Shown piece by piece: positions 1 to 64,000 of a stretch of 64,000 nucleotides of DNA; positions within the stretch are counted from its first letter, which is position 1; every line of letters begins with the position of its first letter. The translations under genes and the position numbers were made by a program. The notes beneath the pieces were generated by a model that was not told the origin of the DNA, ran no database searches, and saw only the letters and a list, made by a program, of their open reading frames with translations. The DNA comes from Candidatus Stoquefichus sp. Lineage in GTDB: Bacteria > Bacillota_I > Bacilli_A > Erysipelotrichales > Coprobacillaceae. Location: contig JAETUM010000002.1 of assembly GCA_021768625.1 (NCBI GenBank), forward strand, positions 1-64,000, given 5' to 3'.

Positions 1-125
1 GATCATCCATGGAGAACTGATAATATTTTACAGTATTTTGGTAGCCAAAAGCACCGACAACAAATCGGTGCTTAAAACACTAAATTTTTAGGACATTTTC
101 AATTTTGCTTGACATACTTCAAAAA
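1..125. other. Window edge, no assigned gene
   Basis: No gene can be assigned here. An open frame on the plus strand runs from base 1 to a TAA at 73-75 and would encode the last 24 residues of something starting outside the window, but nothing in it is recognisable. A 9-bp inverted repeat (49-57 with 65-73, stem AAGCACCGA) covers that stop. Read on the minus strand it is followed by TTTTGG, so it could also be a weak terminator. This may be the edge of another gene or of a mobile element. Confidence 0.25.
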
Positions 126-153
126 GATACTTTTCTTTCCTTAACCAAAAGAA

Positions 154-177
154 AAGAGAATAGCTTTCTATTCTCTT
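154..177 (-). terminator. Intrinsic terminator after frr
   Basis: Ten-bp perfect stem (AAGAGAATAG, loop of 4) overlapping the frr stop, followed on the minus strand by a T-rich run. It closes the rpsB-tsf-pyrH-frr operon. Confidence 0.85.
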
Positions 178-721
178 ACACAGTCAATAACTCTTCTTCT
201 TTTTCTTTTGTTAATTGATCAATTTTTTTAACAAATTCATCTGTTAATTTTTGAATCTTATCTTTTGCCTGTTTTTCTTGATCTTCTGGTAAATCAGCCT
301 TTTGTGCATCATCGTTAGATGATCTTCTAATATTACGAATAGCTACTTTCGCATCTTCTGCATATTTTTTCACTTGTTTAACATATTCTTTTCTTCTATC
401 TTCAGTTAATGGAGGAACTGTGATACGAATAATTTCTCCATCATTTTGAGGTGTTAAACCTAAATTAGCTTCAAAAATAGCATGTTCTATATCCTTTAAA
501 ATACTTCTATCATATGGTTTAATAACCAATTGACGCCCTTCTACAACAGAAATACCTGATGTTTGATTAATAGGAGTTGGTGTTCCCCAATAATCAACCA
601 TAACTCTATCAAGCATATTAGGATTTGCACGTCCTGCTCTTACAGTAGATAATTCACCTTTAAAAGAATCAATTGTTTTATTCATTTTTTCTTTTGTTTC
701 ATCTAAAATTAAATTTAACAT
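176..721 (-). CDS. frr: Ribosome recycling factor
   Basis: RRF splits post-termination 70S ribosomes together with EF-G in the cytoplasm. The 181 residues are close to the family's usual 185. The sequence has the typical helical start, the STVRAGRANP segment near residue 25 and the C-terminal DIRRSS-type helix (here NIRRSSNDDAQK). It lies last in the rpsB-tsf-pyrH-frr order, which is conserved in most bacteria. Only a few bases separate it from pyrH, so the two are translated from one message. Identification is secure. Confidence 0.97.
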   Translation of the reverse strand: MLNLILDETKEKMNKTIDSFKGELSTVRAGRANPNMLDRVMVDYWGTPTPINQTSGISVVEGRQLVIKPYDRSILKDIEHAIFEANLGLTPQNDGEIIRITVPPLTEDRRKEYVKQVKKYAEDAKVAIRNIRRSSNDDAQKADLPEDQEKQAKDKIQKLTDEFVKKIDQLTKEKEEELLTV

Positions 722-724
722 ATT

Positions 725-1444
725 TTATTTTCCTCCCTTAGAGATTGTTGTTCCAACAACAACTCCTTCACAAGCTTTCGCAATATTACCATCTTCTTGC
801 ATATTAAATACACATAAATCAATGCCATTATCTTTACATAAAGTAATAGCAGTTTGATCCATAATATGTAAATCTTCATTTAAAACATCTAAATAACTGA
901 TTTGATCATATTTTTTAGCATCAGGATCAACTTTAGGATCTGCTGAATAAACGCCATCAACGCCATTTTTAGCCATTAAAATAACATCAACATTCATTTC
1001 AGCAGCACGTAAAGCAGCCGTTGTATCTGTTGTGAAAAATGGGCTACCAGTTCCTGCACCAAAAATAACTATTCTACCCTTTTCCAAATGACGCACAGCT
1101 CTTCTTCTAATATATGGTTCTGCAACTTCTTTCATATCAATAGCAGACAATAATCTTGTATCTACTCCAATAGCCTCTAATGCATTTTGAAGTGCCATAC
1201 CATTCATAACAGTTGCTAACATTCCCATGTAATCAGCAGTAGCTCTTTCCATTCCCATATCACTACCAGTCTTCCCACGCCAAATGTTACCACCACCACA
1301 AACAATAGCAATTTCAACACCTAGATCTTTAGCATCTTTAATTTGTCTTGCAATATCAGCAACAACTGCAGGATTAATTCCAAATCTTTGTTCACCAGCC
1401 AAAGCTTCTCCACTTACTTTTAATAAAACTCGATTATATTTCAT
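725..1444 (-). CDS. pyrH: Uridylate kinase (UMP kinase)
   Basis: Phosphorylates UMP to UDP with ATP in pyrimidine nucleotide synthesis; bacterial PyrH is a hexameric amino-acid-kinase-fold enzyme. The start at 1444 is chosen because AAAGGGG lies just upstream and the product then begins [15 protein letters not shown], giving 239 residues. A start 33 bases further up would add a stretch with no homology. The GGGNIWRG nucleotide motif is near residue 50 and [12 protein letters not shown] near 135. A hairpin separates it from tsf, so pyrH-frr may receive less transcript than rpsB-tsf. Confidence 0.96.
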
Positions 1445-1470
1445 AGTAATCCCCTTTATTTTACAAGAAA

Positions 1471-1493
1471 AGGGCACAATATTTATGTGTCCT
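1471..1493 (-). terminator. Hairpin between tsf and pyrH
   Basis: Stem AGGACACA/TGTGCCCT with one mismatch and a 7-base loop, followed on the minus strand by TTTTCTTG. It is a weak or leaky terminator inside the operon that could lower pyrH-frr expression. Confidence 0.55.
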
Positions 1494-1507
1494 CCCCCGT
1501 GATTTAA

Positions 1508-2395
1508 TTATCCTTTCATTTGAGCAGCAACTTCTTCAGCAAAGTTTTCTTCTCTTTTTTGCATTCCTTCACCAACTTGGAAACGAACCATATCTAATAC
1601 TTTTCCATCTCCTAAGTATTTTGCAACTGTTTGATCTGGATCTTTAATAAATTCTTGATCTACTAAGCACATTTCTTTTAAGTTTTTATTCAAACGACCT
1701 TGTACCATCTTTTCAATAATATTTTCTGGTTTAGGTCTAGCACTGTTTGCATTTTCTTCTAATGCTTGAGCTTTTAAAACACTTAATTCTCTATCTAAAA
1801 CTTCAGCAGGAATAGCTGTTCTATCAATATATTGTGGTGCACTTGCTGCAACATGCATAGCAACATCTCTTGCTTTTTCATCAGTTGTATTGCTTACTTT
1901 AACTAATGCAGACATTTTTCCACCCATATGTGAATAAGCACCAAATACTTCATCAGCATTTTTATTGATAACTGCAAATCTTCTAAAACTTAATTTTTCA
2001 CCAATTTTACCACTCTTTTCAGCAATAACAGTTTCTAAAGTTTTTCCATCTACATCTAATTTTAATGCAGCATCTAAATCTGCTGGATTAGCAGAAACAA
2101 CTGTTTTTGCTACTAATTGTACTAATTCTTGGAATTCAGCATTTTTTGCAACAAAGTCAGTTTCTGAATTGACTTCTACAATTGCAGCAGCATCTCCATC
2201 AATCACAAAAGCAGTTAATCCTTCAGCAGCAATACGATCTGCTTTTTTAGCAGCTTTTGCAATTCCTTTTTCTCTTAACCAATCAAATGATTTTTCTAAA
2301 TCACCATCACATGCTTCTAATGCTTTTTTACAATCCATCATTCCAGCACCAGTTTTTTCACGTAATTCTTTTACTAATTTTGCACTAATTGCCAT
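1508..2395 (-). CDS. tsf: Elongation factor Ts
   Basis: Guanine-nucleotide exchange factor that recycles EF-Tu-GDP in the cytoplasm. The N-terminal UBA-like segment AKLVKELREKTGAGMMDCKKAL (residues 5-26) and the TDFVAKN motif near residue 80 are diagnostic. The start at 2395 is preferred because GGAGGAT lies 6 bases upstream; the in-frame ATG at 2410 overlaps that Shine-Dalgarno itself. This gives 295 residues, normal for Gram-positive EF-Ts. It follows rpsB after a strong hairpin and precedes pyrH. Confidence 0.97.
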   Translation of the reverse strand: MAISAKLVKELREKTGAGMMDCKKALEACDGDLEKSFDWLREKGIAKAAKKADRIAAEGLTAFVIDGDAAAIVEVNSETDFVAKNAEFQELVQLVAKTVVSANPADLDAALKLDVDGKTLETVIAEKSGKIGEKLSFRRFAVINKNADEVFGAYSHMGGKMSALVKVSNTTDEKARDVAMHVAASAPQYIDRTAIPAEVLDRELSVLKAQALEENANSARPKPENIIEKMVQGRLNKNLKEMCLVDQEFIKDPDQTVAKYLGDGKVLDMVRFQVGEGMQKREENFAEEVAAQMKG

Positions 2396-2420
2396 TTTTT
2401 TATCCTCCATTTATTTTTAT

Positions 2421-2446
2421 AAAAAAGGGAAAGTTTTCGCTTTCCC
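2421..2446 (-). terminator. Terminator-like hairpin between rpsB and tsf
   Basis: Perfect 7-bp GGGAAAG/CTTTCCC stem, 6-base loop, then six T on the minus strand. It is a textbook intrinsic terminator placed inside the operon. No promoter is visible between it and tsf, so it must be read through in part and probably sets the S2 to EF-Ts ratio. Confidence 0.8.
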
Positions 2447-2455
2447 ATTATTCAA

Positions 2456-3319
2456 CTATGCTTCAGTTTTTTCTTCAGCTTTAACTGGTTTATTTACTTC
2501 AGCAGCTTTGTTGTTTCTAGGACGAGCATTATTCTTATATCTTGGTCCTCTTTGTTTACTTTCTTCTACAGAAGCAACTGCATCATTCATAGATACTTCT
2601 TTATCATCTTCATCTTTAACATAAGCTACTGTTAAAGGTTCACCTTTTGCTTCACATACAGCGTCAGCCATTGCTCCAACAATTAATTTAACAGCTCTAA
2701 TTGCATCATCATTTGCTGGAATAACATAATCTACTTCATCTGGATCACAGTTTGTATCAACAATACCAAATACTGGGATACCTAAAATCTTTGCTTCAGC
2801 AACTGCATTGTGTTCAACCTTAGGATCAACTACAAATAAAGCATTAGGTAATCTTCTCATTTCTTTGATACCACCTAAGTTCTTTTCTAACTTAGCTTGT
2901 TCTTTTTTCATTAAGATAGCTTCTTTTTTAGTAAACAATTCAAAAGTTCCATCTTCTTCCATTTTTTCTAATTCTTTTAATCTTCTGATTCTCTTTTGAA
3001 TAGTTTTGAAGTTTGTTAAAGTTCCACCTAACCAACGAGAATTAACATAGAAACTTCCTGATCTAATAGCTTCTTCTTGTACAGCTTCTTGAGCTTGTTT
3101 TTTAGTTCCTACAAAAAGAACTTTTCCACCTTTAGCAACAATATCCATCATAGTTGCATAAGCTTCATCAATTTTATCAGATGATTTCTTTAAATCGATG
3201 ATATAAATACCGTTTCTAGAAGTGAAAATATATGGAGCCATTTTTGGATTCCATCTTTTTGTTTGATGACCAAAATGAACACCAACTTCTAATAATTTTT
3301 TCATTGAAATTACTGCCAT
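2456..3319 (-). CDS. rpsB: Small ribosomal subunit protein uS2
   Basis: Structural protein of the 30S subunit, needed for S1 recruitment and 30S stability. Start at 3319 follows AAGGAGG, and the product begins [19 protein letters not shown]. The core ([34 protein letters not shown]) is fully conserved. At 287 residues it is about 40 longer than Bacillus S2. The extra C-terminal tail after residue ~240 is highly charged and ends in a Lys/Glu-rich segment. It is first in the operon, about 100 bases downstream of a good promoter. Confidence 0.97.
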
Positions 3320-3427
3320 TGTAACTTCCTCCTTTTTGTTTTTTTCCTCCATTGTTTCTAACATAAACCACTTTTTCAAGCACTAGATTCATGAATTCAC
3401 AATGTGTGTATTTTAAATACCTGTGAT

Positions 3428-3456
3428 ATGATAACATACTTCATAGAAAAAAACAA
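3428..3456 (-). promoter_or_regulatory. rpsB operon promoter
   Basis: Minus-strand TTGTTT (3451-3456), 17-bp spacer, TATCAT (3428-3433). The inferred start near 3421 leaves a leader of about 100 nt before rpsB, long enough for a ribosomal-protein regulatory structure, although none could be folded convincingly by eye. Confidence 0.7.
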
Positions 3457-3474
3457 GCTTATACCAATAATTTT

Positions 3475-4227
3475 CTATTTTTTTACTGTTTTCAATAAAT
3501 CAAACATAATATCTTTTTCATCATATAAACATGAATCAAGAAGATAATAATTATAATACCCTCTATTATAATATAAATGATGATGAACCTTTATTTTTTC
3601 TCGATCATATAACGATGGAATCTTACTATAAAATTCTCTTAAATATGTTGGAATGAATTTCATTAATAAAAACTGTTGATAAAAAAGATAACCTATAATA
3701 ATAATTGTATTATAACGAAAATAAAAAATGGCCAATATCACAAAACTAAAAACAGATATTTTTAGACTTAAATACATTGCATTTTTCAAATCAATAAAAG
3801 CTTGTAATATTAAACAAATAATTCTATGCCCATCCATTGGATAAATAGGTAATAAATTAAAAAAGAAAATAAAAGAATTAATAACAAACAATTCATTTTG
3901 TATTGCTCCATGACAAAAGTAATCAATAAAATAATATATAAATAAATGGCTACATGGCCCTGATAAAACAACACATAATTCATGACAGATAGGATGAAAA
4001 TAAAAATCAGATAATGATAAATAAGCACCAAAAGGTAAAATTTCAATCTTTTCAATTTGAAAATGAAAATAATATGCCATCAAAAGATGGCATAGTTCAT
4101 GAATACAAACAATTGTTAATGCAGATAGAAAAAATGTTAAGTATTGTCCTATCCAAGCCACTAACACATAAAAAAATGTCAAATAATGAATATGAATATC
4201 AAGATGAAATTTCTTCAAATGTATCAT
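3475..4227 (-). CDS. spoIVFB: SpoIVFB-type site-2 intramembrane metalloprotease
   Basis: Multi-pass membrane metalloprotease of the M50 family. In Bacillus, SpoIVFB sits in the outer forespore membrane and cleaves pro-sigma-K. The zinc motif HELCH is at residues 43-47 and the second motif NLLPIYPMDGHR at 124-135 supplies the third ligand Asp. About six hydrophobic segments fill the first 190 residues. A hydrophilic C-terminal part follows, instead of a clear CBS domain. It overlaps the 3' end of spoIVFA by 29 bases, so the pair is translationally coupled as in Bacillus. The pro-sigma-K substrate is inferred. Confidence 0.88.
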   Translation of the reverse strand: MIHLKKFHLDIHIHYLTFFYVLVAWIGQYLTFFLSALTIVCIHELCHLLMAYYFHFQIEKIEILPFGAYLSLSDFYFHPICHELCVVLSGPCSHLFIYYFIDYFCHGAIQNELFVINSFIFFFNLLPIYPMDGHRIICLILQAFIDLKNAMYLSLKISVFSFVILAIFYFRYNTIIIIGYLFYQQFLLMKFIPTYLREFYSKIPSLYDREKIKVHHHLYYNRGYYNYYLLDSCLYDEKDIMFDLLKTVKK

Positions 4228-4786
4228 AGTCTATTTCTTTTTCTCCTTGTGTAAAGATAATCATAACCTGTTTATTATATGTTCCAATAATTGTTGCAGT
4301 ATCAACCTGATCATACAAACTAACAAACACATCTGTTAATTGCCCATACGTTACTTCAACATTATTATCTAAAAGAACTGTAATATATTTACCAAGTAAT
4401 TTTTGTTCTCCCACATAAATAACACGCCCTTTAGAAAAATTTAAAACTTCATTTGTTTGATTAGTATAAAAATTATCTCTTACATGTGTATAATTCACTT
4501 GATTTGAAACTGTTACAGCATCATCATCAGAAATAAAACGTGTTAATTGCTGATTTATCCATTGTGCTGCCTGTTTGAATCTCAAATCATTTAAAACATA
4601 ATCTTTAATTTGTTCTCCGTTAGGACTGACCTTTACATATGCACAAACTGCTATCCCCACTAACAAGACAACCATACACTTAATCATAGAATTATACAAC
4701 TTTGAAAAATGATAATCTGTTAATGTTGGTTGACGCCTAGCACGTCTTTTTTCCATTCTTTTTTTTATTTCATCTATTTCGTTCAC
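4199..4786 (-). CDS. spoIVFA: SpoIVFA-like membrane regulator (degenerate M23 domain)
   Basis: Partner and scaffold/inhibitor of SpoIVFB in sporulating Bacilli. The 195-residue product has a basic N-terminus, one membrane segment at about residues 36-54 and an extracytoplasmic M23/LytM-like domain. GRVIYVGEQKLLGKYITVLL and the following YGQL segment match that fold, but without zinc-binding His residues, as in SpoIVFA. The start is GTG at 4786, preceded by GAGGTGAC. The overlap with spoIVFB supports the call. A sigma-E-like promoter lies just upstream. Confidence 0.8.
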   Translation of the reverse strand: MNEIDEIKKRMEKRRARRQPTLTDYHFSKLYNSMIKCMVVLLVGIAVCAYVKVSPNGEQIKDYVLNDLRFKQAAQWINQQLTRFISDDDAVTVSNQVNYTHVRDNFYTNQTNEVLNFSKGRVIYVGEQKLLGKYITVLLDNNVEVTYGQLTDVFVSLYDQVDTATIIGTYNKQVMIIFTQGEKEIDYDTFEEISS

Positions 4787-4806
4787 AAGTATGTCACCTC
4801 AATTTA

Positions 4807-4836
4807 TACATATGTCAGAAAGCTTGATAAATAACA
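4807..4836 (-). promoter_or_regulatory. Candidate sigma-E-type promoter of spoIVFA-spoIVFB
   Basis: Minus strand TGTTATT (4830-4836), 15-bp spacer, CATATGTA (4807-4814). It is the weakest of three related sites in this window (see spoVID and spoVB). In Bacillus this operon belongs to sigma-E. The remainder of the 4787-5007 gap is AT-rich and shows only a loose inverted repeat (4962-4989). Confidence 0.45.
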
Positions 4837-5007
4837 ACTTTTAATATTTTTTTATTGATTTATTCTGCAATTCGTCATTTAAAAACATAATTATTCAAAT
4901 AAGCACAATAAATATATCTATATCTAAGAATTGAACTCTACTATATAATATTAAGGACAACATTACTATTCTGGACATTCATTAGTAATAATATATGATG
5001 ATGATAA

Positions 5008-5784
5008 TCATCTAAAAATTCTTTCTAAAAATGGCTTCTTTTTATTTCTTTGAAATGCCACTTCTTCTCCCTCTAATCTTCTTACTATTCTATCAAAGCA
5101 ACCACCCATAGAGGAATGATAATTCATATAGATTGGTAATCCTTTATTGTTAGCCTCTATCATAGAATGATCATCATAAACTATTCCCAATAATGGAATA
5201 GAAAGAATATCATGTGCATCTTTTAATGTTAAACATCTTCCCTTATGTATATCATCTTCATTATATTTATTAACAATCATGTGTAATTGATTAACACCTT
5301 GCTTTAATAATAATCCTACAACTCTGTCAGCATCTCTTAATGAAACAATATCAAGAGTTACAACAATAATAGCTTCGTTTGACAACCCACTTGCATATTG
5401 GAATCCTTTTTCAATACCAGCAGGACTATCTATCAAAATATAATCGAAATCCTTTTTTAATTCTTCAATCATCTTTATCATATATTCAACATTAATATTT
5501 TCTAATGACAGTGATTTGCAAGCAGGTAATAAAAACAATGAATCCATTCTTTTATCCTTAACCAAAATTTGTTGCAAAGTACACTTGCTTTGAATAACAT
5601 CTTTAAGATCGTAGATGACTCTATTCTCTAATCCCATCATAACATCCAAATTTTTTAAACCAAAATCAGCATCTATTAAACATACTCGTTCCCCTTTTTT
5701 GGCTAAGGCATATCCAATATTAATAGACATACTACTTTTTCCAACTCCACCTTTACCCGAAGTTAAAACAATGATTCTTGTCAT
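5008..5784 (-). CDS. minD: Septum site-determining ATPase MinD
   Basis: Membrane-associated ParA/MinD ATPase that positions MinC, blocking division at the poles. The deviant Walker A KGGVGKSS is at residues 11-18, with an IDADFGLKNLD segment near 39-49. The C-terminus KKKPFLERIFR is the amphipathic membrane-targeting helix. The start at 5784 follows GAGGAGG; upstream in-frame ATGs lack such a site. It gives 258 residues, a little short of the usual ~268. It overlaps the end of minC by 32 bases. Confidence 0.95.
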   Translation of the reverse strand: MTRIIVLTSGKGGVGKSSMSINIGYALAKKGERVCLIDADFGLKNLDVMMGLENRVIYDLKDVIQSKCTLQQILVKDKRMDSLFLLPACKSLSLENINVEYMIKMIEELKKDFDYILIDSPAGIEKGFQYASGLSNEAIIVVTLDIVSLRDADRVVGLLLKQGVNQLHMIVNKYNEDDIHKGRCLTLKDAHDILSIPLLGIVYDDHSMIEANNKGLPIYMNYHSSMGGCFDRIVRRLEGEEVAFQRNKKKPFLERIFR

Positions 5785-6343
5785 AACCATCCTCCTCATT
5801 ATATACAATTTCGTCATCTTTATAATAAATACTTACAAATGCAGATGTTGTCACATCGTGCAAAATTTTTCGATTTATAATAATTTGAGCATGTGCAAAG
5901 TGATGTCCATATATTTTCACATCACCATTCATGGCTATAATTGTCCCTTTCACTTCATTAAGAAAATATACATCCCTATAACAATAAACATATCCTCCTG
6001 TATTGATTGTTCCTAAAAATAAGGTTTCTTGATAAACATAAATTTCTTCACCATTATGAATCTGCTCTTTGTTCATATGTATATGTTGATAATTACGCGG
6101 AATAGAAATACCTTCAAATAATATTTTCTTTTTTTCACTTATTATTTTAATTAATTCCTTTAATTCATTATTTTGCAATTGTCGACATCCAAAATCAAAA
6201 AAAGCCCTTGGATAATAACTATCTTGATTAAAGATAGGTTGTTCCAAAAGCTCATTAAAATCTTTTAAAATTTCATCAAAACAAACATTCTCATTACATT
6301 TCATCACAAGAATATCATTAATGCCTTTTACTTCAATATTCAT
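5753..6343 (-). CDS. minC: Septum site-determining protein MinC
   Basis: FtsZ polymerisation inhibitor recruited by MinD. The C-terminal beta-helix domain is recognisable in the segment KGTIIAMNGDVKIYG followed by HAQIIIN (about residues 130-155), where other MinC proteins have GxVxAxGDIxVxG. The N-terminal half is divergent, as usual. The start follows GAGGTGA. It overlaps minD at its 3' end, and the upstream mreD stop and minC start share one base (TAATG), so mreD-minC-minD are translationally coupled. Confidence 0.85.
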   Translation of the reverse strand: MNIEVKGINDILVMKCNENVCFDEILKDFNELLEQPIFNQDSYYPRAFFDFGCRQLQNNELKELIKIISEKKKILFEGISIPRNYQHIHMNKEQIHNGEEIYVYQETLFLGTINTGGYVYCYRDVYFLNEVKGTIIAMNGDVKIYGHHFAHAQIIINRKILHDVTTSAFVSIYYKDDEIVYNEEDGYDKNHCFNFG

Positions 6344-6852
6344 TATTTCACCTCAATTTTGATATAATTGTAGACCCAATACACCAAAAAAGATAAGACA
6401 AAATTAAATAATACTGTTGGTAATAATCTCATAAGAGTAAAATTTGTCAAAGAATAATTTGTCATATTGGTAATCCACATTAACCAATATACAATAATTT
6501 CTTCTACAAGAATTGTCGAAATACAAAAAACTGATGATTCAATCATAGAAAATGATTCAATTTTGATAATATATGATCGAACAAAAGCGATTAAACAATA
6601 AATAAGTATATATATGGCTAAAGAATTAGAATATACAACTGAATAATAAACTCCACTAACAGCTGCAAAAAAATATCTTTCTGGTCCTTCTACTGTCTTT
6701 ACTAACAAAGCAAACATCATTAAACCTATGTAAGGAATAATTGTGATAGATGATTTTGTATAATTATATGGCAGAAAGAAACTAATTGTGCTATCAATAA
6801 TAAAACATATGAACAATGTTATAAAACATTTATATAAATAATTCTCTTTCAT
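6343..6852 (-). CDS. mreD: Rod shape-determining membrane protein MreD
   Basis: Integral membrane protein of the elongasome that links MreC to cell-wall synthesis. The 169 residues are almost entirely hydrophobic, with about five membrane segments. MreD is poorly conserved in sequence. The call rests on length, topology and position: its ATG overlaps the mreC stop as ATGA and it precedes minC, exactly as in Bacillus. Confidence 0.85.
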   Translation of the reverse strand: MKENYLYKCFITLFICFIIDSTISFFLPYNYTKSSITIIPYIGLMMFALLVKTVEGPERYFFAAVSGVYYSVVYSNSLAIYILIYCLIAFVRSYIIKIESFSMIESSVFCISTILVEEIIVYWLMWITNMTNYSLTNFTLMRLLPTVLFNFVLSFLVYWVYNYIKIEVK

Positions 6853-7706
6853 TTTGAATTAACCCTTTGCACAACTGCAACATAATTAAGTGAATCAAAA
6901 TCCGCACTTGGCTTAACTAAACATGTAGATTCCATAGCTTCTCCTTTTGAAGTATAGTTCTCAACAGTTCCTACAAGAATTCCCTTAGGGCTCTTTCCGA
7001 TACCTCCTAATCCACTTGTTACAACTTTAGCATTCTTATCTAATTTTTCAACATCACTTAACAAAGTAATACGATATGCCTTTTTTTCAATATCATATCT
7101 ATTAAGTAAACCATAATATTCTTTACCACCACTTATAATCATAACAGGTAATTGACTTTTTGATTTCTCGCTACACAAAAGAGAAACAGTTGCTGATAAC
7201 TCATTAACTTGTATAACAGTCCCAATCATCCCTTTAGAACTAATAACAGCCATCCCTTCTTTAATGTTAGAAGATTTCCCAAGATTAATAGTAACTTCAT
7301 TATTCCAACTTTCTACATCACGAGCTATAACAGTTGTTTGCATAATCTTATAATCTGTTGGTAAAAAATCAATTTTTGATAATTCTTTAAGTTGTTCCAA
7401 TTCAGATGATAACACTTCATTCAAAGCGGCTTCTCTTGCATATTTATCCAATTGCTCTTTTAACTGTGCATTTTCCTCATAAACATCTTTTAATTCATTA
7501 TATTCACAAAATAATCCACTTATATACTTAATAGGTGTTTTAATGACATAGTATTCTATATTAGCAATTGTATCCTTAAAAATAGATTCAATAGAAGAAG
7601 CTGATCTATTCATTAATAAAGTGAAAATAGAAAATACAATAAGTATAATTGTGACAATCATAATTCTTTTGTTATGTTTATTTAACTTATCATGTTTTTT
7701 ATACAA
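6849..7706 (-). CDS. mreC: Rod shape-determining protein MreC
   Basis: Bitopic elongasome scaffold that organises PBP2 and RodA on the outer face. It has a basic N-terminus, one membrane segment (~residues 15-33), a coiled coil (~55-95) and the periplasmic-type beta domain with TVIARDVESWNNEVTINLG and VTSGLGGIGKSPKGILVG. The start is taken as TTG at 7706 because AGGGGTGA lies 4-5 bases upstream; an in-frame ATG at 7733 has no ribosome site. This gives 285 residues. mreB is not next to it, unlike in Bacillus. Confidence 0.92.
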   Translation of the reverse strand: MYKKHDKLNKHNKRIMIVTIILIVFSIFTLLMNRSASSIESIFKDTIANIEYYVIKTPIKYISGLFCEYNELKDVYEENAQLKEQLDKYAREAALNEVLSSELEQLKELSKIDFLPTDYKIMQTTVIARDVESWNNEVTINLGKSSNIKEGMAVISSKGMIGTVIQVNELSATVSLLCSEKSKSQLPVMIISGGKEYYGLLNRYDIEKKAYRITLLSDVEKLDKNAKVVTSGLGGIGKSPKGILVGTVENYTSKGEAMESTCLVKPSADFDSLNYVAVVQRVNSK

Positions 7707-7778
7707 AGTATCACCCCTAATCAATACATTCATTATAATATCAACTACTCAAAAAAGCAATTCAAAAAAAGATAAACA

Positions 7779-8462
7779 TTATATATGCTTATCTTTGAAA
7801 CATTGATTAGCTTTTATACTAAAAAATTCATTCCATCCAATAATAATATGATCCATGACTTCAATTGCCATCATTTCTCCCAAAGTTTCAAATTGCTTTG
7901 TCATCAAAATATCTTCATTACTAGGATGGCTATCACCACTTGGATGATTATGACATAAAACAATTTTAGCACTACTTACACTTATAGCTTCTTTAAACAC
8001 TTCTCTAGGTGTCACTACACTCATATTTAATGAACCAATGAAAATGATTTTCCTTTTTAAGACACAGTTCTTATTATCTAAACAAATTAATAAAAAGTGT
8101 TCTTGTTTTAAAAACATCATCTCATTTTTAACATATTCATATATATGATATGGATTATTAAACTGCATATGATCTCTTGTATGATTTCGTAATCTTTTTC
8201 CAATCTCAATAATACTTAACAATTCAATAGCTTTTGCTCTTTTAATTCCTTTTAAAGAAATCAATGTCGCATAATTAACATTCACTAATTGTGAAAACCC
8301 TCCAATCTCATGTAATAATCTTTGAGCAAGTTGAAGTACCGATTCATTTTTATTGCCTGTTCTTAAAACTAAAGCCAATAATTCAACATTACTTAATGAT
8401 TCTATTCCATAAGCAATCGCTTTTTCACGAGGATTTTCTTCTTTAGGTAATGATTTAATCAT
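7779..8462 (-). CDS. radC: RadC/JAMM-domain protein
   Basis: JAB/MPN metalloprotein of uncertain function, historically linked to DNA repair. A helix-hairpin-helix segment lies near residues 64-76. The JAMM motif is complete: Glu in the beta-strand and HNHPSGDSHPSNED at 171-184. Of two possible starts, GTG at 8465 and ATG at 8462, the ATG is chosen; GAGGTC lies upstream inside the preceding gene, which it overlaps by 8 bases. Its position next to mreC is conserved in Firmicutes. Confidence 0.95.
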   Translation of the reverse strand: MIKSLPKEENPREKAIAYGIESLSNVELLALVLRTGNKNESVLQLAQRLLHEIGGFSQLVNVNYATLISLKGIKRAKAIELLSIIEIGKRLRNHTRDHMQFNNPYHIYEYVKNEMMFLKQEHFLLICLDNKNCVLKRKIIFIGSLNMSVVTPREVFKEAISVSSAKIVLCHNHPSGDSHPSNEDILMTKQFETLGEMMAIEVMDHIIIGWNEFFSIKANQCFKDKHI

Positions 8463-8814
8463 CACTTTGACCTCTTGCTAATTCGTCTAATAACTGAGTT
8501 GTACTCATGTTCTGAGACACGACATATTCTTTAATAATACCTTTTACTTTTTGTGAATGCTTTTGAATTTCATCATGATTTTCTGTAATCATCGATAACA
8601 CATAAAATTGTCCATCTTTCTTATAAGAATAACCTTTATAACCATCTTCTTTCAATTCATTTAATTTGCTATTTTTATTCTTTTCTTCTTTATAAATCCC
8701 TACTTGATATACATAATAAGTTTTTTGACCAAATGATGAAACATATGTAAACATTCCCATACAAATTAAAGAGAAAAACAAACCTATGATTGTTACTTTT
8801 ATTTCAAACTTCAT
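8455..8814 (-). CDS. SPOR-domain membrane protein in the spoIIB position
   Basis: A 119-residue protein with a single membrane anchor (~residues 7-27) and an outside domain beginning YYVYQVGIYK. Repeated features (QVG, then a GYKGYSYKKDGQFYVLS strand) resemble the SPOR fold that binds denuded septal peptidoglycan. In Bacillus the SPOR protein SpoIIB precedes maf-radC-mreBCD-minCD, and this gene occupies that place, overlapping radC. A role in engulfment or septal remodelling is therefore likely but inferred. The start follows GGAGGG. SpoIIB itself is much longer, so this would be a short form. Confidence 0.6.
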   Translation of the reverse strand: MKFEIKVTIIGLFFSLICMGMFTYVSSFGQKTYYVYQVGIYKEEKNKNSKLNELKEDGYKGYSYKKDGQFYVLSMITENHDEIQKHSQKVKGIIKEYVVSQNMSTTQLLDELARGQSDD

Positions 8815-8849
8815 AATTATCCCTCCATATATTCAATATATGAAATAAT

Positions 8850-8869
8850 AAAGGCACATATGTGCCTTT
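8850..8869. terminator. Perfect 20-bp palindrome
   Basis: AAAGGCACATATGTGCCTTT, a perfect dyad, lies between the small peptide gene and the SPOR gene. As RNA it would fold as an 8-bp stem with an ATAT loop. Flanking T-tracts are short on the minus strand (TTTATTATTT), so it may be a weak terminator, or alternatively a protein-binding site. Confidence 0.5.
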
Positions 8870-8872
8870 ATA

Positions 8873-9037
8873 TTAATTTTTCCATTCTAACTGAAGTAAT
8901 CTTGGTATAGATATGCGTCCTTTCTTAGATTTATAAAGCTTATATAATCCAGCTCCTAACAATAAATATAATAATGCTGTACCTATAATTGATCCTCCAT
9001 AAGTTTCACATTGTTGTTGTAGTGTAAGTTCCTTCAT
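8873..9037 (-). CDS. Small Gly-Gly leader-like peptide (54 aa)
   Basis: An unannotated-size ORF with a strong AAAGGAG ribosome site 5-6 bases before ATG. The product begins MKELTLQQQCETYGG, then a hydrophobic segment SIIGTALLYLLLGAGLY (16-32) and a basic tail (KLYKSKKGR). The first 15 residues resemble a double-glycine leader: Leu at -12, Thr at -11 and Gly-Gly at -2/-1 are present. The usual hydrophobic residues at -7 and -4 are replaced by Gln and Thr. The small-residue-rich core resembles class IIb bacteriocin subunits, but a small membrane protein is equally possible. No peptidase-containing ABC transporter or immunity gene is next to it. Confidence 0.65.
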   Translation of the reverse strand: MKELTLQQQCETYGGSIIGTALLYLLLGAGLYKLYKSKKGRISIPRLLQLEWKN

Positions 9038-9111
9038 AATATCTCCTTTCTGTAGTAACCCCTTACTCTTATATTCACATTTTCTTTGTAAATTTCTTCA
9101 AAAAAATAAAA

Positions 9112-9133
9112 AAAAGAGTATTTTTACTCTTTT
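9112..9133 (-). terminator. valS terminator
   Basis: Stem AAGAGTA/TACTCTT with a 4-base loop, immediately after the valS stop and followed on the minus strand by a run of eight T and another T-rich stretch. It is a strong intrinsic terminator that isolates the small peptide gene downstream. Confidence 0.85.
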
Positions 9134-9134
9134 C

Positions 9135-11753
9135 TTACATATTTTTCAATTTATCTATAACACCATCATATTTAGATTGATAGTCAGCAAGTTTCGCTTT
9201 TTCTGCATCTACTTTTTGTTGTGGTGCTTTAGATACAAAGTTAGGATTAGAAAGCATACCTTCACAACGTTTAATCTCGCCTTCTAATTTTTTAAGTTCT
9301 GCTTCCAATTTTTTCTTTTCTGCAGCTAAATCAATATAATCTCCTAATTCAATAATCAAAGCATTTCCACCTTTAATCATTTCAGTCGCAACATTAGAAG
9401 ATGTTTCAACATTATAACCTCTACAACGCGCATGACATAATTTATAGATATATGGAGATAAGTCTTCTAATAATTGAGAAAGTTGAGCATCTTTTGTTTG
9501 AATACTATATGAAACTTCTATTGCATTTTTAATCACATAGTTTGCTCTTATATTTCTAATTCCCTTAACAATATCAACCAAATATATAAATTGATCATTA
9601 ATTGTCTCATTTGTAAAATCTTTATTGACTATTGGCCATTGAGCAATGCAAATAGATTCTTTTAAATGAGGGATTGATTGATAAATTTCTTCAGTCACAA
9701 ATGGCATGAATGGATGTAATAAACGAACTATACTATTTAATACATAAACCAATGTTTCTTGTGTTGCACGTTTTTCTACTTCATTTTCACTATTCAAATG
9801 AACTTTTGATAATTCTATATACCAAGAGCAGAAATCATCCCAAATAAAGTTGTAAAGTTCACTACCTACATTCACGAATTCATATTTATCCATATTCTCA
9901 TCAACAGAAGAAATAACATCATTTAAACGATTTAAAATCCATTGATCAGATAAATTTAAGTTTTTAAAACTTAAGTCTTCAAATTTCATATCTTCATCAA
10001 TATTCATTAATACAAAACGAGCTGAATTCCAAATCTTATTGATAAAATTCCATGAAGCTTCAAGTTTCTCTGGTATGTATCTTAAATCCATACCTGGAGC
10101 TGAATTTGTTGTTAAAAAGAAACGTAAAGTATCTGCCCCATATTCATCAATCACATCCATAGGATCAACACCATTTCCCAAAGATTTAGACATCTTTCTT
10201 CCTTGCTCATCACGAATTAATCCATGAATCAAAACATCTTTGAATGGTCTTTCTTTTGTAAATTCTAATGATTGGAAAATCATACGAGATACCCAGAAAA
10301 AGATAATATCATAACCAGTTACTAATGTATCTGTAGGGAAATATCTCTTAAAGAGATCACTATCAGTATTTGGCCATCCCATTGTTGAAAATGGCCATAA
10401 TGCACTTGAAAACCATGTATCTAAAACATCTTCGTCTTGTTTCCAATTCTCTATATCCTCAGGAGCTGTCTTACCTACATAAACTTCACCAGTTTCTTTA
10501 TGATACCAAGCAGGTACTTGATGTCCCCACCATAATTGACGTGAAATACACCAATCTTCAATATTTTCCATCCATTGTTTAAATGTTTTTTCAAATCTTG
10601 TTGGAACAAAATTAACTTTAGAATCCTTATTTTGATTAGCAAGTGCAGCCTCAGCCAAAGGTTTCATTTTAACAAACCATTGTTTTGACAAGTAAGGCTC
10701 TACAATAGCTTGACTACGTTCTGAATGTCCGACTTGATGCATATGTGTTTCAATATGATCAACAACACCATTTTTTTCAAAATCATCAACCAATGCTTTA
10801 CGACAAACAAAACGATCCATTCCTGCATATTTTCCACACATATCATTCATTGTTCCATCATCATTCATACAGATAGGCATTTTTAAATGATATTTCTTTG
10901 CTAAAGCAAAGTCATTTGGATCGTGAGCTGGGGTACATTTCATAACTGCTGTCCCAAAGCTCATATCAATATAATCATCAGCCATAATTGGTAGAGCTTC
11001 GCCATTGGCAGGGTTGATTGCATGTTTACCAACCAAATGTGTATATCTTTCATCATCTGGATGAACAAAAATAGCTTGATCTGCAAACATTGTTTCAGGA
11101 CGTGTTGTTGCAATAACTAATTCTTCATCTGTTTCAACAACTTTATATTTAAAATAATACATATGCCCTTCAATTTCTTTATGAATAACCTCTATATTAG
11201 ATAAAGCTGTTCTTTGAACTGGATCCCAGTTAATAATACGTTCTCCTTGATAAATCAGCCCTTTTTCATATAAAGTTACAAAAACAGTCTTTACTGCATC
11301 ACTTAAACCATCATCTAAAGTAAAACGTTCTTTTGAATAGTCTAAAGATAAGCCTAATTTCTCCCATTGTGAACGAATAATAGAAGCATATTCTTCTTTC
11401 CATGACCATGCTTTTTCTAGAAAGCCTTCTCTTCCCAAATCATAACGAGAAATACCATCTTCTCTCAATCTTGCTTCAACTTTTGCTTGTGTTGCAATTC
11501 CAGCATGATCCATCCCTGGAAGCCATAAAGCATCATATCCTTGCATTCTCTTATAACGAATAATCATATCTTGAAGTGTTGTATCCCACGCATGTCCTAA
11601 ATGCAATTTACCAGTAACATTTGGTGGTGGAATAACAATACTGTAAGGTTTCTTTGACAAATCTCCAGCTTCAAAATATTTCTTATCTAACCATTCTTTA
11701 TATTTTCCATGTTCAACTTTCTTATGATCATATTTACTCGCTAATTCCTTCAT
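9135..11753 (-). CDS. valS: Valyl-tRNA synthetase
   Basis: Class I synthetase that charges tRNA-Val. The [15 protein letters not shown] motif (HIGH signature, ~42-56) and [11 protein letters not shown] (~520) are intact. The C-terminal coiled-coil arm ([20 protein letters not shown]) near residue 820 is typical of ValRS. The start at 11753 is preceded by GGAG, giving 872 residues. It overlaps the end of the upstream membrane-protein gene, and both follow a valine T-box, so valS is induced when tRNA-Val is uncharged. Confidence 0.97.
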
Positions 11754-12417
11754 CACTATCATCTCCATCCTCTATATTTTCTTGAGGGATTTCATTATCA
11801 TAGAAATCATCTTTATGTGCTAAAATATATTCAGTTAACTTTTCATTAAGATTTGTAGAATTGACTAATGCAACATATTCTTGTGTAAAGTCAGTAAAAT
11901 TATATCTTGAATAATCTCCCATTTCTGGATCATCTTCTTCATCTTCTTCATCATTTGCTATAATCTCAGCGAAACGTCTTGCTGCTCGAAGTAAATCTGA
12001 TAATTCATGTGCACCCACTTCTTCAAATGACTCTGCTATTGTACTTACGTAAGGTTCTGTTGCAGGACTTAAAAAGAAACTATGTATTGAAGGATTCTGT
12101 CCTTGCAAAGATGTTGTCACTTGATAAATACCATAAATCACTTTTTCACTATGATTCATCTTTTCAAAATAATGATCAAAATCCTCATCTTCTTTTCTCA
12201 TACAATGAAATAATGCTGCAGCAACGACTTCTTCTCTAGGGCATTCATCCAAAATTCCAGGTTTTAAATAAGAATACTTTTGTTGCCTTTCTAAATATTC
12301 CATTTGTGCTTTTTGTTTTTGAGCTTTTATCTTTCTCATTCTTCCACCTAAAGCTATAGCTAAATAAATTACAGCTACAAAAAACACAGCCCAAACAATC
12401 ATAAATTTCCAATCCAT
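11734..12417 (-). CDS. Membrane-anchored DUF4375-like protein
   Basis: A 227-residue protein with an N-terminal membrane segment (~5-23), a short basic coiled region and a soluble domain. The stretch around [19 protein letters not shown] and [12 protein letters not shown] (~95-150) resembles DUF4375/DMP19-like domains. The C-terminal 60 residues are very acidic. Function is unknown. It lies between the valine T-box and valS, and its last codons overlap the valS start, so it is co-regulated with charging of tRNA-Val. Confidence 0.6.
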
Positions 12418-12435
12418 TTTCTTTCCTCCTTAAAT

Positions 12436-12645
12436 AAAAAGAACATTCGTATAAGGACGAATGCTCGTGGTACCACCTTAATTCGTATACATAAAGTATA
12501 CCTTTCAAACTTTAACGCAGTCATACGTGTTCATCTACTTTTTTCAACAAACATACTCCAAGGCTACCTTCCACTTTTTCTTCTATCTTTTCACACCAAC
12601 CAAAGACTCTCTATAAGAATACAAAGTGTACTCCTCCTTATCAAC
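12436..12645 (-). promoter_or_regulatory. Valine T-box leader
   Basis: T-box riboswitch on the minus strand. It has the stem-I AGAGAGTC and GGTTGGTGTGAAAA segments, a specifier GTA (plus-strand 12565-12567) in the context GAAG-GTA-G-CCTTGGAG, the T-box sequence AAGGTGGTACCACG (12466-12479) and a terminator hairpin at 12441-12466 followed by T5. Reading the specifier by aligning all four leaders in this window gives valine, which agrees with valS. Confidence 0.93.
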
Positions 12646-12653
12646 GTACAATC

Positions 12654-12682
12654 ATTTTAACAAACACTATTATGAAAGTCAA
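12654..12682 (-). promoter_or_regulatory. Promoter of the valS T-box transcript
   Basis: TTGACT (12677-12682), 17-bp spacer, TAAAAT (12654-12659) on the minus strand. It abuts the stop codon of the upstream ysxE-like gene. Confidence 0.8.
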
Positions 12683-13588
12683 TTAAATTTGTTGAATAAA
12701 ACTATGAATTGAATCTAAATAATATAATAATCGCGATAATTTTATAATATTTTCTATTTCATTATCATTGTAATAAATGATAGGTACAATATTCATCAAA
12801 CAACAAAGCAAAAGTTTTTCTTCTTCTTGTAATTCAATTTTTTTAAAATAATATTGAGAAAAGCAATCTAAATCAAACAAAATATCTGGTATTCTTTGAT
12901 ACATATCAAATAAATCATAAATAGGTAAATCAATACTCATATTATCTATTGACAAAAAAACTCTTTGTTTTAAAGAAATATGATTATAATCAAAATGCTT
13001 ATAAGTCAAACAGACTCTAATTTGTGAAAAACTTTTTGCTTTTTCCAAATATTGTGATAGATAATTACGTGCATGACATAATGATTCATGTATACGATAA
13101 TAATTCATAACAAGCATCCATTGACTTGGTGAGCGATATAAAATAGATTCATAATTTTTAATCATCTGTTCATAATAGACTTCTCTTTCGTGAATGACAG
13201 ATAAGATATCTTGATTTAATGTTTGAATATAATCCTGACTAATCTTAGTATAATAAAAGCTATTTAAATGTAAATAAGCTAATGTTTCAAAGTAAAACTT
13301 AACTTTCATTTCTTTTAATGAACCCTGACTATTATCAACAAATGGCATTAAATATAAATATTTCTGTTGAAATGATGTTAAAATCTCATTATTTTTATTC
13401 AAGAAAATTTTCACAAAACAATTTAAATGCAAAATTTCTATATACTCATACACTTTTTCTATCTTTCTTGAATCCACTATCTTTACAACATATAATTCTT
13501 CTTTTGTCTTAACTTTATAAACTTTGGATGTTAATTTAATTAACCCAATAACTTCAATTCCATAATAGTCAGATATGACTTGTTTCAT
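12683..13588 (-). CDS. ysxE: YsxE/CotS-family spore coat protein (kinase-like fold)
   Basis: A 301-residue protein resembling the CotS/YsxE group of aminoglycoside-phosphotransferase-like coat proteins. It has an N-terminal lobe with VYKVKTKEELYVVKIVD (~25-40) and a helical lobe where the usual catalytic HxDxxxxN is replaced by HFDYNHI (~205). It is translationally coupled to the SpoVID-like gene (ATGA overlap). Bacillus has the same order, spoVID-ysxE-valS. Coat assembly is the likely role. The sequence itself is divergent, so the call leans on synteny. Confidence 0.78.
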   Translation of the reverse strand: MKQVISDYYGIEVIGLIKLTSKVYKVKTKEELYVVKIVDSRKIEKVYEYIEILHLNCFVKIFLNKNNEILTSFQQKYLYLMPFVDNSQGSLKEMKVKFYFETLAYLHLNSFYYTKISQDYIQTLNQDILSVIHEREVYYEQMIKNYESILYRSPSQWMLVMNYYRIHESLCHARNYLSQYLEKAKSFSQIRVCLTYKHFDYNHISLKQRVFLSIDNMSIDLPIYDLFDMYQRIPDILFDLDCFSQYYFKKIELQEEEKLLLCCLMNIVPIIYYNDNEIENIIKLSRLLYYLDSIHSFIQQI

Positions 13589-14295
13589 GCTATATAGGGA
13601 ACAATAACAATTGTTCCTTTAGATAAATCACGGTTATGATTATAATTTTGAATTGTATATTCATCAACATGATAACGATCAGCTATTGTACGATAAGAAT
13701 CTCCATCTTGTACAACATACAAATAATAAGTACCAATATCATGATCATCATCTTCAACAACTTCTTCTTTTTTAGCTTTTTTTGTTTCTTTTGTAACTTT
13801 TGGCATATCTTCAATGATTGTTTCAACATCTATTTGTGGTTCTATAGTTTGTGCTTCTTCAACATAGCTATCTTGTTCTCTTATAAGGCTTTCAATTTCT
13901 TCACTGATATCTTCCTGTTTTTCTTCAATTGGATTAACTAATCGATCTGTTTCAATAACACGATCCTCATCATCCTTAACACCATATATACTCGCTTGAA
14001 TAACCAAAGATAAGTTTCCATCATTTAAATAATAATCAAAATCTTCTACTTTAACATTAAATTCATTTTTATCTTCAATTTTAGAAAATTGTGCTAAAAT
14101 ATCTAAATCAATGTTTTCATGAAATTCATTTTTCATATTCTCATCTTTATAATCACCATTAATCAAAATGCTTCCATAAGCTCTTATTCCTTGATTTTCC
14201 ATTTTATAATTAATAGATTCATCTACTGAAATAGAAATCAATTCCTTTAATTGATGATTCAAATCAACAACTTTTTTAAAATATATCTTTTGCAT
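13585..14295 (-). CDS. spoVID: SpoVID-like spore coat morphogenetic protein with LysM
   Basis: In Bacillus, SpoVID encases the spore with coat layers. The 236-residue product has an N-terminal beta-rich SipL/SpoVID-like domain (~1-110), a long acidic, low-complexity linker and a C-terminal LysM domain (YYLYVVQDGDSYRTIADRY to the end). The architecture is that of SpoVID, although it is much shorter than the Bacillus protein (~575). The start at 14295 follows AGGAGGG. It precedes the ysxE-like gene and carries a sigma-E-like promoter. Confidence 0.82.
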   Translation of the reverse strand: MQKIYFKKVVDLNHQLKELISISVDESINYKMENQGIRAYGSILINGDYKDENMKNEFHENIDLDILAQFSKIEDKNEFNVKVEDFDYYLNDGNLSLVIQASIYGVKDDEDRVIETDRLVNPIEEKQEDISEEIESLIREQDSYVEEAQTIEPQIDVETIIEDMPKVTKETKKAKKEEVVEDDDHDIGTYYLYVVQDGDSYRTIADRYHVDEYTIQNYNHNRDLSKGTIVIVPYIA

Positions 14296-14314
14296 ACTTT
14301 CCCTCCTATAAGAA

Positions 14315-14342
14315 AACATATGCCAAAAATATAAAAATATGA
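14315..14342 (-). promoter_or_regulatory. Candidate sigma-E promoter of spoVID
   Basis: Minus-strand TCATATT (14336-14342), 13-bp spacer, CATATGTT (14315-14322). It resembles the Bacillus sigma-E pattern KMATATT/CATACAMT. The implied message starts about 12 nt before the ATG. Confidence 0.55.
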
Positions 14343-14345
14343 AAA

Positions 14346-14365
14346 AAAGAAGCTTTCACTTCTTT
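14346..14365 (-). terminator. engB terminator
   Basis: AAAGAAG/CTTCTTT stem with a 6-base loop overlapping the engB stop, then four T on the minus strand. It separates the engB transcript from the spore genes. Confidence 0.8.
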
Positions 14366-14951
14366 ATAAACATAAATCTAATATAATATCCCAAACTTTA
14401 TCAATTCCGACTTTCTTTAAACTAGAAAAACGTACAAAGTAATCAGCCTCATCAAAGTCCAAAGTATCTTTAATCAATTTCTCATTTTTTTTCAAATCAT
14501 TTCTTTTTAATTTATCCTCTTTTGTCGCAACAACAATGACAGGAATCTCGTAATATTTTGCATACTCATACATTGTTATATCATCACGTGTAGGTTTATG
14601 ACGATAATCAACAATTAAAACCAAAGCCTTTAATGTATCTCTTTGACTAAGATATGTATCAATCATATCACCAAAACTCTCTTTAATCTTATCATTGACT
14701 TTTGCATAACCATAACCTGGAACATCAACCAAGCGTAATTCATCGTTAATATTAAAAAAGTTAAGTGTACGTGTTTTTCCAGGAGTACTAGAAACCTTTG
14801 CTAATTGGTTTCGTCCAGTTATCGCATTGATAAAACTTGATTTACCAACATTACTACGCCCTGCCATACAAATTTCAGGTAAATTGTTTTCTGGCCATTG
14901 AGATTTCCATGCTGCACATAACATGAATTCAGCCTTATTAATTTTATACAT
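14364..14951 (-). CDS. engB: Ribosome biogenesis GTPase YsxC/EngB
   Basis: Essential TRAFAC GTPase of 50S assembly. G1 is GRSNVGKSS (~residues 31-39), G3 is DVPGYGYAK (~76-84), and G4 is TKEDKLKR (~143-150). The 195-residue length is normal. It follows lon with a terminator between, the gene order seen in Bacillus (lonA-ysxC). Confidence 0.96.
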   Translation of the reverse strand: MYKINKAEFMLCAAWKSQWPENNLPEICMAGRSNVGKSSFINAITGRNQLAKVSSTPGKTRTLNFFNINDELRLVDVPGYGYAKVNDKIKESFGDMIDTYLSQRDTLKALVLIVDYRHKPTRDDITMYEYAKYYEIPVIVVATKEDKLKRNDLKKNEKLIKDTLDFDEADYFVRFSSLKKVGIDKVWDIILDLCL

Positions 14952-14970
14952 TTTCTCCTCCTTTGAAAAA

Positions 14971-14994
14971 TAGAGTCAATAATTATTGACTCTA
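14971..14994 (-). terminator. lon terminator
   Basis: 24-bp perfect palindrome TAGAGTCAATAATTATTGACTCTA at the lon stop, followed by TTTTT on the minus strand. Confidence 0.85.
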
Positions 14995-17316
14995 CTTTAA
15001 TAATGCATGTTCTAAAACTGTATCTATATGATCAGCTAAAACAATATCTAAATCTTTTTGAACAGATTCAGGGATATCATCAATATCCTTCTCATTATCT
15101 TTTGGGATAATAATCTTTCTAATACCACTACGATGTGCTGAAATAGATTTTTCTTTCAATCCACCAATTGGTAAAACTTGCCCTCTTAAAGTAATTTCTC
15201 CAGTCATAGCAACATCATCACGTACTGGACAATTACTAAAAGCTGATAATATAGCTGTTGTTAAAGTAACTCCAGCACTTGGTCCATCTTTCTTTACTGC
15301 TCCTTCAGGAACATGAATATGAATATCTTCTTTATCAAAAGAAATACTTTGTAACCCATATTTTTCACGATTTGCTTTCATATAGTCTAATGCAATTGAT
15401 GCAGATTCCTTCATAACATCACCTAATTGTCCAGTAATAATAAATTTTCCAGACCCAGTAAAATGATTAACTTCAATTGGTAAGATATCTCCACCATATT
15501 GCGTATATGCCATACCAGTCACAACACCTACTTGAGGTTTATTAAGCTTCTTTGTATGTTCAAATGGTGCTTTTCCTAAAAATTCTTCTAATTCATTCAC
15601 TTGTAAATTGATTTTCAATGATGAATCTTTGAGAACTTTTAAAACAGACTTACGACATACTCTAGCAATCAATCTTTCTAATTGTCTTACCCCTGCTTCT
15701 CTTGTATAATGACGAATAATATACATCATTGTTTCATCAGAAATTGTTAATTGTTCATCTGATAGACCATGTAAATCTAATTGTTTCTTTAATAAATGTC
15801 GTTTTGCTATTTGAAGTTTCTCTTGTTCTGTATAAGAAGAAATTTCAATAACTTCTAATCTATCTCTTAAAGGTTCAGGAATACTACCTAAATCATTTGC
15901 AGTCGCAATAAATAGAACTTTAGATAAATCATATGACTCTTCTAAATAATTATCAGAGAAAAACTGATTTTGTTCTGGATCTAAAACTTCAAGCATTGCA
16001 CTTGTTGGATCACCTTTATAATCACTAGACATTTTATCAATTTCATCTAATAAAAATACAGGATTAATCACACCAGCTTTCTTCATTCCTTGAATAATAC
16101 GTCCTGGCATAGATCCTAAATAAGTTCTACGATGTCCTCTTATTTCTGATTCATCTTTCACACCACCTAAAGATGCTTTCACAAACTTTCTATTCAATGC
16201 ACGTGCAATAGATTTAGAAATAGATGTCTTTCCTACTCCAGGTGGACCAACTAAACAAATAATTGGTGCATTAAGATTTTGAGTCATTTGTTTAACAGCT
16301 AAGTGTTCAACAATTCTTTCTTTTGGTTTTTCTAATCCAAAATGATCTTCATCAAGAATTTGTTCTACTCGAGAAATATCTTGTTCATCTTCAGTCTCTT
16401 GATACCATGGTGTTTTCATCACCCAATCAATATACGTTCTTACAACATTCGCTTCTTGAGAAGCAGCTGGCATCATATCATATCGACGTAATTCTTCTTC
16501 AATCTTATCTTTAATATGTTGAGGATAAGGTTTACTTTTTATCTCCTCACGTATAAAATCAGTATCATCTTCTTTATTAGGAGTATCTCCTAATTCTTCT
16601 TTAATAGCACGTAATTTTTCTCTTAAATAGTATTCTTTTTGATTCTCATCAATACTTTCCTTAACTTTTAAATTAATCTTCTCTTCTAATTCATTAATAA
16701 CTTTTTCTTCTTCCATACTCGCTAAAACCAATAATAAACGCTTATTAATATCAGTTTCAGCTAAAATATTTTGTTTTGTAGGAAGTTCAACATTAATATA
16801 TTGACCAATAGTATCAGCCAAAGCACTTGCAGTCATACCATGTGAAATATTCGAAAAAACTTCTCTAGGAAACATTTGTAAATTTTTATTCATCGCTTGC
16901 ATTTGTGCACTTACTTTTCTGACTAATGCAATTTCTTCATTTTTATCTCCAGAAACATCTTCAAGATATTTCACTTTTGCAAAAAAGCATCCATCTCTGT
17001 CTTCTAAAGTTAAAATTTCTACTCTTTTTTCACCTTTAACAGTTAATTTAATTGTTCCATGATTATCTCTTTTGATTCTTCTTTTAACTTTACAAAGAGT
17101 CCCATAATGATAAACATGTTCAAAATCAGTTGCTTCATCAAGAGGATTTTTTTGTGAAATAAAGATGATATTTTCATCAAATTCATTTACACTTCTATCA
17201 ATCGCTTTAAGACTAAAGTTTCTTCCCACATCTAAAGATATTTCATGTTCAGGAAAAACAATCATACCACGAGTACAAATAACAGGTAAATCAACTACAA
17301 TTTCTGTTTCATCCAT
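14992..17316 (-). CDS. lon: ATP-dependent protease Lon
   Basis: Hexameric AAA+ serine protease that degrades misfolded and regulatory proteins. It has an N-terminal LON substrate-binding domain (1-~200), a coiled helical region, Walker A GPPGVGKT (~355), Walker B FLLDEID and a C-terminal S16 domain with the catalytic Ser in DGPSAG (~678) and the Lys about 43 residues later. Length 774 matches Bacillus LonA. The start follows a good AGGAGG. No CtsR heptad repeats or CIRCE were seen in its own upstream region. clpX, which lies between tig and lon in Bacillus, is absent here. Confidence 0.97.
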   Translation of the reverse strand: MDETEIVVDLPVICTRGMIVFPEHEISLDVGRNFSLKAIDRSVNEFDENIIFISQKNPLDEATDFEHVYHYGTLCKVKRRIKRDNHGTIKLTVKGEKRVEILTLEDRDGCFFAKVKYLEDVSGDKNEEIALVRKVSAQMQAMNKNLQMFPREVFSNISHGMTASALADTIGQYINVELPTKQNILAETDINKRLLLVLASMEEEKVINELEEKINLKVKESIDENQKEYYLREKLRAIKEELGDTPNKEDDTDFIREEIKSKPYPQHIKDKIEEELRRYDMMPAASQEANVVRTYIDWVMKTPWYQETEDEQDISRVEQILDEDHFGLEKPKERIVEHLAVKQMTQNLNAPIICLVGPPGVGKTSISKSIARALNRKFVKASLGGVKDESEIRGHRRTYLGSMPGRIIQGMKKAGVINPVFLLDEIDKMSSDYKGDPTSAMLEVLDPEQNQFFSDNYLEESYDLSKVLFIATANDLGSIPEPLRDRLEVIEISSYTEQEKLQIAKRHLLKKQLDLHGLSDEQLTISDETMMYIIRHYTREAGVRQLERLIARVCRKSVLKVLKDSSLKINLQVNELEEFLGKAPFEHTKKLNKPQVGVVTGMAYTQYGGDILPIEVNHFTGSGKFIITGQLGDVMKESASIALDYMKANREKYGLQSISFDKEDIHIHVPEGAVKKDGPSAGVTLTTAILSAFSNCPVRDDVAMTGEITLRGQVLPIGGLKEKSISAHRSGIRKIIIPKDNEKDIDDIPESVQKDLDIVLADHIDTVLEHALLK

Positions 17317-17376
17317 ATTTATAACCTCCTATTTATTAGATAACAATTCATATTTTCATCTAAGATTTATGAAAAC

Positions 17377-17395
17377 AAGACGCTTGAAGCGTCTT
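17377..17395 (-). terminator. tig terminator
   Basis: AAGACGC/GCGTCTT stem with 5-base loop and a GTTTTC tail on the minus strand, overlapping the tig stop. Confidence 0.8.
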
Positions 17396-18674
17396 ATTTC
17401 ACATTATCTTTGATTAATTGAACAGCTTTTCTAGTAGCTAAATCATTTTCAATTTGTCCAAGTTGACCTTCAAAAATTTGCTTCACTTCGTCAACTTCTC
17501 TACCATAATATTCAGCAATAGCTTTAATTTCATCATTTATTTCATCTTCTGTGACTTCAATATTTTCAGCCTTCACAATTTCAGAAAGAATTAAATTAAA
17601 TTTCACACGATCTTCAGCTTGTTCTCTCATTTCAGCTTTCATATCTTCAGTTGTCTTTCCAGTTAATTGTTGGAATAATTCCATATTCAACCCTTGTTGA
17701 GCAATATTTTGTTCTACTTCTCTTAACATATTTTGTGTTTCTGTTTCTATCATAACTTCAGGAACATCAAAAGGTGTATTACTAATAACTGCTTTAAAGA
17801 TTTCATCATTGAATTTATTTTCAGCTTCAGTTTGTTTTCTATTTTTAATTTGTTCTTTTGTATAAGTTTCTAAATCAGCTAATGTTTCAATACCATCAAT
17901 ATTAATATCTTTAGCTAATTCATCATCAATTTCAGGTAATACTTTTGTCTTAATTTCATGAACTTTAACCTTAAATACAACTTCTTGTCCAGCTAATTCT
18001 TTTGCTTGATAATTTTCTGGGAAAGTGACATTTAATTCTTTTTCTTCATCAACTTTCATACCAATCACTTGTTCTTCAAATCCAGGAATAAAGCTTCCAG
18101 AGCCAATTTCTAAAGGATGATTTTCACCTTTTCCACCATCAAAAGCAACACCATCTTTAAATCCCTCAAAATCAATAACTGCAGTATCTCCGTTTTCTAC
18201 AGCACCATCTTCTTTAATGACTAATTCAGCAAATTGATTTTGATAATTCTTTAATTCTTCTTCAATTTCTTTCTTTGTAACTCTAACAGCAGATTTTTTA
18301 ACCTCTAATCCCTTATATTGTCCTAATTCAAATTCAGGAGCAACAGGAGCAACAACAGTTACTTTTAAAACATCTTCAGTTAATTCATCTACTTTTACTT
18401 GTGGTTGCCCTACAGGTTGAACATTATTGTCTAATAAAATACCTGCATAATTCTTTTGTAAAATAATATCAGTTGCTTCTTCTAAAATAGCTGCTTTTCC
18501 AATTCTTGCTTTTACCATTTTAGCAGGAGCTTTCCCTTGTCTAAATCCATCAATTTTTACATTTCTTGCTAATTTTGTTAATGCTTTATCTTGAGCATCT
18601 TTCCATTCTTCAGTTGAGAATGTCACTTTTACTTCTACTTCACAATTTTCTAGTTTGTTACAAACTGTTTCCAT
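17394..18674 (-). CDS. tig: Trigger factor
   Basis: Ribosome-associated chaperone and peptidyl-prolyl isomerase. The ribosome-binding loop GFRQGKAP (~43-50), the FKBP domain (VIDFEGFKDGVAFDGG, then IPGFEEQVIGM, ~155-245) and the helical C-terminal arms are all present in 426 residues. The start follows GGAGGAAG. It has its own sigma-A promoter, and a CIRCE-type inverted repeat sits just upstream of the -35, which suggests heat-shock control by HrcA. Confidence 0.97.
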   Translation of the reverse strand: METVCNKLENCEVEVKVTFSTEEWKDAQDKALTKLARNVKIDGFRQGKAPAKMVKARIGKAAILEEATDIILQKNYAGILLDNNVQPVGQPQVKVDELTEDVLKVTVVAPVAPEFELGQYKGLEVKKSAVRVTKKEIEEELKNYQNQFAELVIKEDGAVENGDTAVIDFEGFKDGVAFDGGKGENHPLEIGSGSFIPGFEEQVIGMKVDEEKELNVTFPENYQAKELAGQEVVFKVKVHEIKTKVLPEIDDELAKDINIDGIETLADLETYTKEQIKNRKQTEAENKFNDEIFKAVISNTPFDVPEVMIETETQNMLREVEQNIAQQGLNMELFQQLTGKTTEDMKAEMREQAEDRVKFNLILSEIVKAENIEVTEDEINDEIKAIAEYYGREVDEVKQIFEGQLGQIENDLATRKAVQLIKDNVK

Positions 18675-18704
18675 TTATACTTCCTCCATTATTTCAACAC
18701 GGTT

Positions 18705-18733
18705 ATTATACATGAATCATTGTCATAATGCAA
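18705..18733 (-). promoter_or_regulatory. tig promoter
   Basis: TTGCAT (18728-18733), 17-bp spacer, TATAAT (18705-18710) on the minus strand, about 30 bases before the start codon. Confidence 0.85.
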
Positions 18734-18738
18734 CTATT

Positions 18739-18765
18739 TTAACACTCTATTTGTTTGAGTGCTAA
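18739..18765. promoter_or_regulatory. CIRCE operator (HrcA site) next to tig promoter
   Basis: Minus strand TTAGCACTC, nine-base spacer, GAGTGTTAA: 17 of 18 arm positions match the CIRCE consensus TTAGCACTC-N9-GAGTGCTAA. It overlaps the last nine sense codons plus stop of the upstream TPR gene and ends 5 bases upstream of the tig -35 box. HrcA bound here could hinder polymerase at -35. Confidence 0.75.
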
Positions 18766-19662
18766 AATTTTTTGTTCAATTTCACTTCTATCACAATAAT
18801 ATAAGATTTCTAAATCATCAAAATCAACAGATATTGACTGTAATGTTGCAACATAATAATGAATAGTTGCTGCCATCACTTGATATTCATCATCATACAA
18901 TTCTTTAGGATATATTGAATATAAATAATATTCTAAATATTCAACACATTGTTGGAAAAGTGTTGGATTTTCATCCTCTAATGCATTTTCTAAACACTTA
19001 GCAACACCTTCATATTGACTTTGTTGCAAAACAAGGGGCATATAACTTGGATTAAAATGATAAATATTCCCAAATTTTTCAACCTCAAAATCTTCATCAA
19101 TTTGTTGTTCAATCATTATTTCCATCAAGATAGATTTTGCAAAATAATGACGTTCTGGATGACTTAAATATTCCCTAATTGTTGGAATAATCAATCTTAT
19201 ATTTAATTGTTGTAATTGATCTAATGCCATATATAATAAATCTTCATTACAATCTTTATTTTTTAATATTTGTTCAATTTCTTCAATAGAAAAAATTTGA
19301 TTCTTTGATTCTACTTCCCAATTGGCCTCTTGTTTATCTAATAAAACTTGATCATAAGCAGTATTGAATAACATTTCATATTGATAAGGTATATAGGGCA
19401 TAGATAGTTCTTCTATCAATATATCGATAGCTTCATCATAATCACCTAACTCTTTTAATGTTGTGACATACATAGAAACAACATCATAATATGTTTCTTT
19501 TGCACTTGCTTTTGCCAATATCCCTTCTTGTTTTGCCTGTTGATATTCTTCTAACCCAACTAAACAAACAAGTCTTAAATATCTTGTATTTTCATCATTC
19601 ATATCATTAAGCATAGATAATGCTTGTCGATATTCTCCATCTTGAATCAGTTCTTCAATCAT
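18739..19662 (-). CDS. TPR-like protein of unknown function
   Basis: A 307-residue soluble, acidic protein made of short helical pairs, such as GEYRQALSMLNDM and GDYDEAIDILIEEL. This pattern suggests tetratricopeptide repeats in the first ~80 residues, followed by a longer helical region. No catalytic motif is visible. The start at 19662 follows GAGGAGG. It stands alone between the phosphofructokinase terminator and tig. Its final codons double as a CIRCE operator. A protein-interaction role is a guess. Confidence 0.65.
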   Translation of the reverse strand: MIEELIQDGEYRQALSMLNDMNDENTRYLRLVCLVGLEEYQQAKQEGILAKASAKETYYDVVSMYVTTLKELGDYDEAIDILIEELSMPYIPYQYEMLFNTAYDQVLLDKQEANWEVESKNQIFSIEEIEQILKNKDCNEDLLYMALDQLQQLNIRLIIPTIREYLSHPERHYFAKSILMEIMIEQQIDEDFEVEKFGNIYHFNPSYMPLVLQQSQYEGVAKCLENALEDENPTLFQQCVEYLEYYLYSIYPKELYDDEYQVMAATIHYYVATLQSISVDFDDLEILYYCDRSEIEQKILALKQIEC

Positions 19663-19734
19663 TATAAACCTCCTCAACTTGTAATAGCCATTTTATCAAA
19701 GAAATATAACTTTATCAAACATAAAGTAAAGAAA

Positions 19735-19752
19735 AAGTCCAATAAAGGACTT
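19735..19752 (-). terminator. Phosphofructokinase gene terminator
   Basis: AAGTCC/GGACTT stem, 6-base loop, TTTCTTT tail on the minus strand. Confidence 0.75.
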
Positions 19753-20869
19753 ATTCATCACCAAAACATACACCAATAGCTTTTGCTGCCTTTACTAATT
19801 CACCATTAGGATCAACATGTTTTTGTTGTCCTACTTTTGCAGCACCAATGACTTCTTCCAATGAAGTATAACCCATCTTATCACCATTAATAGTAACAAC
19901 ATTACCAAATTTACCTTCATTAATTAAATCAGCAGCTGCAACACCATAGCGAACTGAAAGAATACGATCATAAGCAGATATATCTCCCCCACGAATAATA
20001 TGTCCTGGATTAACAGAACGTACTTCATGATTTGGAATAACTTTTTCCAAGTCATCAGCCACCTTAGCAGCAATACCACCTAAACGAATAGGATCTGGAG
20101 AATCTTCTACAATTTTTCCAATAACTTTTGTTCCATCTGCATATTTTGCACCTTCTGCAACTGCAACAACTGTATATGGTAATCCTGCTTCATCACGTTT
20201 TTGAATAGCTTTTGCTACATTTTCAATTGTGAAAGGAATTTCTGGAATCAAACATACACCTGCATTACCAGCCAAACCAGCATATAAAGTAATCCATCCA
20301 GCATCTCTTCCCATTAATTCACAACAAATAACACGATGATGTGATTTAGCTGTTGTTTGTAAACGATCAATAAACTCAGTTCCAACTGTCATTGCTGAAA
20401 TAAATCCATAAGTTACATCAGTACTTGCTAAATCATTATCCATTGTCTTAGGCACACCAATAACATTAACACCTTTTCTTGAGAAATCTCTTGCACTTGT
20501 TAATGTTCCATCCCCACCTAAAACAACTAAAACATCAACACCAGCTTTCTTTAAGTTTTCAACACCTACATCACTAACATCTTTTTTTACTTTTCCACCT
20601 TTTCCATCGTCAACTAAATAATCGAAAAGATTGTCTTTATTAGAACTATATAAAATTGTTCCACCTTCTTTATAGATGTTTTCAACTTTTTCTTCAGTTA
20701 ATTCTATATAGTTATTATTGTATAAACCTCTATATCCATAAACATAACCAATAACTTCCCAACCATATTTACGAATAGCAGTTTTTGTAATTGTTCTAAT
20801 AACAGCATTCAATCCAGGGCAATCTCCTCCACCTGAAAGTAATGCAATCCTTTTTACCTTCTTTTCCAT
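19751..20869 (-). CDS. pfkA: 6-phosphofructokinase
   Basis: Phosphorylates fructose 6-phosphate in glycolysis. The N-terminal GGGDCPGLNAVIR, the phosphoryl-donor loop GGDGT (~110) and PKTMDND (~133) are intact. Gly rather than Asp in GGDGT favours ATP over pyrophosphate. Lys in PKT is unlike the classical PfkA (GTIDND) and is seen in group III or mixed-substrate PFKs. Length 372 exceeds the classical 319, also like group III. The start at 20869 follows GGAGG. Donor specificity cannot be settled from sequence alone. Confidence 0.9.
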   Translation of the reverse strand: MEKKVKRIALLSGGGDCPGLNAVIRTITKTAIRKYGWEVIGYVYGYRGLYNNNYIELTEEKVENIYKEGGTILYSSNKDNLFDYLVDDGKGGKVKKDVSDVGVENLKKAGVDVLVVLGGDGTLTSARDFSRKGVNVIGVPKTMDNDLASTDVTYGFISAMTVGTEFIDRLQTTAKSHHRVICCELMGRDAGWITLYAGLAGNAGVCLIPEIPFTIENVAKAIQKRDEAGLPYTVVAVAEGAKYADGTKVIGKIVEDSPDPIRLGGIAAKVADDLEKVIPNHEVRSVNPGHIIRGGDISAYDRILSVRYGVAAADLINEGKFGNVVTINGDKMGYTSLEEVIGAAKVGQQKHVDPNGELVKAAKAIGVCFGDE

Positions 20870-20901
20870 TTTTCTTAACCTCCAATTTATCATCCTTATC
20901 T

Positions 20902-20930
20902 AGTATAATAAAATTTTTTTAAGATAGCAA
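20902..20930 (-). promoter_or_regulatory. Phosphofructokinase promoter
   Basis: TTGCTA (20925-20930), 17-bp spacer, TATACT (20902-20907) on the minus strand. Confidence 0.75.
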
Positions 20931-20990
20931 CAAAAAAATGAATTCATTTCTATGAAATTTGCTAAAAAAATCACAAAAATCAATAGAGTT

Positions 20991-21299
20991 TTATATTTGA
21001 GCGGCATTTCTTATAAATTTTGCTAATTTTTCATTAGACATATGCCCAAACATATACTCTTTTCTATCTTTTGTAAATACACAAACACCAAATGGCATAA
21101 AGCCATTTAACTTCATTGTCTCTACTTGCACAATTTGATTTAATGGAATAGTAATATCCTTACTCTTGATTGGAATAAAAAATAATTTTGCATGAAAACA
21201 CAACATTTCATCTTCAATAACAAGATTTCCATTAATATCTTGACTCTTACCAAATGTTCTTTGTTCACTTGTACAATATGGATAATATGAACACCTCAT
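20991..21299 (-). CDS. GRAM/PH-like domain protein
   Basis: A 102-residue cytoplasmic protein. The pattern GNLVIEDEMLCFHAKLFFIPI, IPLNQIVQVE and EYMFGHMSNEKLAKFI matches the strand order of small bacterial GRAM/PH-like domains. No transmembrane segment. Its ATG overlaps the maf stop (ATGA), so it belongs to the pnp-maf operon. Molecular role unknown. Confidence 0.6.
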   Translation of the reverse strand: MRCSYYPYCTSEQRTFGKSQDINGNLVIEDEMLCFHAKLFFIPIKSKDITIPLNQIVQVETMKLNGFMPFGVCVFTKDRKEYMFGHMSNEKLAKFIRNAAQI

Positions 21300-21859
21300 A
21301 ATAAAACATCTTTTTCTTTAAATATATTCATAACTCTTTGTAAAGGTAAACCAATAACATTATCAATATCTCCATTCACATGATCAACAAAACAATCAGC
21401 AGTTCCTTGAATACCATAAGCTCCTGCTTTTCCTTCCCATTCTCCTGAAGCAATATATGAATCAATCAAATGAGAAATATCTTTAAAATAAACATCTGTA
21501 CGGTCAATAAATGTCATTAATTCATCTTGAAAATATATAGCAACACTTGTATAAACTGAATGCATTTGATGAGACAATAAATTTAAAATATATTTTGCTT
21601 CATTTTCATCTTTAGCTTTTCCAATAATTTGATTTTGAAAATAAACAACTGTATCTGCACCAATAACAATATCATCTGGGTATTTTTTATGAATAGGTGT
21701 TGCTTTATCAACCGCTAACTTTTGAAATCTTTGTTCTAAGGGTAATGTATCATCTAAAGTTTCTTCAATAGAAGAAGCATCGATTATAAAATCGATGCCT
21801 GTACGTTCTAATAATTCTTTTCTTCGAGGTGAACTCGATGCAAGAATAATTTTATTCAT
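21296..21859 (-). CDS. maf: Maf-family nucleoside triphosphate pyrophosphatase
   Basis: House-cleaning pyrophosphatase acting on modified or canonical dTTP/UTP. The N-terminal [13 protein letters not shown] is diagnostic, followed by the IGADTVV motif (~68) and [11 protein letters not shown] (~145). The start at 21859 is supported by AAGGAAG upstream and by the conserved N-terminus; it overlaps the last 8 bases of pnp. In Bacillus maf lies beside radC-mre, so it has moved here. Confidence 0.94.
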
Positions 21860-23984
21860 CTTTCTTTTCTTCCTTTTGTTTAATAGGTTTAGGTAATAGT
21901 GCTTTTCTTGAAACATTAACACCTTTATCTGTTATCTTAACGACTTTTACTTTTACAGTATCACCTATTTTTAAAACATCAGAAACTTTATTAATTCTTT
22001 CATGTGCAACATCACCAACATGTAAGAAACCATTTGTACCTTCAAATAATTCAACAAAAGCAAACTTATCTTCAACTCTTACAACTTTACCATCATAAAT
22101 TTCTCCAACTTCTGCTTTACGTACAATATTTTCAATGAGTTTTGCAGCTATATCAATAGCTTCTTGATCATAATGATAAATTGTCACACGTCCATCTTGT
22201 TCAATATCAATCTTCACATCATGAGACTTTTCAATAATTTCATTAATTGTTTTTCCACCAGTTCCAATAACATCTTTAATTTGTTCTGGTTCAATTCTCA
22301 TCATATAAACTTTAGGAGCATATTCACTTAAATGATTTCTTGGTTCATTAATTGCACCTAACATACAATCCATAATTTGTTGTCTACCAACTTTTGCTTG
22401 AGCTAAAGCTTCTTCTAAGATTTCCTTTGTTATCCCATCAATCTTAATATCCATTTGTAAAGCACAGATTCCATTTTTTGTACCTGCAACTTTGAAGTCC
22501 ATATCACCTAAATGATCTTCCATACCTTGAATATCAGTTAAAATCGTATAATCTTCTCCCTTTTTCACAAGTCCCATAGCAACACCACTTACTGGATTGC
22601 TGATAGGTACACCTGCAGCCATCAAAGCCATAGATGAAGCACAAATAGATGCTTGTGAAGAGGAACCATTTGATTCTAATACTTCAGAAACAACTCGAAT
22701 AGTATATGGGAACTCATCTTCTGAAGGAATAACTTGAGCAAGCGCTCTTTCTCCTAAAGCCCCATGTCCAATTTCACGACGTCCAGGTGCTCCCATTCTA
22801 CCAGTTTCACCTACTGAATATGGCGGAAAGTTATAGTGATGCATAAATCTCTTTTGATCTTCTAAACCTAAACCATCAATCTTTTGATGTTCTCCCAATG
22901 CGCCTAAAGTACACGCTGATAAAACCTGAGTTTCTCCACGTGTAAATAATGCAGAGCCATGAACTCTAGGCAATAAATCAACCTGAGCATTTAATGGTCT
23001 TACTTCATCAACCTTACGACCATCAGGTCTCACTTTATCTTCTGTAATTAATCTTCTTACTTCATCTTTTTCTAAATCATGTAAAACAATCTTTACTTGT
23101 TTAATAACAGATTCTTGTTCTTTTAAATCTGCATATTCTCTTTCTTCAAACATTGAAACAACTTCTGCATTAATATCATCAATTGCAGCATATCTTTCAA
23201 GTTTACCAGGAATACGAACAGCATTAATCATTCTTTCTTTTGCAATTTCTTCTACTTCCTGAACAATCTCTGGATTTAATTCAAATAAAGGAATTTCAAT
23301 TTTTTCTTTTCCACACGCTTCAACTACTTGTTCTTGGAATGCAATAAGTTCTTTAATCTTTTCATGTCCAAACATTAATGCATTCAACATTGTTTCTTCA
23401 TCAACTTCCTTTGCATCAGCCTCAACCATATTAATTGCATCTTTTGTTCCAGCAACTTCAAGATTAATTAAACTTCTTTCCATTTCCTCTGGGCCAGCAT
23501 TAACAGTAAATTCACCATCAATCAAACCAACATTAACACCAGCAATCGGTCCGTTAAAAGGAATATCAGATAAACATAATGCCAATGATGCTCCCAACAT
23601 TGCTGCCATTTCTGGAGTTGCCTCTTGATCTACAGATAATACTGTATTAACAACTTGAACTTCATTTCTGAATCCATCTGCAAATAAAGGACGAATTGGT
23701 CTATCAATCATACGTGCTGTCAATGTTCCATGTTCACTAGGACGCCCTTCTCTTTTTAAGAATCCTCCAGGAATTTTTCCTACAGAATATAATTTTTCTT
23801 CATATGTAACTGTTAATGGGAAAAAGTCTACATCTTTAGGTTCCTTCCCTGCAACAGCTGTAGATAAGATAACTGTATCGTTATATCTTACTAAAACAGA
23901 ACCATTAGCTTGTTTAGCTAATTCACCTGTTTCTACTGTTAGTTTTTTTCCATAAAATTCAGTACTAAATACTTGTTTTGACAT
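21852..23984 (-). CDS. pnp: Polyribonucleotide nucleotidyltransferase (PNPase)
   Basis: Phosphorolytic 3'-to-5' exoribonuclease of the RNA degradosome. Two RNase PH domains are visible ([21 protein letters not shown] near 50, RGETQVL and [15 protein letters not shown] near 345-410). A KH domain ([12 protein letters not shown], ~565) and an S1 domain ([19 protein letters not shown], ~625-700) follow. Length 710 is typical. It is the first gene of a pnp-maf-GRAM operon with its own promoter. Confidence 0.97.
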
Positions 23985-24016
23985 ATTATATTTCCACCTC
24001 GTTTATAATCTCATTC

Positions 24017-24044
24017 ATTATATCATAAAATATTCTAATAACAA
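24017..24044 (-). promoter_or_regulatory. pnp promoter
   Basis: TTGTTA (24039-24044), 16-bp spacer, TATAAT (24017-24022) on the minus strand. Confidence 0.75.
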
Positions 24045-24061
24045 ACATTTATTTCAAAAAG

Positions 24062-24085
24062 AAAAGAGATTATTACATCTCTTTT
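24062..24085 (-). terminator. Terminator after the mgtE operon
   Basis: AAAAGAGAT/ATCTCTTTT stem with a 6-base loop and CTTTTTG tail on the minus strand, overlapping the end of the 149-aa membrane gene. Confidence 0.8.
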
Positions 24086-24522
24086 ACATGTTGTAAATGT
24101 ATACCTATATGACCAATTCCCAAAATAATAGAAGAAAAGATCAATAAATATGATTGTTGTCCAATACCTAATAAAACAAATGCTATAATTGGCAATGTTG
24201 CTCCAGGAACTGGAATATACAAAAATGATTGATAAAAATCTTGAAGTGTATGTTTCCCTTTAAAATAACGAATCCAATAACATTCATATAAAATCATACA
24301 TATCATTGATAAAACAATAAAAATTGTATGATTGAATATTTGAAAACGAATAACAGCAAAGACAGTCACAAGAACTTCTCCAACTCTTTCTAAAAATATC
24401 AAACATTTATTTTCCCATGTTGAATCATAGCCTTCTGGTTGATGATAACACCATATAATATTAGGAATAAATAATATACATAAATAAATAATTCCCAATA
24501 TAGAAATATTCACTCTTTCCAT
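24073..24522 (-). CDS. Four-helix membrane protein of unknown function
   Basis: A 149-residue integral membrane protein with about four hydrophobic segments (~8-26, 52-70, 72-88, 107-145) and short polar loops. No family was recognised. It starts 8 bases after mgtE in the same operon, so a link to divalent-metal homeostasis is possible but unproven. Confidence 0.7.
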   Translation of the reverse strand: MERVNISILGIIYLCILFIPNIIWCYHQPEGYDSTWENKCLIFLERVGEVLVTVFAVIRFQIFNHTIFIVLSMICMILYECYWIRYFKGKHTLQDFYQSFLYIPVPGATLPIIAFVLLGIGQQSYLLIFSSIILGIGHIGIHLQHVKEM

Positions 24523-24530
24523 AGATAAAC

Positions 24531-25889
24531 CTATAAATTTAAAAATATACCTGCAATATTGAAATAAACAATCAGTGATAAAGCATCAACAATCGTTGTA
24601 ATAAAAGGACTTGCCATAACAGCAGGATCAAAACCAATTTTACTTGCTATAACAGGTAAAGTACAACCTACAAATTTTGCAACAATAACAGTTACAAAAA
24701 GTGTCATACAAACAACAAACGCAACAATTGTAGACGTTTGATCAATCAACATAATCTTAAAGAAATTTGCAATTGCTAAAGTTGCTCCAACCATAATAGC
24801 TACTTTCATTTCTTTCCATATAATTAATGGTAATTCTTTAAATTCAATTTCATCTAATGATAATGCACGAATAACAGATACTGAAGCTTGTGAACCACAG
24901 TTCCCTCCACTATCCATCAGCATAGGAATAAATGATGTTAATATGACACAAGTTGATAATGCAGCTTCAAAACCTTGAATAATCTTTCCAGTAATAGATG
25001 CAGAAATCATCAATAATAGCAACCAAGGCACACGTTTTTTATAAGTTTCAAAAACACTTGTTTTCATATAAGGTTGATCTGTTGGTGTAATGGCAGCCAT
25101 CATCTCAATATCCTCAGTTGCCTCTTCTTCTAAAATATCCATAACATCATCGACAGTAACAATCCCAACTAAACGATTTTCGTTATCTACAACAGGCATA
25201 GCTCCAAAATCATATTTTTGAAATTGTTTAGCAACTTCTTCTTGATCGTCTAATGTATGAAGAGTAATAACATTTTCAGTCATCAAATCTTTAATTCCCT
25301 CGTTTGCATTAGCTAAAATAATTTCTCTTAAGGTAACAGTACCTAACAAATGTTTTTGAGCATCTGTTACATAACAAATATTGATTGTTTCTTTATCTAC
25401 ACCTGTTTTTCTAATACGCTCAATAGCATCTTGGACATCCATATATGCACGTAAATCAACAAATTCCACAGTCATAATACTACCCGCTGAATCTTCAGGA
25501 TATTTCAACAAGCTATTAATATCTCTTCTTGTTTCTTGATCAGTTGCAGCTAAAACTTTTTTCACAACATTGGCTGGCATTTCTTCTAACATGTCAACAG
25601 CATCATCAGAATAAAGGTCATTCATAATTTGTCCAATTTCACGATTTGTAAGTGATTCAATGATCATTTGCTCATATTCAATTGGTATATACGAAAAAAC
25701 TTCAGCAGCATTATCTTTTGGTAACAACCTAAAAATACGCACAACATCTTCCTTATCATCTATTGTTTCAATAATTTCGGCAATATCTGCCTCATTCAAA
25801 TCAACCAGTACTTCTCTAATTTGATGATACTTCTTTTCATTTAACAAAACTTTAATTTGATTTTCTAATTCTTCAATTCTTTCTTCCAT
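24531..25889 (-). CDS. mgtE: Magnesium channel/transporter MgtE
   Basis: Dimeric Mg2+ channel gated by cytosolic Mg2+. It has an N-terminal helical domain (~1-130, with ADIAEIIE and EVFSYIP), tandem CBS domains (~140-255, including GIVTVDDVMDILEEE) and five membrane helices (~285-450), with GGNCGSQAS and the Asp-containing SPFITTIVDALSL pore segments. 452 residues is normal. The leader holds a small upstream ORF rather than a visible M-box. Confidence 0.95.
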   Translation of the reverse strand: MEERIEELENQIKVLLNEKKYHQIREVLVDLNEADIAEIIETIDDKEDVVRIFRLLPKDNAAEVFSYIPIEYEQMIIESLTNREIGQIMNDLYSDDAVDMLEEMPANVVKKVLAATDQETRRDINSLLKYPEDSAGSIMTVEFVDLRAYMDVQDAIERIRKTGVDKETINICYVTDAQKHLLGTVTLREIILANANEGIKDLMTENVITLHTLDDQEEVAKQFQKYDFGAMPVVDNENRLVGIVTVDDVMDILEEEATEDIEMMAAITPTDQPYMKTSVFETYKKRVPWLLLLMISASITGKIIQGFEAALSTCVILTSFIPMLMDSGGNCGSQASVSVIRALSLDEIEFKELPLIIWKEMKVAIMVGATLAIANFFKIMLIDQTSTIVAFVVCMTLFVTVIVAKFVGCTLPVIASKIGFDPAVMASPFITTIVDALSLIVYFNIAGIFLNL

Positions 25890-25963
25890 AATTGTTCCTC
25901 CAGATTTAATTGTATATTTTGAAAACGCCTCGACTCGGGAACATCATTATCTTTATAAAACAT
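25865..25963 (-). CDS. mgtE leader ORF (32 codons)
   Basis: A short ORF begins at 25963 after GAAAGGATGTGAT, which matches the ideal Shine-Dalgarno GAAAGGAGGTGAT at 12 of 13 positions. It ends 25 bases inside mgtE, in a different frame. The product starts MFYKDNDVPESRR and is rich in charged residues. It fills most of the ~100-nt leader between a TATAAT promoter element and mgtE. Translation is very likely; a regulatory role on mgtE is inferred from position. Confidence 0.6.
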   Translation of the reverse strand: MFYKDNDVPESRRFQNIQLNLEEQLWKKELKN

Positions 25964-26000
25964 ACAATCACATCCTTTCAAAACAATTTTAACCATACAC

Positions 26001-26029
26001 ATTATAGACCAAAAAAAGAAAAAAAGATA
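26001..26029 (-). promoter_or_regulatory. mgtE promoter
   Basis: A perfect TATAAT (26001-26006) on the minus strand, with a poor -35 (TATCTT, 17-bp spacing) that lies within the rpsO terminator. Confidence 0.55.
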
Positions 26030-26049
26030 TTATTTTTAATATCTTTTTT
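26020..26049 (-). terminator. rpsO terminator
   Basis: GATATTA/TAATATC core stem extended by A/T pairs, 4-base loop, then long T runs on the minus strand. Confidence 0.8.
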
Positions 26050-26314
26050 ATCTTCTTAATCCTAATTTGTCAACCAATGCAGTATATCTATCAAGATCTT
26101 TATTCTTTAAATATTTTAATAAATCTCTTCTTCTACCAACTTTCTTTAAAAGACCTCTATTAGAATGATAATCTTTTTTATGAACTTTAAAATGCTCATT
26201 TAATTTGTTGATATCAGCAGTTAATACAGCAATTTGAACTTCTGGAGAACCTGTATCTCCTTCTTTTCTTGCATATTCTTGCATAATAGCAGTTTTTTCT
26301 TCTTTAGTTAACAT
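26048..26314 (-). CDS. rpsO: Small ribosomal subunit protein uS15
   Basis: 30S protein that binds the 16S central domain. The 88 residues match the family length, and [31 protein letters not shown] and LLKYLKNKD are conserved. Monocistronic, with its own promoter, leader and terminator. The leader contains a hairpin set that may be an S15 autoregulatory site. Confidence 0.97.
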
Positions 26315-26343
26315 ATTGTTCTTCCTCCTTCAATTTTTAACTT

Positions 26344-26392
26344 AGCTATTTCCAAGGTATAGATTGAGGACTCATATATCCTAGAGATAGCC
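26344..26392 (-). ncRNA. Possible S15-binding leader structure
   Basis: In the rpsO 5' leader, GCTAT (minus strand of 26387-26391) pairs with ATAGC (of 26345-26349) and encloses an AGGA/TCCT hairpin (26367-26382). S15 leaders regulate rpsO in many bacteria, but their structures vary, so this is only a candidate. Confidence 0.35.
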
Positions 26393-26401
26393 GCATTAGT
26401 A

Positions 26402-26429
26402 ATTATAAAGATTATAATAAATAAGTCAA
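26402..26429 (-). promoter_or_regulatory. rpsO promoter
   Basis: TTGACT (26424-26429), 16-bp spacer, TATAAT (26402-26407) on the minus strand. The -35 box overlaps the stop codon of the upstream DMT gene. Confidence 0.8.
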
Positions 26430-27295
26430 GTATTCTGTGGATTTTTTTTACTTTTTCCTTTCATCAGGTAAATTGCTATCCCCAATAATACAAATCCTAT
26501 AAAATGCATATAGTCAAATTCTTCCTTTAAAAACACCAAAGATTCTATATACGTTACAATAGGATTTAAACTTAAAAAGAAACTCGTTCGAAAAGCGCCA
26601 ATACACTTAATTGCTTTAATATAAATAACTTGTATATATGCGAATCCTATACCAGAAATCAAAATAAATAAAATCCAATAAATAAATGGTATATTCATTA
26701 ACTGACGAATATCAAATTGTCCTATCAAAAAGCAATGTAGAAACAAAAAAATAAAACCATAAAACAACTCATAAAAAGATAAACTTAAAGTATGATCTAA
26801 TTTCCATCTTTGTATTAATACATTTCCTAACATATACAATATCATACCAATAAACAAATACCAAAAACCCATACGAATAGAAAATATCTGAAAATGAATA
26901 GATAATAAAAAGGCAAGAAGAGTTAACCCTATTGCTATATATTCATATATATTTCCTTTTTTCTTCAACAAAAATAAAGAAAAAACAAATGTTAACAATG
27001 GTGCTAAAGCATTCATAAAGGCATTATCAATTCCTTTCACTTCACCCATTCCTAAAAAAGTAAAATAAAAGTTTAAATAAATAGCTAAAATTGAAATAAT
27101 AATAATCTTATGCTTATTTTCACAATGAAATGAAATATGCTTTATTCCCATATAAAGTCCTAAAAACAAAAAAGAAAGTAAAACACGTATTGTTGCTAAT
27201 AATAAAAAGGGAACTTCAGATAAAAGTAATTTCATAACAATAACATTTGTTCCCCAAAAAAAGCTTGCTAATAATAATTGTAAATATATAGACAT
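26426..27295 (-). CDS. EamA/DMT-family transporter
   Basis: Integral membrane protein of the drug/metabolite transporter superfamily. About ten hydrophobic helices form two EamA repeats. The N-terminal LASFFWGTNVIVMKL and the end-of-repeat NPIVTYIESLVFLKEEF motif are typical. Substrate unknown; such proteins often export amino acids or metabolites. The start at 27295 is chosen from homology (MSIYLQLLLASFFWG) with a modest GGTGA site; a longer version to 27349 is possible. Confidence 0.85.
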   Translation of the reverse strand: MSIYLQLLLASFFWGTNVIVMKLLLSEVPFLLLATIRVLLSFLFLGLYMGIKHISFHCENKHKIIIISILAIYLNFYFTFLGMGEVKGIDNAFMNALAPLLTFVFSLFLLKKKGNIYEYIAIGLTLLAFLLSIHFQIFSIRMGFWYLFIGMILYMLGNVLIQRWKLDHTLSLSFYELFYGFIFLFLHCFLIGQFDIRQLMNIPFIYWILFILISGIGFAYIQVIYIKAIKCIGAFRTSFFLSLNPIVTYIESLVFLKEEFDYMHFIGFVLLGIAIYLMKGKSKKNPQNT

Positions 27296-27352
27296 TACAT
27301 CACCATTATAAGTATAACCATTTTCTTTTTCTTTCATAAGCCAATACATAAA

Positions 27353-27378
27353 AAACTGCTGATAGATTTCAGCAGTTT
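27353..27378 (-). terminator. Terminator of the CAP protein gene
   Basis: AAACTGCTGA/TCAGCAGTTT 10-bp stem, 6-base loop and TTT tail on the minus strand. Confidence 0.85.
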
Positions 27379-27382
27379 CATC

Positions 27383-28597
27383 TTATTTTACTTTTACACT
27401 TTTAACAGCACTATAACTACTATAATATTTCTTACCACTTACAGTTTTATAAGCTCTTGCCTTAACATAATATGTTTTTTTACTTGTTAATTTACTAATT
27501 GTCTTAGATGCTCCAGTAAGTGTTACTTTTTTAAATCCACTTGTTTTATTTGTTGAATATAATATTTCATAACCAGTTGCTCCTACTGATTTTCCATATT
27601 TCACTGTTAATGCTTTCTTACCAGCTGTTAGTTTTACTGAAGCTGGTGCTTTTGGTACTATATAGAAAGTTTTTGTAACACTTCCTGTATAATTTCCTTT
27701 TCCTGTGACCTTAACAGTAGCCTTTCCAGTAGATTTATTTGCTCCATAAGATAATGTATAATCTGTTCCATTTTTTAAAGTTTTTCCTTTATATTTAACT
27801 GTTAGACTTGGTTTAATTTGTTTCCCTGTATAAACTTTGTTGCTAATACTTGAATATATTAACTTAGAAACATTCACTTTACTTACAGAAGTTTGCTTTG
27901 GTTCAGCATTTTTAAAATGTTCAGTAATATAAACATTAACTTTTCCATTTTTTACCTCTGAATAAACACCTATACCTATTTCTTGATATGTTTGATTTAA
28001 CATAACATGTTTATGTGTTGGACTCGCCATCAAAGTTTGATGAAGAGTATCAGACAATTGTTTCAAAAAATCTTGACTGTAAGATGACTTTGCACTTGCA
28101 GTAATTTTTGCTAAATCCTCTCCAGCCTTAAGATTACTATGATTAATACCATTAGCACTTAAAACTGTTGACCATGATTGCCCATTAGGTCTTGTATGTG
28201 ACCATCTTTGCAAAATTTCCTTTGCACGTATATCCCCTGTTTTTTCTAACTTATCATATTTTGTAACCAATTGATTATTAGCTTTTGTTTTTCTTTCTTG
28301 ATTAACAGAATTCATCAAATAATCTCTAATCGTATCCAACTCAGTAGAATTAAGATTTCTTACTTTTGTTGTATCACTCTTACCAATTGTTGCTAATGGT
28401 GGATCATCATCATCAATATCAACAATTTGTGGATCTTCAATATTTGTTTCAGTTTTACCATCAGATGTTGATACATCAATAGTTGATACTTTAAACTCTT
28501 CGTTCTCTGATGGTTCATTAGTTTGATGAGTTATAAAAATAATACCAACTACTAATAAACAACTCAAAAATGCAATGACAATTTTTTTTGATTTCAT
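27383..28597 (-). CDS. Secreted CAP/SCP-domain protein with Ig-like and Fn3 modules
   Basis: A 404-residue exported protein. A signal peptide or anchor (~1-22) is followed by an acidic linker (DIDDDDPP), then a CAP domain (~85-230) with NQERKTKANNQLV, HTRPNGQSWSTVL and the HKHVMLNQTYQEIGIGV region. A bacterial Ig/MBG-like module (YTGKQIKPSLTVKYKGK, ~245-315) and an Fn3-like module (~318-404) make up the C-terminus. CAP proteins of spore-formers include YkwD. The tandem C-terminal modules suggest cell-surface or mucosal binding. There is no LPXTG anchor. Confidence 0.85.
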   Translation of the reverse strand: MKSKKIVIAFLSCLLVVGIIFITHQTNEPSENEEFKVSTIDVSTSDGKTETNIEDPQIVDIDDDDPPLATIGKSDTTKVRNLNSTELDTIRDYLMNSVNQERKTKANNQLVTKYDKLEKTGDIRAKEILQRWSHTRPNGQSWSTVLSANGINHSNLKAGEDLAKITASAKSSYSQDFLKQLSDTLHQTLMASPTHKHVMLNQTYQEIGIGVYSEVKNGKVNVYITEHFKNAEPKQTSVSKVNVSKLIYSSISNKVYTGKQIKPSLTVKYKGKTLKNGTDYTLSYGANKSTGKATVKVTGKGNYTGSVTKTFYIVPKAPASVKLTAGKKALTVKYGKSVGATGYEILYSTNKTSGFKKVTLTGASKTISKLTSKKTYYVKARAYKTVSGKKYYSSYSAVKSVKVK

Positions 28598-28714
28598 AAA
28601 CTAAAATCCCCTTTCACTTGTTCTATAAGAACTTTCATTATCCACAATTTATTATTATTCATTCTTATAGATACTTGCCATAAATCAAAATAATTTCATG
28701 TATCCATTACTAAA

Positions 28715-28742
28715 AGTATATCACAATTAACGAATAAATCAA
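28715..28742 (-). promoter_or_regulatory. Promoter of the CAP protein gene
   Basis: TTGATT (28737-28742), 16-bp spacer, TATACT (28715-28720) on the minus strand. The leader contains distant 9-base CTATAAGAA/TTCTTATAG arms before the start codon. Confidence 0.55.
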
Positions 28743-28825
28743 TATATTTCCCTTATATGAAAATTAAATAAAACTCCCCTTTTCATCTTTATTTTTCAAT
28801 ATTTTTTATCTGATTATTAACAAAT

Positions 28826-29755
28826 TTAACTACCCAGCATTTTATTTTCAAAATATTCTCTTACATACTTTTCATCAAGATTCAATTGTTGAATTAATTG
28901 TTCTTTTGTTTTGAATGAAGATTCAAAACGAATCAAAGAACAAAACTCTACTGTAACATATTGATCATATATATTTTGGTCAAAATCTAAAACATAAACT
29001 TCCATAGAAGGTTTATCTAAAACCGTAAATGTTGGATTATATCCAATATTACACATTCCCATATAACAATGATCATTAACATAGAATTTAACCACATAAA
29101 CTCCTCTTTTAGGCAATAAATAAGAGCTATAATCAACATTAGCAGTGGGAAAACCAATAGAATGTCCAATATGTCTACCACTAATAACCTTTCCTAAAAT
29201 ACAATAATTATGACCCAACAACATATGAACATCATCTACTTGGCCTATTTCTAAAAGTCTTCTTATTCTCGAAGAAGAAATTTTTTCTTCTTGATATATA
29301 ACTTCATCAACAACACTAACATCAAGTTTTAAACAATCTTGTAACGTTTGAATATTCCCACTATTCTTATGACCGAATCGATAATCAAAGCCACATACAA
29401 CATGACAAATATGAGAATTTAATAAATATTTTTCAATAAAATCATCAGGACTTAATTGAGCAACTTCTTTTGAAAACTCAATTATAAACAAATAATCAAT
29501 ATTTTCTTTCTCTAAAATAGAAATACGATCATCCATGCTTGTCATATATTTTTCTTCATCCATCTTTCCTAACACATATAATGGATGATGATCAAAAGTC
29601 ATTAAAGCAGTTTTGTACCCTTTGTTTTTAGAAATATCTTGAACTTTATGAATTAAAGCCATATGACCTAAATGTAATCCATCAAAAAAACCAACTGCAC
29701 TGCATATTGGATCATGAATATTCAATTTATCTCCTTTTAAATAAATAATTTCCAT
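28826..29755 (-). CDS. ribF: Bifunctional riboflavin kinase/FAD synthetase
   Basis: Makes FMN from riboflavin and FAD from FMN. The N-terminal adenylyltransferase domain has GFFDGLHLGH (~22-31) and SSSRIRRLL (~160). The C-terminal kinase domain has GRHIGHSIGFPTANVDY (~193-209) and a GVYVV segment. Length 309 is standard. It lies one base downstream of truB, a pairing widespread in Firmicutes. No FMN riboswitch is present upstream. Confidence 0.95.
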   Translation of the reverse strand: MEIIYLKGDKLNIHDPICSAVGFFDGLHLGHMALIHKVQDISKNKGYKTALMTFDHHPLYVLGKMDEEKYMTSMDDRISILEKENIDYLFIIEFSKEVAQLSPDDFIEKYLLNSHICHVVCGFDYRFGHKNSGNIQTLQDCLKLDVSVVDEVIYQEEKISSSRIRRLLEIGQVDDVHMLLGHNYCILGKVISGRHIGHSIGFPTANVDYSSYLLPKRGVYVVKFYVNDHCYMGMCNIGYNPTFTVLDKPSMEVYVLDFDQNIYDQYVTVEFCSLIRFESSFKTKEQLIQQLNLDEKYVREYFENKMLGS

Positions 29756-29756
29756 A

Positions 29757-30593
29757 TCAAAACAACCCTCTTATACTTTTTAAATAACCTTGTCCGTTTG
29801 GTCCATATACAGCCAATACTTTCCCCTCTTGATTAACAACAACAACTTGATGATCTATATCACTTTTAATTTGTTTACCATGAATAACAATATTTTCATC
29901 ATCTACAACAAAATGTTCAAAATGCTCAAAAGCCTTTTCTAAAGTTAGTAACTCAAAATGACTACTTTCTATATCTTCCAAAGAATAACAATCATCCAAA
30001 CAAAAATATCCTGATTGACTTCTTATCAAACTCAACATATGTCCTGGATACCCTAATTTCTTAGCTATATCAACACATAACGAACGAATATATGTTCCTT
30101 TAGAGCACAATACTTTAAATTGAATAAGATTTTCTTTTTGACTTATCAATTCTATTTTTTTGATTTCTATATCACGTGGCTTAATTTCTACACTCTCTTG
30201 ACGACGTGCATATTCATATAGTTTTTTCCCGTTTACTTTTATTGCAGAATAAATAGGAGGCACTTGTTTTTGTTTACCGATAAAAGATTGTAAAACTTCG
30301 TTCACTTGTTCAACGCCTATAAATTCTTTCTCTTCAACAACTGTTCCACTTGCATCAAAAGTATCTGTTGCTTTTCCTAAAAATAAAGTTGCTATATATT
30401 CTTTTTCTTCAGACATTAAAAATTGCAAAGCTTTTGTTGCTTTTCCAACACATAAAACAAGAACTCCTGTCGCATCAGGATCCAATGTTCCACAATGTCC
30501 CACTTTCTTTGTATGTAAAACCCTTCTCACTCTATTAACAACATCATGACTTGTCATTTGTGATGGTTTATTCACTAATAAAATACCGTTCAT
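29757..30593 (-). CDS. truB: tRNA pseudouridine-55 synthase
   Basis: Forms pseudouridine 55 in the T-loop of tRNAs. It starts MNGILLVNKPSQMTSHDVV after GAGGTGATAAG at 30593; upstream in-frame ATGs lack conservation. The catalytic-loop motif GHCGTLDPDATGVL, with the active Asp near residue 40, and the KGTYIRSL motif (~170) are intact. The C-terminal PUA-like segment is short. 278 residues. Confidence 0.95.
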   Translation of the reverse strand: MNGILLVNKPSQMTSHDVVNRVRRVLHTKKVGHCGTLDPDATGVLVLCVGKATKALQFLMSEEKEYIATLFLGKATDTFDASGTVVEEKEFIGVEQVNEVLQSFIGKQKQVPPIYSAIKVNGKKLYEYARRQESVEIKPRDIEIKKIELISQKENLIQFKVLCSKGTYIRSLCVDIAKKLGYPGHMLSLIRSQSGYFCLDDCYSLEDIESSHFELLTLEKAFEHFEHFVVDDENIVIHGKQIKSDIDHQVVVVNQEGKVLAVYGPNGQGYLKSIRGLF

Positions 30594-30645
30594 CTTATCA
30601 CCTCGTCCATTATACCAAATAATAACATATAAAACCATAAAAAAA

Positions 30646-30669
30646 AGAAACTTGAATCAACAAGTTTCT
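30646..30669 (-). terminator. Terminator of the FKBP lipoprotein gene
   Basis: AGAAACTTG/CAAGTTTCT stem, 6-base loop, eight-T tail on the minus strand. Confidence 0.85.
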
Positions 30670-31018
30670 ACTTCACTTCTCTATATAGTTTTTGAACTGT
30701 AATTTCAAAAACAACTTTTTTACCAGCTAAATTTTCATAATAATTTTCTGGGAAAGTGACGTCCACATTCTTTTTTTCGCCAACTTCCATACCAATAATA
30801 CCTTCTTCAAAACCAGGAACATATTGACCAGCTCCTAATTCAACAATTTGTCCAGAAGCAGTTCCACCATCAAATGCAACTCCATCAAGTTTACCAACAA
30901 AGTCAATTTTCACAACATCGCCTTCCTTAGCAACCTTTGATTGGGATGAAGATTCACTACTAGAACATCCACATAATAACAATAAACATACAACACCTGC
31001 TAATAAAATCTTTTTCAT
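30668..31018 (-). CDS. FKBP-type peptidyl-prolyl isomerase lipoprotein
   Basis: A 116-residue secreted lipoprotein. The signal sequence ends in the lipobox LLCGC (cleavage before Cys18), then a Ser-rich linker, then one FKBP domain. GVAFDGG, VPGFEEGIIGM and VTFPENY are almost the same as the corresponding parts of the trigger factor encoded at 17394-18674. This points to a common origin and to a chaperone role outside the membrane. It lies 10 bases downstream of tyrS and so shares its T-box-controlled transcript. Confidence 0.85.
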   Translation of the reverse strand: MKKILLAGVVCLLLLCGCSSSESSSQSKVAKEGDVVKIDFVGKLDGVAFDGGTASGQIVELGAGQYVPGFEEGIIGMEVGEKKNVDVTFPENYYENLAGKKVVFEITVQKLYREVK

Positions 31019-31027
31019 ATTTTCCTC

Positions 31028-32254
31028 CTATTTATGATTAATAACAAAATAATTTTTCTTACCACGTCTAATAACAGTTGCTTGTTTTCCAAATGCATTT
31101 TCTTTTGAAACAACAAAGCCAACATCTGTTACTTTTTCTCCATTGACCAAAACAGAACCACCAGTTACAAATTGTCTAGCCTCACGATTAGAAGACGCAC
31201 CACCTACTTTTACTAATGCTGTTAAAATTTGTGTATCTTCTTCTAATTCTATACTTGGAACTCCATTAAAACATGAACGCACTTGATCTAACGTTAAATT
31301 TTGAATATTTCCAGAGAATAGCATTTGACTAATATCTAAAGCTTCTTGATAAGCTTCTTCACCATGTATAAAAGTAATAACTTCTTTTGCTAATGCTTTA
31401 TGAGCTTCTCTTAAATGTGGTTGTGTCTTGTTTTTTTCTTCTAATTCTTCTATTTCTTCTTTAGATAAGAATGTTAAGAATTTCAAATAATCAATAACTT
31501 TATCATCTTCTGAATTAATAAAGAATTGATACATTTCATAAGGTGATGTTTTCTTTCTATCCAACCATAAAGCATGTCCATTTGTTTTACCAAATTTTGT
31601 TCCATCACTCTTTGTTAAAAGTGGCATAGTAAATCCATAAGCTTCCTTCCCACTTTTCTTTCTAATCAATTCAATTCCAGCAGTTATATTTCCCCATTGA
31701 TCTTGTCCAGCAACTTGCATATGACAATCCTTATTTTCATATAGCCAATAAAAATCCATAGCTTGCATAATCATATAAGAAAATTCTGTATAGGTAATTC
31801 CTAAATCCAATCTTCTTTTGACAATATCTTTATTTAACATATAATTAACATTAAAATATTTACCATAATCTCTTAAGAAATCAATAAAGTTTAAATCTTT
31901 AGACCAATCATAGTTATTAACAACCTCAAAACCAAACAAATCCTGTGCTTGTTTTTTTAAACAGTCAAAATTATGTTGAACTTCTTCTCTTGTAATCATA
32001 GGTCTTTCTGTATCTGGTTTAGGATCCCCAATTAATCCTGTCGCTCCACCAACTAATAAAATAGGGTTATGTCCTGCATCTTTTAATCTTTTACTGATTA
32101 AAAAAGATGAAAAATGTCCTATATGTAAACTATCACCTGTTGGATCAGTTCCAATATAAAATGTCATTCCACCATTATTTAATTTTTCCTCTAGTTCTGG
32201 AGAGCTAACGTCTTTAATTAATCCTCTCCATACTAATTCATCATAAATTTTCAT
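31028..32254 (-). CDS. tyrS: Tyrosyl-tRNA synthetase
   Basis: Class I synthetase for tRNA-Tyr. It has the HIGH-type LHIGHF (~44-49), the TyrRS specificity segment MQVAGQDQWGN (~189) and the KMSKS-equivalent KFGKT (~228). A C-terminal S4 domain (~345-408, VGGASSNREARQFV) binds tRNA. 408 residues. Preceded by a tyrosine T-box. Confidence 0.97.
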   Translation of the reverse strand: MKIYDELVWRGLIKDVSSPELEEKLNNGGMTFYIGTDPTGDSLHIGHFSSFLISKRLKDAGHNPILLVGGATGLIGDPKPDTERPMITREEVQHNFDCLKKQAQDLFGFEVVNNYDWSKDLNFIDFLRDYGKYFNVNYMLNKDIVKRRLDLGITYTEFSYMIMQAMDFYWLYENKDCHMQVAGQDQWGNITAGIELIRKKSGKEAYGFTMPLLTKSDGTKFGKTNGHALWLDRKKTSPYEMYQFFINSEDDKVIDYLKFLTFLSKEEIEELEEKNKTQPHLREAHKALAKEVITFIHGEEAYQEALDISQMLFSGNIQNLTLDQVRSCFNGVPSIELEEDTQILTALVKVGGASSNREARQFVTGGSVLVNGEKVTDVGFVVSKENAFGKQATVIRRGKKNYFVINHK

Positions 32255-32271
32255 ATGTTCCTCCTTTGCTA

Positions 32272-32480
32272 TAAAAAAAGAGAACTCATCAAAGGACGAA
32301 TTCTCGCGTTACCACCTTTATTCATGTTATAAAAACATACTCTCTTGTTGATAACGGTACATCACCGTCTAAGCTTTGCACTTAGAAGCTCCAGAGTGTA
32401 TTCATTATATCTATTGATCTATTTCCACCAATCATAGACTCTCTATAACAAATCAATATAATTACTTTTCTCTATCTTTG
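32272..32480 (-). promoter_or_regulatory. Tyrosine T-box leader
   Basis: The minus strand has AGAGAGTC, TGATTGGTGGAAA, specifier TAC (plus 32398-32400) in GAA-TAC-A-CTCTGGAG, T-box AAAGGTGGTAACGCG (32305-32319) and terminator GAGAATTC/GAGTTCTC (32280-32305) with a seven-T tail. Confidence 0.95.
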
Positions 32481-32490
32481 CTGTATACAT

Positions 32491-32519
32491 ATCATATTAA
32501 ATTTTAAAAATAAAGTCAA
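32491..32519 (-). promoter_or_regulatory. Promoter of the tyrS T-box transcript
   Basis: TTGACT (32514-32519), 17-bp spacer, TATGAT (32491-32496) on the minus strand. Confidence 0.8.
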
Positions 32520-32533
32520 CAAAGAAATACGAC

Positions 32534-33784
32534 CTATTTTGCATTTTCATTAATAAATTCTGGAGAAGTCTTAGAATAAACAATTTTTTGTGCTTGATAT
32601 AAACTAAAATATCCAGATAAAACATAACAAAAAGCAATAATAATAGTAAAAACCAATATATTTCCACTACCAAATATTTCTATTCCTAAAACAACGCTTG
32701 TTAATGGACAATTAATGACACAACAAAACATTCCAACAAGTCCAATAGCTCCTCCAATATGTGGATCAATTCCCAATAGCATAGCAACAATATAACCTAA
32801 AGTTGAACCAATAAAGAACGTTGGAACAATTTCTCCACCTTTAAAACCACAACCAATTGTGATTGCTGTAAATAATGCCTTTAATATAAAATCATAAGAA
32901 TGTACAGAATGATATATAGCATTCTCTACAATATCCATTCCTGCTCCTAAATAGTCTCTTCCAAAAAGGAAAACCATAAATAATAGCAAACATGAGCCAA
33001 CAAATACTCTTATGTATGGATTACTAAACTTATCCTTAAAAATTTTATGACTTCCATGCATCATTAAAACAAAAAGAATAGAAACAAATGAAATTATCAT
33101 TGCAAAAATGATCAATTTAAAGAATATATAAGGTGTAACCTTTAAAACAGACGGTAGATGATATTGAACTGCCTGACACCCAAATAACCTTGCAATATAA
33201 AGAGATACAATACTACTACATAAGCATGGAACAAAAGCAGCATAATAAAAAATCCCAACACTAACAACTTCCATAGCAAATAACGTTGCTGTAATAGGTG
33301 TTCCAAACAAGGCTGAAAAAACAGCGCTCATACCACACATAATCAAAATAGACATTTCTTTTTTATCAACATGTAATAATCTTCCTATACCTGTTGCCAA
33401 AGAACCACCAATTTGTAAAGCCGCTCCTTCTCTCCCACTAGATCCTCCAACAAGATGAGTAATCACAGTTGCTAAAAATATAGCTGGTGCTAACAATAAT
33501 GGAACTTTATCTTGTTGGCGAACTGATTGAATAATAGTATTTGTCCCTGGATCATGATCTAATTTAACACTATGATACAAAAAAACAATCAATAAACCGC
33601 CTAAAGGTAATAAATAACAAATCCAAGGATTGCATAATCGAAGTTCTGTCACATAATCAACTGATATGTGAAAAAAAGCTCCTACAATACCACATATTCC
33701 CCCTAATACTATTGAAATCAAAAACCATTTCATAATAAACTGGATATTTAATTTTAAATCCATTATAAATTGATATATCCCCAT
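32534..33784 (-). CDS. ClC-family chloride channel/antiporter
   Basis: Ten or more hydrophobic helices in 416 residues. The ClC selectivity motif appears as GGSSGREGAALQIGG (~113-127) and the third filter region as GGEIVPTFFIG (~313). The DPGTNTII segment (~77) takes the place of GSGIP. There are no CBS domains. Whether it is a channel or an H+/Cl- exchanger is unclear. It has its own start after a weak site and runs toward the tyrS leader. Confidence 0.85.
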   Translation of the reverse strand: MGIYQFIMDLKLNIQFIMKWFLISIVLGGICGIVGAFFHISVDYVTELRLCNPWICYLLPLGGLLIVFLYHSVKLDHDPGTNTIIQSVRQQDKVPLLLAPAIFLATVITHLVGGSSGREGAALQIGGSLATGIGRLLHVDKKEMSILIMCGMSAVFSALFGTPITATLFAMEVVSVGIFYYAAFVPCLCSSIVSLYIARLFGCQAVQYHLPSVLKVTPYIFFKLIIFAMIISFVSILFVLMMHGSHKIFKDKFSNPYIRVFVGSCLLLFMVFLFGRDYLGAGMDIVENAIYHSVHSYDFILKALFTAITIGCGFKGGEIVPTFFIGSTLGYIVAMLLGIDPHIGGAIGLVGMFCCVINCPLTSVVLGIEIFGSGNILVFTIIIAFCYVLSGYFSLYQAQKIVYSKTSPEFINENAK

Positions 33785-33805
33785 TTCTAAATCTCCCTAC
33801 TACAT

Positions 33806-33838
33806 AAAAAAACTTCTAAACAAATTAGAAGTTTTTTA
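33806..33838 (-). terminator. ccpA terminator
   Basis: AACTTCTAA/TTAGAAGTT stem with A/T extensions, followed by T7 on the minus strand. Confidence 0.8.
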
Positions 33839-34849
33839 CTATTTTGTCGTCTTTCTAGGCATTAAAACATGTTGTAAAACAACTTCTTTTGTCTCAATAT
33901 CCTCTTCATTTAAAATCTTTGTAAGTAATCTTACTGCTAATGCTCCCATATCATAAACTGGAACATGAATAGAAGTTAAAGAAGGTCTACAAATCAATGC
34001 ATAACTTGTATTCATCATACCAATAACTTCCATCTCATCAGGAACATCAATCTGATTATCAATAGCTGCATGAACAACTGCTACAGCTTCTTTATCATAA
34101 CTTGTAAAAACCAAATCATGTTTGTGATTTTTAAAATAATCAAGGAATTGTGGATAACTTTTTTCATAATGTGTTGAAGTTGATATCACTTGTTTTTGTT
34201 TATCAAAAGTTAAATTATGCTTTTGATATGCTCTTTCAATTCCTTCAACAATGTCTTCTGTTCTAATTAAATTTTGTCTTGGGCTTACAAAAACAATATC
34301 CGTTTTTCCTAGCTTAATATACTTATCTATAACATCAAATGCAATCTTTTTAGCATCTACTAAAATCGATCCCATTGTCTCATTAGAAACACAATATCCT
34401 ATAACAACAGTTGGTATTTTATATTTTTTAACCAATGCGATTTCTTCATCAATTTGTTCATTATTAAAAAGAATAACACCATCGGCTCTTGATTTAATAA
34501 CTTTTTCCATAACTGTTTCAATAGGATTTCCATCACCTATTTCATCAGTTGTATAAATACTTACATTATAATCCAATCTTCTACTTGTATCACCAATTCC
34601 ACTAATCATATCTTTAACATGAGCAAATAATGATTGTGGAAAAACAATTGCAATTGTTGTCGTCTTACTTGTTGCTAATCCTCTAGCAACTTGATTAGGT
34701 TTGAAATCTAAACGTTGAATAGCGTCCATTACCTTATCTCGTGTTTCTTGTTTAACTACACTAGAGCCATTAATAACACGAGATACCGTTGCAAGTGAAA
34801 CTCCCGCTTCAGTTGCAACGTCATAAATCGTTATATTTTTTTTACTCAT
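33839..34849 (-). CDS. ccpA: LacI-family regulator, probable CcpA
   Basis: DNA-binding regulator with an N-terminal helix-turn-helix (ITIYDVATEAGVSLATVSRVING, residues 6-28), a hinge VARGLATSKTTTI (~54-66) and a periplasmic-binding-protein-like core. The N-terminus closely matches CcpA, the HPr-Ser-P-dependent carbon catabolite regulator. The neighbourhood murC, DUF948 (ytxG), ytxH, ccpA is that of Bacillus, which supports the assignment. 336 residues. It follows ytxH after 2 bases. Confidence 0.85.
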   Translation of the reverse strand: MSKKNITIYDVATEAGVSLATVSRVINGSSVVKQETRDKVMDAIQRLDFKPNQVARGLATSKTTTIAIVFPQSLFAHVKDMISGIGDTSRRLDYNVSIYTTDEIGDGNPIETVMEKVIKSRADGVILFNNEQIDEEIALVKKYKIPTVVIGYCVSNETMGSILVDAKKIAFDVIDKYIKLGKTDIVFVSPRQNLIRTEDIVEGIERAYQKHNLTFDKQKQVISTSTHYEKSYPQFLDYFKNHKHDLVFTSYDKEAVAVVHAAIDNQIDVPDEMEVIGMMNTSYALICRPSLTSIHVPVYDMGALAVRLLTKILNEEDIETKEVVLQHVLMPRKTTK

Positions 34850-34851
34850 GT

Positions 34852-35337
34852 CTATTCTTTAATTTCTTCTATCATTTCTTCTAATTTATTTTCAACATTA
34901 TCGATTTCTTCTTCTAACTCATCAAAGTCAGTATCTACTAATTGAGAATCTAACACTTTTGTTTTCACTTCATCAATTTTAGAATTCACTTTGTCTGCAA
35001 GATCTATAACACTATCTTTCACTTGCATAAATTGATCAGTTTCTTTAATTTTTTGAGCAAAATCTTCTAATTTCACTTCTAATTCATTTAATTTTACTTT
35101 GGTAGTTTCTCTAAATGCATCTACATCAAATTCATCAACAGATTTTTTAACTGTTTCAATTGTTTGACCAAGCATAGCCTCAACATCTTCTTTTGTCATA
35201 CTCTTAATATTATCATATGCTTTTAAAGACTCATTCTTAATATCTTCTCTTAACTCACTACCTTTTTTTGGAGCAAATAACAAACCTGCTACAGCACCTA
35301 TACCTAAACCAAAAATAAACTTACCTAATTTCATCAT
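34852..35337 (-). CDS. ytxH: YtxH-domain protein
   Basis: A 161-residue protein with an N-terminal glycine-rich hydrophobic segment (GKFIFGLGIGAVAGLLFAPKKGSELR), the YtxH signature, then a long amphipathic, acidic helical tail. Probably membrane-associated. In Bacillus ytxH is a stress-associated gene beside ccpA. Its ATG overlaps the stop of the DUF948 gene (TAATG). Confidence 0.88.
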   Translation of the reverse strand: MMKLGKFIFGLGIGAVAGLLFAPKKGSELREDIKNESLKAYDNIKSMTKEDVEAMLGQTIETVKKSVDEFDVDAFRETTKVKLNELEVKLEDFAQKIKETDQFMQVKDSVIDLADKVNSKIDEVKTKVLDSQLVDTDFDELEEEIDNVENKLEEMIEEIKE

Positions 35338-35648
35338 TAATCACCTTTCCTTTTATTTTTTTTAAATAAAGAAGTTATGAAACCAAATCCAGAAAGTAAT
35401 CCTGCTTTCATTCCTCCTCTAGAAAAAATACCACTTACTAATTCAACAGGAGCATTAAGCATGTCCATTTTTCTATCGATGTCATCTAAAATATGATTGA
35501 CCTTTGTTATTGTTGTTTCTATCATTTGCATTAAAACAGTTGCTTCTTTCACTGCTGATGATGATTGAATCAACAACAATCCCAAACTAATAAGAGCAAA
35601 TGCACCTGATAAAATCAAAATACAATAACATATCTCTTTTGCTTCCAT
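35337..35648 (-). CDS. DUF948 (YtxG-like) membrane protein
   Basis: A 103-residue protein with one N-terminal membrane helix (~7-28), a coiled stretch including MMQIIETTITKV-like heptads and a basic C-terminus (FKKNKRKGD). This matches DUF948 proteins found between murC and ytxH. Function unknown; possibly stress or envelope related. Confidence 0.78.
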   Translation of the reverse strand: MEAKEICYCILILSGAFALISLGLLLIQSSSAVKEATVLMQMIETTITKVNHILDDIDRKMDMLNAPVELVSGIFSRGGMKAGLLSGFGFITSLFKKNKRKGD

Positions 35649-35708
35649 ATGTTCTCCTTTCTATATTTTTATACATTATAACATAAAATTCTTATTCATT
35701 AAAGACAC

Positions 35709-37022
35709 TTATTTATGTGATTCTTTATAACGAATAACCATATCCTCTAATTTATAAATATCTTTACTACTCATAAATAAGTAAACCACATTTTGATATG
35801 AAGCTAACAATTGAACAGCTTCATCATCTTCATGAATAATAGAAGCACGTGGAATATACTGACCAATTTCATGAATATCAATATCTATTCCTGGCTCCTT
35901 TTTTGCATTTTCAGGAAAATGAACTAAAAATGGATAATCAGCCAAATCCATAGATTGTGCAAACTCCTTAGCAAACCTTAATCCTCGAGAAAAACGATCT
36001 GGTTGAAAAATAGCAACAATTTCTTTACCAGGATAACGAGAACGTGTCGCTTCAATAACATACTTAATAGCTGTAGGATGATGTGCATAATCATCTACAT
36101 ATATATCATTGCCAATTTTTTTAACTGTATAACGACGTTTTACACCTTCAAATGTAGATAAACGTTCTTGAATGTAATCAGCACGCATATTTTCAAGATA
36201 TCCTAAAGTAATGACTGCTAATGAATTATATAACATATGCATTCCATAGAATGGTAAAGCAAAATGTCCAAATAATTCATTATGAATATAAACATCAAAA
36301 GATAACCCATGATCATTATTAATAATATTTTTAGCAATGACATCATTATTATTGTTTAAACCAAACTTTAAAACTCTTGTTTGATAATGCAGATGAGGTA
36401 AATAAGGATCATCACCCCAAACAACAACAGTATCTTTGACCTGATTAGCAAATTTTTCAAACGATTCTTTATATTGATCCATAGATTGAAAATAATCAAC
36501 ATGATCTAATTCTATATTATTAATGACTGCATATGTTGGATAATAATGTAAAAAATGATCTTGATATTCACATGTTTCACTAATAAAATAATGACTATCT
36601 TTCACAGCATGACCAGTTCCATCACCAATCAAAACAGAAGTTTTATCAAACTCTTTAAACAAATGATAAGCCATTCCTGTTGTTGTCGTTTTTCCATGTG
36701 TTCCCGCAATGCCAATAGAAACATATTTTTCCATCAATTGACCTAAAAAATCAAAATAAGTATGTGTTTTAACATTGTTATTTTCCTTCGCTGCTTTGAC
36801 TTCTTCATTAGAATCATCAAAAGCATTTCCAATAATCACATCATATCCATCTTTAATATTATCCTTATTAAAAGAATAGATAGGAATATTTCTATTTCTT
36901 AATTCATCTTCAATAAAAATATATTTATCAATATCACTTCCAGCAACTTCATATCCTAAATCATAAAGAATAGTTGCTAAAGAAGCCATACCTGAACCTT
37001 TAATCCCAATAAAATAGTACAC
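35709..37022 (-). CDS. murC: UDP-N-acetylmuramate-L-alanine ligase
   Basis: Adds L-Ala to UDP-MurNAc in peptidoglycan precursor synthesis. It begins MYYFIGIKGSGMASLA (Rossmann-like, ~1-16). The ATP-binding GTHGKTTTT is at ~108-116, ELDHVDYF at ~170 and DDYAHHPTAI at ~305. The start codon is GTG at 37022 after GAGAGGTGAT. 437 residues. It heads the murC-DUF948-ytxH-ccpA run. Confidence 0.96.
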   Translation of the reverse strand: MYYFIGIKGSGMASLATILYDLGYEVAGSDIDKYIFIEDELRNRNIPIYSFNKDNIKDGYDVIIGNAFDDSNEEVKAAKENNNVKTHTYFDFLGQLMEKYVSIGIAGTHGKTTTTGMAYHLFKEFDKTSVLIGDGTGHAVKDSHYFISETCEYQDHFLHYYPTYAVINNIELDHVDYFQSMDQYKESFEKFANQVKDTVVVWGDDPYLPHLHYQTRVLKFGLNNNNDVIAKNIINNDHGLSFDVYIHNELFGHFALPFYGMHMLYNSLAVITLGYLENMRADYIQERLSTFEGVKRRYTVKKIGNDIYVDDYAHHPTAIKYVIEATRSRYPGKEIVAIFQPDRFSRGLRFAKEFAQSMDLADYPFLVHFPENAKKEPGIDIDIHEIGQYIPRASIIHEDDEAVQLLASYQNVVYLFMSSKDIYKLEDMVIRYKESHK

Positions 37023-37087
37023 TATATATCACCTCTCAACTATTCTAGCACAAAATTTTATAAAAGTATTCTATCTATTATATTTTT

Positions 37088-37116
37088 TTATAATTTTTTT
37101 GAAACTGCACATACTA
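37088..37116 (+). promoter_or_regulatory. Candidate forespore (sigma-G-type) promoter
   Basis: TTATA (37088-37092), 17-bp spacer, CATACTA (37110-37116). It fits GHATR/CATNNTA except for the first base of -35. It drives the small gene at 37146. Confidence 0.45.
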
Positions 37117-37145
37117 TAAATGTCAATAGAAAGAAGGAGAAAAAT

Positions 37146-37280
37146 ATGAGTCACAAAAAGTCAAAAAACAAACAAAAACAAAGTTATAAAGGTTACAACC
37201 AAAACCAACAAGCAAGTCATAGTGCTGAAGATGATTTAATGAGTGAAAAGTATCAAAATAATTCTAATGCTCAAGAATAA
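37146..37280 (+). CDS. Small hydrophilic protein, possible minor spore protein (44 aa)
   Basis: ATG at 37146 follows AAGAAGGAG; the stop is directly followed by a strong terminator, so this is a complete one-gene unit. The product starts MSHKKSKNKQKQSYKGYNQN and is rich in Lys, Gln, Asn and Ser, with no hydrophobic core. Minor small acid-soluble spore proteins (SspK/SspN type) have this composition. The forespore-type promoter upstream agrees. Homology is not claimed. It is on the opposite strand to both neighbours. Confidence 0.65.
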   Translation: MSHKKSKNKQKQSYKGYNQNQQASHSAEDDLMSEKYQNNSNAQE

Positions 37281-37302
37281 ACACGGTTATCCGTGTTTTT
37301 TT
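37280..37302 (+). terminator. Terminator of the 44-aa gene
   Basis: AACACGG/CCGTGTT stem, TTAT loop, then TTTTT on the plus strand. Confidence 0.9.
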
Positions 37303-37377
37303 CTTTACATAATATAAGTATGCTCAAAATTTAAATAAATATCTAATAATGAAATTGTTTTATATGTCAATAAAAAA

Positions 37378-37393
37378 AGGAGAAAAATCTCCT
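37378..37393 (-). terminator. Terminator of the M24 peptidase gene
   Basis: AGGAGA/TCTCCT stem, AAAA loop, seven T on the minus strand. It faces the plus-strand terminator at 37280 across a short gap. Confidence 0.85.
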
Positions 37394-37396
37394 CTT

Positions 37397-38476
37397 CTAA
37401 CCTACAATAATTAGATCTTTTGTATAAGCATTTAAAACCTCGCAACCATCTTTTGTCACAAGAACCAAATCTTCAATTCTTACACCAAAATCTCCTTGAA
37501 TATAAACACCAGGTTCAATAGAAAAAATCATTCCCTCTTCAACTGGCATATCAAAATTAGCAGAAACATCACCATATTCATGAACATCTCTTCCAATAAA
37601 ATGACCTAAGCGATGATTAAATTCAGCAACAAAACCACCTTCAGCAATAATATCTCTAGCTACTTTATCAATATCACATAATCTCACACCAGGTTTAATC
37701 ATAGCTTCTGCTGCTTCATTTGCTTTTCTTACAAGATCATAAACTCTTCTTTTTTCATCAGAAACTTCTTTATAAAAGACTGTACGTGTCATATCACTAC
37801 AATAACCTTTATACGCTCCACCCATATCAATAATAATACTATCTCCAGGTTTTAAAGTTGTATCATCTCCCATATGATGATTATCTGCACAATTTGGACC
37901 ATATGCAATAATTGCATCAAATGAGTTCCCACTACATCCTAATGAACGAAAAATATCTACAACTTGATCAGTCACTTCTTTTTCTGTATATTTCCCTGTT
38001 GCACATAACTGAATAACTTTATCAATAGCCAAATCATTCATCTGACTTGATTCTCTCATAAGTTGTTGTTCTTCTTCATCTTTTTTCATACGAATATAAT
38101 CAACACAGATTGAACCTAATTCAAAACAAGTTTCATCATTTGTTTTTGCCATTAATGGTAACAAGAATTGGGCAGACCAGAATTTATCTACCCCTATACA
38201 ATTTGCATTTTGTAAATAGCTAGCTAATATATCTATATAATCATCTGTATCACTATACCAAACAACATTCAAATCTAATTCATGATCTAAATAAAATAAA
38301 TGATTTAAGAATAATGTATGATTTCCATCTACTGTCAATAACAAGACATACATTCTTTCTCCAGGTTGATTTTGATAATTAATTAAATAATCAATTGATG
38401 AAGGATCACTAATAATCAAATGATCAATCCCTCTTTTCATCATTTCATTAACAACACTATTCACTCTCTGATTCAT
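37397..38476 (-). CDS. M24-family Xaa-Pro aminopeptidase
   Basis: A 359-residue cytosolic metallopeptidase of the PepP/PepQ group, which releases N-terminal residues next to proline. It has an N-terminal creatinase-like domain and a C-terminal pita-bread domain with IIDMGGAYKGYCSDMTRT (metal Asp pair ~218-229), HRLGHFIGRDVHE (~287-299), SIEPGVY (~322) and the final EDLVLV Glu. It starts 20 bases inside the end of aspS after GGGTGA, so it is translated with the synthetases. Confidence 0.93.
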   Translation of the reverse strand: MNQRVNSVVNEMMKRGIDHLIISDPSSIDYLINYQNQPGERMYVLLLTVDGNHTLFLNHLFYLDHELDLNVVWYSDTDDYIDILASYLQNANCIGVDKFWSAQFLLPLMAKTNDETCFELGSICVDYIRMKKDEEEQQLMRESSQMNDLAIDKVIQLCATGKYTEKEVTDQVVDIFRSLGCSGNSFDAIIAYGPNCADNHHMGDDTTLKPGDSIIIDMGGAYKGYCSDMTRTVFYKEVSDEKRRVYDLVRKANEAAEAMIKPGVRLCDIDKVARDIIAEGGFVAEFNHRLGHFIGRDVHEYGDVSANFDMPVEEGMIFSIEPGVYIQGDFGVRIEDLVLVTKDGCEVLNAYTKDLIIVG

Positions 38477-40220
38477 ATTCAGTCACCCCTATTCCCAATT
38501 CATCTAATTGAGCTTTCACAACTTGTGTTGGTGCTTTAGACATTGGACAAGTTGCACTTGTATTTTTAGGAAATGCAATAACATCTCTTAATGAATCGCA
38601 TTCACAAAGAAGCATTGCTATTCTATCTAAACCTAATGCAAATCCAGCATGTGGAGGTGTTCCATATTGGAATGCTTCAACAAACCATCCAAATTGCGCA
38701 TCAATTTGTTCTTGAGTAAAACTCAATGCTTTAAACGCTCTTTCTTGTAAATCTTGTTCATAAATTCTTTGAGACCCTCCACCTAACTCAAAACCATTTA
38801 AAACAATATCATAAGCATCTGCCAAACAATGTTCAGGATCAGATTCGAGTTTATCAATATCACTATCTTTTGGTCTTGTAAATGGATGATGTTTTGCATA
38901 ATATCTTTGTGTTTCATCATCATATTCAAACATTGGGAAATCAACAACCCATAAGAAATCAAATGTATGAGGGTCGTATAATTTTAATTCTTTTCCTAGA
39001 TAATTTCTAATTGCAGCTAAAGCATCGCAAACAACTTCATACTTAGCATCACTTACAAATAATAGTAAGTCATCTTCTTTAGCATTCATAGCTTCTAATA
39101 ATCTTGATAATTGCTCTTCATTAAAGAATTTTGCGATAGGTCCTTGAACACCTTCTGCATTTACCTTTAACCATGCTAAACCTTTTGCTTTATATGTTTT
39201 TGCCAAATCAGTTAATTGATCAATTTTCTTTCTAGAAAAATTTTGTGCTTGTCCTTCAACATTTATTCCTTTAACATGTCCATTTGCTTCCAACGCATTT
39301 TTAAAAACAGCAAATTCAACATCATTAACAACATTATTTAAGTTTACTAATTCTAAACCAAAACGTGTATCTGGTTTATCAATTCCATATCTTTCCATGG
39401 CTTCATGCCAAGTTAAACGTCTAAGAGGTAACTCAATATCAATTCCCTTTACATCTTTCATTACTTTAGCAATCATACCTTCACCAATACTTAAAACTTG
39501 ATCAGTTGACATAAAACTCATTTCTACATCAACTTGTGTAAATTCTATTTGACGATCAGCACGTAAATCTTCATCTCTAAAACAACGTGCAATTTGATAA
39601 TACTTTTCAAAACCAGCAACCATTAATAATTGTTTAAATAATTGAGGTGATTGTGGTAATGCATAAAATGATCCTTTATGGACACGTGATGGAACTAAGA
39701 AATCTCTTGCTCCTTCTGGTGTTGATCTATTTAAATATGGTGTTTCAATATCAATAAAATCTAATTGATCTAAATACTCTCTAATACTACGTGTAATTTG
39801 ATGTCTTACCATTATATTTTTTTGCATAACTGGTCGTCTTAAATCTAAGTAACGATATTGCATTCTTGTTTCTTCTAAAGCATCTGTCTCATCAGCAATA
39901 ATCATAGGTGTTAATTTTGCTTTATTAATAATTTGAAAATCTTTAGCTTGAATTTCAATATCTCCAGTAGGTAAATTTGGATTTTTTGATGATCTTTCAA
40001 CAACTTCTCCTTCAACAGATAAAATATATTCATTTTTCACTTCACGAAGTCTTTCATCAAATGATTCATCAAATACAATTTGTGTTATTCCATATCTATC
40101 TCTTAAATCAACAAAAACCAAAGCACCTAAATTTCTTTTCTTAGCAACCCAACCAATAAGTCGGACACTTTCTCCAACATTTTCAATTCTTAATTGCCCA
40201 TTATGATGTGTTCTATTCAT
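38457..40220 (-). CDS. aspS: Aspartyl-tRNA synthetase
   Basis: Class II synthetase. It has an N-terminal OB-fold anticodon-binding domain (RLIGWVAKKRNLGALVFVDLRD), a bacterial GAD insertion (~285-410) and motifs 2 and 3 (RCFRDEDLRADRQIEFTQ, GFALGLDR). 587 residues from the start at 40220, which follows GGAGG. Eight bases overlap with hisS. Co-regulated with hisS by one T-box. Confidence 0.97.
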   Translation of the reverse strand: MNRTHHNGQLRIENVGESVRLIGWVAKKRNLGALVFVDLRDRYGITQIVFDESFDERLREVKNEYILSVEGEVVERSSKNPNLPTGDIEIQAKDFQIINKAKLTPMIIADETDALEETRMQYRYLDLRRPVMQKNIMVRHQITRSIREYLDQLDFIDIETPYLNRSTPEGARDFLVPSRVHKGSFYALPQSPQLFKQLLMVAGFEKYYQIARCFRDEDLRADRQIEFTQVDVEMSFMSTDQVLSIGEGMIAKVMKDVKGIDIELPLRRLTWHEAMERYGIDKPDTRFGLELVNLNNVVNDVEFAVFKNALEANGHVKGINVEGQAQNFSRKKIDQLTDLAKTYKAKGLAWLKVNAEGVQGPIAKFFNEEQLSRLLEAMNAKEDDLLLFVSDAKYEVVCDALAAIRNYLGKELKLYDPHTFDFLWVVDFPMFEYDDETQRYYAKHHPFTRPKDSDIDKLESDPEHCLADAYDIVLNGFELGGGSQRIYEQDLQERAFKALSFTQEQIDAQFGWFVEAFQYGTPPHAGFALGLDRIAMLLCECDSLRDVIAFPKNTSATCPMSKAPTQVVKAQLDELGIGVTEYESESE

Positions 40221-41493
40221 GATGATGTCCTCCCTCAAAATGTTCTTCAATAAATGCCACAATATTCTCTAAAGCAACCTCTGTTTGTTCTTTAGAATGA
40301 TTGCACTTCATATTTACAACTTCCTTTTTCACTTCTTCATCTCCAATAATCATTGAAAAATGAGCACGAAAACGATCAGCTGACTTAAATTGTCCTTTTA
40401 AACCTCTATCACATTGATCCATATCACATGTAAAACCATTTGCTCTTAACATCGTAATAATTTGAACAGATAAATCCTTAGCTTCCTCACCTAATGGCAT
40501 GATATAAACATCTAATCCATCATCATCACTTTGGTTATCCCCTAAAGCAAGCATTAATCTTTCCATTCCAAAAGCAAAACCTACACCAGGAATTTCAGGT
40601 CCACCTAATTCACTAATCAATGTATTGTAGCGTCCACCGCCACCAACTGTAGATCCTTGTCCCATTTGTGGATCATCACTAATAATTTCAAAAACAGTAT
40701 GTGAATAATAATCTAATCCTCTAACAAGATTTGTATCAACAACATATTCAATTTCTAAATCATCCAATAAAGCACAGACTTTATCAAAATGAGATTTTGC
40801 ACTTTCACTTAAATAATCAATTGTTCGAGGTGCATTATTCATCACAGGATGATCTTTATCAACTTTACAATCCAAAATACGTAATGGATTCTTTTCAAAT
40901 CTTTGTTGACAATCATAACATAATTCATCTAATACAGGTTCAAAATGTTTTTTCAATGCTTCACGATATGTATTTCTAGATTCTTCATCACCTAAAGAAT
41001 TAATATGTAGTTTAACATCTTTTAAGCCTAAAGCTTCCACAACAGTTACTGCCATTACCATACATTCAACATCAACATATGGAGATTCTAGTCCTAACAT
41101 TTCTACCCCAAATTGATGGAATTGTCTTTGTCTTCCATTTCCAGGTCTTTCATATCTAAACATAGGACCCATATAATAATATTTTTGCAATTTTTCAGGT
41201 AATGCATATAATTTGTGTTCAACATATGATCTTGCAATACCTGCTGTTCCTTCAGGTCTTAATGTAATAGAACGTTTCTTTTTATCTTCAAAAGAATACA
41301 TTTCCTTTGTTACAACATCTGTTGTATCACCAATAGATCTGGTAAATAACTCTGTATGTTCAAAAATCGGTGTTCTCATTTCCTTTACATTATAATTGGC
41401 ACAAATTGTTCTTATTAATTGTTCTAATTCCTGCCATTTTCCTGATACATCACTTAAAATATCAACTGTACCTCTTGGTGCACTATATGCCAT
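40213..41493 (-). CDS. hisS: Histidyl-tRNA synthetase
   Basis: Class II synthetase. Motif 1 region MRTPIFEHTELFTRSIG, motif 2 YYMGPMFRYERPGNGRQRQFHQFG (~108-131), the HisA segment GLDYYSHTVFEI (~260) and motif 3 GFAFGMERL (~305) are present. The C-terminal anticodon-binding domain ends in an unusual GGHHHE tail. The start follows AAGGAGG. 426 residues. First gene after the T-box. Confidence 0.97.
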   Translation of the reverse strand: MAYSAPRGTVDILSDVSGKWQELEQLIRTICANYNVKEMRTPIFEHTELFTRSIGDTTDVVTKEMYSFEDKKKRSITLRPEGTAGIARSYVEHKLYALPEKLQKYYYMGPMFRYERPGNGRQRQFHQFGVEMLGLESPYVDVECMVMAVTVVEALGLKDVKLHINSLGDEESRNTYREALKKHFEPVLDELCYDCQQRFEKNPLRILDCKVDKDHPVMNNAPRTIDYLSESAKSHFDKVCALLDDLEIEYVVDTNLVRGLDYYSHTVFEIISDDPQMGQGSTVGGGGRYNTLISELGGPEIPGVGFAFGMERLMLALGDNQSDDDGLDVYIMPLGEEAKDLSVQIITMLRANGFTCDMDQCDRGLKGQFKSADRFRAHFSMIIGDEEVKKEVVNMKCNHSKEQTEVALENIVAFIEEHFEGGHHHE

Positions 41494-41514
41494 AATATTC
41501 CTCCTTAAAATAAA

Positions 41515-41715
41515 ATAAAAAACGCCCTATCTAAGGACGTTTATTAACGCGGTACCACCTTAGTTCATACAATGTATGCCCTCTTTATGTCTTAACGCGA
41601 CTTACGGTTATTCTCATAACATCCTCTAAAGTGTCCCATAACTTCCTCTCATTGTTTTCACCAACCACAATGTCTCTAATAGATTCCATTATTTAATCTT
41701 CTTCAACGGATTATA
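41515..41715 (-). promoter_or_regulatory. Asp/His T-box leader of hisS-aspS
   Basis: The minus strand has AGAGACATTGTGGTTGGTGAAAA, specifier region GGGACACTTTAGAG, T-box TAAGGTGGTACCGCG (41546-41562) and terminator AACGTCC/GGGCGTT (41521-41541) with a six-T tail. Aligning with the other T-boxes puts GAC (Asp, plus 41633-41635) in the specifier. The overlapping GACAC also contains CAC (His, 41631-41633). Confidence 0.93.
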
Positions 41716-41720
41716 CATGG

Positions 41721-41749
41721 ATTATAATTGATTCATCAAAAAAAAGCAA
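41721..41749 (-). promoter_or_regulatory. Promoter of the hisS-aspS T-box transcript
   Basis: TTGCTT (41744-41749), 17-bp spacer, TATAAT (41721-41726) on the minus strand. Confidence 0.8.
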
Positions 41750-41784
41750 CCAGTAAACGTATCTTTCTTTATTTTTTTATAAAA

Positions 41785-41889
41785 TAAAAAGGAGAGATAG
41801 GAATCACTTTCCTATCTCCATATAAAGAAGAATATCTATCAGTATGCGAATATTTATGAATAGAAATAATTAAAAAATATTTATTCTTC
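41785..41889 (-). ncRNA. Candidate structured small RNA
   Basis: Between the DUF1275 gene and the hisS promoter lies a promoter-terminator unit with no ORF. A minus-strand promoter (TGAAAG/AGTATA complement, CTTTCA-18-TATACT at 41896-41925) predicts a start at 41889. That start is the first base of an 8-bp closing stem GAAGAATA/TATTCTTC (41882-41889 with 41827-41834). A terminator hairpin GAGATAGGAA/TTCCTATCTC (41794-41818) and a T-rich run end it. Predicted length is about 105 nt. Confidence 0.45.
41794..41818 (-). terminator. Intrinsic terminator downstream of DUF1275 gene
   Basis: 10-bp stem, 5-base loop, then TCCTTTTTATTTT on the minus strand. It ends the candidate small RNA and any read-through from the DUF1275 gene. 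Confidence 0.75.
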
Positions 41890-41951
41890 GTTTATAGTAT
41901 AGCACAATAGTTTTAAAAATGAAAGCTCTTTCATAAAAAATATATCTTTTT

Positions 41952-42602
41952 TTATTCTTCATTAAAAAACATCATAACAAAAGCTATAAGTAACAAAAGA
42001 GAAGAACATAATATAGCCTTTTGATGCCATAATTTTATAAACACATTCCCTAAAATTGCTCCAATAATAAAACAGATAATTATACCAAAATATAATAAAA
42101 CTTTTTTGAGATGTTTTACTTCCCCAGTTTGAAAAAACAAGCACATATTTTCAGTGCCACTTCTCAAATTCCCAATACACATCGTTGTAGCAACCATATT
42201 TCCATGTATTTTACGAAAACTTTCTACCTGTATACCACAAGCTAAAGACGTTAAACTATTTGCAAGTAAATTCATATTCAATGGAATAAAAGATACACCT
42301 ATAAGAATAACGGCTTCCATAACAACAGCAATCTGACGCCAATGAAGTTTTGTTTGCTTCATATGAATCCATTCTGATAAAGCAATGCCTAACGTAAAAG
42401 CCAAAATAGGAAATAAATAATGGACAATAAGTGAATATTGACCTTCAGCAATATTGACCCCTAACAAAAGCATATTTCCTGTTTGTGCATTAGCAAAAAC
42501 TTTTCCTCTTTCAATATATGAGTATGCATCCATCAGTCCACCTGATAATGACAAAATAATACCTAATTTAACAGATTCAGAAATCTGTCTTTCTCTTTTC
42601 AT
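41952..42602 (-). CDS. YoaK/DUF1275 family membrane protein
   Basis: A 216-residue membrane protein with about six helices. LSGGLMDAYSYIERGKVFANAQTGNMLLLG (here split for reading) near residues 19-50 is the DUF1275 hallmark, as is the later GNMVATTMCIGNLRSG segment (~133-148). Transport has been suggested for the family, but no substrate is known. Confidence 0.88.
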   Translation of the reverse strand: MKRERQISESVKLGIILSLSGGLMDAYSYIERGKVFANAQTGNMLLLGVNIAEGQYSLIVHYLFPILAFTLGIALSEWIHMKQTKLHWRQIAVVMEAVILIGVSFIPLNMNLLANSLTSLACGIQVESFRKIHGNMVATTMCIGNLRSGTENMCLFFQTGEVKHLKKVLLYFGIIICFIIGAILGNVFIKLWHQKAILCSSLLLLIAFVMMFFNEE

Positions 42603-42623
42603 AAATATCTTCCCTCTTTATAC

Positions 42624-42654
42624 AAAAGAGTCATTCTAATGAATAACCCTCTTT
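42624..42654 (-). terminator. relA terminator
   Basis: Imperfect long stem (GAG-GTTATTC with GAATGAC-CTC, loop ATTA) overlapping the relA stop and followed by TTTTG on the minus strand. Confidence 0.6.
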
Positions 42655-44849
42655 ATTTCATATATTCCTTGAATTTTATTCAAATTATTAATTGTTAGTT
42701 GTAATGATTCTGCATTTTCAACCGACAATTTTAATTTAACATCAGCTTCCATATCATGAACACCAGCATTAATATTTAAAATATTAACTTTGACTTGTCC
42801 TAATACAGTTATAATATCATTCAAAAGATTTGGACGATCTAATCCTATAATTTCTATATCCACTTCAAATCTTTTTTCCATAATATTTGTATAATCCCAA
42901 TACACATCTATAATTCTTCCCTTTTCAGCACCTTGAATATTAGGACAGTTTTGACAATGAACTTTAATACCTTGTCCTTTAGAAACATATCCTACAATAT
43001 CATCACCAGGAATAGGATTACAACATTTAGATAATTGAATCTTTAATCCATCAACACCTTTAACACTTATACCTAAACTACCAGATTTCATTTGATTTTT
43101 ACTTGCATTATTCTTCTTTAGCATCTTTGATAAATTATCAAAGAAGCCTGTATGATTAGGGATAACTTTATCTAATAAAGTAGATGCAGTTGCTTGTTTT
43201 TTCCCAATAACAAGCATTAAATCATCAAAATTATTTGCTCCAAAAGATCCAAAATAAGACTTATAAGTATCAGGATCCATATATTTCTTTTCATCTAACT
43301 CACGTTTACGAATTTCTTCTCTTAATAGTTTTTTACCATCTTCGATTGTCTCTTTATGTGTTTCAGCATCCTTTTTAGAAATATATTGTCTGATTTTATT
43401 TCTAGCACCTGCTGTTCTTACAAACTTCAACCAATCTTCACTTGGTCCAGAATTCTTATTTGTCTTGATTTCACAAACATCACCTGTATTCAATTTTGTA
43501 TTGATAGGAACCATCACATTATTGACAATAGCTCCAACAGCATGATGTCCAACCTCGGTATGAATACGATAAGCAAAATCAATAGGTGTTGATCCATTTG
43601 GTAATTCTACTATTTTTCCTTGTGGAGTCATCACATAAACATTGGCTTCAAAAATATCACGTCTTAGTGAATCATAATATTCTTTAGCATCACCATCTTT
43701 AATCTCATCACTTAATGTAATAAAATCTCCTAACCATTGTAACTTATCAACAATATCTTTTTGTTCTTGCTTAGAAGAATAGGCTTTATTTTCTTTATAA
43801 CGCCAATGAGATGCAACACCACGTTCTGCTAATTCATCCATTTCTTCAGTACGAATTTGAATTTCAAAAATATGTCCCCCTTCTCCAATAATAGCAGTAT
43901 GTAAAGATTGGTACATATTTGGCTTTGGCATTGCTATATAATCTTTAAAACGACCAGGCAATGGACGATAATGATCATGAATAATACCTAAAACTTCATA
44001 ACATTTCATCTTACTTTTTAAAATTACTCTTAGTGCATTCAAATCATATAATTCATCAAATCGTTTATGCTTGATAACCATTTTTTTATAAATACTATAA
44101 ATATGTTTTGCTCGACCTTTAATACGATATTCTATATGATTTTCATCTAAAAGTGCTTTTACAGACTTCATCATTTTATCTACAGAATCTTTTCTTTCAC
44201 TACGTTTTTGTTCTAAAAGATCTGAAATTTCTTGATACGCTTTTGGATCAAGATAATATAAACATAAATCCTCTAATTCTATACGTATATCATTAATACC
44301 CAAACGATGAGCTATTGGTGCATAAACTTCTAATGTTTCTCTTGATATACGTTGTTGTTTATCAGGTCGCATATATTGTAATGTGCGCATATTATGTAAA
44401 CGGTCTGCCAATTTAATTAATATAACACGAATATCTCTTGCCATTGCAATATAAATTTTTCGATGATTTTCTGCATATATATCTGCTTCATCCTTGAATG
44501 GCATTTTATTAATTTTTGTGACACCTTCAACAAGAGAAGTAATTTCTTCTCCAAACAATTCTATCATTTCCTCTCTTGAAACATCACAATCTTCCATCAC
44601 ATCATGTAATAAACCTGCTGCAATGGTTGTAGGACCTGTTTGTAAGGTAGAAAGAATATATGCAACCCATATCAAATGAATTGTATAAGGTTCTCCGCTT
44701 TTACGCTTTTGACCAGCATGTTTAACCATAATATAATCATAAGCTTTTTTAATAAGTTCAATACTATCTTGTTTAGTAATATATGTTGAACAAACTTCTA
44801 AGACATCTTCAATTGTAACTGTATCATTCGCTTCCTTATACTTCATCAT
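42636..44849 (-). CDS. relA: RelA/SpoT-type (p)ppGpp synthetase/hydrolase
   Basis: Bifunctional stringent-response enzyme. It has an HD hydrolase domain (LLHDVMEDCDV ~78-88, HNMRTLQYM ~152), a synthetase domain (RIKGRAKHIYSIYKKM ~238, KDYIAMPKPNMYQSLHT ~302), TGS (~395-455), a zinc-finger/ACT-linked region with conserved Cys (CCNPIPGDDIVGY) and a C-terminal ACT domain. 737 residues is standard for Rel. Two adjacent ATGs follow GGAGG; the first is used. Upstream is apt, downstream in Bacillus order. Confidence 0.96.
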   Translation of the reverse strand: MMKYKEANDTVTIEDVLEVCSTYITKQDSIELIKKAYDYIMVKHAGQKRKSGEPYTIHLIWVAYILSTLQTGPTTIAAGLLHDVMEDCDVSREEMIELFGEEITSLVEGVTKINKMPFKDEADIYAENHRKIYIAMARDIRVILIKLADRLHNMRTLQYMRPDKQQRISRETLEVYAPIAHRLGINDIRIELEDLCLYYLDPKAYQEISDLLEQKRSERKDSVDKMMKSVKALLDENHIEYRIKGRAKHIYSIYKKMVIKHKRFDELYDLNALRVILKSKMKCYEVLGIIHDHYRPLPGRFKDYIAMPKPNMYQSLHTAIIGEGGHIFEIQIRTEEMDELAERGVASHWRYKENKAYSSKQEQKDIVDKLQWLGDFITLSDEIKDGDAKEYYDSLRRDIFEANVYVMTPQGKIVELPNGSTPIDFAYRIHTEVGHHAVGAIVNNVMVPINTKLNTGDVCEIKTNKNSGPSEDWLKFVRTAGARNKIRQYISKKDAETHKETIEDGKKLLREEIRKRELDEKKYMDPDTYKSYFGSFGANNFDDLMLVIGKKQATASTLLDKVIPNHTGFFDNLSKMLKKNNASKNQMKSGSLGISVKGVDGLKIQLSKCCNPIPGDDIVGYVSKGQGIKVHCQNCPNIQGAEKGRIIDVYWDYTNIMEKRFEVDIEIIGLDRPNLLNDIITVLGQVKVNILNINAGVHDMEADVKLKLSVENAESLQLTINNLNKIQGIYEIKRVIH

Positions 44850-44873
44850 TTCTTCCTCCTTTCTCTTATGAAA

Positions 44874-44892
44874 AAAGAGACAATGTCTCTTT
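44874..44892 (-). terminator. apt terminator
   Basis: AAAGAGAC/GTCTCTTT stem with a 3-base loop at the apt stop and T6 on the minus strand, just upstream of relA. Confidence 0.7.
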
Positions 44893-45404
44893 TAATATGT
44901 TAAGACAGAATAAACATCATAATCTTTTAAAAGTTCTCTTCCTTTTAATGCTTCTAATTCAATAAGAAAGGCAATTCCTACGACGTTTCCACCCATTTCT
45001 TCAATTAAAGATACTGCAGCATCTACAGTTCCACCTGTTGCTAGTAAATCATCAACTATTAATACATTTTGACCTTTTTTTATACTGTCACTATGCATAA
45101 ATATTTCATTAGAACCATACTCTAAATCATATTTCTTAGATACAGTTTCTCTTGGTAATTTACCAGGTTTTCTGACAGGGACAAAACCTGCATCTAATTT
45201 CATTGCTACTGGACATCCAAATAAGAAACCTCTTGCTTCTGGTCCAACAACAACATCTACTTTTTTATCTTTTGCAAACTCATTTAATAAACGAATAGAT
45301 TCTTGATATGCATCTCTATCTGCTAATAAAGGCGTAACATCACGAAAGATAATACCTTTTTCAGGAAAATCTGGAATATCAACAATATATTTTTTTAAAT
45401 CCAT
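44892..45404 (-). CDS. apt: Adenine phosphoribosyltransferase
   Basis: Salvages adenine to AMP with PRPP. The PRPP motif [13 protein letters not shown] (~118-130) and the [16 protein letters not shown]-terminus are diagnostic. 170 residues. It sits between recJ and relA as in Bacillus, and it starts after AGGAGG. Confidence 0.96.
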
Positions 45405-45460
45405 TATACAAATCCTCCTTGTTAAACAATTATAACAAATTTTATCACATTAATAAAGAT

Positions 45461-47083
45461 TTATATAATATCTTTTATAATTATATTGATATTCTTTTGA
45501 TTACGATATTCGTTAATTGATAAAGTCCCTATTAAATTCAAGTATTGTTGATTTTGAATATCTTCAATTTTTTCTCCGTGATTAAAAAACAAACCATATA
45601 ATTTTATATTTTTATATTCAATATCTATTTTCAAATGCTTTCCTTCACTTAAAGTATATACTTTAGAAATTGGTACATTTTTTAATAAATAAATGGGTTC
45701 TTCATTCCCCATACCAAAAGGTTCTAATACAGATAAAGATTCTATATTCATAATTGATAAATCAGTTTCATCAATAAGAATCACAGAAGTTGTTGAATAT
45801 AATTCAACATCCTTCAAACTTCTTTCAATACATTGACAAAAAGACTCATAATGTTCTTTATCAATAGTAAATCCTCCTGCTAAAGAATGACCACCATATG
45901 TCATCAATTGATCTTGATGTGCCATAAAAAATTCATGTAAAGAAAAACCATCAACACTACGAGCACTTCCTTTATAAATACCATGCTGAGCATCATAATG
46001 CATCACAAAACTTGGCTTTTCAAATTGTCTTGTATACTTGCCTGCAATAAGTCCAACAATTCCTTCATGAACATCCTCACTCGCCCAATATAAAAATGAA
46101 TCACGTACTCCACTTTGTGCCAGCATATATTGTTCATTAGTTAAACTTTGTCGCTTAGCATTAATGTCATTTGCCATTTGCGAAACTTTCATCATCAACT
46201 CTGTAGGAGCATCCTTTAAAAAATATTTAACAAGAATATTAGGATTGCATAACTCTGGTAATCTTCCAAATGAATTGATCTTAGGAGCAATAGTAAATCC
46301 TAAAGTTGTTGTATTATAATTTTGTTGATTTCCTAACAATAATTCTAAAGAAGTATATTTCTCTTCTTTCATAAATTGCAATGCTTTTTTGACAAGTGAA
46401 CGATTTTCATCTACTAATGGCATCATATCAGATATTGTTGTAACAGCTGCTAAACAATATAAGTATTTATCTTGTCTTTGCAGTAATGCACTTGCTAATT
46501 TATAAGCCACAAAACCACCAGATATCTCTTTAAAAGGATATTCAGGAGATAATTTTGTATGAATAAATGTACATGCATCAGGTAAATCATTATCAAATTG
46601 ATGATGATCTGTCACAATAACATCTATTCCTAACTCATTAGCACATTCAATAGCCTCAAATGCCTTTACACCATTATCTACAGTAATAATAAGCGTATAT
46701 CCCTTTTCTGCCATTTGTTGAACACGTTCAGCATTTAACCCATAACCATCATGAAAACGATTAGGAATATGATAACCTACATGAACTCCTAATTCTAAAA
46801 ATGCTTGTACAAGAATCGTTGTTGCTAAAATACCATCACAATCATAATCACCATAAATACATATTTTTTCATCATTTTCAATAGCTTCTTGAATACGATC
46901 CATTGTCATATCAGCCTCTTCAAATAAAGAAAAATCATGATAAATCAAACGTGGATTCAATAATGTTTCCAATATATCATCATCATAATGATAACTACTT
47001 AATACTTTAGATAATAATGAATTTGTATGATATTTTTCTTGTATAGATTTATAATTCTTTGGTTCAATAACTTTATATTTCAT
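45461..47083 (-). CDS. recJ: Single-stranded-DNA exonuclease RecJ
   Basis: 5'-to-3' ssDNA exonuclease in recombination and mismatch repair. The DHH phosphoesterase motifs IYGDYDCDGILAT (~77-89), ITVDNG (~132) and VTDHHQ (~156) are intact. A later GGHSLAGGF (~395-403) is the DHHA1 motif, and an OB-like C-terminal domain follows. The 540 residues are shorter than Bacillus RecJ (~786), lacking the extra C-terminal region. It starts after GGAGAAAAT. Confidence 0.94.
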   Translation of the reverse strand: MKYKVIEPKNYKSIQEKYHTNSLLSKVLSSYHYDDDILETLLNPRLIYHDFSLFEEADMTMDRIQEAIENDEKICIYGDYDCDGILATTILVQAFLELGVHVGYHIPNRFHDGYGLNAERVQQMAEKGYTLIITVDNGVKAFEAIECANELGIDVIVTDHHQFDNDLPDACTFIHTKLSPEYPFKEISGGFVAYKLASALLQRQDKYLYCLAAVTTISDMMPLVDENRSLVKKALQFMKEEKYTSLELLLGNQQNYNTTTLGFTIAPKINSFGRLPELCNPNILVKYFLKDAPTELMMKVSQMANDINAKRQSLTNEQYMLAQSGVRDSFLYWASEDVHEGIVGLIAGKYTRQFEKPSFVMHYDAQHGIYKGSARSVDGFSLHEFFMAHQDQLMTYGGHSLAGGFTIDKEHYESFCQCIERSLKDVELYSTTSVILIDETDLSIMNIESLSVLEPFGMGNEEPIYLLKNVPISKVYTLSEGKHLKIDIEYKNIKLYGLFFNHGEKIEDIQNQQYLNLIGTLSINEYRNQKNINIIIKDII

Positions 47084-47106
47084 ATTTTCTCCTCATAAAA
47101 GAAAAA

Positions 47107-47124
47107 TAACTGTTTATACAGTTA
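47107..47124 (-). terminator. comN terminator
   Basis: TAACTG/CAGTTA stem, 6-base loop, five-T tail on the minus strand, between the comN-like gene and recJ. Confidence 0.75.
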
Positions 47125-47418
47125 CTTAGTAATTAAATCACTAAAATCATCAATTTTCATAGATGATGCTTCTTTAATAACTTTTAATTTTAAATAATCA
47201 AAAACATCTGAAAAACGAAGAGCCATAATATCATCAATGACATCACACAAGTCAAGAATATCACAATCTTTCCACTTCATTACATAAAGATATTCTTTAA
47301 TATCATCACAATCAATTGTTTGAACTCCCTCACTTTTAAATTCATTTGCCTTTAATCTTATTAAAAAAAGAATATCCAATGGTAAGTTATTCTTTATATT
47401 AATATCCAAATTCTCCAC
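47122..47418 (-). CDS. comN: ComN-like post-transcriptional regulator
   Basis: A 98-residue acidic, helical protein. In Bacillus, ComN (YrzD) is a small regulator that controls comE message and polar localisation with DivIVA. The call rests on its size, its composition and its place opposite spoVB and near recJ, matching the Bacillus recJ-...-comN-spoVB order with secDF and yrvCD missing. Sequence similarity by eye is modest. Confidence 0.6.
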   Translation of the reverse strand: MENLDINIKNNLPLDILFLIRLKANEFKSEGVQTIDCDDIKEYLYVMKWKDCDILDLCDVIDDIMALRFSDVFDYLKLKVIKEASSMKIDDFSDLITK

Positions 47419-47424
47419 ATCCCA

Positions 47425-47453
47425 TCATATTTCTCAAATATTCAACATATTTA
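47425..47453 (+). promoter_or_regulatory. Candidate sigma-E promoter of spoVB
   Basis: TCATATT (47425-47431), 14-bp spacer, CATATTTA (47446-47453). Same -35 as the spoVID site. In Bacillus spoVB is sigma-E dependent. Confidence 0.55.
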
Positions 47454-47488
47454 TTATAAAGGAAAATGAATAATAAAGGAAGTGTTTT

Positions 47489-48790
47489 ATGAAAAGAAAA
47501 TTAATAAATTCATTTATTATATTAAGTGGCAGCACCATGATAACAAAGATATTTTCTGTTCTCAATAGAATGCTATTATCAAGAATGCTCAATGAAAATG
47601 GAATGGCTTTATATATCCTTGTTATTCCTACTCTTTCTTTATGTATTACTTTGGCCCAATTCTCAATACCATCTGCTGTCTTTCGTTTGATCTCTCATCC
47701 ACGATATAATAATAAAAAGGTCATTATTTCTGCAGTTTTGATTTGTTTTACATCTTGTATCATCATTATGTTAGGTATATTATGCTTTTCACCAATAATT
47801 GCACATAACTTTTTAAAACAAGATCAAGCCTATTATCCACTTTTATGCATGATACCCTTTATACCATTAGTTGGAATAAGTGGTATTATTAAAAATTATT
47901 ACTTAGGTAAAGAAGATGTTTGGAATCTTTCTATTGCAACATTATTAGAAGAAATTTCACGTATTATTTTTACGTATATAATGATTCGTCTTTTTCAAAA
48001 CCAAGATATAACCTATCTTGTTTCTATTGCTATTTTAGCAATGAGTGTTGGTGAATTCATTTCTATTATTTTTCTCTACTATAAATCAACAAGAAAAGTC
48101 TCAATCACTACACATTCATTAACATATTTTCAAGAGAACTTTATTCTCAAAGATATGATGAATATTGCATTACCATTAACTGGTTCACGTATTCTTCATT
48201 CATGTTATAATTTCATAGAACCTATTGTTCTTGTTTATATTTTATCTAAAATCTCTATACCAGAATCACAAATTCATATGCAATATGCTATTATTAATGG
48301 TTATGTCATATCTTTGCTTGTCACACCTACATTTTTTAATAATGTCGTTTTAAAATTGTTACTTCCACTTTTAAATAAAGATATAGCATATCATCAAAAA
48401 AAATCATTACAAAAGCATGTCCTTTATGGTATTATTGTTTGTTTTTTTATCAGCTTACCCTTTACTTTGCTTTTTTATTTCTATGGTGATCATTGCTTGA
48501 TGTTTATGTATAATACAAAAAATGGTTATGAATATCTGAAATACATGTCTATTCCATTTACACTATTCTATCTACAAACACCATTAAGTGCTACTTTACA
48601 AGCACTCAATAAAAACAAAGAAATGTTTTGGTTAAGTACTTTAGAATGTCTTATTGAATTTATCTTTTTAATTATACTAACACCTTATTTTCATGTTCTG
48701 AGTGTAGCTATAGTTATGCTTATAGGTTTACTGACAACACTTGTTTTATCGAGTTATCATGTTTATAAATATGTTTATAAAGAAAAATAG
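47489..48790 (+). CDS. spoVB: SpoVB-type polysaccharide/lipid flippase (MOP superfamily)
   Basis: Polytopic membrane protein of 433 residues with about 12-14 helices. The opening INSFIILSGSTMITKIFSVLNRMLLSR is typical of SpoVB/MurJ-like flippases that move lipid-linked peptidoglycan precursors. SpoVB acts in spore cortex synthesis. Position beside a comN-like gene matches Bacillus. It starts after AAGGAAGTG and is one of very few plus-strand genes here. Confidence 0.85.
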   Translation: MKRKLINSFIILSGSTMITKIFSVLNRMLLSRMLNENGMALYILVIPTLSLCITLAQFSIPSAVFRLISHPRYNNKKVIISAVLICFTSCIIIMLGILCFSPIIAHNFLKQDQAYYPLLCMIPFIPLVGISGIIKNYYLGKEDVWNLSIATLLEEISRIIFTYIMIRLFQNQDITYLVSIAILAMSVGEFISIIFLYYKSTRKVSITTHSLTYFQENFILKDMMNIALPLTGSRILHSCYNFIEPIVLVYILSKISIPESQIHMQYAIINGYVISLLVTPTFFNNVVLKLLLPLLNKDIAYHQKKSLQKHVLYGIIVCFFISLPFTLLFYFYGDHCLMFMYNTKNGYEYLKYMSIPFTLFYLQTPLSATLQALNKNKEMFWLSTLECLIEFIFLIILTPYFHVLSVAIVMLIGLLTTLVLSSYHVYKYVYKEK

Positions 48791-48806
48791 ATAGTTTGCA
48801 CTATCT
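48789..48806 (-). terminator. Terminator of the Arg-transporter operon
   Basis: AGATAGT/ACTATCT stem, 4-base loop, ATTTTTC tail on the minus strand, between convergent spoVB and the aminotransferase gene. Confidence 0.75.
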
Positions 48807-49916
48807 AAATTGATTTAACCATTTTGAGAAAGTCGTTAGTCCCTCTTTAACATATTCATAATCATGTGTAAATCCAAAACGTAAATGATTTTCTACTCCA
48901 AAAGCACTACCAGGAACAAAGAATATTCCAGTTTCTTCTTGTAATTTTAAGCAAAATTCTTTTGATGGCATATTGACATGATACTTCAAAAAACATACTG
49001 TCCCTTCATCAGGAATAACACATGATACTAGGGGTTCATTCTCTAACCATTCTTTTAATAATTCTTTATTTTTTTCACAAATATTAAGACTACGTTCAAT
49101 AATCTTATCTTTATTCTCTAAAACAATACATCCTAAATAATCATCTAAAGGTCCATTGCTGATAATATGATAATCTCTTCTTAAATCAATTGTTTGAATA
49201 ACATCACTTGGACCTTTAATCCAGCCTAAACGTAATCCAGCAAATGAAAAGACCTTTGATAAACTTTGTGTTACAATAGCTTTATCATAATAATCACTAA
49301 ATGATGGTGATAATTGTTTTGTAACTGTATTGACCCCTCTATATATTTCGTCACATAAAATATAGCAATCATATTGTTGTGCTAAGTCAATTAATTCTTT
49401 CATAAAGTCTAACGAAAAACATGTTCCAGTTGGATTATTTGGAGAATTCAAACAAATCATCTTGGTATTACTTTTCATAACTTTTTGAAAATCCTCTATT
49501 GATGGCATCCAATTCTTTTCTTCATCTAACACTACTAATGAAACTTCACATCCTAAAGAACGTGGGAAGTCATACATTTGTTGGTATGAAGGAAATAAAC
49601 TTACAATATGATCACCTGGTTCTAATAAACTTATTATAACCAATTCATTTGCATTAATAGCCCCATGAGCCATAGTAATATTTTCTTCATGTCCTGTTTC
49701 GTATAAAGATAAAATAGCTTTTTTTAAACGTGATGATCCAACTATTGGTCCATAATCCATTGTGATATTCATAATCGTTGAAGTTATATCTTCATCTGTA
49801 TATTTTTGTAAATCATTTAATGATAATGATGAAACACATGTTTCTGTCAAATTATATTGACAATGTGTCTCATGCTCTGTCATCCATGTTTCAACATCAA
49901 ATTCATTAATTTTCAT
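48801..49916 (-). CDS. Class I/II PLP-dependent aminotransferase
   Basis: A 371-residue fold-type I enzyme. SPNNPTGTCFS (~165), CDEIYRGV (~198) and the PLP-lysine motif TQSLSKVFSFAGLRLGW (Lys ~233) are all present. A final Arg in LRFGFT (~348) binds substrate carboxylate. It is the last gene of the operon controlled by an arginine T-box; its ATG overlaps the ABC ATPase stop (TAATG). The substrate is therefore plausibly arginine or a product of it, but the family acts on many amino acids. Confidence 0.88.
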   Translation of the reverse strand: MKINEFDVETWMTEHETHCQYNLTETCVSSLSLNDLQKYTDEDITSTIMNITMDYGPIVGSSRLKKAILSLYETGHEENITMAHGAINANELVIISLLEPGDHIVSLFPSYQQMYDFPRSLGCEVSLVVLDEEKNWMPSIEDFQKVMKSNTKMICLNSPNNPTGTCFSLDFMKELIDLAQQYDCYILCDEIYRGVNTVTKQLSPSFSDYYDKAIVTQSLSKVFSFAGLRLGWIKGPSDVIQTIDLRRDYHIISNGPLDDYLGCIVLENKDKIIERSLNICEKNKELLKEWLENEPLVSCVIPDEGTVCFLKYHVNMPSKEFCLKLQEETGIFFVPGSAFGVENHLRFGFTHDYEYVKEGLTTFSKWLNQFR

Positions 49917-50644
49917 TAGTGCATAACCTTATTCAAGAAATCTTGAGCCCTTTTTGTTTTAGGATGAGAGAAAAATTCTTCAGAAGTATTTTCCTCAACA
50001 ATTTGACCATCTTCCAAAAATATAACACGATCAGCAACAGTTCTTGCAAATCCCATTTCATGAGTTACAACAACCATTGTCATACCTTCTTTAGCTAATT
50101 CTTGCATAACTTCTAATACTTCAATAACAACTTCAGGATCCAATGCACTTGTAGGTTCATCAAAAAGCATAATCTGAGGATTCATACATAAACTTCTTGC
50201 AATAGCAACACGTTGTTTTTGTCCTCCTGATAATTTACTTGGATACTCATCTTTTTTATCCAACAAACCAACTCTTTCTAAATACTCACAAGCTATTTTT
50301 ATTGCTTCTTCTTCACTTCTTTGTTTCACTTGTATTTGTGCTAATGTTAAATTTTTTAAAACTGTCATATGGGGAAATAAATTAAAATGTTGAAAAACAA
50401 ATCCCATTTGACTTCTTAATTGCGTATATTGTTCTTTTTGACTTTCATCTAGTAATTGACCATTCAAATAGACATGTCCTTGTTCTGGCTTTTCTAAACC
50501 ATTAATGCATCGTAACACTGTACTCTTTCCGCTACCAGATGGACCAATCAAACAGACAATTTCTCCTTTCTTTATTTCTAAAGATACATCATTGACTGCT
50601 TTTAAATCTTTAAATTGTTTTACTATATGTTCTACTTTAATCAC
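49916..50644 (-). CDS. Polar amino-acid ABC transporter ATPase
   Basis: Cytoplasmic ATPase of a GlnQ/ArtP-type importer. Walker [10 protein letters not shown] (~34-42), Q-loop [12 protein letters not shown], signature LSGGQKQR (~138) and Walker [15 protein letters not shown] (~158) are intact. 242 residues. It overlaps the permease gene by 8 bases. Specificity for arginine is inferred from the T-box. Confidence 0.95.
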
Positions 50645-51320
50645 TTTCAGCCAACTTCCTTTCTACATATCTTCCTAAATAAGAAATACTAATTGTCATA
50701 ATCAAATAAAAGATTGCTGCTAAACAATATGGAGACATAACATCATAATACTCTGCACCTATAACTTGAGAAGCTTTTAATAATTCACCTGCTCCTATAC
50801 AACTAATTAAAGATGAATCCTTAATTAATGTAATAAATTCACTAATCATAGGTGGAATAATTCTTTTAAAAGCCTGTGGTAAAACAACTAATTTCATTGT
50901 TTGCCAATGAGTTAATCCTAATGTTTCACATGCTTCCCATTGACCTTTATCAACTCCATTAATACCACTTCTTATTAATTCTGTTGAGTAAGCTCCACTA
51001 TTAATACTCATAGCAATAACTCCAATCAAATATATATTGATTCTTAAAACTTCCCCTGTAAAAGCTGTATAAATAGATGGAACAACAGAAAACAATAATA
51101 ATATTTGTAATAACATTGGTGTCCCTCGAATCACTTCTACATAAATATTCCCTAACATTCTTATAACAAAAAACTTAGATCTCTTCGCAGAAGCACCAAT
51201 AATTCCTAATACAATTCCAAGTAAAAGGGATAGTGCTGCGATTATAAGTGATATGACTGCCCCTTTTGCTAAATAGAGAATATTTTCTGGAGTAAAGACT
51301 TTATCAAATGCTGCAAACAT
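50637..51320 (-). CDS. Polar amino-acid ABC transporter permease
   Basis: Membrane component with about five helices. The N-terminal [20 protein letters not shown] and the EAA loop [27 protein letters not shown] (~130-156) are characteristic of HisM/GlnP permeases. 227 residues. It starts after AAGGAGGG. It lies between the binding protein and the ATPase in one operon. Confidence 0.95.
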
Positions 51321-51335
51321 ACTATCCCTCCTTTT

Positions 51336-52109
51336 TTATTTTTCTAATGGTGATAAATCATATTTTTGACATAATTTATCATAATCTTCTGATGCTAAAA
51401 ACTTTTCAATACATTTATTTATTTTTTCAATAACTTCTGTATTTCCTTTTTTAGCAATAATATAGTTCTTTTCATCTAATAATGATTCATTTAACATTGT
51501 AAAATCAGCATTAGCAACATAATTCTTGGCAACACCTAAATCTATGATAGCTGCATCATATTGATTAGCTGCTAAAGCATTCATAATATCCTGAACATTT
51601 TTTAATCCAGTTACATCTGCACCTTTAATAGCTTTTGCTGCATCTTCTCCAGTTGCTCCAGTTTGAGCCACTAACTTTTTACCTTCTAAATCTTTAACAG
51701 ATTGAATTTTTGATCCTTTAGGTAATACAGCAACTTGTGAACTTCCTAAATATGGATTTGACCATTCAACAACTCTTTTTTCATCATAAGTAAATCCTGA
51801 GATACCTAAATCAACTTGATCACCTTGGATTTGTGTAACAATGTTATCAAAATCCATTTGTTTAAATTCTAATTTATAATCAACACCCTCTTCTTCAGAT
51901 AAGTATTGTTCAAATAATGCAACCATATCAACATCAAATCCTACAATTTCATTTTCCTTTGTTAATGATTCATATGGTTCATAATCAGGTGAAATCCCAA
52001 TTGTTAATGTTTTTGCTTCTTTCTTATCAGTTTCCTTATCATCACTACCACAAGCAGTCATTGTTAATGCCATAACTGCAACTAATAATCCTTTTAATAA
52101 TTTTTTCAT
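51336..52109 (-). CDS. Amino-acid-binding lipoprotein of the ABC importer
   Basis: Extracellular substrate-binding protein (SBP_bac_3). Signal peptide with lipobox LTMTAC (Cys20), then a linker rich in Asp/Lys. The TIGISPDYEPYE (~36), VGFDVDM and DLGISGFTYDEKRVVEWSNPY (~100-121) segments are typical of Arg/Lys/Gln-binding proteins. 257 residues. First structural gene after the T-box. Confidence 0.94.
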   Translation of the reverse strand: MKKLLKGLLVAVMALTMTACGSDDKETDKKEAKTLTIGISPDYEPYESLTKENEIVGFDVDMVALFEQYLSEEEGVDYKLEFKQMDFDNIVTQIQGDQVDLGISGFTYDEKRVVEWSNPYLGSSQVAVLPKGSKIQSVKDLEGKKLVAQTGATGEDAAKAIKGADVTGLKNVQDIMNALAANQYDAAIIDLGVAKNYVANADFTMLNESLLDEKNYIIAKKGNTEVIEKINKCIEKFLASEDYDKLCQKYDLSPLEK

Positions 52110-52144
52110 TTCTTCTCCCTCTTCTTTCTTTCTATTTTCATTGA

Positions 52145-52180
52145 TTATTCTTTAACTAACCGTAGAAACAATACCTTCAT
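52145..52180 (-). CDS. Short leader ORF after the Arg T-box (11 codons)
   Basis: ATG at 52180 follows GGGAGG with 9-base spacing; the product would be MKVLFLRLVKE. It contains an Arg CGG codon, a rare codon in such AT-rich DNA. It lies between the T-box terminator and the binding-protein gene, which has its own GAGGGAG site. Translation is likely; any role in arginine sensing is a guess. Confidence 0.4.
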   Translation of the reverse strand: MKVLFLRLVKE

Positions 52181-52197
52181 AACTATCATCCTCCCAA

Positions 52198-52425
52198 TAA
52201 AAAAACGTCTCCTAGCATTTGCTAAGAGACGAAAATTCCGCGGTACCACTCTTGTTGATATATTTTCACATATCCCCTCTTGTCATTAAAGCTGACATAC
52301 TGAATATTCTACTATTTTCAAATATTCCTCTCCAAAGTGCGGTTCATTTAAACTTATATACTAATCTCACACCAACATTAGCTCGCTTTATACTTGTTTA
52401 AACTACTCTCTTTTTCACTGAGTTT
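52198..52425 (-). promoter_or_regulatory. Arginine-type T-box leader
   Basis: The minus strand has AGAGAGTAGTTTAAA, TGTTGGTGTGAGA, specifier region GAAC-CGC-A-CTTTGGAG (CGC at plus 52339-52341), T-box AAGAGTGGTACCGCGG (52238-52253) and a terminator CGTCTCTTAGC/GCTAGGAGACG-type hairpin followed by T7. By alignment with the Val and Tyr leaders the specifier is CGC, arginine. It regulates a transporter rather than a synthetase. Confidence 0.9.
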
Positions 52426-52438
52426 TTGATATAGTTGT

Positions 52439-52466
52439 ATTATAACGAATTGTATATAATTGTCAA
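52439..52466 (-). promoter_or_regulatory. Promoter of the Arg T-box operon
   Basis: Consensus TTGACA (52461-52466), 16-bp spacer, consensus TATAAT (52439-52444) on the minus strand. Confidence 0.88.
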
Positions 52467-52523
52467 CAATTTTTTATAAAATTTATTATTTTTATATTTT
52501 TAAAATAAAAACTTATGATTTTT

Positions 52524-53120
52524 CTAAAATACTTCTTTTTTCTCAAAATATACATATCCTACATCTGTAGGATGATCAATAACAAACTCACATTCTTGAT
52601 TAACTAACTGATAAGCAACACATATATCTCCTGCACCACTGGCAAAATTTAATATTGCTAATAAAAGAACCCAAAAGTTACTCATCAATAAGCCAATAAT
52701 ACTCATTCCAATTCCTAAAACTATTGTAGGCATCAAAACAAAGAAAAGATATTGCTTCTTTGTGACTTTCGCACATACATAACAATAAGGATTCCCTTTC
52801 ATTATACCAAACTCAATTTGATGAAAAGGAACTTTGCTCACAATATGTGCTGTTAAAGCATGTATACCTTCATGAACAATAATAGAAACCATTAGGCCCA
52901 TTAAAAAAAGTATATAATTTTGAAATGTAAAATCAATCGTTAATCCATGAAAAAATATCTGAATACTAAAAACAATACTTCCATAAATAATCATGAGTAT
53001 TAATGAAAAAATATTCATTTTCATTAAATCAATCTTATTATGTTTCATAACATAACCTGTCTTTTCTATGTCTTCAACTATATGATTAAAAATTTCTTTT
53101 CGTTTTTCTAATCTATCCAT
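52524..53120 (-). CDS. DUF3267 putative metalloprotease
   Basis: A 198-residue membrane protein with about four helices. The zinc-type motif HEGIHAL (~83-89) lies at a membrane boundary, and ASGAGDI with a downstream Asp (~160-166) would give the third ligand, as in DUF3267 and site-2-like peptidases. Substrate unknown. It starts after GAGGAGG. No functional link with neighbours is evident. Confidence 0.85.
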   Translation of the reverse strand: MDRLEKRKEIFNHIVEDIEKTGYVMKHNKIDLMKMNIFSLILMIIYGSIVFSIQIFFHGLTIDFTFQNYILFLMGLMVSIIVHEGIHALTAHIVSKVPFHQIEFGIMKGNPYCYVCAKVTKKQYLFFVLMPTIVLGIGMSIIGLLMSNFWVLLLAILNFASGAGDICVAYQLVNQECEFVIDHPTDVGYVYFEKKEVF

Positions 53121-53133
53121 TGATTCTACCTCC

Positions 53134-53427
53134 TCAATCGAAAAGAATCATCATTGATGATTCTTCAAATAAATGATAACATCTTCTAAAGAAGATACTA
53201 CTTTTTGTAGTTTTATTAACATACTCTAGCTCTGGATATTTCATGTTGGGAATACAAATAACATCAATATTACCTAAATATGCAACCATCATACCAGCTT
53301 CACTATCCTCTAAAACTAATGCATCTTTTGGTTCTACACCTAATTTTTAGTAAGTTGTTAAAAAATTTCTGAATGTAGTTTTCCTTGTTGCACCTCATTC
53401 CCACAAATACTATCATCAAAGTCCAAA
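53134..53427 (-). pseudogene. Decayed HAD-family hydrolase fragment
   Basis: The minus strand encodes FDDSICGNEVQQGKLHSEIF, a stop, QLTK, then after a shift of frame KLGVEPKDALVLEDSEAG and VICIPNM. These are consecutive HAD subfamily-IA motifs (usual form GKPxPEIF, LVLEDSxxG). One TTA to TAA change and one missing A in a poly-A run explain the two breaks. The N-terminal half with the nucleophile Asp is missing. It abuts the stop of the aldo/keto reductase gene. Confidence 0.8.
53143..53165 (-). terminator. Terminator after the HAD remnant
   Basis: AAGAATCATC/GATGATTCTT stem with a 3-base loop and TTC tail on the minus strand. It probably now ends the aldo/keto reductase message. Confidence 0.65.
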
Positions 53428-54564
53428 TATTTCAACAGCCTTTTTCATTTTTTCAATAACATTAACTTGGAAAGGACAATTTTTCATACATAAACCACAT
53501 TCAATACACTCAGATGCATGATGGTTTAATGCTTTATAATGTTCTCTTACAGTTTCTGGAACCTCACCTTGAGCAATACATAAATCTAAAAATTTATGAA
53601 CACTTGCTATATCTATACCTTTTGCACATGGTGCACAATGTCCACAATAAACACAATTTCCTATAAAACTATGTTTTGGGACATGAGATAAGACCAATGC
53701 AAAATCTTTATCATTTTCACTTACATCACAATATGAAGCTGATAACATCATTTCTTCAATAGAATGAGCACCAGCCATAACTGAAGCAACTGCAGGTCTT
53801 GTTAAGCAATAATGAATACATTGATGTGTTGACATAGCAATACCGAATGGTGATAACTTTTCATCTAATAGATCGCCACCACCAAAGGCTTTCATAACTG
53901 TTATTGCAACTCCTTCTCTTTCACACATTTCATATAACGCTTGACGATCAGGATCAATATTTGTTAATGGTTTCTCATAATTTTCATCTTTCCATAAATC
54001 ATCAACATCTTCATTAGCTGGTAACATATCATAACAAGGATTAATAGAAAATAACAAAACATCAATAAGTCCTGTTTCCACAGCTTGCTTAGCTACTAAT
54101 GGATTATGAGAACTTAATCCAATATACTTAATCTTTCCTGCTTCTTTTAATGATTGAGCATATTTTATAATTTCGCCATGAAAAACTTCATCAAAATCTT
54201 TTTGAGCATCTACATAATGAATCATTCCAATATCAATATAATCTGTTTGCAATCTTCTTAACAAATCTTCAAATCCTGCTTTCACTTCATCTATTTTTCT
54301 TGTACGTAAATATTGATCATTTTTCCATACCGCAGACAAATGTGCTTCAAATATCCAATTTTCCCTATTATCCTTAATAGCTTCACCTAAACAACTTCTC
54401 AATACAGGATTAGGTGAATACAAATCAATAAAGTTAATACCTAGTTCCTCTGCCTTCTTAATAAAAGCATTGACTTCTTCTTGTGATTTATCAACAAAAC
54501 CTTCACAACCCAATCCTATCTCACTAACTTTTAAATTAGTTCTTCCTAATACTCTATACTCCAT
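53416..54564 (-). CDS. Aldo/keto reductase with C-terminal 4Fe-4S domain
   Basis: A 382-residue oxidoreductase. The AKR barrel starts MEYRVLGRTNLKVSEIGLGCEG and contains the catalytic-type D47/Y52 region DLYSPNP and the IDIGMIHYVD strand. The C-terminal part has a ferredoxin-like Cys set (CVYCGHCAPC ~310-319 and CIECGLCMKNCP ~352-363). Such proteins reduce unidentified carbonyls in anaerobes. The start follows GGAGG. Confidence 0.92.
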   Translation of the reverse strand: MEYRVLGRTNLKVSEIGLGCEGFVDKSQEEVNAFIKKAEELGINFIDLYSPNPVLRSCLGEAIKDNRENWIFEAHLSAVWKNDQYLRTRKIDEVKAGFEDLLRRLQTDYIDIGMIHYVDAQKDFDEVFHGEIIKYAQSLKEAGKIKYIGLSSHNPLVAKQAVETGLIDVLLFSINPCYDMLPANEDVDDLWKDENYEKPLTNIDPDRQALYEMCEREGVAITVMKAFGGGDLLDEKLSPFGIAMSTHQCIHYCLTRPAVASVMAGAHSIEEMMLSASYCDVSENDKDFALVLSHVPKHSFIGNCVYCGHCAPCAKGIDIASVHKFLDLCIAQGEVPETVREHYKALNHHASECIECGLCMKNCPFQVNVIEKMKKAVEIFGL

Positions 54565-54637
54565 AAGTTACCTCCATCATCTCTATAATTTATCTTATCA
54601 CTTGGAGTTCACTTTATGTCAAGTAAAGAATAAAAAA

Positions 54638-54653
54638 AGAACCAAAAGGTTCT
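54638..54653 (-). terminator. degV-family gene terminator
   Basis: AGAACC/GGTTCT stem, TTTT loop, seven-T tail on the minus strand. Confidence 0.85.
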
Positions 54654-55515
54654 AATTATCTAAAAATTGTATACCAGCTCCTAATAAACCAGGACCTAAA
54701 TAACAACTTAATGCTGCTCCTATTTTAGCTTCAATACATTCTTGGCAACCAGGATATTTTTCAATCAATTTCTTTTCTAATGCCTCTCTTTGTTCTGGCA
54801 TAGCTCCATCAGCAACATATAAATTAAAAGATTGATCAGGATGTTGTTCTATTAAATTATCAATAAGTTCTATTAATTTATCAGGAACCTTCTTACTTCC
54901 TCTTACCTTTGTAGGAACATCAATTTCTCCTTTATCCTTATCAAAAGAAAGAATTGGTTTTATTTTCAATGCTGTTCCCACAAAAGCAGTTGCTTTTCCT
55001 ATACGTCCTCCCTTTTGAAGAAATTCTAATGTATCAATCGAAAAGAAAGCATAAGTATTTTGAATTAAACTTTCAGCTTTTTTCTTCAATTCATCAAATG
55101 ACATACCTTGATCTCTATACTTTGCCAATTGAATAGCAATACCACCATATCCAATACTTCCATTTTGAGAATCAAATACAGCAATTTCTAAATTATCAAA
55201 ACCATCAGCAAATAATCTCACCTGATTAGATGTTCCAGACAATCCTGCAGATAACAAAATAGCTATTGCTGATGTATATCCATTTTGATAAATCATCTCA
55301 AAAGTATCCAAAATATCTTTGCCAGCAGGTGAAGCTGTCTTTAACACCTCTGTCTTTTGTTTTTCATAAACATCTTCTGCACTTATATTTATTCCATCTT
55401 TATATTCCTGTTCTCCACATTGAATAGCAATTGGCAAAACATAAATATCATATTTTTCTCTATACTCTTGTGGCACATCACCACATGAATCAGTAATAAT
55501 CGCAATCTTATCCAT
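54652..55515 (-). CDS. DegV-family fatty-acid-binding protein
   Basis: A 287-residue cytosolic protein with the DegV start IAIITDSCGDVP (~4-15), a TASPAGKDI segment (~60) and SIDTLEFLQKGGRIG (~160-174). DegV proteins (FakB type) hold fatty acids for phosphorylation by FakA. Which fatty acid is unknown. The start follows AAGGAG. Monocistronic. Confidence 0.93.
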   Translation of the reverse strand: MDKIAIITDSCGDVPQEYREKYDIYVLPIAIQCGEQEYKDGINISAEDVYEKQKTEVLKTASPAGKDILDTFEMIYQNGYTSAIAILLSAGLSGTSNQVRLFADGFDNLEIAVFDSQNGSIGYGGIAIQLAKYRDQGMSFDELKKKAESLIQNTYAFFSIDTLEFLQKGGRIGKATAFVGTALKIKPILSFDKDKGEIDVPTKVRGSKKVPDKLIELIDNLIEQHPDQSFNLYVADGAMPEQREALEKKLIEKYPGCQECIEAKIGAALSCYLGPGLLGAGIQFLDN

Positions 55516-55641
55516 CTTTTTTCTCCTTCTTCCAACAAGCCACTATACTCTATTTATATGAACACATTTTGAACTTATTAAAATTTTTTAAGTAATTATA
55601 TTTCATATTACAACTATTAAGAAGAAAAATCAAATTATGGA

Positions 55642-56568
55642 CTATAAATGAAATGACATTTGTAAATTTATTGATGATGATTGTTTTGCTTCATAAACCT
55701 CATCATTTTCATTAACCTCTCCAATTAAAAGAGGAGAATATGGATTATGAAGTTGAGATTGCTTAACAACCTCTTTTTTATCAATATTTGCATAACAATA
55801 CAAACAACCATGTAAACAAGTATTATAAGCACCAATATCATTTCCTAATAAACATTGACAACCATCTCTTACAGAAGATGGTTTTAAAAGTAATTCAATA
55901 TCTAAAGCTTCTTCTATAATTTCTTTTGACATACATCCAGTACAAATAACACCATATTGTTCAAACTCCTTTGACTCTAAACATGCATATAATTTCATAT
56001 GATAATGTTGTGCTATTTTTGCAAATTCTCTAACAATTTGATGTTGAATATGCATCGGAACTTCTTGTACATGAGGAAAGTTTTTCTTTGTTTTTTGATA
56101 TAAATCTATAAAACTTATCACACAACGATTTGTAAACTTTGATAAATGTTTTGCTATATAATGAAATGCTTTGACATGGTATTCAACTGTATATTTTTGA
56201 TTAATAAAAATAGGATCATATCTCCACCCAACTTTACTTTTTCCCACCTTTAAAGATAGTTCTTGAAAACTTTGTATGACATCTTTGACAAGTGGAACAT
56301 ATGGTTCAATTTCCCTGTCATATGGAGTGATAGTCACATACCAAAATTGTCTATATTCTTTTAACAAGTCAATTCTCGATAACATTGGTTGAGGATTTTT
56401 TGTACAAAAGCATATGCAATCAACAACTTGAGGATTGAATACATATTTTGTAATTCTTGAAGGATAATATGGATTTCTAACATAAACAAAGCCTTCTTGA
56501 ATGCGTCTATAAAACCAATCGCTATAAAATGCTGGTATATCTGTTCTTTGGCCAGTATTGATAATCAT
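55642..56568 (-). CDS. DUF1848 family protein with Cys cluster
   Basis: A 308-residue protein. GQRTDIPAFYSDWFYRRI, GFVYVRNPYYP and CICFCTKNPQPM (~50-61) define DUF1848. The C-terminal CLHGCLYCYAN (~255-265) looks like a CxxxCxxC iron-sulfur site, as in radical-SAM-like proteins, although no SAM barrel was verified. Function unknown. Divergent from the HAD phosphatase gene. Confidence 0.88.
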   Translation of the reverse strand: MIINTGQRTDIPAFYSDWFYRRIQEGFVYVRNPYYPSRITKYVFNPQVVDCICFCTKNPQPMLSRIDLLKEYRQFWYVTITPYDREIEPYVPLVKDVIQSFQELSLKVGKSKVGWRYDPIFINQKYTVEYHVKAFHYIAKHLSKFTNRCVISFIDLYQKTKKNFPHVQEVPMHIQHQIVREFAKIAQHYHMKLYACLESKEFEQYGVICTGCMSKEIIEEALDIELLLKPSSVRDGCQCLLGNDIGAYNTCLHGCLYCYANIDKKEVVKQSQLHNPYSPLLIGEVNENDEVYEAKQSSSINLQMSFHL

Positions 56569-56678
56569 AGTTATTCCTCCCTCATTTTTTATTTTAGCAT
56601 ATATTGATTATCTATAGAAATGAATTGCTTGTTTTATTGAACTCATTTATAATGAATAAAAAAGGAGGTTATCATTTT

Positions 56679-57443
56679 ATGAATAAAATTTTCTTTTTTG
56701 ATATTGATGGAACTCTTGCTATTCACCATCATATACCAAAAAGTAATCTAGAAGCATTACAGTTGTTAAAAGATAAAGGTTATTTAACATTTATATGTAC
56801 AGGTCGTGCTCCTTTTTATGCACAAATGTTATTTAAAGATTTAACATCAGGTATTATTTCCTGTAATGGTCGTTATATTACATATCTCAATGAAAAGATT
56901 TTTGGTAAAACTTTTACAAATCAAGAACTCAATGAATATCAAAATATTTTCAAAGAATTAGATTGTGGATGTTTTTTTGTATCAGATGAACAATCATATA
57001 TTTATAATATGAACAATGATCAAATTAAACAAGTTAAAGATGAATATGGTCAAAATAGAATAACATTTGAACATATGAATTTACCATTTTATACTTTTGA
57101 TATTTTTTATCATTCTTTAAAACACAGAGATCAAATCATTGAAAGATTACAAGATAAAATTATCTTTAATGATCATGGTGGACATGGTTCAGGTGACTGC
57201 TCTACTATTCATTTTGATAAAGGAAGTGCTATTGCTTATTTGCTTGACTATTTTCATATTTCTCCATCACATGCTTATGCCTTCGGTGATGGATATAATG
57301 ATCAAGCAATGTTTAGAGAAGTTGAACATAAAATAGCCATGGGAAATGCTGTTGATACATTAAAAAAACAAGCAACATTTATTACAACGAATGTCGATCA
57401 AGATGGTATTATAAATGCTTTAAAACATGAGAAAATAATATAA
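56679..57443 (+). CDS. HAD-superfamily Cof-type phosphatase
   Basis: A 254-residue HAD subfamily-IIB hydrolase. Motif I is FFDIDGTLA (residues 5-13), motif II is CTGRAP (~42) and motif IV is FGDGYNDQAMF (~207-217). Sugar phosphates or pyridoxal phosphate are common substrates. The start at 56679 follows AAAGGAGG; an upstream in-frame ATG is less likely. It precedes rarA by 8 bases on the plus strand, so the two may be co-transcribed. Confidence 0.9.
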   Translation: MNKIFFFDIDGTLAIHHHIPKSNLEALQLLKDKGYLTFICTGRAPFYAQMLFKDLTSGIISCNGRYITYLNEKIFGKTFTNQELNEYQNIFKELDCGCFFVSDEQSYIYNMNNDQIKQVKDEYGQNRITFEHMNLPFYTFDIFYHSLKHRDQIIERLQDKIIFNDHGGHGSGDCSTIHFDKGSAIAYLLDYFHISPSHAYAFGDGYNDQAMFREVEHKIAMGNAVDTLKKQATFITTNVDQDGIINALKHEKII

Positions 57444-57451
57444 GGAATGAT

Positions 57452-58774
57452 ATGATGAAACAAGAAACTTTATTTGAAAATCAAATACAAGATCCATTAG
57501 CAAGTCGTATGCGTCCCACAACACTACAAGAATATGTAGGACAAAAACATTTGGTAGCTGAAGGTAAAATATTATGGCAACTCATTGAAAATGATACAAT
57601 TCCTTCAATGATTTTTTGGGGTCCTCCTGGTGTTGGAAAAACAACACTTGCAAGAATTATTGCTCATTGTACAAATAGTGAATTTATTGACTTTAGTGCT
57701 GTAACCAGCGGAATCAAGGATATCAAACAAGTGATGAAATTAGCACAAGAGAAAAGACAATTAGGTGTTCAAACGATTGTCTTTGTTGATGAAATTCATC
57801 GTTTTAATAAAGCTCAACAAGATGCTTTTTTACCTTATGTTGAAAAAGGAAGCATTATTCTTATTGGAGCTACAACAGAAAATCCTTCTTTTGAAGTCAA
57901 TTCTGCCCTTTTATCTCGCTGTAAAGTTTTTGTTTTACATAGTTTAAAAGTGGAAGATATTTTTGAATTATTACAAAACACTTTAAAAAGTGAAAAAGGT
58001 TATGCTCACGAAAATATTCTTATAGATGATGATTGTTTATATATGATTGCTTCTTTTGCTGCTGGAGATGCAAGAATTGCTTTAAATACATTAGAAATGG
58101 TTATTTTAAACAGTTCAAAAAAAGAAAATAAAATCATTGTTTCAAAAGAAACTATTGAACAATGTACAAGTAGAAAATCAATGCTTTATGATAAAAAAGG
58201 AGAAGAGCATTACAACCTTATTTCAGCACTACATAAATCTATGCGTAATAGTGATGTTGATGCTGCGATTTATTGGTTAGCAAGAATGTTAGAAGCTGGA
58301 GAAGACCCACTTTATGTCGCAAGAAGACTTGTTCGCTTTGCAAGCGAAGATATTGGAATGGCTGATAGTCATGCTTTACAAATTGCTATTGCAGGATATC
58401 AAGCATGTCATTTCTTAGGAATGCCAGAATGTAGTGTTCATCTTACCCATGTTGTGACATACCTTTCTTTATCTGTTAAATCTAATGCTTTGTATATGGC
58501 TTATGAAGCCGCAAAAAAAGATGCAATTCAAACACTAGATGAACCTGTTCCTTTACATATTCGTAATGCTCCTACACAATTAATGAAAGACTTAGATTAT
58601 GGAAAAGGATATCAATATGCTCATGACTACAAAGATAAGCTTACAACTATGACTTGTTTACCAGATTCATTATTAGATCGTGAATATTATCACCCTACTC
58701 ATCAGGGAAGTGAATCCAAAGTTGCCTTAAGGCTTCAACAAATTAAAGAGTGGAAAAAGAAAAATCAAAAATAA
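57452..58774 (+). CDS. rarA: Replication-associated recombination ATPase RarA/MgsA
   Basis: AAA+ protein acting at stalled replication forks. DPLASRMRPTTLQEYVGQKHL is the family start, Walker A WGPPGVGKTT is at ~55-64, Walker B VFVDEIHRF at ~109, and ATTENPSFEVNSALLSRC (~138-155) includes the sensor and Arg-finger region. 440 residues is normal. The C-terminal tetramerisation domain is present. Confidence 0.95.
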   Translation: MMKQETLFENQIQDPLASRMRPTTLQEYVGQKHLVAEGKILWQLIENDTIPSMIFWGPPGVGKTTLARIIAHCTNSEFIDFSAVTSGIKDIKQVMKLAQEKRQLGVQTIVFVDEIHRFNKAQQDAFLPYVEKGSIILIGATTENPSFEVNSALLSRCKVFVLHSLKVEDIFELLQNTLKSEKGYAHENILIDDDCLYMIASFAAGDARIALNTLEMVILNSSKKENKIIVSKETIEQCTSRKSMLYDKKGEEHYNLISALHKSMRNSDVDAAIYWLARMLEAGEDPLYVARRLVRFASEDIGMADSHALQIAIAGYQACHFLGMPECSVHLTHVVTYLSLSVKSNALYMAYEAAKKDAIQTLDEPVPLHIRNAPTQLMKDLDYGKGYQYAHDYKDKLTTMTCLPDSLLDREYYHPTHQGSESKVALRLQQIKEWKKKNQK

Positions 58775-58777
58775 AAA

Positions 58778-58806
58778 GTATATTATTTTCACTTTTACAC
58801 ATGATA
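58778..58806 (+). promoter_or_regulatory. Candidate forespore (sigma-G-type) promoter
   Basis: GTATA (58778-58782), 17-bp spacer, CATGATA (58800-58806). It fits the GHATR/CATNNTA pattern and sits 18 bases before the small gene's ATG. Confidence 0.55.
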
Positions 58807-58823
58807 TCAATGAGGTGTGAAAA

Positions 58824-58955
58824 ATGAAAAAAGAAAATAAACAAAACAAAGAAAATGAAAACAAAAAAAGTGCTACTAATAATCAATGGACAAATAATCA
58901 ATTAAAATATTATCCTGATGAAAGAGAAAGAAAAGATGGACCAGGTGGAAATTAA
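58824..58955 (+). CDS. Small hydrophilic protein, possible minor spore protein (43 aa)
   Basis: ATG at 58824 follows TGAGGTG. The product begins MKKENKQNKENENKK, contains QLKYYPDERERKDGPGGN near its end and has no hydrophobic core. The Lys/Asn/Glu-rich composition suggests a small spore protein, and the forespore-type promoter agrees. The C-terminal DGPGG motif is distinctive, but I cannot name a family for it. A very long hairpin follows directly. Confidence 0.65.
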   Translation: MKKENKQNKENENKKSATNNQWTNNQLKYYPDERERKDGPGGN

Positions 58956-59032
58956 AAGAACTGCTCATTGATATGTACCCTCTTTACTGGACAAACCAGT
59001 AAGGAGGGTACATATCAAAATGAACAGTTCTT
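58956..59032. repeat. Long near-perfect inverted repeat between convergent genes
   Basis: Left arm 58956-58990 and right arm 58996-59032 differ by two substitutions and a 2-base insertion, with an ACAAA loop. T-rich ends follow on both strands, so it works as a bidirectional terminator for the 43-aa gene and the MATE gene. The roughly 35-bp stem is far longer than any other terminator here, which suggests a repeat or mobile-derived origin. Confidence 0.85.
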
Positions 59033-59033
59033 T

Positions 59034-60383
59034 TTATAATATAGCTATTTCTTGTATATTTTCTTTCTTTTTTAAATAAACATAAAATCCAACACATATA
59101 AAAGCTGATAGAAGTGATCCAAATGGTGCTGCCCACCCCATTGGATACAATGTATTTGGAAAAATTTGCGAAGCAATATATGCTCCTGGAATACGTACAC
59201 ATATAATAGAAATTGTATTATGAATAAAAGAAATAGATGGCTTATTACATCCACAAAAATACCCACTGAAACAAAAGTGAACTCCTGCAAAAATACAATC
59301 CCAGGCATATGACATAAGATAAAGACTTCCAGCTTGTATAACTTGATAATCAGATGTAAAAAGTGCAATCATTTGTTGTGGTATTATTTGACAAACTATC
59401 GCACATATAAAGCCAAATGAAACACTGATAATCAACCCATAATACAACATTTTCTTAGCCCTCTCTGGCTTATTTGCTCCAATATTTTGAGCAACAGAGG
59501 CTGATAATGCTGATAGTAATGCAGAAGGAACCAAAAATAAAAAACTAATGATTTTTTCTGTAATACCTACTCCTGTTGCAAAAATCAACCCACGACTATT
59601 GGCAATAATTGTTATAAGCAAAAAAGAAACTTGTATAAAGCCATCTTGTAAAGCGATGGGTACCCCTACTTTTAAAATATTTTTTATTGTCAAAATATGT
59701 ATATGAAAATCAGATTTTTGAATAGTAAATACAAATGGCTTTTTCCACATATAAAATAATGCAATGATTGTACTTAACATTTGTGCAAGTACAGTTGCTA
59801 AAGCTGCTCCTGCCGCTCCCATAGATAAATATCCTACAAAGAAATAATCTAATAAAACATTAGCTATACATGCAATAAAGACAAAGTACATAGGACTTTT
59901 TGAATCACCTGCTCCTCTAAAAATACTACTGATAACATTATATGAAATAATAAAAGGTATTCCAATAAAACATATTGTTAAGTATGACTTTGTATAAGAT
60001 ACTGCTTCTAAAGGTGTTGCCATCATTTCAATAATTAAAGAAGTACAACACAATAATAAGATAGTCAAGACAATAGCAACAACAGTAAACAACAATGCAG
60101 TATTTCCAACTATACGAGAAGCATCATTTTCATCCTTTCTTCCTATAGCATTTCCAATACGAACAGTAGCCCCCATAGCCAAACCAATAATAACAACTGT
60201 CAACATATGCAGAAACTGACTTCCTATTGAAACTGCTGAAATAGCATCTGCTTCATTAAACTGTCCCACAATGTATAAATCTGCCATTCCATAAAATGTT
60301 TGTAAAAAACTTGATAACAAATATGGAATAGCAAACATGATTAAAACTTTAAAAACGTGTCCCTCTGTTAAATTTTTATTCAT
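59034..60383 (-). CDS. MATE-family multidrug efflux protein
   Basis: A 449-residue transporter with 12 membrane helices. It begins LTEGHVFKVLIMFAIPYLLSSFLQTFYGMADL, the MATE N-terminal pattern; similar IGNAIGR and AIPSALSALSAS-type motifs recur in each half. Na+ or H+-coupled drug export is the usual role. It is transcribed from a MerR-type promoter that overlaps the end of the upstream regulator gene, so its expression is probably ligand-induced. Confidence 0.92.
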   Translation of the reverse strand: MNKNLTEGHVFKVLIMFAIPYLLSSFLQTFYGMADLYIVGQFNEADAISAVSIGSQFLHMLTVVIIGLAMGATVRIGNAIGRKDENDASRIVGNTALLFTVVAIVLTILLLCCTSLIIEMMATPLEAVSYTKSYLTICFIGIPFIISYNVISSIFRGAGDSKSPMYFVFIACIANVLLDYFFVGYLSMGAAGAALATVLAQMLSTIIALFYMWKKPFVFTIQKSDFHIHILTIKNILKVGVPIALQDGFIQVSFLLITIIANSRGLIFATGVGITEKIISFLFLVPSALLSALSASVAQNIGANKPERAKKMLYYGLIISVSFGFICAIVCQIIPQQMIALFTSDYQVIQAGSLYLMSYAWDCIFAGVHFCFSGYFCGCNKPSISFIHNTISIICVRIPGAYIASQIFPNTLYPMGWAAPFGSLLSAFICVGFYVYLKKKENIQEIAIL

Positions 60384-60400
60384 ACTATCACCCTCTATAT

Positions 60401-60431
60401 ACTATAAACTCTCTACTAAGTAGAGAGTCAA
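60401..60431 (-). promoter_or_regulatory. MerR-type promoter and operator of the MATE gene
   Basis: TTGACT (60426-60431), 19-bp spacer, TATAGT (60401-60406) on the minus strand. A 21-bp palindrome ACTCTCTACT-A-AGTAGAGAGT (60408-60428) fills the spacer. Over-long spacing with a central dyad is the hallmark of promoters that MerR proteins activate by distortion. Confidence 0.88.
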
Positions 60432-61246
60432 ATCTTTTTAACTGGAATTTGTAATTCCATAACATATTTATCTTTGTCTAAAGTATAACAATAGTCTACT
60501 AAAGATAACTCAATAGCATCCCCTATAATTTTAAAATGATTATTACTAATATAATCAAGTAATTGGTTATAATATAAATCAGCATCAGTATGATCTCCAC
60601 AATATCGTATTTTTACATATAAACCCTTTTCTAAATAAAAACACTCTCCAGTATATTCATCTCCTTGTTCTAAAATAACAATTGTACTATTAAAGGTTTG
60701 ATATCGTCTTTGAAGCAAATGTTTTTTATCAATACAAAAAGCCACTTTTCCCAAAAATATTAACGATGGTATATCATATTGTGCAGAAATTTCTCTTACA
60801 TATGTTTCAATATTTCCACTTTTATCATGATCATGATGTAATATTAATGCCTTTCTCTTTTCTATTTCACATACATGAATTTGATTTAATGGGCGTTCTA
60901 AAGCATCTTTTAACTGAAATATACGATTATCTATTTTCTTTTCGCATATAGCTAATTCACGTTTCTTTTTCATTAATTCTTCTTTTTGTTCTAAAAAAAC
61001 TCTCATTAAAACATCTACATCCTTATGTTGAAGAAAAATTTTTATTTTTTCTATAGACATATTTAACGTTCTTAAATAAATAATAGAATTAATAACTTCA
61101 AACTGTTCTATAGAATAATAACGATAGTGTGTCTTTTCATCAACATAATCAGGTTTTAACAATTCAACTTTATCATAATAACGTAATGTCCTAATGCTTA
61201 ACCCAAATAACTGTGAAATTTCTCCAATACTATAATAATCTTTCAT
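60428..61246 (-). CDS. MerR-family regulator with GyrI-like effector domain
   Basis: A 272-residue BmrR-type protein. The winged helix starts YYSIGEISQLFGLSIRTLRYYDKVELLKP (residues 3-31), followed by a dimerisation coil (~85-120) and a GyrI-like ligand domain (~125-272). The start at 61246 follows GGATGGTG. It precedes the MATE gene and most probably activates it when drugs bind. Confidence 0.92.
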   Translation of the reverse strand: MKDYYSIGEISQLFGLSIRTLRYYDKVELLKPDYVDEKTHYRYYSIEQFEVINSIIYLRTLNMSIEKIKIFLQHKDVDVLMRVFLEQKEELMKKKRELAICEKKIDNRIFQLKDALERPLNQIHVCEIEKRKALILHHDHDKSGNIETYVREISAQYDIPSLIFLGKVAFCIDKKHLLQRRYQTFNSTIVILEQGDEYTGECFYLEKGLYVKIRYCGDHTDADLYYNQLLDYISNNHFKIIGDAIELSLVDYCYTLDKDKYVMELQIPVKKI

Positions 61247-61288
61247 AATAAACACCATCCATTTTATAAATAATTCTTTTATTTTCCA

Positions 61289-61741
61289 TTATTTTCCCTC
61301 AAAATCATCAGGACAGCTTACATACAAATCTATATCTATCTCTGTTCCAGTATCACAGCAAAATTGCATAACTTCCATTGATGGTGCTAAACAAGGTGCC
61401 ATTTGATCAAATCGAACAGTTGGTACAATTTCTAATGTGAAACTTACTGAAAATTTTCTTTTAATTTCTTTTAATATATCAATTTTTGAAAGAAAAAGTG
61501 TAATTGTTCTTTTCATTTGTTTATCAACAATCACATCATAGTCTTCACAAATACCAAACTGCCAAGATGCGAAATCATATTTTGTTCCATCACTTCTTAT
61601 ATCTCCTATTTTCCAAGATTTATAAGGTTTAAGATGAAGCAATTTACTTATTATTTCTGGATTAAAGTCACCAGTTATACAAAAATATGTATAACAATTT
61701 GTATGTTGAGAATGATAATATATTTTTTCAAGATTTTTCAT
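61289..61741 (-). CDS. DUF4279 protein
   Basis: A 150-residue cytoplasmic protein. YFCITGDFNPEIISKLL, SWKIGDIRSDGTKYDFASW (~42-60) match DUF4279, a family often found as a possible immunity or accessory protein near polymorphic toxins. No toxin gene is adjacent. It starts 42 bases upstream of the MerR gene and may be co-transcribed. Confidence 0.82.
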   Translation of the reverse strand: MKNLEKIYYHSQHTNCYTYFCITGDFNPEIISKLLHLKPYKSWKIGDIRSDGTKYDFASWQFGICEDYDVIVDKQMKRTITLFLSKIDILKEIKRKFSVSFTLEIVPTVRFDQMAPCLAPSMEVMQFCCDTGTEIDIDLYVSCPDDFEGK

Positions 61742-61792
61742 TATTATGTTCCTTATCTATTTTTTATTGTTCTATGAAGAATTATATCACAA

Positions 61793-61825
61793 AAAACAAT
61801 CAAACAATATATGCTTGATTGTTTT
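61793..61825 (-). terminator. larC terminator
   Basis: AACAATCAA/TTGATTGTT stem with an 11-base loop, six-T tail on the minus strand. Confidence 0.8.
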
Positions 61826-61834
61826 AACACCTAT

Positions 61835-63025
61835 TTACTTTAATGTTTGATAAAGCCTTTTTAAAGGTATACACTTTTCTTTTGCTAAAGTTTTTAAATC
61901 TTCATATTCTGGATAATAATAAGTTTCACCATCAAATGTAACTTTTTTAGCTTTTATTTTCCCATATTTTGTATCAACTTCGACAATTTCACGTTCCAAT
62001 ACTGTCCTTTGTTCATGTCTATATCTCATACCTATTGTTGTTGTTTGTTTAAAAATAATAGCTTGTATTTTTTTCATATCTGATTCATTGCAAACAACTG
62101 TTAAACGATATGCAGGTCTATTTTTTTTCATATAGATTGGTGTAAAGAATGTATCTAATGCCCCATTATTCAATAACATTTCCATTGTATAACCTAAAAT
62201 TTCTCCACTACAATCATCAATATTTGTTTCTATAACAATGACTTCATCTAAAGAGGAATCAATTGTTCCTAAAGAGACTTTTAAAATATTAGGTATCTTT
62301 AAATCTTTACTTCCACATCCCCACCCAATATGATGAACATTCATAAGTGGCATAGCTCCATATGATTCTGCCAATTCAGCAATAATAGCAGCTCCAGTTG
62401 GTGTTACTAACTCTGTATCAATATCAATTTGTCTTGTTATAACATCACTTGCCGCAAAAATTTCACTCGTTGCTGGAACAGGTACAGAAATTGTTCCATG
62501 TGCACACTCAATAAAACCATACCCATCATTAACAACACTACTATAAATCTTATCTGGATTCAAATATGTAATTAAAATAGCAGTTCCAACAATATCTACA
62601 ATAGAATCAATAGCCCCTACTTCATGGAAATGAACGTTTTCTAATGTCTCATTATGCACCTTACTTTCAGCTAAAGCAACTCTCATAAATATCTTTTTAG
62701 CAAGTTCTTTTGCTTTTTCATCAATATCACTTTCATCTATAATCTTATTCACATCAAAAAGATTACGATGTTCATGATGATGGTTGTGTTCATGATGATG
62801 ATCGTGCTCATGATGATGAACATGATTATGTTCTAAATGAACATCTACATATGTTCCAGTAATACCACTTTTCTTTGTTTGAGATATATGCATATGATAA
62901 CCATCAACATGTAACTTATTTAATTCATTTTCTAAATAGTTTGGATCATCACATAATTCTAATAAAGCTCCTAAAGTCATATTGCCACTAATACCACTAC
63001 TACAATCAAAATATAACACTTTCAT
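61835..63025 (-). CDS. larC: Nickel-pincer cofactor biosynthesis protein LarC
   Basis: CTP-dependent nickel insertase that completes the pincer nucleotide cofactor of lactate racemase and related enzymes. It begins MKVLYFDCSSGISGNMTLGALLEL. A His-rich stretch (~residues 66-92), with runs of HHHEH separated by Asp or Asn, probably binds nickel. HFHEVGAIDSIVDIVG (~138-153), TPTGAAIIAEL and the C-terminal ETNIDDCSGE (~266) continue the family pattern. A single uninterrupted ORF of 396 residues, unlike the frameshifted larC1/larC2 of Lactobacillus. The start at 63025 follows GGAGG. Confidence 0.93.
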   Translation of the reverse strand: MKVLYFDCSSGISGNMTLGALLELCDDPNYLENELNKLHVDGYHMHISQTKKSGITGTYVDVHLEHNHVHHHEHDHHHEHNHHHEHRNLFDVNKIIDESDIDEKAKELAKKIFMRVALAESKVHNETLENVHFHEVGAIDSIVDIVGTAILITYLNPDKIYSSVVNDGYGFIECAHGTISVPVPATSEIFAASDVITRQIDIDTELVTPTGAAIIAELAESYGAMPLMNVHHIGWGCGSKDLKIPNILKVSLGTIDSSLDEVIVIETNIDDCSGEILGYTMEMLLNNGALDTFFTPIYMKKNRPAYRLTVVCNESDMKKIQAIIFKQTTTIGMRYRHEQRTVLEREIVEVDTKYGKIKAKKVTFDGETYYYPEYEDLKTLAKEKCIPLKRLYQTLK

Positions 63026-63765
63026 TAACGCTTTCCTCCTAAACAATTAATAGTATGTGCCATATATCCAGCACCAAAACCATTATCAATATTGACAACA
63101 CTTACTCCACTTGCACAACTATTTAACATAGATAAAAGTGCAGAAAGTCCTTGAAAATTTGCACCATAACCAATAGAAGTTGGTACAGCTATCACAGGTA
63201 CAGATACTAATCCACCTACGACAGATGCTAAAGCTCCTTCCATCCCTGCAATAACAACAATAACACTTGCTTGATTCAAATCATCCATGCGATTTAATAA
63301 ACGATGTAATCCTGCAACACCTACATCATTAATTTGAATAACTTCATTTCCTAAAAAGCGTGCAGTTATTGTTGCTTCATTTGCAATAGGTAGATCGCTT
63401 GTTCCAGCACAAACAACAGCTATCACTCCTTTGTTCATCAAAAATGGTTCTCCATTATAAACAAAAGTTTGAGCTAATTCATCATACTGAAAATCTGGAA
63501 ACATATCTTTTAAATAGTTATATTTTTCTAAACTCACTCTTGTTGCAAGAATATTTTTTTGCCCATGTTCTAACATCTGATGAATAATTCCAGCTATTTG
63601 TTCCTGTGTTTTACCTGCACCATAAATCACTTCAGGAGCTCCTGTTCTTTTTTGACGATCATAATCAATACAAGCATAATCATCTTGATGATGAAGTAAA
63701 TATGTTGCCTCATCAATATCAATTTCTTTATTTTTAACTTTTTCTAAAATCTCTTTTGTATTCAT
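63025..63765 (-). CDS. larB: Nickel-pincer cofactor biosynthesis protein LarB
   Basis: Carboxylates and hydrolyses nicotinic acid adenine dinucleotide in the first step of the pincer cofactor pathway. PurE-like core with VVCAGTSDLPIANEA (~115-129), NDVGVAGLHRLL and the C-terminal GFGAGYMA. The N-terminal RKRTGAPEVIYGAGKT-like segment (here RQKRTGAPEVIYGAGKT) is also conserved. 246 residues. Its stop overlaps the larC start (TAATG). Confidence 0.94.
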   Translation of the reverse strand: MNTKEILEKVKNKEIDIDEATYLLHHQDDYACIDYDRQKRTGAPEVIYGAGKTQEQIAGIIHQMLEHGQKNILATRVSLEKYNYLKDMFPDFQYDELAQTFVYNGEPFLMNKGVIAVVCAGTSDLPIANEATITARFLGNEVIQINDVGVAGLHRLLNRMDDLNQASVIVVIAGMEGALASVVGGLVSVPVIAVPTSIGYGANFQGLSALLSMLNSCASGVSVVNIDNGFGAGYMAHTINCLGGKR

Positions 63766-63769
63766 AATC

Positions 63770-64000
63770 TTACCTCTGATAACGATATGGTAATTCTAAA
63801 CCATTACCTTCTAATAATTCCTGATCTATTAAAATATGATTTGTATCTCCTTGCTCAATCACTTTTCCATCATTTAATAAAACAACTTCATCAGCAATAT
63901 CTAAAGCCATATCCAAATCATGACTCGCAATAATCACTGTTTTATGTAATGATTTTAATACATTAATAATTTGTCTTCGACTACCTGGATCTAAAAATGA
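63770..64000 (-). CDS. ABC transporter ATPase, C-terminal part (truncated by window)
   Basis: The last 76 residues of an ABC ATPase whose start lies beyond the window. SFLDPGSRRQIINVL (D-loop region) is followed by KTVIIASHDLDMALDIADEVVLLNDGKVIEQGD, the H-loop His and typical ending of CbiO/NikO-type energy-coupling ATPases. It ends 5 bases before larB. A nickel uptake role (LarO-like) fits its position but cannot be proved from this part. Confidence 0.8.
   Translation of the reverse strand, partial: SFLDPGSRRQIINVLKSLHKTVIIASHDLDMALDIADEVVLLNDGKVIEQGDTNHILIDQELLEGNGLELPYRYQR

Follow-up and report, generated by a model that had tools for sequence, protein, structure and literature searches.

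A CIRCE element that forms the 3′ end of a neighbouring gene very probably is a functional HrcA operator of the promoter of tig, the trigger factor gene, in the window analysed here, a stretch of 64,000 nucleotides from a Candidatus Stoquefichus sp. The operator would have arisen once and would act, probably on tig together with the protease gene lon, through a partial repression that is relieved by heat. HrcA control of tig had been proposed by a sequence-only reading of the window, and this proposal gains support from the presence of hrcA, the occurrence of CIRCE at chaperone promoters, the conservation of the CIRCE arms and the decoupling of the element from the coding sequence in two lineages.

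For the detection of CIRCE elements the pattern TTAGCACTC-N9-GAGTGCTAA was used, and few mismatches were allowed. At positions 18739..18765 of the minus strand, the putative operator TTAGCACTC AAACAAATA GAGTGTTAA agrees with this pattern at 17 of the 18 arm positions. It has a single mismatch and is the sole match with at most three mismatches within the 64-kb window, while dinucleotide shuffles of the window yielded a mean of 0.02 matches at the same threshold, and its earlier description as near-perfect thus stands. On the minus strand, the element is followed after 5 bp by the −35 hexamer TTGCAT (18728..18733), a 17-bp spacer and the −10 hexamer TATAAT (18705..18710; consensus match, predicted start), then by the ribosome binding site GGAGGAAG (18680..18687) and the ATG of tig, an arrangement of gap and promoter that had been described correctly before. 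Counted from the promoter hexamers, the element spans roughly −67 to −41 with its centre at about −54, and it adjoins the promoter and has no overlap with the core promoter. The gene tig (17394..18674, minus strand) encodes a trigger factor of 426 amino acids (TIGR00115, E=1.1e-133) with Trigger_N, FKBP_C and Trigger_C domains. With a gap of 77 bp, tig is followed on the same strand by lon for the ATP-dependent protease La (14992..17316; TIGR00763, E=9.1e-278), and lon is located directly 3′ of tig in nearly all related loci where this part is visible.

The genome possesses one copy of hrcA (TIGR00331, E=6.6e-103), the gene on which the proposed control depends, and hrcA was present in 40 of 40 genomes searched. 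In the complete assembly (2.92 Mb, 138 contigs), nine CIRCE elements with at most three mismatches were found and a reversed control pattern gave no match. Apart from the single site at tig, these are eight elements arranged as pairs before hrcA-grpE, groES-groEL, clpB and htpG, so that the arms expected at the chaperone genes of the same genome were recovered as related sites, two each, with 1-3 mismatches. In the pairs of clpB, htpG and hrcA, the TTGACA −35 hexamer falls within one element and the second is located between the −10 hexamer and the ribosome binding site; the tig element shares neither position, and most other CIRCE elements of the genome overlap the promoter. A search for CtsR was negative in all 40 relatives, but since it missed the B. 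subtilis control too, it does not count as evidence here.

All 43 genomes of the family yielded a trigger factor gene, and the DNA upstream of tig was read. The tig CIRCE is kept in 22 of 22 genomes from 12 genera, which all belong to one clade of the tig tree (UFboot 99, SH-aLRT 98-99). In these genomes, the element precedes the tig start codon by 87-96 bp and the sequence TTGCA by 4-6 bp in every member, and its right arm always reads GAGTG[T/A]TAA, also where it is non-coding. None of the 22 copies has the consensus C at position 24 (T in 16, A in 6), which might weaken the binding of HrcA, and no perfect 18/18 element is found among the family matches listed. The departure from GAGTGCTAA to GAGTGTTAA is not forced by coding, because the consensus TGC also encodes cysteine. 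The sister clade of 16 genomes is without a tig CIRCE and its TPR proteins end in ...IEY at the same alignment position; weak sites with other spacers were sought at tig in the CIRCE-free members of the family and none was found. The simplest reading is that substitutions in codons already present created the operator once, on the stem branch of the clade. The 22 genomes would then share a single origin of the site and testify to its retention, not to 22 independent origins. Elsewhere in the family, G002 carries a CIRCE upstream of the TPR gene instead of at tig. As a separate observation, G001 (L056), which lies outside the clade, has only a left arm (TTAGCACTT, ...LALGQLK) at the 3′ end of its TPR gene, representing a site that is either incipient or decayed.

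The overlapped gene (18739..19662, minus strand) encodes a TPR-like DUF3196 protein of 307 amino acids. In its frame, the 27 bp of the element read TTA GCA CTC AAA CAA ATA GAG TGT TAA, and the same bases therefore encode eight residues (L-A-L-K-Q-I-E-C) and the TAA stop codon instead of the last nine residues that had been reported earlier. A protein profile search with the DUF3196 protein returned a weak match to PDB 1td6, annotated as ‘MG237 homolog’ (E=2.9e-4); MG237 presumably adjoins tig and lon in M. genitalium. A fold search with the structure model of the TPR protein gave generic TPR proteins only, a confident match being absent, and the tail LALKQIEC is predicted to consist of the last helix turn and a lower-confidence end. 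In a class-wide search for the TPR gene, two genomes of another family showed the TPR-tig-lon synteny without CIRCE, and in the seven mycoplasma-sized genomes of the family f5 neither tig nor lon was matched at a distance of up to about 3 kb from the TPR gene, TGA being read inside the TPR frame in several of them. CIRCE elements upstream of a DUF3196/TPR gene that precedes tig-lon were observed at the loci L071, L079, L084, L114, L118 and others, as well as at L022, and this position suggests that the uncharacterised TPR protein is itself a product of a proteostasis gene.

The degree of conservation was assessed by per-column parsimony on the tig tree and by a comparison of codons in the 17 coding copies from 10 genera. 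The arms of the CIRCE require 3 steps over 18 columns, the 9-bp spacer requires 4.1 steps per column and the 60 upstream columns used for comparison, which are non-coding in g7 and g19, require 5.2 steps per column, with 6.3 at third positions. Within the element, the codons TTA, GCA and GAG are each found in 17 of 17 coding copies and CTC in 15 of 17. In the rest of the TPR gene, none of the invariant leucine or alanine columns of the 17 copies has a fixed codon, and CTC and GAG reach maxima of 3/17 and 4/17, respectively. The use of CTC and GAG at the element prevails despite a usage in the window of only 0.9% of leucine and 12.6% of glutamate codons, and these values bear out the assumption that the C-terminus of the TPR protein is constrained by the operator. 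Two genera, Longibaculum (g19) and g7, have a TPR gene that stops earlier with a different tail (...LLLKQIEV, or ...FNRIEVL and FNRIDVL), and an intact CIRCE is located there in the intergenic region at an unchanged distance to the tig promoter. The junction of the TPR gene and tig was readable in four genomes of these lineages, G018 (Longibaculum muris DSM 29487), G022, G006 and G048, and in all four the TPR gene remains upstream of tig with extra sequence intervening. The decoupling is apparently independent in g19 and g7, as they are not sisters in the tree, in which some nearby forks are open. Parsimony, codon fixation and the intact operator outside of the TPR gene in two lineages agree that the arms are conserved beyond their codon meaning and, as judged from these comparisons, it is the operator and not the peptide that is conserved.

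Further elements were found in a sister family, in which 29 of 71 sampled tig loci have a CIRCE with at most three mismatches in the TPR-tig-lon stretch. In the commonest layout, the CIRCE encloses TTGAC and precedes tig by about 65 bp; in other layouts it stands ahead of the TPR gene, higher in the tig leader or between tig and lon, the last being represented by two CIRCE elements with a promoter of their own in L100 (2822-2892), following a terminator-like hairpin. Where the element overlaps the TPR 3′ end in the sister family, it does so in all three reading phases, with the tails ...LALFN, ...FSTL or ...LSTH, and ...INL or ...MNI, and this variety, too, speaks for conservation of the operator and not of a peptide. 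A set of 80 mostly named genome loci was taken separately, in which a tig-proximal CIRCE occurs only in Longibaculum, Solobacterium, Erysipelothrix and one Erysipelotrichaceae record, a weak match with three mismatches in Tenericutes MO-XQ (L160) being left out of the count; none was found among the loci of Bacillaceae, Paenibacillus, Lactobacillales, Staphylococcaceae and Clostridia in this set. The operator placements thus comprise positions ahead of the TPR gene, in its final codons, at the tig −35 hexamer and between tig and lon. On balance, we favour the wider scenario that TPR(DUF3196)-tig-lon of the Erysipelotrichales was repeatedly drawn into the HrcA regulon by de novo operators, and that the operator in the clade of the window was born in coding sequence and later freed in two lineages, if with clearly less assurance than the function of the site in the window. 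Since CIRCE recurs at TPR-tig-lon in the sister family and is once located between tig and lon, the likely target of HrcA is probably tig-lon and not tig alone, and we infer that lon is cotranscribed from the tig promoter. Directly at the tig stop codon and before lon, a strong stem-loop (17377..17395, minus strand; AAGACGCTTCAAGCGTCTT then GTTTTC) has a fold z-score of −5.7. It was not among the calls of a terminator scan; it is a possible weak terminator or attenuator of tig-lon read-through, and may uncouple lon from the tig promoter. Three trigger-factor-like genes (L014, L057, L058) were observed in one relative, G009.

The position of the element also allows other explanations. HrcA could act as a roadblock or insulator that halts transcription reading through from the TPR gene into tig and have little direct effect on the promoter, and the overlap of the CIRCE with the TPR stop codon upstream of the −35 hexamer would fit this role, as would the terminator scan, in which no clear terminator was found after the TPR gene. 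However, the −35 hexamer follows the site at a fixed 4-6 bp in 22 of 22 genomes, which ties the site to the promoter and not to the TPR gene, and g7 and g19 keep this spacing though the TPR stop codon moved away, which makes the roadblock unlikely. HrcA bound at about −54 might also act positively or neutrally on tig, considering that a single site outside the core promoter is unlike the footprinted sites of Campylobacter and Helicobacter; to our knowledge, however, HrcA is known only as a repressor, and the commonest layout in the sister family overlaps the −35 hexamer, as a repressor site does, so that this role appears quite improbable. As the palindrome can pair at the end of the TPR message, it could instead form an RNA stem-loop that ends or protects this mRNA and would not be a DNA operator. 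Its folding is, however, unremarkable in comparison with shuffles (z −1.5), a U-run after the palindrome is absent, 6 of the 22 genomes have an A at position 24 that can no longer pair with G4 and show no compensating change, and the arms, which are specifically those of CIRCE and are present at chaperone promoters too, are frozen in sequence and not in pairing; on the grounds of the uncompensated A and the fold score in particular, the hairpin was rejected as a highly improbable candidate. That the likeness to CIRCE is a chance product of a tail LALxxxEC required for TPR function is hardly conceivable: the 17 coding members do share the tail, but it is spelled with CTC and GAG, which are minority codons in the window, corresponds in the model to no more than the last helix turn and a lower-confidence end, is replaced by IEY in the sister clade, and differs in g7 and g19 while the CIRCE persists outside of the gene, which already contradicts such a coincidence.

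With the CIRCE as an operator of the tig promoter, HrcA would at rest cover positions of about −67 to −41, on the face that immediately precedes the −35 hexamer, and would probably limit the contact of the alpha-CTD and sigma of RNA polymerase. As a guess from the geometry, partial rather than tight repression that keeps a basal level of trigger factor is expected, because the site is single, upstream of −35 and off-consensus at position 24. Upon heat or misfolding stress, GroE would be titrated, HrcA would let go, and tig and lon would be induced together with groE, hrcA-grpE, clpB and htpG. The operator would have been born once, in the stem of the clade and within the 3′-terminal codons of the DUF3196 gene, and thereafter the DNA site and not the peptide would have fixed those codons, until two lineages undid the overlap and the operator stayed in place.

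HrcA and CIRCE themselves constitute a classical system, and the sequence comparisons suggest that in one common group of gut bacteria it extends to trigger factor and Lon. A description of CIRCE at tig was not found in the literature searched, and the portions of the regulon literature on Lactobacillales and delta-proteobacteria that were available do not report it. In B. subtilis, HrcA is described as repressor of the dnaK and groE operons (PMC8957991). The system of the window shares the operator consensus, the repressor family TIGR00331 and the chaperone targets with the regulon of B. subtilis and the Firmicutes, but differs from it by tig-lon as an added target, by the single site upstream of the −35 hexamer and by the location of this operator in the last codons of a neighbouring gene. 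An upstream HrcA site is also unusual because footprinting places the HrcA sites of Campylobacter and Helicobacter over the core promoter and the start site (PMC7464140, PMC6032397). In Acholeplasma laidlawii, heat raised the activity of HrcA-dependent promoters about 100-fold (PMC5138195). With regard to lon, a link exists to the CIRCE known from mycoplasmas: lon is listed as a CIRCE gene in M. gallisepticum (PMC4245973) and S. melliferum (PMC5138195), and in M. pneumoniae, lon is preceded by a CIRCE and is transcribed from the tig promoter as well (PMC7737663). The window resembles these Mollicutes in a putative CIRCE control of lon, and M. pneumoniae in having it at the same tig-lon gene pair. 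No CIRCE with at most three mismatches is present between tig and lon in the window, where a Mollicute-type element would lie; unlike in M. pneumoniae, the element is located upstream of tig, so that tig is included, whereas L100 of the sister family has the M. pneumoniae-like arrangement between both genes. The locus furthermore offers a natural test of the overlap of operator and coding sequence, in which the DNA word is kept and the peptide changes, shifts its phase or is dropped and, if the proposed history is true, it would be a worked example of a regulatory site that was captured from, and then released by, protein-coding sequence.
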